The notes below the pieces were generated by a model. That model was given only the letters and a program-made list of their open reading frames with translations. It did not search any database and was not told the DNA's origin. 34,522 bases of DNA, taken from positions 1 to 34,522 of the forward strand of contig CAIOSP010000113.1 of NCBI GenBank assembly GCA_903861005.1, read 5' to 3'. Positions within the stretch are counted from its first letter, which is position 1; every line of letters begins with the position of its first letter. A program made the translations under genes and the position numbers. Origin of the DNA: an uncultured Pseudomonadota bacterium (GTDB lineage: Bacteria; Myxococcota_A; UBA796; GCA-2862545). Shown piece after piece: positions 1 through 34,522 of the stretch.

Positions 1-143
1 CGTGCTTCCGCCCAGACGGTCCGAACGCAGGTACCCGCGCCACGTAAAGATCAAGATGAGCAACTACCAGCGAAACCGAGGCCGCCGACCTCCGAAAGGG
101 ATCGGCGAAGCCTAGGAACTGCCCTAAGTGACCGGCATTGCCC
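1..143. mobile_element. Probable right end of an insertion sequence
   Basis: The transposase-like tail is followed by CTAAGTGACCGGCATTG (124-140), which looks like the terminal inverted repeat of IS4-group elements. It is enclosed by a 6-bp inverted repeat, GCCCTA (121-126) and TAGGGC (145-150). The second pair overlaps the stop codon of the next gene, so the element would end directly against it. The other IS end and any target duplication are outside the window, so this is a tentative call. Confidence 0.35.
2..115 (+). CDS. C-terminal end of a transposase-like protein (partial)
   Basis: An open frame enters from the left edge and ends at TAG 113-115, giving 37 residues. The basic stretch RRYPRHVKIKMSNYQRNR resembles the Arg/Lys-rich tail of IS4-type DDE transposases, which commonly end in a YPR-x-VK-x-KMSN-type segment; this is recalled family knowledge and was not searched. 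The frame is followed within 10 bases by a candidate IS end at 124-140. The catalytic part lies outside the window, so it cannot be said whether the gene is intact. It could also be a chance basic ORF. Confidence 0.45.
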   Translation: MLPPRRSERRYPRHVKIKMSNYQRNRGRRPPKGIGEA

Positions 144-1451
144 CTAGGGCGCCAGCACCGTGATGGTGCCGCTGGTGCCCGTGGGCTCCGCGCCGCGCCC
201 GCCGAGCAGCACGCCGAGCACGGTGCCGGTGACCACCGCCACCGCCGAGCCTACGCCCACGCCCACCCACACGGGCCACTTGGGGCGGTGGGTCGGGTCG
301 CCCTTGGGCTGCTTGGCCGGGGTCGCCGCCACCACGGCGACCGGCGCCGCGTGCGGCGCGAGCAACGCGCGGGCGAGCAGCAGGTTGCTCCCGACGTCCA
401 GCGGGGCCGCGAGCGCGGCGCCCTTGGCCCCACCTTCGAGCGGCGTGGTGCGGACGAGCGCTGTCACAGCCGCGGCGATCTCTTCGTCGGTGGACGCGCC
501 GCTCAGCTTGAGCACGTCGGTGAACGCATCCGCGTCGGGCATGTAGAGCTGCACGAGCATGTTCGCGCCGTCCCGACCGACCAGCAGCAGGCCGTCCACG
601 TGCGCGCTCTCGCCCACCGCGCGCAGCAGCGTCGCAAGCTGCTGGGAGCGCGCCGCCGGGTTGGCCTTGGCCACGCCCAGGGTCAGCGGCGTCAGGGGCA
701 CCTTGAGCGTGCGCTTGGCGCCCGCCAGCGCGTCGACCGACACAAAGCCGCCCAGGCCGTCCGTGGAGCGCACGGTCACCAGGTGCGAGCCCACCGCCAG
801 ATCGGACACCGTGGCCGGGGCGTCGCCCACGCCGCGCCCGTCGATCCACACCTTGGGCGTGGCTTCCAGCGCACCCTGGGCCTCGACCACCACCGTGCAG
901 GTGTCGGACACGGCCGTCTCGTGCTCCTCCTCCCACACGGCGATCAGCTCAGGTGGGTAGGCGGCGGGGTCCGGTCGACGGTCCGGACGGACGGCGAGCG
1001 CGTCCATCACCGCGTCGCGGGCTCCGACGTCGTCACCGACGGACAGGCGCACCGACGCGAGCAGCATGCGGGCGTCCCACAAGTCACGCGCCGACACCAC
1101 CCACGGCGCCGCGGCCACGAAGCCGTCGATCGCGCCGTTGAGCGCGGCGGTGGCATCCTCGCCTTCGGCCTGCTGCCAGAGCCTCCGGCCCTCGTCGACC
1201 TGACGGCGGGCGTCGCGGAGGAAGGCGGACTCGAGCACCACGTCCTCACGGCCGGCGAGCTTGCCGCCGGGCTGGTCCAGGCGCACGGCGGTGGCCTCGC
1301 CCGACGCGTCGACCGCCTTGGCGAGCGCGTCCGACAGCGCGATCTGGGCGTCAAGCGGCCGCTGGGCGTCGTACACGCCGATCACCGCCACCTCTCCCGC
1401 TCGGGCGAGGGCGCTGGTGAACAGACACGTGATGAGCGCGATGCGACGCAT
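144..1451 (-). CDS. Exported PEGA-domain protein with C-terminal membrane anchor
   Basis: This 435-residue protein starts at ATG 1451; the open frame runs much further upstream, but an N-terminal signal-like segment (MRRIALITCLFTSALARAG) begins here. Residues ~20-240 form an Ala/Asp-rich helical region of the kind that precedes PEGA domains in myxobacterial envelope proteins, including a YPPELIAVWEEE stretch. A PEGA-like beta domain follows (VWIDGRGVGDAP, then LAVGSHLVTVRS). Near the C-terminus a Pro/Lys-rich stretch leads into one hydrophobic helix (WVGVGVGSAVAVV). PEGA domains are thought to bind surface layers or act as envelope modules; the partner here is unknown. The gene is divergent from the TPR gene at 1557 across a 105-bp gap, which probably holds both promoters. 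Confidence 0.75.
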   Translation of the reverse strand: MRRIALITCLFTSALARAGEVAVIGVYDAQRPLDAQIALSDALAKAVDASGEATAVRLDQPGGKLAGREDVVLESAFLRDARRQVDEGRRLWQQAEGEDATAALNGAIDGFVAAAPWVVSARDLWDARMLLASVRLSVGDDVGARDAVMDALAVRPDRRPDPAAYPPELIAVWEEEHETAVSDTCTVVVEAQGALEATPKVWIDGRGVGDAPATVSDLAVGSHLVTVRSTDGLGGFVSVDALAGAKRTLKVPLTPLTLGVAKANPAARSQQLATLLRAVGESAHVDGLLLVGRDGANMLVQLYMPDADAFTDVLKLSGASTDEEIAAAVTALVRTTPLEGGAKGAALAAPLDVGSNLLLARALLAPHAAPVAVVAATPAKQPKGDPTHRPKWPVWVGVGVGSAVAVVTGTVLGVLLGGRGAEPTGTSGTITVLAP

Positions 1452-1556
1452 GTCGGCCTCCGTGGCTTGGCTAGCACCGCCGACGCCCCACCGCACCCGG
1501 CGCGGACTCACCCGGTCGCCGGTGGTGTTAGTCCGCTGCCCGCCTCCGGAGCCGCC

Positions 1557-3050
1557 TTGAACCGCCACCCCCTCGTCGCACGCACCCGCCGCCTGGGTCT
1601 GGCCGCCGCCCTGTTGGCGGGCCTGCTCCCGGGGACCGCGCGCGCGCAGGACGCGCTCACGTTGCTGCACCAGGGCAAGATCGCCGACGCGCTGGTGGCG
1701 GCGGAGCGCGAGGCAGGCCTGCGCCCCGACGACATGGACGCGCAGGAGCGTTGGATCGACCTGCTGTTGGGCGTGGGCCTCCCCGGCATCGCGCAGCGCG
1801 CCTGCGCCGAGCGCATCGCCGCGCACCCCGATCAGGCGGACTCGTTCTACCTGGCCGGTCGCGCCGCGTCGGACGTCGGCACCAGCCGCCAGCACTACGA
1901 GCGCGCGCTGTTCCTCGACCCCAACCACGCGCGCAGCTGGATGGGCCTGGGCGCGCTGGACCGCGCGGTGGGCGCGTGGGGTGACGCGGCCGGCGCCTAC
2001 CAGCACGCGCTCCAGCTCAACCCGGACCTGGGCGAAGCCTGGGGCGGCCTGCTCGCCGTGTTCTCCGGCACGGGCGACTCGGCGGGCGGCCTGAAGGTCG
2101 CGCGCGCCGCGCTCACCCGCGTGCCCGATCTGGCCGAGGCCTGGCTGGCGATCGCCACCTGGACGCCGAACGAGGGCCTGAAGGTGCTCGACGAGGCGGT
2201 CACCCACGTGCCGTGGGACACCCGCGTGCAGACCGCGCGCGCCATCGCCCTCGTCCGCGCGAACCGCGCGTCGGAGGCGGCGGCGGCGGCGGACAAGGCG
2301 CTGGCGGTCGACCCGGGCAACCGCGACGCGCGCCTGGTGAAGATGGCCGCCCGCGCGATCGTCGGCGGGTCGCTCAACGCCAAGGGCTTCGACGCGATCG
2401 CCGCCGCCCGCACCGTGGCGCCCGGCCCCGCGGCGGTGGCCGCCTGGGACGCGATCGTGGCCAGCTGGCCGCGCTGCCCGCTCGGCTACGAGGGCCGCGC
2501 GCACGCACGCCCCGCGACCGACAGCGCGGGCGCCCGCAGCGACCTGGAGACCGCGCTCCGCATCGACCCGAACGACGACGAGGCGCTGGCCGGCCTGGGC
2601 CTGATGCTCGTCACGTCGGGCGACAAGGCGCGCGCCGCCAGCCTGCTGTCGCGCGCCGCCACCGCGCGCCCCTACGACGCGACGCTCGGCCTGGGCGCCG
2701 CGCGCGCCGTGTTCGAGAGCGGCGACAAGGTGGGCGCGCTGCGCTTGGGCGCCATGGTCTCCGCGGCGCACCCCTTCGATCTGGTCACGGTCCTGGGGTT
2801 CGCTGAGCTGCAGCAGCGCGGCGGCGACGTCGAGGCCGCCTACCAGACGGTGCTCGAGCTCGCCGGCCGCGTGCCGGACCTCCGCGTGCAGCTGGCGCTC
2901 GCGTCGGCCGCCCAGCAGGCCGGACACACCCGCCAGGCCGCGGACCTGTACGACTCGCTCGCCGCGCGCACGGGCCGCGCCGAGCTGTCCGCGCTCGCGC
3001 GTCGACTGCGCGCCGGGTTGGTCGCGCCGCAGCCGCAGCCGGATCCCTGA
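1557..3050 (+). CDS. Exported tetratricopeptide-repeat protein
   Basis: This 497-residue protein begins at TTG 1557, chosen because GGAG (1548-1551) sits 5 bases upstream and a clean signal peptide follows (ARTRRLGLAAALLAGLLP, cleavage near ARAQDA). The mature part is a run of TPR-like helical pairs, with repeats such as HYERALFLDPNHARSWMGLG, then AYQHALQLNPDLGEAWGGL and later DLETALRIDPNDDEALAGLG. TPR arrays act as protein-docking scaffolds, here most likely in the periplasm. The C-terminus ends in PQPQPDP. The open frame extends far upstream on this strand, but that part is the antisense shadow of the PEGA gene. No enzymatic motif is visible and the partner cannot be named. Confidence 0.8.
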   Translation: MNRHPLVARTRRLGLAAALLAGLLPGTARAQDALTLLHQGKIADALVAAEREAGLRPDDMDAQERWIDLLLGVGLPGIAQRACAERIAAHPDQADSFYLAGRAASDVGTSRQHYERALFLDPNHARSWMGLGALDRAVGAWGDAAGAYQHALQLNPDLGEAWGGLLAVFSGTGDSAGGLKVARAALTRVPDLAEAWLAIATWTPNEGLKVLDEAVTHVPWDTRVQTARAIALVRANRASEAAAAADKALAVDPGNRDARLVKMAARAIVGGSLNAKGFDAIAAARTVAPGPAAVAAWDAIVASWPRCPLGYEGRAHARPATDSAGARSDLETALRIDPNDDEALAGLGLMLVTSGDKARAASLLSRAATARPYDATLGLGAARAVFESGDKVGALRLGAMVSAAHPFDLVTVLGFAELQQRGGDVEAAYQTVLELAGRVPDLRVQLALASAAQQAGHTRQAADLYDSLAARTGRAELSALARRLRAGLVAPQPQPDP

Positions 3051-3110
3051 TCGGTGACGACCGGCTCGTCGCGCACCAGGCCAGGGCGCGGCGCCTCGAT
3101 CCCCGCGCCC

Positions 3111-3136
3111 GACGGCCGCAGCCGTGACCGGCCGTC
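3111..3136. terminator. Stem-loop between convergent TPR and kinase genes
   Basis: A perfect 8-bp inverted repeat, GACGGCCG (3111-3118) and CGGCCGTC (3129-3136), with a 10-base loop lies between the stop codons of the two convergent genes. There is no long T-run on either side, so it could act as a two-way transcription barrier rather than a classical terminator. Confidence 0.45.
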
Positions 3137-3137
3137 T

Positions 3138-4883
3138 CTAGGGCGGCGTCGCGCGCACCGTCACCGATCCGCCCGCCGTCACGTCGACCGCCTCGGAGTG
3201 ATCCAGGCCGACCGCGTCGTTCGCCACCCGGATCGTGTGCTTTCCGGCGGACAGCACCACGCCTGAGAACGGCGCCGTGCGGGGCAGCTTCTTGCCGTCG
3301 ACCCACACGTTGGCCCAGGCCGCGCCGCCGCCGAGCACCACGCGCAGCGCGCCTTCGCCGCCAGCGACGCCGCGAGCGCTCGTCCGCTTCGGTGTGACCG
3401 AATTGTGGTTCGCCACCGCGTCCGTGGCCGCCGTCCGCGCCGCCGCGCGCGCCGCCGCCTCAGCCTGTCGGGCCTCGCGTGAGCCGGGCTCAGGCGCGGG
3501 CGGCGGCGCGGCGGCCAGCGTCCGCTCCACCCGTGTGCGACCCCCGCCCGTCACGCGCACCGTCTCCACGGAGGCGTCGCGCCCGTCGGCCTCCAGGCGG
3601 ACCTCGTAGGTTCCGGGCACCAGCCCGTCGACCTCGACGTGGGTGCCCGTGCCGCGCGCGACGCCGCCCACCGACACCCGCGCGCCCGGGTCGACATCCA
3701 CCACCACCGATCCGGTCGCGGCCATCGCCACGGTGGGTACGGTCGGCGGCACCAGCCAGACCTTGGCCACGCCCACCACCACCAGGCCCAACGCCACGGC
3801 CACCACCGCCAGCACCCCCCGCAGGCGGGTGACACGCAGGCGCTCCGCACGCGCGGCCCGCTCCGCCTGCTCCCGCGCGCGCAGCATCTCAAGCGCCGCC
3901 GCCGTGCTCTCCGCCAAGCGGACCTTGTCCGCGGCGATGTCCTCCGCGAACAGGCCCTGCAGCCAGCTGGCAAACGACTCGCGGACCGCGTCCTCGGTGG
4001 TGCCCGCGAGCACGGCCGCGCGCAGCGCGTCGCCCAGATCGCGCGCCGTGGCGAAGCGCGCCGCCGGATCGTGCGCGACCGCGCGCATCACCACCGCGTC
4101 CAGGACCTCGCTCACCGACGCGTCCACCTTGATGGGGCGCGGCAGCTCTCCCGCGCGGAGCCGCGCGAGCGTCTCGGCCTCGTCCGCGCCGCGAAACGCG
4201 CGGCGCCCCGTGACCATCTCGTAGAGGATCACGCCCAGCCCGAACACGTCCGCGCGCCGATCGACAGCGCCGCCGTCCAGGCCCTCAGGCGCCATGTACG
4301 CCGCCGTCCCGCCGATCGCGTCGTCGGTCTTGGCGGTCAGCGAGCCGCGCGCGTGGGCGATCCCAAAGTCCGCGACCTTCACGTCGCCGTCGAACGAGAG
4401 CAGCAGGTTGCCCGGCGACACGTCGCGGTGGACCAGCCCCAGCAGCTGCCCCTGCGCGTCGGTGCGGGTGTGGGCGTAGTGCAGGCCCTTGCACGCGGCC
4501 AGGATGATCCAGGCGGCGAAGGTGGGCGGCACACGCTCCCCGGCGCGAGACACGGCGCGCAAGACCTGGTGCAGGTCGCGCCCGTCCACGTGCTCCATCA
4601 CCAGGTAGAAGTTGGCCCCGATCCGGCCGAAGTCGTACACGCGCACCACGTTGGGGTGCTGCAGGCTGGCGGTGACGCGCGCCTCGTCGACGAACATCTC
4701 CACAAAGCCCGGCGACTCGGACAGCTCGGCCCGCACGCGCTTGAGCGCGACGAGGTTCTCGAACCCGCCCGCGGCGAAGGTCTTCGCCTTGAAGATCTCG
4801 GCCATGCCTCCGGTCGCGATCCGATCGACCAGGAAGTACTTGCCGAACGCCTCAGGATGAAAGGTCTCCACGTCCCTCCCCAC
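3138..4883 (-). CDS. Ser/Thr protein kinase, membrane-anchored, with C-terminal PEGA region
   Basis: This 581-residue protein has an N-terminal kinase domain (~13-290) with an intact catalytic set: glycine loop IATGGMAEI (22-30), ATP lysine K48, the VHRDVSPGN loop with D154 and N159, DFG with D172, and the APE at 198-200. The VSPGN form of the loop is typical of myxobacterial kinases. After a charged, Ala/Glu/Arg-rich linker comes one transmembrane helix (~356-374), then a PEGA-like domain (GSVVVDVDPGARVSVGG and VPGTYEVRL). A Pro/Ala-rich linker and a second beta-rich domain (VWVDGKKLPRTAPF, LSAGKHTIRV) follow. It probably phosphorylates cytosolic targets in response to an envelope signal. 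Start is uncertain: GTG 4883 gives 581 residues, while GTG 4871 has GGAGG just upstream. It lies 47 bp downstream of the porin-dapA-dapB-lipoprotein run and may be co-transcribed with it. Confidence 0.9.
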   Translation of the reverse strand: MGRDVETFHPEAFGKYFLVDRIATGGMAEIFKAKTFAAGGFENLVALKRVRAELSESPGFVEMFVDEARVTASLQHPNVVRVYDFGRIGANFYLVMEHVDGRDLHQVLRAVSRAGERVPPTFAAWIILAACKGLHYAHTRTDAQGQLLGLVHRDVSPGNLLLSFDGDVKVADFGIAHARGSLTAKTDDAIGGTAAYMAPEGLDGGAVDRRADVFGLGVILYEMVTGRRAFRGADEAETLARLRAGELPRPIKVDASVSEVLDAVVMRAVAHDPAARFATARDLGDALRAAVLAGTTEDAVRESFASWLQGLFAEDIAADKVRLAESTAAALEMLRAREQAERAARAERLRVTRLRGVLAVVAVALGLVVVGVAKVWLVPPTVPTVAMAATGSVVVDVDPGARVSVGGVARGTGTHVEVDGLVPGTYEVRLEADGRDASVETVRVTGGGRTRVERTLAAAPPPAPEPGSREARQAEAAARAAARTAATDAVANHNSVTPKRTSARGVAGGEGALRVVLGGGAAWANVWVDGKKLPRTAPFSGVVLSAGKHTIRVANDAVGLDHSEAVDVTAGGSVTVRATPP

Positions 4884-4930
4884 GCGACGTCAGGACACAC
4901 GCCGTCACGCGTAGGACGTATCCTGTCCGA

Positions 4931-5212
4931 TCAGAGGTCGGTGTCGGTCCCGCCGCCCACGTCTCGGTACAGGTTCACGTCGTCGCAGGTCCACTCGCGG
5001 CGGAGGACCGCAGGGTCGCCGAACGTGTGGCAGCTCTTGAGGTCGTCCTTGGACGCGTCCGCGAACGAGTCCTCGCACGCGGTGATGTCGGCGTCCGACC
5101 ACGTGGTCCCGCACTCGGCGGCGTAGTCGGCGAGCGTGCCGCAGAAGGTCTGGCACGCGTTGCCACAGCCCGACAGCGCGGCGGCAGCGAAGAGGATGGC
5201 GAAAAGGCGCAT
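4931..5212 (-). CDS. Small cysteine-rich lipoprotein
   Basis: This 93-residue protein starts at ATG 5212 with a short lipoprotein signal (MRLFAILFAAAALSGC), so the mature protein begins at the lipobox Cys and is probably anchored in the outer membrane. The mature part is acidic and has six more cysteines (ACQTFCGTL, AAECGTT, TACEDS, KSCHTF, TCDD), suggesting disulfide-stabilised folding in the periplasm or at the surface. The end is GGGTDTDL. It follows dapB by 20 bp on the same strand. Small Cys-rich lipoproteins of this style are common in Myxococcota, but I recognise no named family. Confidence 0.75.
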   Translation of the reverse strand: MRLFAILFAAAALSGCGNACQTFCGTLADYAAECGTTWSDADITACEDSFADASKDDLKSCHTFGDPAVLRREWTCDDVNLYRDVGGGTDTDL

Positions 5213-5232
5213 GCGATCTCCGTAGGGCGGCC

Positions 5233-6045
5233 CTAACGCCGCGGCGTGTCCTGGCGCAGGCCCAGCACGTCGTTCATGGCGTAGCGACCGGGGGCTCGAC
5301 CGGCGATCCAGCCCGCCGCGCGCAGCGCGCCTCGGGCGAAGGTGTCGCGGGAGGTGGCGACGTGGCCCAGCTGGAGCCGCTCGCCCTCGCCCGCGATCCA
5401 CACCTGGTGATCGCCGACGACGTCGCCGCCGCGTACGGCGTGAAACCCGATCTCGTCGGCAGGGCGGGCCCCGACAATCCCATCGCGGCCGTGCTTCGCG
5501 ACGTCGGCCAGCACCAGACCGCGCGCCTCGGCCGCCGCCTGCCCCAACAGCCACGCGGTGCCGCTCGGCGCGTCGACCTTGCGGCGGTGGTGCGCCTCGA
5601 CGATCTCGACGTCGTAGTCGGGGAGCGCGGTCACGGCGCGGCGGACCAGATCCGCCAGCACATGCACGCCCGTGGAGAAGTTCCCGGTGACCAGCACCGG
5701 CGCACGCGTCGCCAGCGCGTCGATCGCGGCGGTCGTGTCGGCGTCCGCGCCGGTCACGCCGCTCACCAGCGCCCGCGCGCCGATCACCGCCAGCGCCGCC
5801 TTGAGGCCCGCGGGCAGCGAGAAGTCGATCACCACGTCGGCGTCGGCGAAGCAGCCCTCACCGACCGCGACCACCGGCACACCCATCGGCGCCACACCGG
5901 CGAGCACGCCCGCGTCCGTACCGAGCACCGCCGAGCCCGGCGCGTCGACCGCGGCCACGACCCTCAAGCCCGGGATCTCGGCCGCGCAGGCCACCACGCG
6001 GCGGCCCATCCGGCCCCCGGCGCCAAGCACGGCGAGGCGGATCAT
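5233..6045 (-). CDS. dapB: 4-hydroxy-tetrahydrodipicolinate reductase
   Basis: DapB reduces the DapA product to tetrahydrodipicolinate using NAD(P)H in the diaminopimelate/lysine pathway. The 270-residue length is normal. The N-terminal nucleotide site is GAGGRMGR (8-15). The family signature EAHHRRKVDAPSGTA carries the substrate-binding and catalytic His and Lys, and GNFSTGVHVLADL precedes it. Its ATG overlaps the dapA stop by 4 nt (6042-6045), so the two are translationally coupled. The C-terminus, RYAMNDVLGL, matches the usual DapB end. Confidence 0.95.
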   Translation of the reverse strand: MIRLAVLGAGGRMGRRVVACAAEIPGLRVVAAVDAPGSAVLGTDAGVLAGVAPMGVPVVAVGEGCFADADVVIDFSLPAGLKAALAVIGARALVSGVTGADADTTAAIDALATRAPVLVTGNFSTGVHVLADLVRRAVTALPDYDVEIVEAHHRRKVDAPSGTAWLLGQAAAEARGLVLADVAKHGRDGIVGARPADEIGFHAVRGGDVVGDHQVWIAGEGERLQLGHVATSRDTFARGALRAAGWIAGRAPGRYAMNDVLGLRQDTPRR

Positions 6046-6917
6046 CCGAGCAGACCCAACGCCTCGAGCAGCGCGCGCGGCGACGGGCCCGAGTAGCTGG
6101 CCAGCGGCAAGCGCGGCTCAGGCCGACAAAGGCCCAGCTCGGCCATCGCGGCCTTGCATGGCACCGGATTGGAGTCCGTGAACAGGAAGCCGATCAGCGG
6201 CCAGAGGTCCATCAGGATGCGACGGGCCTCGGCCAGTTCGCCGCCGACGAACGCCTCGTAGATGGCGACGGTGTGCTTGGGCGCCACGTTGCTGACCACC
6301 GAGATGCAGCCCGCGCCGCCCTGCGCCAGCAGGCCCAGGAACGAGAAGTCGTCGCCCGACAGGATGGGGCGCTGCGTCGCGGCCATCACGTCCGTTCCGT
6401 AGCGAAGGTCGCCTGTGGCTTCCTTCACGCTGACCACGCCGGAGATGTCCGACAGCTCGGCCAGCAGCTTGGCCGGCAGCGTCTGCGCGGTGCGGCCGGG
6501 CACATGGTAGAGCACGAGCGGAAGCCCCACCGCCGCCACGGCGCGTACGTGCGCGCGCAGGCCGTCGGGGTTGGGCTTGTTGTAGAACGGGAACACCATC
6601 AGGCCCGCGTCGGCGCCCAGGCGCTGCGCCCGCTCGGCGTTCTTCACGGTGGCGCGGGTGCTGTTCGACCCGATGCCCGCCGTGACGGGGATCTGGCCGT
6701 CGGCCGCCGTCAGCGCGAGGCGCAGCAGCGTGTCCTGCTCGTCCTCAGACAGCGTGGGCGTCTCGCCGGTGGTGCCGCAAGGGACCAAGCCGTGGATGCC
6801 CGCCGTGATCTGACGCTCACAGAGCGCCTCGAACGCAGGTAGGTCAAGCTCGCCGTCCGCAAGAAACGGGGTGACGAGCGCCGTGTGGATGCCGTGCGTG
6901 GGGGGCCTGGGTGCCAT
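6042..6917 (-). CDS. dapA: 4-hydroxy-tetrahydrodipicolinate synthase
   Basis: DapA condenses pyruvate with aspartate semialdehyde, the committed step to diaminopimelate and lysine. The 291-residue TIM-barrel protein shows GTTGE (48-52), YNKPNPDGL (112-120), the catalytic Tyr in YHVPGRT (Y137) and the Schiff-base Lys in SVKEATGD (K165). The start is ATG 6917, whose A is shared with the stop of the upstream porin-like gene (TGATG). The 3' end overlaps dapB by 4 nt. DapA family members also include other pyruvate-dependent lyases, but adjacency to dapB fixes the role. Confidence 0.95.
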   Translation of the reverse strand: MAPRPPTHGIHTALVTPFLADGELDLPAFEALCERQITAGIHGLVPCGTTGETPTLSEDEQDTLLRLALTAADGQIPVTAGIGSNSTRATVKNAERAQRLGADAGLMVFPFYNKPNPDGLRAHVRAVAAVGLPLVLYHVPGRTAQTLPAKLLAELSDISGVVSVKEATGDLRYGTDVMAATQRPILSGDDFSFLGLLAQGGAGCISVVSNVAPKHTVAIYEAFVGGELAEARRILMDLWPLIGFLFTDSNPVPCKAAMAELGLCRPEPRLPLASYSGPSPRALLEALGLLG

Positions 6918-8281
6918 CAGAACTTGATGCGTGCCATCAGCTGGCCACCGAACACCGGGGCCTTGAAGCCCTGGAACGTGTCGTCGGTGAAGTTGCGGTA
7001 GAGCGTGCCCGGGATGAACGTCGCGAACGTGCCCGACAGCTCGACGTGGTCGATGCCGCTGTAGTGCAGGCCTGCGTCAATCTCGAAGCCGTAGGAGCGA
7101 CGGTCCGGCGTCTTCTGGGCGGTGGGCACCTTGGCGGTGCGCGCGGCCAGGAAGGAGACGTCGGCGAAGAAGCCCGGCAGGATCTGGTAGGAGACCTTGG
7201 GCTTGAGGAACATCACGTTGCTGACCGAGTCACCCGTCAGCGTGGCCGCGTAGGAGCGGTCCTCACCCGGCACGGACGACTGGAGCACCGGCATGGGCTG
7301 CTCAAACATCACGATGCCCAGGTTGTAGTCCCGGTCGAACGTGAACGTGCGGAGCTTGGTGTCGGTGTTGTCGCCGTCGCCGGTGGCGACGCCCGCTTCG
7401 ACGTGCGCTTCGACCTTGTCGGTCTTGACGCTCAGGTCGAGCACGGAGCCGATGCCCAACGACTTCACGCCGTTGATGCCGCCTTCCAGATCACCGCTGC
7501 CTGCCTGCACCGCGACCTCGCCGGCCACGCCGACGATGCCCAGGTGGATGTCGAACGCCGCGTCCGCCGTGAACAGGTTGAACTTGGTGTCCGCGCCCGT
7601 GCTGCGCTTGTACTGCAGCTGCGCGCCGCCCGTGATGCGCTCGCTGCGGTACGCGCCCGCCAGCGAGAACGCCGTGGTGTCGTCGGTCTGATTGATCAGG
7701 CCCTCCGCGTCCACGTCGGCCGCGGCCTGGATCCAGATGCCCTGGAAGGTGTGCTCCCAGGAGATGCGGTCGGCGCTGTCGCCGTAGTCGGCCAGGGTGC
7801 CCAGACCGTCGTTCTGCCAGAGGCCGAGGCCCCAGTGCAGCGGCTGGCGGCCGAACTTGAACGTGCCGATCTTGGTGTGGAACTCACCCCAGACCCGCTG
7901 CAGCGTCAGGTTGGACAGCGCGCTGCTGGAGTCTGCGCCGTCGACCGGCGGGACCAGGTCATCCGTGAAGATGGTGGGCACCGCGACCTGCGTGACCGGG
8001 TCGATCCAGGACTGGGGCTTGTCGCCCCACACCACGCCGTCCAGGCCGCGGATGTCGGCGAAGAGCGCGACCTTGTCCGTGACGAAGAACTTGGGGCGCA
8101 GCCACAGGCGGTGCTGCACGTACCAGGTCAGGCCTTCGTTGGCGTCGATCGTCCGATCCAGGGACAGCGTGTCAAACAGCCGCCCCCGCATCTGGTAGAA
8201 GCCATCAAATTGGACCTCGGCCGCGTTCGCGTCGGCGAAGCACAGCGAAGACATCAACAGAGCGAACTGAAACGGCTTCAC
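6917..8281 (-). CDS. Porin-like outer-membrane beta-barrel protein
   Basis: This 454-residue protein begins at GTG 8281 with a signal peptide (MKPFQFALLMSSLCFADANAA). The mature protein is made of alternating beta strands rich in aromatic and small residues (VQFDGFYQMRGRLFD, LTWYVQHRLWLRPKF, TKIGTFKFGRQPLHWGLGL) and ends in QLMARIKF. The terminal Phe is the usual signal for assembly of barrels into the outer membrane. The FKFGRQPLHWGLGLW segment resembles the strand-turn seen in other proteobacterial and myxobacterial surface porins. Substrate cannot be inferred. It is first in a run with dapA and dapB and shares a base with the dapA start; no functional reason for this pairing is evident. 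Confidence 0.75.
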   Translation of the reverse strand: MKPFQFALLMSSLCFADANAAEVQFDGFYQMRGRLFDTLSLDRTIDANEGLTWYVQHRLWLRPKFFVTDKVALFADIRGLDGVVWGDKPQSWIDPVTQVAVPTIFTDDLVPPVDGADSSSALSNLTLQRVWGEFHTKIGTFKFGRQPLHWGLGLWQNDGLGTLADYGDSADRISWEHTFQGIWIQAAADVDAEGLINQTDDTTAFSLAGAYRSERITGGAQLQYKRSTGADTKFNLFTADAAFDIHLGIVGVAGEVAVQAGSGDLEGGINGVKSLGIGSVLDLSVKTDKVEAHVEAGVATGDGDNTDTKLRTFTFDRDYNLGIVMFEQPMPVLQSSVPGEDRSYAATLTGDSVSNVMFLKPKVSYQILPGFFADVSFLAARTAKVPTAQKTPDRRSYGFEIDAGLHYSGIDHVELSGTFATFIPGTLYRNFTDDTFQGFKAPVFGGQLMARIKF

Positions 8282-8376
8282 CGGAAGGGCCCCCCGGGGC
8301 GCGAACGTGCGGGTCTATCCCGGCACCACCCTGCGGCAACCGCATGCGCCCGCACCGGACCGATCGCTCACCAAGG

Positions 8377-8658
8377 TCAGAGCGACATGACCACGGCGTC
8401 GATCTTGGAGATCACCTCGTACATGCCCAGGACGTGGTGGGCTTGCCCGACGCGAACCCGAATGCGGACCGCGATCCACTTGCCCCCCGACGACGGATTC
8501 TCGTCCACGTGCTCCACCTCACAGTGCTCGTCGCACCACTCGGTGATCGCGGTGACGACGGTGGTCTGTCCGCCGGGCTTCACGATCACCCGAAGCGTGA
8601 AGGGACCCGGGAATTCATGGGTGTCCGCCAGCAGGGCGAGCATCTGCTCTCGTTCCAT
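8377..8658 (-). CDS. DUF493 (YbeD-like) family protein
   Basis: This 93-residue cytosolic protein fits the DUF493 family in length and pattern: a FPGPFTLRVIVKP opening, a central SSGGKWIAVRIRVRV stretch, a GMYEVISKID segment and the final AVVMSL. The fold is ACT-like, and the family is small and of uncertain role (E. coli YbeD lies next to lipoate genes). The start ATG 8658 is preferred because GGAGG lies 5 bases upstream; an in-frame GTG at 8670 would add four residues but overlaps that site. It is divergent from pgi. Confidence 0.75.
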   Translation of the reverse strand: MEREQMLALLADTHEFPGPFTLRVIVKPGGQTTVVTAITEWCDEHCEVEHVDENPSSGGKWIAVRIRVRVGQAHHVLGMYEVISKIDAVVMSL

Positions 8659-8747
8659 CACGACCTCCACTCCACAACCCTATCCGACCCCCTGCCCCTT
8701 TGCGGGGCGCGCGTGTGCGGGTAGGCTCACGCTGCGAGGGACTGACG

Positions 8748-10274
8748 TTGAATTGGCCGCCGCGTCTGCTGCTGTACCGCGACCACCTGCCGTGGTGCCT
8801 CGACGCCACCGGCGCGCGGCTCGACGAAGCGGCGTTCGACGCCCTGGACTGGCCGCGGGCGTTCGCTGAGATGGCAGCCTTGGAAGGCGGCGCGGTCGCC
8901 AACGCCTCAGAGAACCGCCAGGTGGGCCACTACTGGCTGCGCGCCCCCGAGCGCGCCCCCACCGTCGGGCTGGCCGCGGCCATCGGCGACGCCAACCTGG
9001 CCATGCGCGAGCTGCTCGACAAGATCCGCTCCGGCGCGGTCGGAAACGACGCGGGCGAACCGTTCACCGACGTCGTGCACATTGGGATCGGCGGGTCGGC
9101 GCTCGGTCCGCAGATGCTGGTCGGCGCGCTCGGCACCACCGACGGCTTCCCGGTCCACTTCCTCGACAACGCAGACCCGGACGGCATCCACTCCACGCTC
9201 GCGGCGCTCGGCGTGCGCCTGCGAACGGCCGTCATCGTCGTGGTCAGCAAGTCGGGCTCCACGCCGGAGCCTGGCCACGCGCTCAACCTGACCCGCGCCG
9301 CGCTCGCCGCGCTCGGGGTGGCGGCCGCGCCCAACCTGATCGCCGTGACCACGCCCGACAGCCCGCTCGACCGCACCGCGGCCGCGGAGGGCTGGCTGGC
9401 GCACCTCCCCCTTTGGTCCTGGGTGGGCGGACGCTGTTCGGCCTTGTCGGCCGCGGGCCTGATCACCGCCGAGCTGGCCGGCGTGGACAGCACCGCCGTG
9501 CTGGCGGGCGCGCGCGACATGGACGCGTGGACGCGCGAGACCCATCCCTGGCTCAACCCCGCCGCGCTGTTCGCCGGGGTCGCGTGGATCGCCGGTCACG
9601 GCCGTGGCGACCGCGGCATGGTCGTGCTGCCCTATGCAGACCGCCTCGCGCCGCTGTCGGCCTTCATCCAGGCGCTGTTCATGGAGTCGCTGGGCAAGCA
9701 CCAGGATCGCGACGGCCAGGTGGTGGAGCAAGGCCTGACCGTGCTCGGCCACAAGGGCAGCACCGACCAGCACGCGCTGGTCCAGCAGATCCGCGACGGT
9801 CGCGACGACTTCATGGCCCTGCTGGTGCAGGTGCTGGACCTCCGCGGCGACGGCACGCCCGCGGCGCTGGCAGCGGGCGATCAACTGCAGGGCTTCCTGC
9901 TCGGTACGCGGCGGGCGCTGACCGAGCGCCAGCGCGCAGTGCTGGTGCTCACCGTCCCTTCGGTCGACGCGTACGCCATGGGCGGCTTGGTCGCGCTGAT
10001 CGAGCGCACGGTCGGGCTATACGCCAGCCTGGCCAACCTCAACGCCTACGATCAGCCCGGCGTTGAGGCCGGCAAGCGAGCCGCCGACGCGCTGCTCGAC
10101 CTGTCGTCACGCATCCGCGGCAAGCTGGTCGCGGCGCCCGCCCACGTCGAGACGCTGGCCGCCGCGTGCGGCGCGGACCCAACCGATGTCCTCTACCTGC
10201 TCCGCCGTCTGTCGCTGACCGGTCGCGTGATCGTCGACGGCAGCCCGGTGACGGGGCTCTGGCGGCTCCGATGA
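8748..10274 (+). CDS. pgi: Glucose-6-phosphate isomerase
   Basis: Pgi interconverts glucose-6-phosphate and fructose-6-phosphate in glycolysis and gluconeogenesis. The 508-residue protein has the sugar-phosphate-binding motifs GIGGSALGPQ and SKSGSTPEP, the signature VGGRCSALSAAGL, the catalytic-Glu region ESLGKHQDRDG and GHKGSTDQHALVQQIRDG, and ends in the NAYDQPGVEAGKR helix with its Lys. About 65 further residues (LAAACGADPTDVLYLLRRLSLTGRVIVDG) look like a winged-helix extension, as in other short-type bacterial enzymes. Start TTG 8748 has GAGGG upstream; a TTG at 8700 is possible but lacks a site. The stop overlaps the following lipoprotein gene by 4 nt. Confidence 0.93.
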   Translation: MNWPPRLLLYRDHLPWCLDATGARLDEAAFDALDWPRAFAEMAALEGGAVANASENRQVGHYWLRAPERAPTVGLAAAIGDANLAMRELLDKIRSGAVGNDAGEPFTDVVHIGIGGSALGPQMLVGALGTTDGFPVHFLDNADPDGIHSTLAALGVRLRTAVIVVVSKSGSTPEPGHALNLTRAALAALGVAAAPNLIAVTTPDSPLDRTAAAEGWLAHLPLWSWVGGRCSALSAAGLITAELAGVDSTAVLAGARDMDAWTRETHPWLNPAALFAGVAWIAGHGRGDRGMVVLPYADRLAPLSAFIQALFMESLGKHQDRDGQVVEQGLTVLGHKGSTDQHALVQQIRDGRDDFMALLVQVLDLRGDGTPAALAAGDQLQGFLLGTRRALTERQRAVLVLTVPSVDAYAMGGLVALIERTVGLYASLANLNAYDQPGVEAGKRAADALLDLSSRIRGKLVAAPAHVETLAAACGADPTDVLYLLRRLSLTGRVIVDGSPVTGLWRLR

Positions 10275-10915
10275 ACCGTGCCGTGCTCCTGCTCGTGGTG
10301 CTGACCGGCTGCGGCCTGCTCTCCGACGGCCCGCCGTCCGACGCCAAGGTTGAGGTGGGGCACACGCCGCAGGTGATCTCGCGGCCGATCCTGCCGTTCA
10401 CGTTGGGCGGCACCACCGACCCCGTGCCCAAGGCCGTGGTCGGCCCCGGGCAGTGCCGGATGATCGAGGGCGGCGGCCCCACCCGCGACGGCTGCGTCAC
10501 CGATGAGGTGCACTGCGGCGACACGGTGATCGGCGCCACGCGCGGCGGAATCCAACGCTATGACACGGCGTTCTACCGACGCAATTTCTGCTGGCCCGAC
10601 ACCGTCAGCCACGACGGCGGCGACGAGCGCGTCTACAAGCTCAAGCTGCCCCCGGGCGACATGCGGGTGGTCCTCACGCTCGACACGCCCTGCGCCGACC
10701 TCGACGTGGCCGCCATGTGGCTCAACGGCGACACCTGCCCATCGCCCGAGTCCGTGCTGCCGCGCTGCGAGATGGCGCGGTCCGACGGCACCACGCGCGA
10801 GCGGGTGGAATTCGCCAGCCAGCGCGGCGGCGAGTGGTGGGTGCTGGTCGAGGGCAAGGCCGCCGACGAAGGCGTGTTTGGGCTGTCGGTTCAGTGCTTC
10901 GACGGCCTGCACTGA
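10271..10915 (+). CDS. Lipoprotein of unknown function
   Basis: This 214-residue protein starts at ATG 10271 inside the pgi stop (ATGA overlap) and has a lipoprotein signal, MNRAVLLLVVLTGCG. The mature part contains several Cys (QCRMIEGG, DGCVTDEVHCGDTV, NFCWPDT, TPCADLD, DTCPSPE, PRCEMAR, VQCFDG) and a beta-rich segment (MRVVLTLDTPCADLDVAAMWLNGD ending in WWVLVEGKAADEG). This C-terminal part resembles the pre-peptidase C-terminal or PPC-like beta-sandwich found in secreted proteins, but I cannot assign it firmly. Coupling to pgi is probably positional. Its TGA abuts the convergent gene's stop to give TGATCA (10913-10918). Confidence 0.75.
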   Translation: MNRAVLLLVVLTGCGLLSDGPPSDAKVEVGHTPQVISRPILPFTLGGTTDPVPKAVVGPGQCRMIEGGGPTRDGCVTDEVHCGDTVIGATRGGIQRYDTAFYRRNFCWPDTVSHDGGDERVYKLKLPPGDMRVVLTLDTPCADLDVAAMWLNGDTCPSPESVLPRCEMARSDGTTRERVEFASQRGGEWWVLVEGKAADEGVFGLSVQCFDGLH

Positions 10916-12016
10916 TCAGCGCGCGGGGACGCTCACCGCGCACGACGACAGCTTGCGGACGGGACCGCCGTCGTCCGGCTTGAACCAGACCTCGGCCGTA
11001 CCGGTGAAGCCCGGCCCCTGCGGCACAGGGAACGCGCTCTGCATGTAGAACGCGCGCGTCGGGTCAGACGAGAAGCCCACCCGTTCGCGCGTGCCGGCGC
11101 CCAGCGCCGCGTCGTTCCAGGGCCCGTGCTCGGACACCAGCCGCACCCAGGTCCATCCCGCCGCGCCCGGGTTCACGCGGGTGCGCAGGTCCAACGTCCC
11201 GGGGCCCGGCACCGTGACCAGGAGAATGCCCGGGGCTGCAGGCTCGGCGGCGGGCACACGCGCCACGGCGCCACCCTCCCGTGCGAAGTACGCGGCCGCG
11301 CCCACCACGGTCATGATGGTCTGCTGCGCCTGCACCAGCCCGGCGGACATGTGCGGTCGGTCGACCGATCCGCCAGCCTCAAACAGATCGACCGCCACGC
11401 CCGGGCTCTCGATCGACATCGCGGACGCGTGCAGGCCGCGCATGGCCGGGTCGGCCATCACCCATGACGTCATCCGCGCCTTGCCTACGCCCGGCGCCAG
11501 GTGCTTCACGTAGGGCGACGTGAGCCACTTCGACGCCGGGCCCCACGCGCCCGCGCGCACGTCCACGCGCCACGTCGCGCCGTCCGTCGACCGATGGTAC
11601 CCGCTGCGCGGCACGCTCCACCCTGCGCCGTCGGCCACGCGCAGGTAGGCGACCATCGCGCCGTCCTCCTCGGTCACGCGCCAGCGCGGGTCCGCGGCGA
11701 ACACCTCGAAGAGCGACTTCTGGATCGGGAGCGTGACCGCGTCGAACGGCGTGCGATCAAAGCTCATGTCGAAGGTGATCTGGTGGCGGCTCAACGTCGT
11801 CAGGTCGAGCGCCAGGTCCACGCCCATCAGGTCGGGACGGACCAGCTGCGCCTCCAGCGGCGACAGCAGCGACGGCAAGATCGGCTCCACCGGCGCCACC
11901 ACCACAGGGGCCGGAGGCGTGACGGCCACGGACGGACGCGCGCTTCGGCCCGCCCACGCGGGCTGAGGCCCGACGAGGGCGATCAGCGCCACGACCTGCA
12001 TCAGCCTGTTGAACAC
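10916..12016 (-). CDS. Exported protein of unknown function
   Basis: This 366-residue protein is predicted from GTG 12016, four bases after a GGGGGG run, followed by a signal peptide (NRLMQVVALIALVGPQPAWAG). ATG 12031 and ATG 12001 are alternatives. A Pro/Val-rich spacer (VAVTPPAPVVVAPVEP) leads into a mixed alpha/beta region with SWSVP-type and KWLTSPYVKHL segments. The C-terminal half is beta-rich (PGTLDLRTRVNPGAAGWTWVRL, FTGTAEVWFKPDDGG), like a carbohydrate-binding or Ig-like module, and ends with one Cys (LSSCAVSVPAR). I recognise no family. It is convergent with and directly abuts the preceding lipoprotein gene, with no spacer. Confidence 0.65.
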   Translation of the reverse strand: MFNRLMQVVALIALVGPQPAWAGRSARPSVAVTPPAPVVVAPVEPILPSLLSPLEAQLVRPDLMGVDLALDLTTLSRHQITFDMSFDRTPFDAVTLPIQKSLFEVFAADPRWRVTEEDGAMVAYLRVADGAGWSVPRSGYHRSTDGATWRVDVRAGAWGPASKWLTSPYVKHLAPGVGKARMTSWVMADPAMRGLHASAMSIESPGVAVDLFEAGGSVDRPHMSAGLVQAQQTIMTVVGAAAYFAREGGAVARVPAAEPAAPGILLVTVPGPGTLDLRTRVNPGAAGWTWVRLVSEHGPWNDAALGAGTRERVGFSSDPTRAFYMQSAFPVPQGPGFTGTAEVWFKPDDGGPVRKLSSCAVSVPAR

Positions 12017-12136
12017 GGGGCCCCCCGCCATCACCTGGAACGTACGCACGCCAATCGGCTCGACGATCCCACAGTTCAACCCTGTCCGCACACTTCCGAC
12101 CGATTCCTGACGTTTCGATCGGGGGCGTTCCCTGGG

Positions 12137-13039
12137 TCACCAGGCGTGGTCGGAGAAACCTCCCGCAAAAGCCTCGGCCAGACCTTCAAAGAGCGAGCGC
12201 GGCGCGAAGCCCAGGTCGCGCTGCGCCGCGGACGTGTCATAGATCACCGACACCGGCAGCGGCACCGGGATGACCACTGGCCCCTTGCCCGACGCGCGCT
12301 TCCAGGCGCGGCCCAGCTCAGTGAACGCGGTCGGCTCACCCGCCAGGTTGTAGGACCGGCCGATCGACGCCGGACGCCGCCAGGCCGCCACCGCCGCCAG
12401 CGCCACGTCCGCGCCGTGCACCAGCGGCATACGTGCCGTGGGGAGCGGCAAGATGGGCGAGCGCATGTAGCGCGCCATGGTCGGCAGGAACTGGCGGTCG
12501 CCCGACCCGTAGATGGCGCACGGGCGCAGGCAGGTCAGCTGCAAGCCCAGCTCCCCCGCCACGCGCCACGCGAGCTGCTCCGACAGCGCCTTGCTCACGG
12601 CGTAGGGGCGCGCCTTGCCCTTGTCCGCCATCGTCAGCTGCTCAGACCCCTCATGGTTGGTCCGCCCGACGCTCCGCCGGTACACCGCCGTCGAGCTGAC
12701 ATGCACGACGCGCCGCACGCCCGCCGCGTGGGCCGCCCGCAGCACATTCTCTGTGCCTTGGATGTTGGGGACGGTGAACGCCTCCCAGGACTGGGCGCGG
12801 ATGGTGTAGACGGCCGCGTTCGACACGACCACGTCCATGCCCTCAAACGCCCGGGTCAGCGCGTCGCGGTCGAGCAGGTCGGCGCTCGCCCAGTCGGCGA
12901 CGGCCGGGCTGGTGCTGCTGGGCACGGTGCGAACGACGCCTCGGACCGTGGCACCGGCATCGGCAAACGCGCGCACCAGGTGTCCGCCCAGGAAGCCGGT
13001 CGCGCCGGTGATCGCGATCCTGACGTGCCCCTTATCCAT
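12137..13039 (-). CDS. NAD(P)-dependent epimerase/dehydratase (extended SDR)
   Basis: This 300-residue protein is an extended short-chain dehydrogenase. The nucleotide motif is TGATGFLGGH (11-20); D54 and L55 lie near the adenine pocket; the active site has SST (115-117) and YAVSK with Y146 and K150. The RPCAIYGSGD stretch is the typical RP-x-x-IYG of nucleotide-sugar epimerases and hydroxysteroid/cinnamyl-type reductases. The substrate is not determined. GGGAGG lies four bases before ATG 13039. It is divergent from the M2-like gene, and the following minus-strand gene starts 121 bp away, so the two may be independent. Confidence 0.85.
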   Translation of the reverse strand: MDKGHVRIAITGATGFLGGHLVRAFADAGATVRGVVRTVPSSTSPAVADWASADLLDRDALTRAFEGMDVVVSNAAVYTIRAQSWEAFTVPNIQGTENVLRAAHAAGVRRVVHVSSTAVYRRSVGRTNHEGSEQLTMADKGKARPYAVSKALSEQLAWRVAGELGLQLTCLRPCAIYGSGDRQFLPTMARYMRSPILPLPTARMPLVHGADVALAAVAAWRRPASIGRSYNLAGEPTAFTELGRAWKRASGKGPVVIPVPLPVSVIYDTSAAQRDLGFAPRSLFEGLAEAFAGGFSDHAW

Positions 13040-13159
13040 CGGCCCTCCCGCAAGTCTCGCCGCCGCGCTAACTCCGATCCCGACGCACGCCTTGCGTTTT
13101 GCGACCAGTTCGGGCCATCATGGCGCCCGCCGGACCGCCTGCCCCCTCGGAGAGCCCCC

Positions 13160-14974
13160 GTGAGACGTGCCGTCCCTGTCGTTTTCCTGCCGCTCCTGCT
13201 CGCCGCCTGTCACTTTGGCGGAGGCAATGGCGACGAGCCAAAGACGCCGTATGACGCCTACCTCCGCGAGTACGCGGCGGACGTGAAGGGTCCTTGGAAC
13301 CGGTGGAAGGACGCGGAGTGGCGCACCCACACCCAGGTCGTCCCCAACGACTTCACCAAGGCGCAGCAGTCCGTCGCCGCGTTCGAGGCGTGGCGCGACA
13401 AGGCCGCCGACCCCAAGTGGGTCCGTCAGGCGCGCGACCTGATGCGTGAGGCCGAGAGCCCCAGCGCGCTCAAGCCCACGGTCGAAGAGCAGGCCGGCAT
13501 GGACGCGATCGCCCGCACGGCGCGCCTCTACCCGGCCAACGACAGGGAGCTGATGACGACGATCGACGACAAGGCTGGCCTGCAGGCCCGCTTCCGTCGC
13601 CGCGCCGAGTACAAGCTCGACGGTGAGGCGGTCCACCCGGACGAGCTCGCCCAGCGCTACGCGTCTGAGACCGAGGAGGACAAGCGCGTCGAGATCTGGC
13701 GCGCCCTGGTCGGCCCCGCCGCGGACCTCAAGCCCGGCTACGCCGAGGTGCGCGACATGCGCAACGACCTGGCCCGCCGCGGCGGCTGGGACGACAACCT
13801 CCAGGCGCAGCTCGACACCTACCACATCACCGGCGACGAGCTCGCCACGCTGATGTCGGACATCGAGCTGGGTCTGCGCCCGCTGTACCAGGAGATCCAC
13901 ACCTGGGCGCGCCACGAGCTGGCCGCGCAGTACCAGGTCGACCCGCCCGATCTGATCCCCGCGCACTGGCTCCCCGCCGCGCTCGGTGAGGACTGGAGCG
14001 GCCTGGTCCACGTGGACGGCCTCGAGGTCGACCCCGCGTTGGGCGACATGGGCGCCAAGAAGATGGTGCGCTCGATCGAGGACTGGTACGTCTCGACCGG
14101 CGTCCCCGCCTTCCCCGCCACGTTCTGGGACCGCTCCAGCCTGCTGCCGGTGCCCCCCGGCGCCCGCGTCGGCAAGACCCGCGGCGCCTCCACCTGGGAC
14201 ATCGACCTCAAGGGCGACGTCCGCGTGCTGCTCAGCGCCCAGCCCACCGCCGGCTGGATGCACGCCTCCACGCGCGAGTTCGCGTTCGCGCACGCCTACC
14301 TGCTGCGCGCCGACGCCAAGATCCCCGAGGCCATCCGTCAGGAGCCGCCGCGCGCGATGCTCGGCGCCCTGGGCGTCTGGGCCGACCTGGCGGCGTCGCG
14401 CCCCGAGCGCCTCAAGAAGTCCGGCCTCATCACCCAGATGCCGGACGCCACCCGGGCGCTGCTCGCCGAGGCCCTGCTCTACGTGCCCTTCGTCGAGTTC
14501 GGCGCGGGCACCGCGGTGCCGTTCGAGCGCGAGGTCTTCGCCGCCGCCCTGCCGCCCGGCCAGATGAACACCCGCTGGTGGGGCCTCGCGGCCAAACACC
14601 AGGGCGTCATCCCGCCTGAGACCCGCACCGAGCGCTGGGCCGACTTCCTGTCGATCGACGCGCTGTCGGACGCCCCCGGCCGCTACGTCGACTACGTCCT
14701 GTCCGTCACGCTCGCCTTCCAGCTGCATGACGCGCTCTGCCACAAGCTCGCCCTGGACCCGCGCACCGCCGATCTGACCGGCCGCAAGGAGTTCGGCGAC
14801 ATGTTCAAGGCCGTCGCCACCCGGGCCGACGTCGACGACTGGCGCAAGCTCACCGAGGAGCTCACCGAGGCCCCGCCGTCGGCGGACGCCATGGTGCGCT
14901 ACTTCCAGCCGCTGATGGCCTACCTCCAGGCACAGAACGCCACCCGGACGCCCACGCTGCCCTCGCTGCGATGA
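13160..14974 (+). CDS. Lipoprotein homologous to M2 (ACE-type) peptidases, zinc motif lost
   Basis: This 604-residue protein starts at GTG 13160 (GGAG 8 bases upstream) with a lipoprotein signal, VRRAVPVVFLPLLLAAC. From ~residue 140 the order of segments follows the M2 dipeptidyl carboxypeptidase fold: IPAHWLPAALGEDWSGL, FPATFWDRSSLLPVPPG, ASTWDIDLKGDVRVL, LLYVPFVEFGAGTAVPFE, TRWWGLAAKHQGVIPPETR, then a long C-terminal helical part ending YFQPLMAYLQAQNA. Where active members have HEMGH the protein has FAFAH (374-378, nt 14279-14293), keeping only the last His, and the third ligand Glu of HEAIGD aligns with G402. It should therefore not bind catalytic zinc; a binding or structural role is inferred. 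It overlaps the next gene by 4 nt. Confidence 0.85.
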   Translation: MRRAVPVVFLPLLLAACHFGGGNGDEPKTPYDAYLREYAADVKGPWNRWKDAEWRTHTQVVPNDFTKAQQSVAAFEAWRDKAADPKWVRQARDLMREAESPSALKPTVEEQAGMDAIARTARLYPANDRELMTTIDDKAGLQARFRRRAEYKLDGEAVHPDELAQRYASETEEDKRVEIWRALVGPAADLKPGYAEVRDMRNDLARRGGWDDNLQAQLDTYHITGDELATLMSDIELGLRPLYQEIHTWARHELAAQYQVDPPDLIPAHWLPAALGEDWSGLVHVDGLEVDPALGDMGAKKMVRSIEDWYVSTGVPAFPATFWDRSSLLPVPPGARVGKTRGASTWDIDLKGDVRVLLSAQPTAGWMHASTREFAFAHAYLLRADAKIPEAIRQEPPRAMLGALGVWADLAASRPERLKKSGLITQMPDATRALLAEALLYVPFVEFGAGTAVPFEREVFAAALPPGQMNTRWWGLAAKHQGVIPPETRTERWADFLSIDALSDAPGRYVDYVLSVTLAFQLHDALCHKLALDPRTADLTGRKEFGDMFKAVATRADVDDWRKLTEELTEAPPSADAMVRYFQPLMAYLQAQNATRTPTLPSLR

Positions 14975-15696
14975 GCCACCTGCATGTGCTGATGCGGTCC
15001 GAGCGCTGGGCCGTCGTCGCCAAGCCCGCGCGCGTCGCGTGCCACCGCAGCGAGCTGGTCCGAGACGGCGTCACCGTCGCGGACCTGGCCCGCTACCGGT
15101 TCCGCACGCCCATCCACCTGGTCCACCGACTGGACCGGGCGGCGTCGGGCTGCCTGTTGATCGCGTTCGACCCCGAGATGACCACGGTCCTGCAGAGCGC
15201 GCTCTCCGACGACGACGCGCAGAAGAGCTACCTGGCGTTCGTGCGCGGCTACTTCAAGTCCGACGACGTGGTCGAGGTGGCCAACGACGTGAAGGACTCC
15301 GACGGCATCCCTCGCGACGCGCGCTCCTGGGTGCAGTTCCTCGGCCGCGGGCAAGAGCCCCGCTGTTCGCTGCTCTTGGTGAAGCCCGAGACCGGCCGCT
15401 ACCATCAGGTCCGTAGGCACGTGCGCGACCTGAACCACCCCGTCCTCGGCGACTCCATGCACGGCGACACGCGGGTGAACAAGACCTGGCGCGAGGAGCA
15501 CGGCCTGAACCGGCTCGGCCTGCACTGCCACTCGCTCGACCTGCCGCTCCCGGGCGGGGCCCGCCTGAAGGTCACCTGCCCGCCGCCCGAGGACCTCGCG
15601 AAGATCTGGCGCGCGCAGCCGTGGTGGGAGGACGCCAAGCTGCGCCTGCCGGACCTGGCCCTGACCTCGCTCGATCTGGACCACGAAAGCGAATAG
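14971..15696 (+). CDS. RNA pseudouridine synthase, TruC/RluA type
   Basis: This 241-residue enzyme converts uridine to pseudouridine in RNA. Its active-site motif is HRLDRAASG with catalytic D55, and it retains KSYLAFVRG and GRYHQVRRHVRDLNHPVLGD, the usual RluA-family Arg/Tyr and RNA-binding segments. No S4 domain precedes the catalytic domain, which together with the ~240-residue length points to TruC (tRNA position 65) rather than RluB/C/D types, but the exact RNA target is inferred. The ATG overlaps the M2-like gene's stop by 4 nt, and its stop is 24 bp before the PLP enzyme, so the three probably share a transcript. Confidence 0.85.
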   Translation: MSHLHVLMRSERWAVVAKPARVACHRSELVRDGVTVADLARYRFRTPIHLVHRLDRAASGCLLIAFDPEMTTVLQSALSDDDAQKSYLAFVRGYFKSDDVVEVANDVKDSDGIPRDARSWVQFLGRGQEPRCSLLLVKPETGRYHQVRRHVRDLNHPVLGDSMHGDTRVNKTWREEHGLNRLGLHCHSLDLPLPGGARLKVTCPPPEDLAKIWRAQPWWEDAKLRLPDLALTSLDLDHESE

Positions 15697-15720
15697 GCCG
15701 CCGACCCTTTGGGAGTGGCC

Positions 15721-17064
15721 ATGACCTCCGTGCCGCAGCCTCCGTCGTCCTGGCAGCCGTCCACGCGCGCCCTGCACGACGGCATCGACGCCCGAATCCG
15801 CGCCACCGGCGTGCCCGGCCTGCACCCCACTGACCCCACCGTCATGCACGACCTGATGGGCTCGGACGCGATGGCCGCGTGGCAAGAGGGCAAGGAGGCG
15901 AACGCCTTCCTCGGCGAGACCTGCTGGAGCGAACTGCCCACCGTCTACGCCCGCTACGGCACGGACGAGGCCCGCGCGCTCATCCGCGCGCTCAAGGGGC
16001 TGTACGGCGCCAAGGGCGCGATCGTCACCGACTGCGGCGCGTCTGCGGTCGCGTTTGCCATCGACGCGCTGGTCACGCCCGGCAGCCACGCCATCCTGTG
16101 CCGCCAGATCTACGGCAAGACGCGCGCGCACCTGGAGTGGACCGCGCAGCGCGTGAGCGCCCAGATCACGCTGGTCGACCACCTCGACGCCGCCACCCTG
16201 CACGCTGAGGTCCGGCCCGAGACCAAGCTGGTGATGGCCGAGACCTACAGCAACCCGCTGACCCGCGCGGTCGACCCTGACGCCGTCTCCACCGCCGCCA
16301 ACGCGCTGCGCGCCGAGCGCGCCCCGGACCTGCGCATCGTGCTCGACGACACGGTTGCCACGCCCTGGGGCCCCGCCCGATCGCTGCTGTCCTACGACGG
16401 CATCGACGTGGTCGTGTCGGCCGGCACCAAGGCGGTCGTTGGCCAGGACCGCGACACGCTCGGCTACCTCGTCTCCAACCGGATCGGCTTCCTCAACATC
16501 GTGATGGACCTGCAGGCCATGCGCGGCGGCACGCTGTCGTGGCGCGCGGCCGCGTCGATCGTGCGCGACCTGGCCCAGGCCGCAGCGCTCCACGCCACCC
16601 GCTGCGCCACCGCCACCCAGGTCGCCGCCTTCCTCGCCACGCGCGCCGACGTCGAGTCCGTGCTGCACCCCTCGCGCCCCGATCACGTGGACGCCGAGGT
16701 GATCGCCCGCGCCTACGCGCGCCCCGGTTCGCTAATGGCGTTCCGCGTGCGCGACCTCGACGAGGCCGGCCACCGCCACCTGACCGACGTGATCGCCATG
16801 ACCAAGGTCATCCGCTACGCGCTCTCGTTCGACGGGCTGGTCACCAAGGTGAACCACCACACCACGGTCAGCGAGTACTTCACGCCCGCGCCGCGCCTGC
16901 GCCGCCAGGGCATCGACCGGCTGGTGCGCCTAGCCGTCGGCACCGAGGACCCGCAGGACCTGATCGCGGCCCTGGCCTGGGCGCTCGACCACCACCGCCA
17001 GGTCTCGGTCGAGCACGTGAAGGACTGGCAGGCGACGCGCAAGGTCGAGCTCGGGCTCAGCTAG
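15721..17064 (+). CDS. PLP-dependent enzyme of the Cys/Met metabolism family, divergent
   Basis: This 447-residue protein begins at ATG 15721, with GGGAG a few bases upstream. It follows the gamma-family fold-type I pattern: YARYGTDEARALIRALKGLYGAKGA, ETYSNPLTRAVD (family ETPSNP), LDDTVATP (family DNT-x-ATP; here the Asn is D210) and the PLP-binding SAGTK with K237. The segment after the Lys is AVVGQDRDTLG rather than the usual Y-x-x-GH-x-D. Family members are cystathionine gamma-synthases and lyases and homocysteine synthases; the changed active-site flanks mean the reaction cannot be named. The N-terminal ~100 residues differ from the common type. It lies 24 bp after the pseudouridine synthase gene. 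Confidence 0.8.
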   Translation: MTSVPQPPSSWQPSTRALHDGIDARIRATGVPGLHPTDPTVMHDLMGSDAMAAWQEGKEANAFLGETCWSELPTVYARYGTDEARALIRALKGLYGAKGAIVTDCGASAVAFAIDALVTPGSHAILCRQIYGKTRAHLEWTAQRVSAQITLVDHLDAATLHAEVRPETKLVMAETYSNPLTRAVDPDAVSTAANALRAERAPDLRIVLDDTVATPWGPARSLLSYDGIDVVVSAGTKAVVGQDRDTLGYLVSNRIGFLNIVMDLQAMRGGTLSWRAAASIVRDLAQAAALHATRCATATQVAAFLATRADVESVLHPSRPDHVDAEVIARAYARPGSLMAFRVRDLDEAGHRHLTDVIAMTKVIRYALSFDGLVTKVNHHTTVSEYFTPAPRLRRQGIDRLVRLAVGTEDPQDLIAALAWALDHHRQVSVEHVKDWQATRKVELGLS

Positions 17065-17082
17065 CGAGGCGGCGCCGCGCGT

Positions 17083-17862
17083 CTAGTGCCGCTCAAGCCA
17101 GCGCTGTGAGAAGGTCTCCTCCTCCAGCGCCACGCCGAACGTGATCGACGTCATCTCGATCGTGGTCGACGTGCCCTGCTTGAGCTTGTCGATGATCACC
17201 ATCTTGGCCGGGAACTGGCGACCGCCGTCGTAGGTGCGGATGTCGCTCATGTCCCAGACCTTGAGCAGCATGCCCGACACCGCGTACAGCTCCTGGCTGA
17301 TCGGGATGTGCGACTTCTGGTCGATCCAGCTGATGCGCTTGGGGTACGCCACGGTCGCGTCCTTGGCGATCATCTCCACGCGCCAGCACAGCACGCCGTT
17401 CTTGGTCTCTGCGCCCGTCACCTTGGCCGTGTACTTGTCGCGCAGCTGGGCCGCGCCCATCATGTCCTCGTAGGACAGGTCCGAGCCCATCATGCCCTGG
17501 CGCAGCATGTGGCCGCTGATCTTCTGGACGCTCTCCACGCTGGGGAGCCACATCCACATCTCGTCGCCGCGGCGGAGCATCTTGGTGCCCTTGTCGCGCG
17601 CCGGGTCCAAGTACTCGATCGCCGACTCGGTCTCGCCGCGGCCGAAGGTCTGCATGACGAACGTGCGCGTGCGCTGCGGGCTGACGACCGTCATCTTGAT
17701 CGTCGCCGTGCGGGTGGCGAAGGTCATGTTCTTGTCGACGTAGGAGAGCAGCTGGTCCGCCGTCGGGACCGCGACCTCTCCCGCCACCGCAGGCTGGGAC
17801 AGCGACGCCACGACCGGCAGCGACGACGCGAGGAGCAGCGCGAGCACGAATCGACCGTTCAA
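17083..17862 (-). CDS. LolA-like outer-membrane lipoprotein-sorting protein
   Basis: This 259-residue protein is taken from TTG 17862, since GGAGG lies 5 bases upstream; TTG 17883 would extend it by seven residues. A signal peptide precedes AVAGEVA. The mature protein has the LolA-like beta-sheet pattern of COG2834 (LolA-like family PF17131): KMTVVSPQRTRTFVMQTFGRG, ESAIEYLDPARDKGTKMLRRGDEMWMWLP and SVQKISGHMLRQGMMGSDLSYEDMM. The last two segments are a strong family mark. It probably carries a lipid or lipoprotein across the periplasm. It is the last gene of the ATPase-permease-permease locus, separated from the preceding permease by 54 bp. Confidence 0.85.
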   Translation of the reverse strand: MNGRFVLALLLASSLPVVASLSQPAVAGEVAVPTADQLLSYVDKNMTFATRTATIKMTVVSPQRTRTFVMQTFGRGETESAIEYLDPARDKGTKMLRRGDEMWMWLPSVESVQKISGHMLRQGMMGSDLSYEDMMGAAQLRDKYTAKVTGAETKNGVLCWRVEMIAKDATVAYPKRISWIDQKSHIPISQELYAVSGMLLKVWDMSDIRTYDGGRQFPAKMVIIDKLKQGTSTTIEMTSITFGVALEEETFSQRWLERH

Positions 17863-17916
17863 GAGATCCTCCAAGACGTTCAACCCGCGACCAGGGACGA
17901 CCCGTCCCCGCCGCGA

Positions 17917-19143
17917 CTACCTCGACCGCATCGCGTCGACCGGCTGGATCGACGCGGCGCGCCACGCTGGGAAGGCCGTCCCGACCAGCGCCGTACACAG
18001 GCCCAGCGTGAAGGCCTCCACCACCACGCCCACCGTCAGCAGCGCGTAGACGTGCGACTGCACGGGCACGCCCGCGCTGTGGGCCATCTTGTCGCCCAGG
18101 TTCACGCCGTAGACCTGCAGCGCGTACGCGGGGATGCAGCCCAGCGCCACGCCGACCGCGCCGCCGATCGCCGCGATGAACAGGCCCTCAACCACAAACA
18201 GCACGACGGTGCCCGGCCGCGTCAGGCCCATGGCGCGCATCACGCCGATCTCGCGGGTGCGCTCCATCACCGACATCATCATGGTGTTCCACACGCCCAG
18301 CGCGCACACGAACACGATGATGCTGCTGATGATGCTGTTGACCACGCCAGTCATGGCCACGATGCCCGCGGTGGAGGGCTGCTCGTCCCACGCCTGAACC
18401 ACGTCGTCGGAGAAGGCCGGGTCCGCGCGAAGCTCGGCCGCGAGCGTCTTGCCCTCGGTCTTGTCGTCGCCGTAGATCAGCAGCTCAGTCGCGCCGTCGT
18501 CGACATCGGCCATCCAGCGCAGCGGCTCCAGCGGCAGGAAGATGCCGTTGTCCACGAGCTGGTTCCCGCCGGACGCGATGCCGACGACCTTGGCCTTCAC
18601 CGGCGCCATCGCGCCGTCCTGCGTCATGCCGAGCGCGATGATCGTGTCGCCGACCTGGGCGTGGATCGCCTCAGCCACGGTGCGACCCAGCACCGTCTCC
18701 CCGTCTGCCCCGGTGAACATGGTGCCGAGCACGATGTCCTTGCCCAGGTGGAGCTGGTCCGTGTACCAGCCGATCGGCGCGCCGACGGCCAAGCCGAACT
18801 GGTCGCCGATCTCGTCGCCCTTGGTGAGCGTCACGCCGGTCACAATTCGTGGGTAGGCTGCGCGCACGCCGGGGAGCTTCATGGCGGCCGCGGCCAGGTC
18901 GTCCGCGTGCTGCAGGTGCTCGCTCAGCGGCATCAGCTCCTCACGCGCCGCAAACGCGGTGGTCATCACGCGCGCGTGCCCGCCGAACGACGCCATCGTG
19001 TTGGTGAGCGTGCCGAACACGCCCGTCAGCCACGCGAGCGCCACGGTCAGCAGCGCGGTGCCAAACACCACGGTCCCCGCGGTCAGCACCGTGCGGTGCA
19101 CGTTGCGTCGGACATTTCGCATCGCCAGTCGCAGAAGCAGCAT
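17917..19143 (-). CDS. ABC transporter permease (FtsX/MacB/LolE type)
   Basis: This 408-residue inner-membrane protein has one N-terminal membrane helix (TVVFGTALLTVALAWLTGVFG), a large periplasmic domain from ~60 to ~270 of MacB-core type (VTGVTLTKGDEI, LGRTVAEAIHAQVGD), then three C-terminal helices typical of FtsX (SIIVFVCALGVWNTMMMSVMERTREIGVMRAMGLT, GTVVLFVVEGLFIAAIGGAVG). The RTREIGVMRAMG stretch is the coupling-helix region that contacts the ATPase. The C-terminus SIQPVDAMRSR is the usual P-x-x-A(L/M)R end. It pairs with the neighbouring permease as the second half of a heterodimer. Confidence 0.88.
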   Translation of the reverse strand: MLLLRLAMRNVRRNVHRTVLTAGTVVFGTALLTVALAWLTGVFGTLTNTMASFGGHARVMTTAFAAREELMPLSEHLQHADDLAAAAMKLPGVRAAYPRIVTGVTLTKGDEIGDQFGLAVGAPIGWYTDQLHLGKDIVLGTMFTGADGETVLGRTVAEAIHAQVGDTIIALGMTQDGAMAPVKAKVVGIASGGNQLVDNGIFLPLEPLRWMADVDDGATELLIYGDDKTEGKTLAAELRADPAFSDDVVQAWDEQPSTAGIVAMTGVVNSIISSIIVFVCALGVWNTMMMSVMERTREIGVMRAMGLTRPGTVVLFVVEGLFIAAIGGAVGVALGCIPAYALQVYGVNLGDKMAHSAGVPVQSHVYALLTVGVVVEAFTLGLCTALVGTAFPAWRAASIQPVDAMRSR

Positions 19144-19209
19144 GGGACTACCTGCCGAGGCCGCGTCGCGCGCGGAGGAGACCGACCCGAGCCGATCGGA
19201 CGAAGGGGA

Positions 19210-20435
19210 TCATGCGCGCACCGCGTCGGCGGGCGCCATGCGGGCCGCCATGCGCGCGGGCAGCACCGACGCGATCGTCGCGATGCCCACGCCGAACGTC
19301 CACGCGAGCACCACCCACTTGGACTCGTACGCGACGTAGAGCATGGTGGAGATGGGGATCGACATGCCGCCCGAGCGGTCGATGGACGCCGACAGGTCGA
19401 TGCCGTGCGTCGTGAAGTACATGACGATCGCGGTGGAGATCGCGCAGCCGATCGTGGAGCCGACCACGCCCAGCACCACGCCCTCGGTCAGGAAGAGCGC
19501 CAACACCTGGCTCTCCGCCATGCCCAGAGCGCGCAGCGTGCCGATCTCGCGGATTCGCTCGTAGGCCGCCATCAGCACGGTGTTCGCGATGCCCATCGCG
19601 CTCATCGCCATCAGCACGCCGACCAACATGTTGAGCGCCTTGCTGCGCATCTTGTCGATCTCGAGGATGTCGTGCGTCTGGGCCATCCAGGTCGAGACCT
19701 CGCGCGTCGCGCCGCCGTGCGCCTTGAACGCGGTGGCGAACGCGTCGACAGCCTCCTCGTCGTGATCCGCCAGGCGCGTGGCGACGTGGCTGATCGTCCC
19801 GTGGGCCTGGAGCAGGTTGTCCGCGAGGTCCATCGGCACAAACACGGCCGAGCGATCCACCCACGGGTTGGACGCGGCGACGATGCCCGCCACCGGCATC
19901 TGCAGCGCGTTGATGGCGCCCGCCGCCGTGCGCACCTGCATGGTGAGCTGGTCACCCTCGTGCAGCGACAGCAGCCGCGCCACGCTCGACGCCACCAGCA
20001 CGCCCTCAGCGCCCGACTTCGGCACGTGCCCCACCACCTTCCACGCGTCGCGCGGAAACACCGCCTCGTCGCGCGCGGGGTCAAAGCCGATGCCACGCAC
20101 GCGGATGCTGTCGGGGCCGTGGATCGCCGTCGGCACGAACATCAGGCGCGTCGTCCAGGCCTGGGTGCTCGAGTCCAACCACGTCGCGAGGTCCGGCTCC
20201 ACCGTGAACAGCGCGTCCACCGGGTGAGTCAACCGCTCATCCGGGTAGTCGAGCGGCTGCAGCACCGCGTCGCCCGACACCACGTCGATCTGCGAGCGGA
20301 TCACGTTCACCCGCAGCCCCGCCAGGAACGCGTGGCCCACGATGAGCGACATGGTCCCGACGATCACCGCCACCAGGCTGAGCGACGACCGCACGACGTT
20401 GCGTCGGACGTTGCGTGCGGCCAGCTTGATGAGGA

Positions 20436-20439
<4 letters not shown>
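19210..20439 (-). CDS. ABC transporter permease (FtsX/MacB/LolC type)
   Basis: This 409-residue protein is the other permease half. It begins at GTG 20439, overlapping the ATPase stop by 4 nt (GTGA). Layout: an N-terminal helix (LSLVAVIVGTMSLIVGHAFLAG), a periplasmic MacB-core domain (~50-270) with SVARLLSLHEGDQLTMQV, and a C-terminal FtsX domain (ANTVLMAAYERIREIGTLRALGMAESQVLALFLTEG plus two more helices). The IREIGTLRALGM motif is the coupling region. The two permeases share architecture and N-terminal (ARNVRRNV) motifs, suggesting an ancient duplication. A 66-bp gap separates it from the next permease. Confidence 0.88.
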
Positions 20440-21125
<686 letters not shown>

Positions 21126-21134
21126 GGCCCCTCC

Positions 21135-21155
21135 GCACCGGTGGCTATCCGGTGC
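21135..21155. promoter_or_regulatory. Inverted repeat upstream of the ABC export genes
   Basis: GCACCGG (21135-21141) and CCGGTGC (21149-21155) form a perfect 7-bp inverted repeat around 7 bases. It lies directly upstream of the ribosome-binding site of the ATPase gene, in the 93-bp gap to the divergent DUF218 lipoprotein gene. It could be an operator or a 5' UTR hairpin; the sequence alone does not decide. Confidence 0.35.
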
Positions 21156-21218
21156 CAGGGTCGTGGCACACGTCGCGACCCCGTTCGTGGAGAGATACGA
21201 CGCGGCCGAGGTTCCGCC

Positions 21219-22520
21219 ATGCGCCTTGCTTCCCTCGCTTGCCTCGTGCTCCTCGCCGCCTGCAACGGGAGCGGCACCCCAGACGGCGACACCGACGCCG
21301 ACAACGACGTGGCCGTCGACACGGACGCCCCCGCCGAGTTCGACGTGCTCGACCCGTCGAAGTGCACCACCGACGTGGCGTTTGACGGCAAGGGCTTTGA
21401 CCCCGCCTACGCGCTCCCCCATGGGGACGATCGGCTCGTGGCGCAACTGTTCCCGCTCTTCGCCATCCTCGAGAATGACCCCACCTCGCTGCAGACGATG
21501 GACGACGACGACACGCTCACCCAGTCGGCTGCGTCGGTCCGTGCTCGCCTGCAGGGCGTCTCGTCCTGCGCGGGCGACTTGGGCTGCATCACTGAGGCCG
21601 TCTTGCTCAGCGACGCCGAGATCACGTTCGCGCGGGAGCGCTTGATCGCGTTGTTCGGCGGCCAGAACACCGCCTTGATCGACGACCACCTCAAGCCCTC
21701 CGGCGCCTTCATACGCTGGGCCGGCGACGCGAACCCCGACCTGATCGGCGCCGCGTGGGATGACGAGGTGTCGCGGGCCAAAGAGCTGGTGCAGGGCTTC
21801 GTCCTGAACCGCGACCCCAGCCAGCAGATCGCCATGTTCGCCGAGGCCGCCGCGGTCCTGCCGTCCGACGCCCCGATCTGGGCGCCCATGGCGCACCTCG
21901 CCGCCGCGGGCCTGCGCCATGACGGGCGCGACGAGGCCGCCCGCTACGAGCCGATCGTGGAGGGCGAGAACGCCGCGGCGATCGCCCGGATCCCCACCCT
22001 TCATTGGGACAAGTGGCGCTTCGCCGCCATCGTGATCCCCGGTCAGGGGCCCGACGACGCCGAGACCGCGCTCAACCCGATCAGCGCCCAGCGCGCCGAC
22101 GTCGCCGTCGCGCGGTGGCGGGCGGGCTTGGCGCCCTTCCTCATGCCGTCCGGCGGGCACGTCCACCCCGACCGCACCGTCTACGCCGAGGCGATCGAGA
22201 TCAAGCGCTACCTCATGGAGACCTACGACGTCCCCGAGGCCGCCATCCTGGTCGACCCGTACGCGCGCCACACCACCACCAACATCCGCGACACCACGCG
22301 CATGCTCCTACACTACGGCATGCCGGTGGACGCGCCCGTCTTGGTGACCTCCGACCAGATCCAGTCGGCCTACATCGCCACGATCCTGGCGCCCCGATGC
22401 CAGTCGGAGCTGGGCTACATCCCGTGGCGCGCGATCACCGCGCTCACCATCAACGACTCGTGCCTGCGGTCGTCGCCCGACGTGCTGTTCATGGACAGCT
22501 CGGACGAGCTGGATCCCTGA
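21219..22520 (+). CDS. Lipoprotein with a DUF218 (YdcF/SanA-like) domain
   Basis: This 433-residue protein starts at ATG 21219 with a lipoprotein signal, MRLASLACLVLLAAC, followed by an Asp-rich spacer (GDTDADNDVAVDTDAP). Residues ~60-240 are helical and of unknown function. The C-terminal ~190 residues fit DUF218: AAIVIPGQG, DVAVARWRAGLAPFLMPSGG, EAIEIKRYLMETYDVPEAAILVDPYARHTTTNIRDT and APVLVTSDQIQSAYI. The SGG and HTTTN segments are the family marks. DUF218 proteins (YdcF, SanA) are usually linked to envelope integrity; the biochemical role is unknown. Here the domain is lipid-anchored and fused to an extra N-terminal region, which is not the common layout. Confidence 0.8.
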   Translation: MRLASLACLVLLAACNGSGTPDGDTDADNDVAVDTDAPAEFDVLDPSKCTTDVAFDGKGFDPAYALPHGDDRLVAQLFPLFAILENDPTSLQTMDDDDTLTQSAASVRARLQGVSSCAGDLGCITEAVLLSDAEITFARERLIALFGGQNTALIDDHLKPSGAFIRWAGDANPDLIGAAWDDEVSRAKELVQGFVLNRDPSQQIAMFAEAAAVLPSDAPIWAPMAHLAAAGLRHDGRDEAARYEPIVEGENAAAIARIPTLHWDKWRFAAIVIPGQGPDDAETALNPISAQRADVAVARWRAGLAPFLMPSGGHVHPDRTVYAEAIEIKRYLMETYDVPEAAILVDPYARHTTTNIRDTTRMLLHYGMPVDAPVLVTSDQIQSAYIATILAPRCQSELGYIPWRAITALTINDSCLRSSPDVLFMDSSDELDP

Positions 22521-22553
22521 GGCACGTCGCGCTCGCCTGAGCGAATCCGGGCC

Positions 22554-22568
22554 CGCTCGTCACGAGCG
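22554..22568. terminator. Hairpin between convergent DUF218 and ArsR genes
   Basis: CGCTCG (22554-22559) and CGAGCG (22563-22568) form a perfect 6-bp stem with a 3-base loop in the 73-bp gap between two convergent stop codons. A second stem, CGCTC/GAGCG (22530-22543), lies 10 bases upstream. No T-run follows, so this is a probable bidirectional terminator only by position. Confidence 0.4.
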
Positions 22569-22593
22569 ACTCACGCTTCGCTGGCCCACGGTC

Positions 22594-22908
22594 CTAGCCC
22601 GCCTCGGCTACGACGAACGGCGCCTCGACGTCCCCCAGCAGCGCCGCCACCAGCGCGGCGGCCTTCGGGTGGATCACCTCGTAGCGGCGGTTCCGACCCT
22701 CGGGCTGCACGGTCACCACGCCGGCGTCCCGCAAGATCCCCAGGTGGCGGCTGACCAGCGGCTGCGGGAGCTGCAGGCACTCCGTCATGGGCCCGACGCA
22801 GCACCCCCCATCCAGCAAGCCCGCGACGATGCGCAGGCGGATCGGGTGAGCGAGCGCGGCGAGCAGGTCGGAGGCGTCTTCGAGGTCTTCGAGCTTGACG
22901 TATGTCAT
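22594..22908 (-). CDS. ArsR-family transcriptional repressor
   Basis: This 104-residue winged-helix protein has the ArsR pattern: LLAALAHPIRLRIVAGLL, recognition helix QPLVSRHLGILRDAGVV, and wing TVQPEGRNRRYEVI. In place of the CVC-type arsenic site it has C36 and C37 (GGCCVGPMTEC) with C44, so the sensing ligand may be sulfur species or another thiol-reactive signal rather than arsenite; this is inference. Start ATG 22908 is chosen by family length; ATG 22917 is possible. Its 5' end overlaps the palindrome and promoter of the divergent rhodanese gene, so autoregulation and rhodanese control are likely. Confidence 0.88.
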   Translation of the reverse strand: MTYVKLEDLEDASDLLAALAHPIRLRIVAGLLDGGCCVGPMTECLQLPQPLVSRHLGILRDAGVVTVQPEGRNRRYEVIHPKAAALVAALLGDVEAPFVVAEAG

Positions 22909-22922
22909 ATCCGACATATAAC
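22895..22922 (+). promoter_or_regulatory. Sigma-70-like promoter for the rhodanese gene
   Basis: TTGACG (22895-22900) and TATAAC (22917-22922) are separated by 16 bp and lie 43 bp upstream of the rhodanese ATG. An alternative -10, TAACAT (22919-22924), would give 18 bp. This is one of the few near-consensus promoters visible in the window. The -35 hexamer lies within the start region of the ArsR gene on the other strand. Confidence 0.55.
22901..22918. promoter_or_regulatory. Putative ArsR operator within the promoter spacer
   Basis: TATGTC (22901-22906) and GACATA (22913-22918) form a perfect inverted repeat with six bases between (ATATCC). It fills the space between the -35 and -10 of the rhodanese promoter and covers the candidate ArsR start codons. 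An ArsR dimer bound there would block both genes. Binding is inferred from position and symmetry. Confidence 0.6.
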
Positions 22923-22965
22923 ATGAACCAGCAGACGCGATCAAGCGTTCTTCGCGGAGGTTCAG

Positions 22966-23286
22966 ATGTCGTTCTTCCAATCTTTGTTCGGCGGCGGCGG
23001 CGGCGGCGGCGCGAGCACCAGCGTGGACAGCGCCAAGGCGCGCGAGCTGGTCAAGGCCGGCGCCCTCCTGATCGACGTGCGCAGCCCCGGTGAGTTCTCC
23101 GGCGGCGCCATCCCCGGCGCCAAGAACGTCCCGGTCGACCAGATCGGCGGCCGCGTGGCCGAGCTCAACGTCGGCAAGCCCGTCGTGCTCTACTGCCGCT
23201 CCGGCGCCCGCAGCGGCAGCGCCACGGCCACGCTCCGCGCGGCCGGCGTCGAGGCCTACAACCTCGGGCCCATGTCGGCCTGGTAG
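22966..23286 (+). CDS. Single-domain rhodanese sulfurtransferase
   Basis: This 106-residue protein starts at ATG 22966, five bases after GGAGG. After a hydrophobic start and a run of eight glycines (9-15 region) comes a rhodanese domain: LLIDVRSPGEFSGGAIPGAKNVP, then the active-site loop CRSGARSG with catalytic Cys77. It transfers a persulfide sulfur to acceptors such as cyanide, thiols or protein partners. The N-terminal MSFFQSLFG could be a membrane-association helix. Divergent ArsR control suggests induction by a sulfur or thiol signal. Its stop is 6 bp from the convergent sbcC stop. Confidence 0.92.
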   Translation: MSFFQSLFGGGGGGGASTSVDSAKARELVKAGALLIDVRSPGEFSGGAIPGAKNVPVDQIGGRVAELNVGKPVVLYCRSGARSGSATATLRAAGVEAYNLGPMSAW

Positions 23287-23292
23287 GCCGCC

Positions 23293-26200
23293 CTACCCGA
23301 CGCGCACCGTCGAGCCGGTCGGCGACTTCTCCACCAGCACATGGCAGGGGATCGCCTTCTTCACGCTCTCCACGTGGCTGATCACGCCCACGCGGCGGTG
23401 CGCGCCGATCTCGTCGATCACCTGGAGCGCCCGGTCCATGGCCGACGGGTCCAGGCTGCCGAAGCCCTCGTCGATGAACAGCGTGTCGAGCTCGATGCCG
23501 CCGGCCCGCTCCTGGATCACGTCCGCGAGCCCGAGGGCCAGCGACAGCGACGCCATGAACTTCTCGCCGCCCGACAGCGTCTTCACGTCGCGTCGATCGG
23601 CCGAGTAGGCGTCGAACACGTCCACGTCGAGCCCCGCGGCCTTGCGGCGATCGGTCACGTCCGCGCGCAGCGCGAAACGGTAGCGGCCCTCGCTCAGCAC
23701 CTGCAGCCGCGTGGTCGCGCGCGCGAGCACCTGGTTGAGCCAGCCCATCAGCACGTAGGTCGGGAAGTCGACGCGCCGCGCGTTGTCCCCGCCCAGGTCC
23801 TTGGCCAGCTGCAGCAGGCCCGCGCTGTCCTGGGTGAGCGCGTCGATCTCCGCCTGCAGCGCGACATGCCTCGCGCGACGAACGCGCAAGTCGGACAGGT
23901 CGCGCTCCGCGCCCGCGCGCGCCGCGGTCGCCGCCACCGCCGACGCCGCGGTCGACTCCGCCTCCTGGCGCAGCAACACCAAGTCCGGCGCCGCGCGACC
24001 CGAGACCGCCGCGCTGAGATCGCGGACCTGCGTGTCGAGTTGGGTGACCCGCTCCACCCACGCGTCGACCTGCCGACGCAGCGACGCTTCGACCGCGGGC
24101 GCGCGCACCGCGGCCAGCGCGTCTTCCGCCGTCCAGAACCCCTGCGCCACCAGCGCCTCGGTCACCGCCGCCAGCGCCGCTGCCGTACGTGCCCGCAGCG
24201 CCGCGAGCGAGTCCGACGTGGTCGTGACCGCGGCCGCCGCCGCCGCGACCTCCGACTCCAGCGCGCTCCACGCGGCGCGCAGCGCGAGGATCGCCTCCCG
24301 CTCCGAAGCCGTGCGCGTGCGCGCGGCGACCAGCTCCGCGCGAGCGCGCGCCAGCGCGGCCTGCACGTCGTCCACCGCCCCCACACGCGCGATCAGCGCC
24401 GCCTTCGACGCCTCGGCCGACGCCTGGTCGACCGCCGCCTTGGCCGCCGCCTCGTCCGCCGCGGCCTTGCGCGCGCGCACCAGCTCCAGGGCCTTCTCGC
24501 GCGTGGGCCGGGTCGCCAGCGTGGCCTCCAGCGTGGTCAACGCGTCGGCCGTCCGACGCTGCTCAGTGTCCGCCTCGACCTTCGCCTGCTGCCAGGCCCC
24601 CACGTCACCAAAGCCGGCCGCGACCAGGCGCTGTGTCGCCTCCTCGGCCACCTCGAGCAGCACGCCTGCCTTGCTCTCCACCTCACGCTGCGTGGCCGCG
24701 TCCGCCGCCACCGCCGACGTCGCCGACGCCAACGCGCGCTCCGCGTTCGCCACCGACGCGCGCAGGTCCTCGTCCCCCGCGCCCCCATGGGCGGGCGCCG
24801 GGTGGTCCACGCTGCCACAGACCGGACAGGCCGCGCCTTCCGTCAGCGTGCCCGCCAGCCACGCCGCCGCCTGCGCGTCCCGACGCGCGCGCGCCGTGTC
24901 GAGCGCCACCCGCGCGGCCTCCTCCTCGGCCTGCAGTCTCGACGCCGACGTCCGCGCCGACGCGCGCCGCTTGTCCAGCTCTGGGGCGTACCGCTCCGAC
25001 CAGTCCCGGATCCGCTTGGCGTCCGGCGCGAGCGCGTCCAGCGCGCCGACGCGATCCCGCGCCGCCCGGGCCGCGTCGGACGCGGGCGTCCGCGCCGCCG
25101 CCGGCGCCGCGAGCTCGGCCAGCGAAGCCTCGGCCCCGGCCACCGCTTGCGCCGCAGCGCCCACCCGCTCGACGGTCGCCGTCACGGCCTCCGCGGCGGT
25201 CCTGCACGCCGTCTCCGCTGAGACCAGCGACGTCAAATCGCCGACGCGCGACTCCAGCCCGACCTGCGCCTCCTCCGCCGCGCGCAGCGCCGACTCGCGC
25301 GCGGGCAGCGCGTCCACCTGCGCCCGCATGGCCTCCCGTCGCGCGGTCGCCGCGTCCCGCGCGCCGGTCTGCCGCTCCAGCAGCGACGCCGCCTCGCCCA
25401 CCTGTGCGCGGAGCTTGGCCTCGGCGTCGATTGCCAGCTGCGCGAGCGTCGCACGCCGGCTCGCGTCGAGCGTCTGCCGCGCGGCGTCCGTCGCCTCGCG
25501 CTGAGATTCCACCACCGCGCGCTCCGCGGTCGCCGTCGCCAGCTGCTCCAGCTGACGCGCAAGCAGCCCCGCCGCGTCGAGCGCGGCGCGCGCCGTCTGC
25601 GCCGCCTTGTTGGCTCCTAGCTCCGTCTGCGCCGCCTGCGACACGGCGCCCACCAAGGCCGCGTCCGCCGCGTCAAGGTGTGCCTCCAGGTCCGCCACCT
25701 CGGGGCCCGCGAGCAACCCACGCCGCACCTCGGCGAGCGCCGCCTCCTTCTCCTTCACCGCGGCCAGGATGCCGCGCACCGAGTCGTCCGCGCGCGTCTT
25801 GAGCAGACGATGCTCCTCGATCGGGAACAGGCGCTCCAGGATCACGCCGCGCTGCGAGGACTCCATCTCCAGGAAGCGCTGGAACTCGCCCTGCGGGAGC
25901 ACGAGGATCTTGGAGAAGTGGTCGTGAGAGAGCTTGAGGATCTCGCCCGCGAGCTTGCGGTTGATCTCGCCAGGCTTTCCGGGGAACGGGGTGCGGACGC
26001 CATCGGCGCCGATCTGCTGCAGCGTCGTGATCTCTTCGACGACCGTGCCGCCGCCACGCTTGGCCGCGCGCACCGTGTACGGCGATCGGTACACCTCCCA
26101 CACCGCCCCGCCGCACGCGAACCGGAAGCGCACGTAGGTGCTGACGTCGTCCGCCACCAGGTTGGACCGCACCTGATCCGACGCGCGCGTGCCGAGCGGC

Positions 26201-26358
26201 TGCCCGTAGAGCGCGTAGCTGATCGCGTCGAACAGCGTGGTCTTGCCCGCGCCCGTGTCACCGCCGATCAAGAACACCGGGTCGAGCCTGTCGAACGGGA
26301 TGAGCTGCTTGTCGGCGTAGGGCCCGAAGCCCTGGAGCTCAAGCTCGAGCGGCCTCAT
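23293..26358 (-). CDS. sbcC: Exonuclease SbcC (Rad50-like ATPase subunit)
   Basis: SbcC is the ATPase of the SbcCD complex, which processes hairpins and protein-blocked DNA ends. This 1021-residue protein has Walker A GGDTGAGKTT (32-41) at the N-terminus, long Ala/Arg/Glu-rich coiled coils, a zinc-hook CPVC (C511, C514) at the apex, and the C-terminal head with the signature LSGGEKFMAS and Walker B LFIDEGFGSLD (~960). The FSKILVLPQGEFQRFLE segment is the family's Q-loop region. The start overlaps the sbcD stop by 4 nt. Coiled-coil regions are strongly alanine-rich, as expected for this GC content. Motif set and gene order leave little doubt. Confidence 0.95.
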   Translation of the reverse strand: MRPLELELQGFGPYADKQLIPFDRLDPVFLIGGDTGAGKTTLFDAISYALYGQPLGTRASDQVRSNLVADDVSTYVRFRFACGGAVWEVYRSPYTVRAAKRGGGTVVEEITTLQQIGADGVRTPFPGKPGEINRKLAGEILKLSHDHFSKILVLPQGEFQRFLEMESSQRGVILERLFPIEEHRLLKTRADDSVRGILAAVKEKEAALAEVRRGLLAGPEVADLEAHLDAADAALVGAVSQAAQTELGANKAAQTARAALDAAGLLARQLEQLATATAERAVVESQREATDAARQTLDASRRATLAQLAIDAEAKLRAQVGEAASLLERQTGARDAATARREAMRAQVDALPARESALRAAEEAQVGLESRVGDLTSLVSAETACRTAAEAVTATVERVGAAAQAVAGAEASLAELAAPAAARTPASDAARAARDRVGALDALAPDAKRIRDWSERYAPELDKRRASARTSASRLQAEEEAARVALDTARARRDAQAAAWLAGTLTEGAACPVCGSVDHPAPAHGGAGDEDLRASVANAERALASATSAVAADAATQREVESKAGVLLEVAEEATQRLVAAGFGDVGAWQQAKVEADTEQRRTADALTTLEATLATRPTREKALELVRARKAAADEAAAKAAVDQASAEASKAALIARVGAVDDVQAALARARAELVAARTRTASEREAILALRAAWSALESEVAAAAAAVTTTSDSLAALRARTAAALAAVTEALVAQGFWTAEDALAAVRAPAVEASLRRQVDAWVERVTQLDTQVRDLSAAVSGRAAPDLVLLRQEAESTAASAVAATAARAGAERDLSDLRVRRARHVALQAEIDALTQDSAGLLQLAKDLGGDNARRVDFPTYVLMGWLNQVLARATTRLQVLSEGRYRFALRADVTDRRKAAGLDVDVFDAYSADRRDVKTLSGGEKFMASLSLALGLADVIQERAGGIELDTLFIDEGFGSLDPSAMDRALQVIDEIGAHRRVGVISHVESVKKAIPCHVLVEKSPTGSTVRVG

Positions 26359-27494
26359 CGTGCGTCTCCGCCGAGCGACGCGCGGAGCGTGGTGAACGCC
26401 GCGAGCACGTCCGGCGGCGCCACGCCCCCGCGCAGGTGCTGCTGGAAGTCGACGAAGTCCGCGCCAAGGTCATCGCGATCGCGGGGGCGCTCGGCCGCCG
26501 AGGTGGGCAGCCCGCTCACATCCACCACCGGGTTGTTGAGCTGGAGCAGGTTCGGGTAGCGCGCCCGCAGCCGCAGCATCGGCTGGCCCGCGAGCACCGC
26601 CTCCTCAAGGGTGATCGACAGGTAGTCGTCGCGCCACGCCTCGAACGCATCGCCGCGCAGCAGCGTGTCGAGCGTGCCCGACAGCGTTCGCAGGGGACGC
26701 AGTGGCGTGATCACCTTCTGCGTGGCGAGCGGCAGCGCGCCCGCGCGCACATCCACCGACAGCACGCCCTTGGTGTCGCCAGACTCAGAGAAGCTGTACT
26801 GCAGCAAGGACCCCGAGTAGCGCGCGTGGGTACCCACCGACTGCGGCCGGTGCAGGTGACCCAGCGCGACGTAGTCGAACCCGCCGAACAGCGCGCCGTC
26901 CACCGTGGTGGCCTGGCCGATCAGCGTGCGCTCCGAGTCCGACACCTTGCCGCCCTGCGCGAAGCAGTGCGCCACCGCCACCTGGGTGAGGCCTGGGCTC
27001 TGCCGCGCGCGGATCTTGCCGACCGCCGCCTCGAGCGCCGCCGCCTGCGTGGTCGGCCCGCCGTCCGCCGACGCCATGCTGCCCGGCCACAGGAACGGAA
27101 TCGCCCACACCTCAGCCTTCTCGCCCGCGGCGGTGGTGATGCGAACGGGGTGCTCGACGCGGTCCGCCTCGCCGCGGATGTGCACGCCCGACCGCGCCAG
27201 CAGGCCCTGGGACCAGGCCAGCCGCACGCCGTTGTCGTGGTTGCCCGCGATCAGGACGATGGGCAGCTCAGGCGCCACGCCACGGACGTGGTTCAGCCAA
27301 TCGCCAAGCAGCGCCACCGCCGACTCCGGCGGGATGCCACGATCGAAGATGTCGCCGGCCACCACGAGCAGATCGTGCGGATCGTCCACCAGCAGCTGCG
27401 CGAGCTGATCGAGCGCGTGCCGTTGATCGTCCAGGAGCGATCGCTCGTGGAGCACCTTCCCGAGGTGCCAGTCTGACGTGTGAAGGATGCGCAT
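26355..27494 (-). CDS. sbcD: Exonuclease SbcD (Mre11-like nuclease subunit)
   Basis: SbcD is the Mn-dependent nuclease partner of SbcC. The 379-residue protein carries the metallophosphoesterase motifs in order: DWHLGK (D8, H10), GDIFDRG, GNHDNG, the late His in VAHCF, and GHLHRPQ. Start ATG 27494 gives the standard MRILHTSDWHLG. It overlaps sbcC by 4 nt. Its upstream region (27495-27597) holds a palindrome at 27548-27564 and then the msrA remnant, the left boundary of the accessory island. Confidence 0.95.
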   Translation of the reverse strand: MRILHTSDWHLGKVLHERSLLDDQRHALDQLAQLLVDDPHDLLVVAGDIFDRGIPPESAVALLGDWLNHVRGVAPELPIVLIAGNHDNGVRLAWSQGLLARSGVHIRGEADRVEHPVRITTAAGEKAEVWAIPFLWPGSMASADGGPTTQAAALEAAVGKIRARQSPGLTQVAVAHCFAQGGKVSDSERTLIGQATTVDGALFGGFDYVALGHLHRPQSVGTHARYSGSLLQYSFSESGDTKGVLSVDVRAGALPLATQKVITPLRPLRTLSGTLDTLLRGDAFEAWRDDYLSITLEEAVLAGQPMLRLRARYPNLLQLNNPVVDVSGLPTSAAERPRDRDDLGADFVDFQQHLRGGVAPPDVLAAFTTLRASLGGDAR

Positions 27495-27547
27495 GACCCC
27501 GCCTTGGGCGCCGTCTAGCGTGCGGCGCGGCGGGGTCCAGCGCGAAG

Positions 27548-27564
27548 CGGACAGGATCTGTCCG
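27548..27564. promoter_or_regulatory. Palindrome upstream of sbcD
   Basis: CGGACAG and CTGTCCG are perfect 7-bp arms around GAT, 54 bp upstream of the sbcD start. A related site (CGGACAGGAT on the minus strand, within 4920-4929) occurs upstream of the kinase gene, and a CGGACAGGGT (12080-12088 area) occurs upstream of the gene at 10916-12016. This suggests a shared regulator, but with only three sites it could be chance. It is not a known LexA box that I recognise. Confidence 0.35.
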
Positions 27565-27597
27565 AACGAAGCGCGCGTCGACGACGCGTCGCGAGGG

Positions 27598-27684
27598 TCA
27601 GGCGCCCGTGCCCACCTGGCAGCTCACGCCCGTCCCGCCGATCCCACAGTACCCGCCCGGATTCTTCCACAGGTACTGCTGGTG
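27598..27684 (-). pseudogene. msrA: msrA 3'-end remnant (left end of island)
   Basis: The minus strand encodes the last 28 residues of MsrA plus stop, from [11 protein letters not shown] through [18 protein letters not shown]. It matches the right-edge msrA end (34318-34404) codon for codon, but nothing of the MsrA catalytic body precedes it: upstream (plus 27685 on) the sequence becomes AT-richer and unrelated. It is therefore a detached 3' end. Differences from the right copy outside 27647-27684 fall mostly at third codon positions, so both ends evolved as real coding sequence. It most likely is the original gene end displaced by integration. Confidence 0.8.
27647..27684. repeat. Left copy of the island boundary repeat (candidate attachment core)
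   Basis: This 38-bp stretch matches 34367-34404 with one mismatch (C27670 versus G34390). Immediately left of it the two copies drop to about 69% identity by hand count over 49 bases; immediately right they are unrelated. Such a sharp identity block inside a gene end is the usual look of an integrase crossover core. Confidence 0.6.
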
Positions 27685-27835
27685 AGAAGGTTTTGATACC
27701 CTTTGTACCTTTCTTATTCTGCGAACTGCCCACGTCCTACGGAAGAGTGCCCACGATGAGGACGACAGGCCCCAGGACCTCCGCCCCGTTGGCGGCATCG
27801 AGGTTTCGGACGGCGGGCGCTCACGCGCGCCGAGA

Positions 27836-27938
27836 CCCGATGCGTGTCCGTCATGCAGAGCCAAGCTCACCCTCCGCCGACGATCGTATCGAATGTCCCA
27901 CGCGCACGTTAGAGCGTCGACGCCGATGTTCACGGTAG
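27836..27938. repeat. Direct repeat A of a ~102-bp pair
   Basis: It aligns with 28549-28650 at roughly 85% identity by hand with one 1-bp indel. The longest exact block is TATCGAATGTCCCACGCGC (27887-27905). It includes CGAT-CGT-ATCG (27881-27891), an inverted repeat conserved in copy B. Copies A and B bracket the 119-aa gene, and each precedes one of the two small genes. The role could be regulatory, an integrase/excisionase binding region or an RNA; this is not resolved. Confidence 0.75.
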
Positions 27939-28020
27939 ACTCCTTAACCTTGGCACCGCCACGATGTCTGCCGATGGCGATTCCACGCCCGAGTCCATCG
28001 TGAAGCCAACCCCAGCGCCC

Positions 28021-28034
28021 CAGGGTTCGCCCTG
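28021..28034 (+). other. UUCG-tetraloop hairpin upstream of the 119-aa gene
   Basis: CAGGG and CCCTG (28021-28025, 28030-28034) enclose TTCG, a very stable RNA tetraloop. An outer CGCC/GGCG pair (28016-28019, 28040-28043) could extend the stem. It lies 88 bp before the gene start and may be a leader structure or attenuator. Confidence 0.35.
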
Positions 28035-28121
28035 AACTTGGCGATCGCGGTGTCCGCCCCGTCGATCGCAGAGGCACGCCAAGCCGTCATCCTAGACCTC
28101 ACCCATCACAAGGGGTTCAGC

Positions 28122-28481
28122 ATGCGACCGTCCCGCCCTGGCTTCAAGCCCACCGACCCCGCGATCCGCGCGGCCCTTCCCCCGCGCCTGCTCTCCGCGG
28201 CCGCCGTGACCCGTACCGGCGTGCCCGTCCGGGCCCCGCGCTGGGTGCCCGGCGACTACGTGTTCGTGCCCCACCGCGGCGTCAACGTGCCCGTGATCGG
28301 CGTCGCGTTCGACAACCGCGCGAGCCGCCCCGCGATCACGTCCCCGTGGCGCATCCAGACGGCGCGCGGCGTGGCGATGGCCGAGTCCTACTTCAAGCCC
28401 ATCCGGCCCGACCGCCCTACCGTGTTGTACGAACACATCGACGGGCGCTGGATTGAGACAGCGCGGAACGACGCCGAGTAG
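28122..28481 (+). CDS. Small island protein of unknown function (119 aa)
   Basis: It starts at ATG 28122 six bases after AGGGG. The 119-residue product is basic and Pro/Arg-rich at the N-terminus (MRPSRPGFKPTDPAIRAALPPRLL) and then has a beta-like middle (VPGDYVFVPHRGVNVPVIGVAFDN) and a C-terminal YEHIDGRWIETARNDAE. There is no signal peptide, membrane helix or cysteine. I recognise no family. It stands alone between direct repeats A and B, which suggests a cassette-like unit. Confidence 0.55.
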   Translation: MRPSRPGFKPTDPAIRAALPPRLLSAAAVTRTGVPVRAPRWVPGDYVFVPHRGVNVPVIGVAFDNRASRPAITSPWRIQTARGVAMAESYFKPIRPDRPTVLYEHIDGRWIETARNDAE

Positions 28482-28548
28482 CCGGGATGCCGCTGGCCTG
28501 CCGACCCGTGTCGAGGGTCATACAGCGCCCCGTAGGCCCCTGACTAGG

Positions 28549-28650
28549 CCGGATACGTGTCCGTCATACAGACGCAAGGTGACCTTCGCCGTCGATCCTA
28601 TCGAATGTCCCACGCGCGCTTTAGCGCATCGACGCCGATGATCACGGTAG
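28549..28650. repeat. Direct repeat B of the ~102-bp pair
   Basis: Second copy of the repeat at 27836-27938, offset by 712-713 bp. It shares the exact 19-bp block at 28599-28617 and carries an inverted repeat TCGAT-CCT-ATCGA (28592-28604) and CATCG-ACGC-CGATG in its right part. It ends about 35 bp before the start of the excisionase-like gene, so it may contain that gene's promoter or operator. Confidence 0.75.
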
Positions 28651-28684
28651 GGTGGTCTCTAGATCCTGGCGGCGGGGTGGTCCC

Positions 28685-29008
28685 TTGAACGTGGCGGTTG
28701 ACATCCTGGCCCAGCTCATGCGGCTGTCGGGCAGCGCGAAGCGCGGGCGCGTGACCAGCGCCGCGCGGCCGGTGGGTCTCGGCCCGTGCGACGTGCTGAC
28801 GATGGCGGAGGCGATCGCGATGCTCGGCATGCGGGAGCCCGACGCGCGCCGGTGGCTGGCGAACCACAGCCTGGTGCATGACGTCGCCGGGCGCGAGCGG
28901 GTGATCGCCGGGGACCTGGCGGAGGCGATCCGCGGGACGGGGAAGACGGGGCTGTCGCCGCGGGCGGTCGCGCCGGTGCGGAAGCTGCCGATGTCGACGA
29001 GGGTGTAG
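28685..29008 (+). CDS. Small HTH protein, excisionase-like
   Basis: The 107-residue product is taken from TTG 28685 (a GGGGTGG run lies just upstream); GTG 28691 is an alternative. The centre, VLTMAEAIAMLGMREPDARRWLANHSLV followed by an RVIAGDLAEAIRG segment, has the layout of MerR/excisionase-type winged helices: a helix-turn-helix, a short basic wing and a last helix. The flanks are basic. Proteins of this type direct excision or regulate neighbouring genes in mobile elements, which fits the island. The match is by pattern only. Confidence 0.55.
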   Translation: MNVAVDILAQLMRLSGSAKRGRVTSAARPVGLGPCDVLTMAEAIAMLGMREPDARRWLANHSLVHDVAGRERVIAGDLAEAIRGTGKTGLSPRAVAPVRKLPMSTRV

Positions 29009-29085
29009 GACAGCGCCTGTACGCATGGCCAGCTACGACGTCCCGGCCGCAGACCAGACCGAACTGCGCGCTCGGGGAACCCGCG

Positions 29086-30441
29086 ATGTCTGACCCCGTC
29101 CACCGACGCCTCGACGAGCTCGACCGCGACCAGCTGGTCGCGCTGGTCCATCGCCTGCTCGACCGTGAGCCCAGCCTGGCGGACCTCGTCCAGATCCCAC
29201 TGCCGAGCGAGCGCCGCCCCATTCAGCCCGAACCGGTCGCCGCGCAGGTCACGGAGATCCTGCTCACGATGGGCGACGACTGGCGCGCCTCGATGCGCGC
29301 GGAGCGTGAGCTCACACCCTTGGTTGGCCTCGGGACGCACTTCCTCGACGCGGGGGCCGTGGCCGACGCACACGTCGTCTGGCGCACCATCGCCCTCACC
29401 GTCCTTCGCCACTACCTGTCCATCCGGGACGAGGAGAGCGAGGTCGCAGGCATCGTGAACGAGTGCGTGACCGGCCTGGGCAAGTGCCTTGACCAGACCA
29501 CGGACTGCGCCGCGCGCCGCGCGATCCTCGACGACGTGTTCTCCGTGTTCCGGTGGGACTGCCTGGAGCACGGCAGCTTCGGGATGGACGAGCCAGCGGC
29601 GACCATCCTTGTCGAGCGAACCACTGCGGTCGAGCGCGAGGCGATGGCGGCTATCACCCTCGCGGCGCTCCCAAGCGGAAGCCACAGCCACGCGCGCTGG
29701 CACCGCCAGCACGGCGGACGCCTCGTCCTCCGTCTCGTCGGCGACAGCCTCGGACCGGTCGAACGTGAGCGCGTACTGGCAGCGGCCGAACTGGACGCCG
29801 AGCGGCTTGACCTGCTCGTCGCCGCTGGCCGTGTTGCCGAGGCGATCGCGTTGGTCCGGGCGGCGCCGGGCAGCGACGTGGCGGACCTCGCCGATCGGCT
29901 GATCCGGCACGGCCACCGGGAGCCCGCGCGAGACGCGGTCCGCGACCACGCAGGCATGCTGTCGACGTCGAACCACCACCTTCGCTCGTGGATGCAAGAC
30001 CACGACCTTCCACTGCCGCCGAAACTCGACTCGCTTCTGGAGGCGCTCAGCAGCTTCAACGTGCGGACCGACATCGGCCACTACAAGGCGCTGCGCGAGG
30101 CCGCCTGTGCCTCAGGTCAGTGGCCGCGCGTGCTCGACCACCTTGAAGCCATCGACGCCACGCGCTCAAAGTACCAGCCCGTTCGGGCACGGATTGCCGC
30201 AGATCGCGGCGACGTCGGGGGTGCGCTCGCCGAGCTCGACGGCCTGAAGGACAGCACCTGGCGGGCGGCGACGGAGGACGTCGCGCGATCGTTGGAGGTG
30301 TACGACGCGGACGCGGCGCTGGCGCTCTACCAGAAACTGCTCGACGACCTCCGCGCACACGGGACCGCCCACGCCAGGAAGCGGGCGGACGAGGTCGCGG
30401 AGCGCATTGCCGCCGCGCGGGCGTGGCCATCGAGGCGATGA
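29086..30441 (+). CDS. Helical-repeat protein resembling SWIM-associated (DUF6880-like) regions
   Basis: This 451-residue protein starts at ATG 29086 with GGGGA upstream. The N-terminus (LDELDRDQLVALVHRLLDREPSLADLV) and the alternating short helices after residue ~230 (LLVAAGRVAEAIALVRAAPG, LADRLIRHGHREPARDAV, LREAACASGQWPRVLDHL) resemble the C-terminal helical region found in SWIM zinc-finger proteins. The CxC-xH finger itself is absent; only scattered Cys/His occur. It probably forms a solenoid that binds a partner. No catalytic motif was seen. It lies 68 bp before the TPR gene, on the same strand. Confidence 0.6.
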   Translation: MSDPVHRRLDELDRDQLVALVHRLLDREPSLADLVQIPLPSERRPIQPEPVAAQVTEILLTMGDDWRASMRAERELTPLVGLGTHFLDAGAVADAHVVWRTIALTVLRHYLSIRDEESEVAGIVNECVTGLGKCLDQTTDCAARRAILDDVFSVFRWDCLEHGSFGMDEPAATILVERTTAVEREAMAAITLAALPSGSHSHARWHRQHGGRLVLRLVGDSLGPVERERVLAAAELDAERLDLLVAAGRVAEAIALVRAAPGSDVADLADRLIRHGHREPARDAVRDHAGMLSTSNHHLRSWMQDHDLPLPPKLDSLLEALSSFNVRTDIGHYKALREAACASGQWPRVLDHLEAIDATRSKYQPVRARIAADRGDVGGALAELDGLKDSTWRAATEDVARSLEVYDADAALALYQKLLDDLRAHGTAHARKRADEVAERIAAARAWPSRR

Positions 30442-30486
30442 ACGACGCCAACAGACTCGACGAGGGTGGGCCGCCGATGTAGTTCT

Positions 30487-30498
30487 CTATTCGAATAG
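30487..30498. promoter_or_regulatory. 12-bp perfect palindrome before the TPR/zinc-ribbon gene
   Basis: CTATTCGAATAG is a perfect 12-base palindrome ending 11 bases upstream of the ATG at 30510 and just before its GGAG. In DNA of this base composition such an AT-rich palindrome is unlikely by chance, so a repressor site or 5' UTR element is plausible. Confidence 0.4.
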
Positions 30499-30509
30499 TG
30501 GAGCACTAC

Positions 30510-32162
30510 ATGTTCGTTCGCCGGAAACGGGGACAGGTCGCGGTCGTTCACAGCCGTCGCGTCGGCGGGCGGGTCCGCCAGCAGGTGATCGCGACGTTCG
30601 CCTCGGCCGCAGAGCTCGAAGAGACGCTGGGGCAGTTCGACATTTGGCAAGCCCAGGTCGCACGCGAGTACCCGGACGTCGAGGCGGACTGGGACCAGGT
30701 GCGCGCCGATCTGGCGCGGCACCGGCTGCGCCTGGAGGCCGAAGCGACGCCGCTGCCATCCCCCATCGCCGACTTCGCCGAGGCGCTGGCGGCGATGCTT
30801 AGCCGGACCAGCCCGGCACGCGCCGGCGACCGCGCCATGCTCGACCAGTGCCGCCCCGCTCTCGCGCGCGTCGCGGACCAACTCGACCGGGTGCTGGGCC
30901 GGTCCTCCCAACCGGCCGACCTCGCCGTGCGAGATCGCAGCGCCGACGAAGTGTTCGACGAGGGCATGGAGCAGTGGTGGTCCGGTGACCGGGATCTCGC
31001 CATCCGGAGCTTTCGCGAAGTGCACAGCCTCGATCCCCTCCACGCGGACGCGCACAACCATCTCGGCCTCGCTGAGATGGAGCTCGGCCGCCTCGACGAG
31101 GCCGAAGCGCACTTCCGCTGCGCGGTGGACGGCGGCGCCCGGCACCTCGAGGCCGACGGCGGCTTCCTCCCATGGGGCATGCTGGAGAACCGCCCCTACC
31201 TCCGAGCGCAGGGCAACCTGGCGCACGTGCTCGCAGTCCGCGGGAGATGGGACGCGGTCGCCCGGATCTACGAACAACTCCTCGCGTGGAACCCCCGCGA
31301 CAACCAGGGAGTCCGGTACCTGCTCGGCGACGCGTACCACCGGCTTGGGCGCACCCGTGATGCGATTGCGGCCTACGAACGCGCGGACGAGGACGCCGGC
31401 CCTTGTTTCGGACTAGCGCTCGCACTGCTTGAGTCTGGCCGACCCGCCGAAGCCGACCGCGCCCTCATCCGCGGGATGGTGCAGAACCGTTACGTCGCGC
31501 CGATGCTGCTCGGCAGGCCCTGGACCCGCGTGCGCGGTTGGCATGGCTCAAATGTCGCCGAGCCCGAGTGGGCCGCCGACTACGTGCGGAGCTCGGGCGA
31601 CCTCTGGCGACGCTCCCCGCACCTCCCGAGGCTCGTGGCGGTCCATGGCCACCCGGCCGTTCAGGCCCAGCTCGCAGATCTCGATGACTGGATGGTCGCG
31701 ATGGAGGCCGCCCCGAGCGGCGAGGCGCGCCGTGAGCTGCTCGCAAGCCGCGAAGCGATCCTCGGGGCCGTGAGCATCGCGCGGGTCGAGCGTGCGCTCG
31801 CTGGGGAGCCGTGGACGCCGCGTCCCCTCGAACCGCCGAGTCGGTTCGCTCGGGGTGGTGCCTTGGTGGTCGATCTCCGGCACTGGCAGCCCGACGACGG
31901 CGATCCCTACTCGTTGCCCGCACCCGTACGGCGGCTGGCGACGCACGTCGGCGGCATCGTCACGGCCGTGCTGGAGCAGCGACGCGCAGACCCGGTCGAC
32001 ACTCGCGCGGACTGCCGACGTCGCCCGGGTCGGCACCCATGCGGCGGGAGCATCCGAGCACAACTCGTCGAGGACACCGTGGAGTGGGCCTGTCCGAGGT
32101 GCGGCGACCACGGGTTCGTCACGGGGTGGTCAGGGACGATCTGGGATGCTGGGAACGGGTGA
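30510..32162 (+). CDS. TPR protein with C-terminal zinc-ribbon-like motif
   Basis: This 550-residue protein starts at ATG 30510 six to seven bases after GGAG; a GTG at 30498 is possible. The first ~35 residues (MFVRRKRGQVAVVHSRRVGG, then RQQVIATF) resemble the N-terminal beta-strand of IS1634-type transposases and related proteins. TPR-like pairs follow from ~150: IRSFREVHSLDPLHADAHNHLGLAEMELGRLDEAEAHF, then ARIYEQLLAWNPRDNQGVRYLLGDAYHRLGRTRDAIAAY. The last 40 residues carry CGGS (C511), CPRCGDHG (C528, C531) and GWSGTIWD, a Cys set fitting a zinc ribbon. A docking/scaffold role is inferred. Confidence 0.65.
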   Translation: MFVRRKRGQVAVVHSRRVGGRVRQQVIATFASAAELEETLGQFDIWQAQVAREYPDVEADWDQVRADLARHRLRLEAEATPLPSPIADFAEALAAMLSRTSPARAGDRAMLDQCRPALARVADQLDRVLGRSSQPADLAVRDRSADEVFDEGMEQWWSGDRDLAIRSFREVHSLDPLHADAHNHLGLAEMELGRLDEAEAHFRCAVDGGARHLEADGGFLPWGMLENRPYLRAQGNLAHVLAVRGRWDAVARIYEQLLAWNPRDNQGVRYLLGDAYHRLGRTRDAIAAYERADEDAGPCFGLALALLESGRPAEADRALIRGMVQNRYVAPMLLGRPWTRVRGWHGSNVAEPEWAADYVRSSGDLWRRSPHLPRLVAVHGHPAVQAQLADLDDWMVAMEAAPSGEARRELLASREAILGAVSIARVERALAGEPWTPRPLEPPSRFARGGALVVDLRHWQPDDGDPYSLPAPVRRLATHVGGIVTAVLEQRRADPVDTRADCRRRPGRHPCGGSIRAQLVEDTVEWACPRCGDHGFVTGWSGTIWDAGNG

Positions 32163-32301
32163 CACCGAGATCGATGGCCTGCGCTACGCAGCGTCCAGCG
32201 AGGTCGTCGCCGATCTGCTCGGCAGTCCCCGTCGTGGGCCCGCGGAGGCGGAAGCCCTCATCACGTGGATGCTCGCGCACCAGGACGAATGGCGCACGTG
32301 A
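32146..32301 (+). CDS. 51-residue ORF overlapping the TPR gene end
   Basis: A short frame from ATG 32146 to TGA 32301 overlaps the preceding gene by 17 nt in another frame. The product (MLGTGDTEIDGLRYAASSEV, then LLGSPRRGPAEAEALITWML) is acidic and probably helical. Translational coupling is possible because an AGGGA lies 12-15 bases upstream. The TTG of the next gene follows 55 bp later. It may be a real small partner or an unused frame; no family is recognised. Confidence 0.4.
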   Translation: MLGTGDTEIDGLRYAASSEVVADLLGSPRRGPAEAEALITWMLAHQDEWRT

Positions 32302-32356
32302 TCGCCCACCGCGTGCTACCCGACTCACACCGCCGCAAGGTCCTCCGAGGCATCGC

Positions 32357-34012
32357 TTGAGCCAGATCCCCGCCGCCGAATCGCTGACCGTCGAGTTCAA
32401 GTCCGACATGAAGGGGCTGCCCAATCGCGACCTCGTGGAGGCCGTGGTTTGCTTGGCCAACACGGACGGAGGATCGCTTTACCTGGGCGTAGAAGACGAC
32501 GGCACGGCCACCGGCCTCCACGCCTCGCACGCCAACGTGACGGGCCTCGGCGCGCTGATCGCGAACCGCACCTCGCCCGCGATCGCGGTGACGGTGTCGA
32601 CGCTCGTCATCAGCGGCGTCTCCGTCGCCCGCATCGACATTCCGAAGGCCGCGCAGCTGGTCGCCACCCGTGACGGCGTCTACAAGCGCCGCAGGCTCCA
32701 GCATGACGGACGCCCCGAGTGCGTTCCCTTCCTGCCCCACGAGTTCGCGCATCGTCTGTCGGGGCTTGGCGTGGTCGATTCCTCCGCGCTGCCGCTCACC
32801 GGCGCCACGCTCGCCGACCTGGACCCCGCGGAGCGCGCACGCCTCCGTCAGTTCGTCGAGCGCTTTCACGGCGATCGGGCCTTGCTGGAGCTCAGTGACG
32901 AGGAGCTCGACGGTGCCCTGGGCCTCACCACCCGTGTCGACGGCGTCAGGGTGCCCACGCTGGCGGGCCTGTTGCTGATCGGTCGAGACGAGTCGCTGCG
33001 ACGGCTGGTGCCCACGCACGAGCTGGCCCTCCAACTCCTTGATGGTGAGGAGGTTCGCTTCAACGAGTTCACGCGTGCGCCGCTGCTGCGGGCCTTCGAG
33101 TGGCTGGAGGCCTCGCTCGGCACCGTCAACGTGGAGAAGGAGATCCAGGTCGGGATGTTCCGCGTTCCGGTGCCGCTCATCGACCGACGGGCTCTGCGCG
33201 AGGCGATCGCCAACGCCCTGACCCACCGCGACTACACGCTGCTCAACGCCGTCTACATCCGCCTTGAGCGAGACTTCCTCGTCGTGAGCAGCCCCGGCGG
33301 CTTCGTCGATGGCGTCAACCTCACCAACCTGCTGACGACCGCTCCGCATCCACGAAACCCGAAGCTGGCAGACGCGTTCAAGCGTATCGGCCTGGTCGAA
33401 CGCACAGGCCGGGGGGTGGACCTGATCTTCCGCGGGGTGTTGCGCTTCGGCCGTCCTGCTCCGGACTATGCACGCAGCACGTCGCAGATGGTGACGCTCC
33501 GTATTCCCACTGCGGAAGCGGACCTCGCCTTCTTCCGAATGGTTCTGGACGAGGAGCAGCGCCTCGCGTCACCGCTGCCGATGGACACGCTGATCGCCCT
33601 AGGCGCGCTGCGGGAACATCGACGACTCACCCGTGCGGAGCTGGCCGCACACCTGCACGCCACCGACGCCGTCGCGCTGGCCACCCTAGAAACGCTAGTC
33701 GAGCACGGACTCGTGACCCCACACGGGAATGGGCGCGGTCGGGCCTACACGCTCGCTCCGCAGTTGTATGCGAGACAGGGCCGACCTGCCGACTACACGC
33801 GGCAGGCCGGGTTCGACGCGCTCCAGCAAGAGCAGCTGGTGCGAAACTTCGTGCAGCAGCACGGTGCGATCGATCGCACGGGCACGATGGAGCTCTGCCG
33901 GATCAGCGTCGATCAAGCGAAGCGCTTGCTCAGGCGAATGGTCGAGGATGGCACGCTGATGAAGGTCGGAATCAGCAGGGCCACCCGGTACCTGCTCCGG
34001 TCTGGGGCCTGA
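32357..34012 (+). CDS. AlbA_2/Schlafen-type protein with GHKL-like ATPase region and C-terminal HTH (COG2865-like)
   Basis: This 551-residue protein starts at TTG 32357, six bases after GAGG. Order of regions: an AlbA_2 domain (EFKSDMKG at 13-20, LANTDGGSLYLGVEDDG at ~33-49, VARIDIPKA and YKRRR), then a linker, then a GHKL ATPase-like part (EAIANALTHRDY with N286, then VVSSPGGF, HPRNPKLADAFKRIGLVERTGRGVD), and winged-helix pairs at the C-terminus (LRRMVEDGTLMKVGISRATRYLL). It matches the divergent RecG-C/COG2865 architecture. Such proteins are transcription regulators or defence-associated nuclease/ATPases; which applies here is not known. Confidence 0.85.
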   Translation: MSQIPAAESLTVEFKSDMKGLPNRDLVEAVVCLANTDGGSLYLGVEDDGTATGLHASHANVTGLGALIANRTSPAIAVTVSTLVISGVSVARIDIPKAAQLVATRDGVYKRRRLQHDGRPECVPFLPHEFAHRLSGLGVVDSSALPLTGATLADLDPAERARLRQFVERFHGDRALLELSDEELDGALGLTTRVDGVRVPTLAGLLLIGRDESLRRLVPTHELALQLLDGEEVRFNEFTRAPLLRAFEWLEASLGTVNVEKEIQVGMFRVPVPLIDRRALREAIANALTHRDYTLLNAVYIRLERDFLVVSSPGGFVDGVNLTNLLTTAPHPRNPKLADAFKRIGLVERTGRGVDLIFRGVLRFGRPAPDYARSTSQMVTLRIPTAEADLAFFRMVLDEEQRLASPLPMDTLIALGALREHRRLTRAELAAHLHATDAVALATLETLVEHGLVTPHGNGRGRAYTLAPQLYARQGRPADYTRQAGFDALQQEQLVRNFVQQHGAIDRTGTMELCRISVDQAKRLLRRMVEDGTLMKVGISRATRYLLRSGA

Positions 34013-34317
34013 CTCTGCCCCTATTTGCGGGCGCGCCCATAAGTTCTGGACGCCCGCCCGCATTCAGCACAACTGTGCTTCACCCGATATTTTTAACGAT
34101 CCCGACGCGGCCGATCGGGGTGTAACTCGGGCATTTGCGGGCGGTTGCGGGCGCGCCGAGACCGAATCACTGCGCGTCACGTCACCACCCGCAGGTGCGC
34201 CGTCGCCGCCGGAGGCCCGGCTTCGTCGACCTGGAGGCGTCTCGGGGGCCTTGAAACTGGTCAGAGAATCCACTGGATTCGGGGCGTTTCGTCCGCCCAT
34301 CTGTGACCACTCCGCCG
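34013..34317. other. Non-coding right arm of the island with phased repeats
   Basis: No gene is seen in 305 bases. TGCGGGCG occurs at 34026-34033, 34136-34143 and 34146-34153 on the plus strand and inverted at 34055-34062. The middle two are exactly 10 bp apart, one helical turn. An inverted repeat CCCGAT/ATCGGG (34083-34088, 34114-34119) flanks an AT-rich core with a T-run. This looks like arm-type protein-binding sites of an integration end, or a regulatory region. Confidence 0.5.
34026..34062 (+). terminator. Inverted repeat after the AlbA_2 gene
   Basis: TGCGGGCG (34026-34033) pairs with CGCCCGCA (34055-34062) across 21 bases, 14 bp after the AlbA_2 stop. The arm contains a palindrome, GGGCGCGCCC (34030-34039). 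It may terminate transcription of the island operon or be part of the phased repeats. Confidence 0.35.
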
Positions 34318-34522
34318 TCACGCGCCCGTGCCGATCGGACACGAAACGCCGGTTCCACCTATACCGCAGTACCCGCCCGGATTCTTCCAGAGGTACTGCT
34401 GGTGGTAATCCTCAGCGTAGTAAAACACCGGCGCGTCCAAGATCTCCGTCGTCACCACGCCAAAACCTGACTCCGTGAGCCGCTTCTGATACGCCTCACG
34501 CGTGGCCTCGGCGGCGGCCTTC
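34318..34522 (-). CDS. msrA: Peptide methionine sulfoxide reductase MsrA (C-terminal part)
   Basis: MsrA reduces methionine S-sulfoxide in proteins. The gene runs off the right edge; 67 C-terminal residues are visible. The segment [19 protein letters not shown] is the conserved MsrA C-terminal substrate-pocket region, followed by [16 protein letters not shown], in which the two Cys fit the resolving/recycling positions. The catalytic N-terminal GCFW lies outside. Its last 28 codons are duplicated at 27598-27684. The visible part is somewhat AT-richer than its neighbours. Confidence 0.92.
34367..34404. repeat. Right copy of the island boundary repeat (candidate attachment core)
   Basis: Matches 27647-27684 in the same orientation with one mismatch. 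It lies inside the coding end of msrA, covering the [13 protein letters not shown] codons. On its left the codons to the stop differ from the left copy mostly at silent positions. Confidence 0.6.

Follow-up and report, generated by a model that had tools for sequence, protein, structure and literature searches.

CIMEs, described among the ICESt1-related elements of Streptococcus, keep both att ends, carry no integrase and stack in tandem (PMC5704250). Islander islands are defined by a regenerated target together with a displaced fragment of it (PMC4383910). In PhiM247 of Lactobacillus crispatus, the att site takes in part of msrA (PMC10763512). As to possible cargo, bacterial Schlafen RNases with the domain order AlbA_2-HATPase-wHTH are reported to be widespread beside BREX systems and to be linked to anti-phage defence (PMC12839542).

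The window, i.e. the whole stretch of DNA that was analysed, is a contig of 34,522 nucleotides from an uncultured bacterium (genome G000). It contains an island of 6.7 kb (27598-34316), which is flanked by two copies of the final 88 bp of the repair gene msrA (Table 1). The two copies, both on the minus strand, are identical at 72 of 88 bases, whereas none of 100 Markov shuffles exceeded 46 of 88. The host gene is completed by the copy on the right, and the one on the left is its displaced old end, so that an intact target lies at one end of the island and a displaced fragment at the other. The last 141 bases of the window overlap exactly with the end of another contig of this genome, C152, and, by inspection, the joined contigs hold one continuous msrA reading frame. 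The repeats and this continuous frame together indicate that the element supplies the current msrA end. Host msrA is intact because the ~28 codons that now end it came with the element, while the old end has been moved to the far side. Integration into the 3' end of a gene classically leaves this arrangement. The earlier note on this DNA had only assumed that the genes sit in an island; the island is borne out, and its ends are now defined by the msrA-end repeats.

Table 1. Features of the island and its borders (positions in the window)
Feature	Position	Strand	Basis or remark
sbcD (sbcC beyond), host flank, far side of island	26355..27494	-	ORF translation; collinear in sister genome G001
Displaced msrA 3' end, outer island boundary	27597..27684	-	Repeat match to 34317-34404
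Element end beside recombination point CACCAGCAGTA, with GTGNNCANTTCGC-like motif	27685..27746	-	Element-end alignment, several genomes
106-bp direct repeat copy 1	27833..27938		84% to copy 2
119-aa protein, no family match	28122..28481	+	Identical in G001
106-bp direct repeat copy 2	28546..28650		84% to copy 1
Excisionase-like HTH_17 protein	28685..29008 (alternative start 28652)	+	HTH_17 E 0.017
Helical-repeat (solenoid) protein, 451 aa	29086..30441	+	AF2 model
TPR protein with C-terminal CxxC zinc-ribbon-like end, 550 aa	30510..32162	+	TPR_2 E 1.7e-15
51-aa ORF	32146..32301	+	Homologous stretch in G056
AlbA_2 (Schlafen core)-HATPase_c_4-winged-helix protein, 551 aa, TTG start	32357..34012	+	Pfam
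Functional msrA 3' end, gene running off contig	34317..34522	-	Continues in contig C152, same genome (G000)

The island keeps both att ends and has no integration or transfer genes. These features, together with stacking by att recombination and a restored target gene, are shared with the CIMEs (PMC5704250). Unlike the CIMEs, the elements considered here have msrA as the target, a size of 1.4-6.7 kb and cargo of the toxin-antitoxin (TA) or defence type; they are without a demonstrated related ICE or IME, and their hosts belong to a poorly known, mostly uncultured class. The ends are marked precisely by a regenerated target and a displaced fragment, as in the tRNA/tmRNA-type islands of Islander (PMC4383910); unlike those islands, the target is protein-coding and no integrase lies in the island. 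PhiM247 (PMC10763512) differs from the window's island in using the 5' end of msrA, in being a full siphovirus prophage and in its unrelated host. A bare msrA 3' end starting from the same HQQY codons is also found at the edge of a probable actinobacterial prophage, IMGVR_UViG_3300048598_000022; there, a large serine recombinase rather than a tyrosine integrase lies by the site (L142:12933-14460). It seems that unrelated recombinases have converged on one msrA site. A search of published papers found none in which the msrA 3' end of these bacteria is named as a site of integration.

Contig C152 stops inside the att site after CACCAGCAGTACCTCTGGAAGAA; in the sister genome G001, contig C35 stops at the identical base. 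Assemblers leave such an overlap, one long k-mer at a contig end, where the sequence branches, from which we infer that more than one sequence follows the end of C152 in the population. The breaking of contigs from two separate genomes (window end 34522/G000:C152, and G001:C35) at one att base is possibly a general signal of active att sites in metagenome assemblies. An adjacency of msrA and sbcD was found in none of the relatives' genomes, which therefore offer no empty site with the same neighbours.

In the sister genome G001 (RH-23may17-505), both the flank and the island are the same, with an extra cassette of 1.43 kb between them. This cassette is flanked by msrA ends, and its two genes match PDC-M21A and PDC-M21B (E 2e-31 and 1e-41), which PADLOC lists as a candidate defence pair. 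The left msrA copy of the window is like copy B on the island side of the crossover (upstream) and like copy A on the chromosome side (downstream), which is what one clean insertion or excision requires. Presence and absence of elements thus vary at the site, with one cassette more in G001 and other cargo elsewhere. Between G001 and the window, 2 kb that include the TPR gene are nearly identical against a background divergence of ~6%, and much of the solenoid gene differs by 3-6%. These abrupt changes in identity along the island indicate that it is a recombining patchwork. The far end of the island in G001 is not seen, because the contig ends inside the AlbA_2 gene.

The msrA-end repeats might be thought to have been made and kept by homologous recombination of the ordinary kind, such as may follow natural transformation, with no site-specific integrase involved. 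A homology of ~88 bp could support RecA exchange, the island is without an integrase, and it is a recombination mosaic. This explanation is nevertheless very improbable, considering that the breakpoints lie at one place, HQQY/CACCAGCAGTA, in most genomes, that the element ends are alike outside msrA in part of the family, and that an integrase gene is present at the msrA site in two genomes, G063 and G070.

With regard to the element ends, the 60 bases that adjoin the recombination point within the element show the common pattern GTGNNCACTTCGC ... AACTAY/CACCAGCAGTA. In a leave-one-genome-out test, the right place was recovered for G068:C482, G069, G037:C130 and G014, the window copy and a few others were recovered only weakly, and G034, G013 and G006 were not recovered. 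The displaced ends of G013 and G006 lack the element-end motif and were left out of the motif support. A shared element end is thus supported for part of the family and is suggestive for the window's island.

With regard to the integrase, none is encoded by the island ORFs, and no tyrosine recombinase (PF00589) was found on the window contig or on any displaced-end contig of the eleven genomes that were searched in full; a large serine recombinase (PF07508) is likewise absent from the window's genome. The gene in G063 is integrase-like, with a weak Phage_int_SAM_4 match only, and lies 102 bp downstream of msrA; for its relative in G070 (84% over 76 aa) this distance is 90 bp. In both cases the contig ends ahead of the catalytic domain, which is why the PF00589 and PF07508 searches showed no integrase past msrA; only an inspection, genome by genome, of the gene that first follows msrA revealed them. 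In G028 a homologue is complete, and the R, HxxR and Y motifs typical of tyrosine recombinases are present in it. Nothing in the window's genome matches the integrases of G063 and G070. The integrase and the displaced msrA end of G063 are on different contigs, and the flank of this displaced end resembles those of integrase-less cassettes in G068 and G069. Three integrases near contig starts in G000 (C161, C186 and C181) were considered as the msrA-site integrase and rejected, as they adjoin unrelated sequence.

Displaced msrA ends are present in 11 of the 71 genomes of the class (G000, G001, G013, G014, G015, G034, G037, G063, G068 and G069, and a decayed end in G006), and the integrase-less elements stack in tandem at the msrA 3' end. 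The cargo was tallied as the genes between msrA and the displaced end, or directly downstream of msrA. PDC-M21A/B is found at the site in G006 as well as in G001. G068 carries HipB-HipA and an XRE-DUF6036 nucleotidyltransferase pair in tandem, and the YhcG nuclease PDC-S02 beside another displaced msrA end. The site is occupied by SoFic in G037, by the start of a UG4-type reverse transcriptase in G014, and by DruH and DruE of Druantia III in G015, while in G024 PDC-M31A/B lie downstream of msrA without a displaced end. The PDC families among this cargo are only candidates as defence genes. In most other genomes of the class, the first genes past msrA appear by inspection to be ordinary chromosomal genes, the loci with displaced ends having been examined more closely.

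Several further observations were made at or near these sites. In G015, the Druantia III genes past msrA are followed by a regulator-like protein and by one that resembles, by eye, a member of a CRISPR-associated ring-nuclease family (L177 1-12348). A SIR2-family fragment lies just ahead of a longer msrA 3' fragment in G012 (L144:6284-7897). In G069, an N-terminal remnant of the solenoid gene (L072:4537-4785) lies ~4 kb from the displaced msrA end and may derive from an older element of the same kind. A 166-aa ORF beside this remnant was considered as the end of an AlbA_2 protein and dropped, having no support from BLASTP, PDB or PHROGs. The end motif without an msrA end in G037:C58 was not taken for a secondary-site insertion, since the sequence downstream may be decayed msrA.

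Inside the island, the four co-directional genes with small gaps or overlap that the earlier note had described are confirmed at 29086-34012; all are on the plus strand, with gaps of 68, -17 and 55 bp. The domain content holds up as well: in addition to the TPR match, Pfam gives AlbA_2 (5.1e-16), HATPase_c_4 (2.4e-14) and a DIP2311-like winged helix (6e-8). The excisionase-like regulator said to precede the genes is present as an ORF, and its identity is less secure, the HTH_17 match of 15.8 bits being below the Pfam cut-off of 27. GC content by codon position shows a strong coding signal for all the ORFs except the 51-aa ORF, in which it is weak; this ORF nevertheless resembles the C-terminus of a G056 protein of 331 aa (54% identity over 41 aa). 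An Rfam scan of the island gave no match. The two 106-bp direct repeats bracket the gene of the 119-aa protein and occur nowhere else in the genome; they may be the mark of a nested insertion or a duplicated control region.

To the earlier note, three of the genes had looked like sensor, scaffold and effector of a joint system. If so, the four genes would be one dedicated defence operon, with the solenoid protein as sensor, the TPR protein as scaffold and the Schlafen protein as effector. They do share one strand and small gaps, their order in G001 is the same as far as the contig reaches, and the Schlafen architecture is linked to defence; but the set occurs in no other genome, each gene has different neighbours elsewhere, and the identity to G001 shifts abruptly along the island in a patchwork-like manner. 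A dedicated operon is therefore improbable.

The neighbours of each gene outside the genus are as follows. The solenoid protein has no Pfam match and no sequence match in the PDB. Its AF2 model is an all-helical repeat with a mean pLDDT of 86.8, and a fold search was discarded as a means of identification, as it returned only generic helical repeats, for which a Z of ~12 is uninformative in a helical protein. Among the genomes searched, near-full-length relatives are found only in G001, G056, G060 and G062, the last three at 40-43% identity. The gene directly follows a HIT-PLD-helicase gene in G056, a DUF2357-PDDEXK_7 gene in G060, where an AAA protein and a HIT-helicase are also adjacent, and a gene for a GmrSD-type protein in G062 (L065 5366-10887, L067 9152-18434 and L068 6148-9253). 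Because it stands directly behind restriction-type genes in these three loci, this rare family may have an accessory role in restriction systems of a type IV-like kind. The TPR homologues in G046 and G056 have neither the solenoid nor the AlbA_2 gene nearby, and the closest AlbA_2 homologue (71%, in G039) adjoins core genes on the readable side.

The four-gene set was thus found together in no genome tested outside the genus and, with such different neighbours, is not a conserved operon. The search for conserved gene order that the earlier note had proposed accordingly speaks against a joint system, as the genes occur apart. What it had named as contrary to its proposal is thus observed in part. 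It looks as if the solenoid and TPR proteins were acquired independently, and they are at most candidate partners of the AlbA_2 protein.

The 551-aa protein itself combines an AlbA_2 domain with HATPase and winged-helix domains, i.e. the architecture of Schlafen effectors. It has the domain order of the bacterial Schlafen RNases (PMC12839542) and, unlike them, is not accompanied by BREX genes. Its relative in the PDB is 3lmm (E 4.6e-25). Residues E8 and E13 lie in an ExxxxEFK motif and, by inspection, have the spacing of E205 and E210 of rat SLFN13, a protein that needs its ExxxxE glutamate pair (PMC5862951). The third acid of the E-x4-E plus D triad could be D47 or D48. With this architecture and counterparts of both glutamates, an effector function is plausible, and the protein is likely the effector of the island and a candidate Schlafen-type RNase, as judged from its sequence. 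A mere transcription regulator of the island, in cargo without a defence role, is an unlikely alternative: 3lmm, a solved structure, and the C-terminal Pfam domain belong to the DIP2311 type, for which a role in transcriptional regulation is described, and the closest homologue stands alone, against which are to be set the defence or toxin-antitoxin nature of the other cargo at the msrA site and the presence of the pair required in SLFN13.

Considering all the above, the four genes are best explained as the cargo of a 6.7-kb integrase-less (CIME-like) element at the msrA 3' end, with the cargo serving phage defence or element maintenance, for which we estimate a probability of about three in four. 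The proposal of the earlier note is therefore retained in part: a mobile island with defence and TA genes at the same site in relatives agrees with it, and a joint four-gene system does not. Insertion would be the work of a tyrosine integrase with specificity for the msrA codons HQQY, an enzyme which some elements would supply in cis and which would have been lost from others, such as the window's island, or would act on them in trans from a helper. The cargo, like that at the msrA site elsewhere in the class, would serve phage defence or element maintenance, and the AlbA_2-HATPase-wHTH protein would act as a Schlafen-type RNase turned on by infection.

Chromosomal integrons hold arrays of small cassettes, toxin-antitoxin genes among them. 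By analogy, and more tentatively, the msrA 3' end across the class could be a docking site for small integrase-less defence or TA cassettes, which would be captured, stacked and lost in arrays through an integrase acting in trans and would form an integron-like reservoir. The small-cassette arrays are the common feature; unlike in integrons, no integron integrase is present on the contig here, and the att site appears to be the end of a coding gene rather than attC.

A fixed docking site predicts that, in poorly known bacteria, defence and TA genes are to be sought immediately beyond msrA. Several genes still without a name (solenoid, PDC-M21 and TPR-zinc-ribbon) are thereby placed in a defence context, and the msrA-site elements are a natural set of tiny integrase-less cassettes suited to the direct study of mobilisation in trans.
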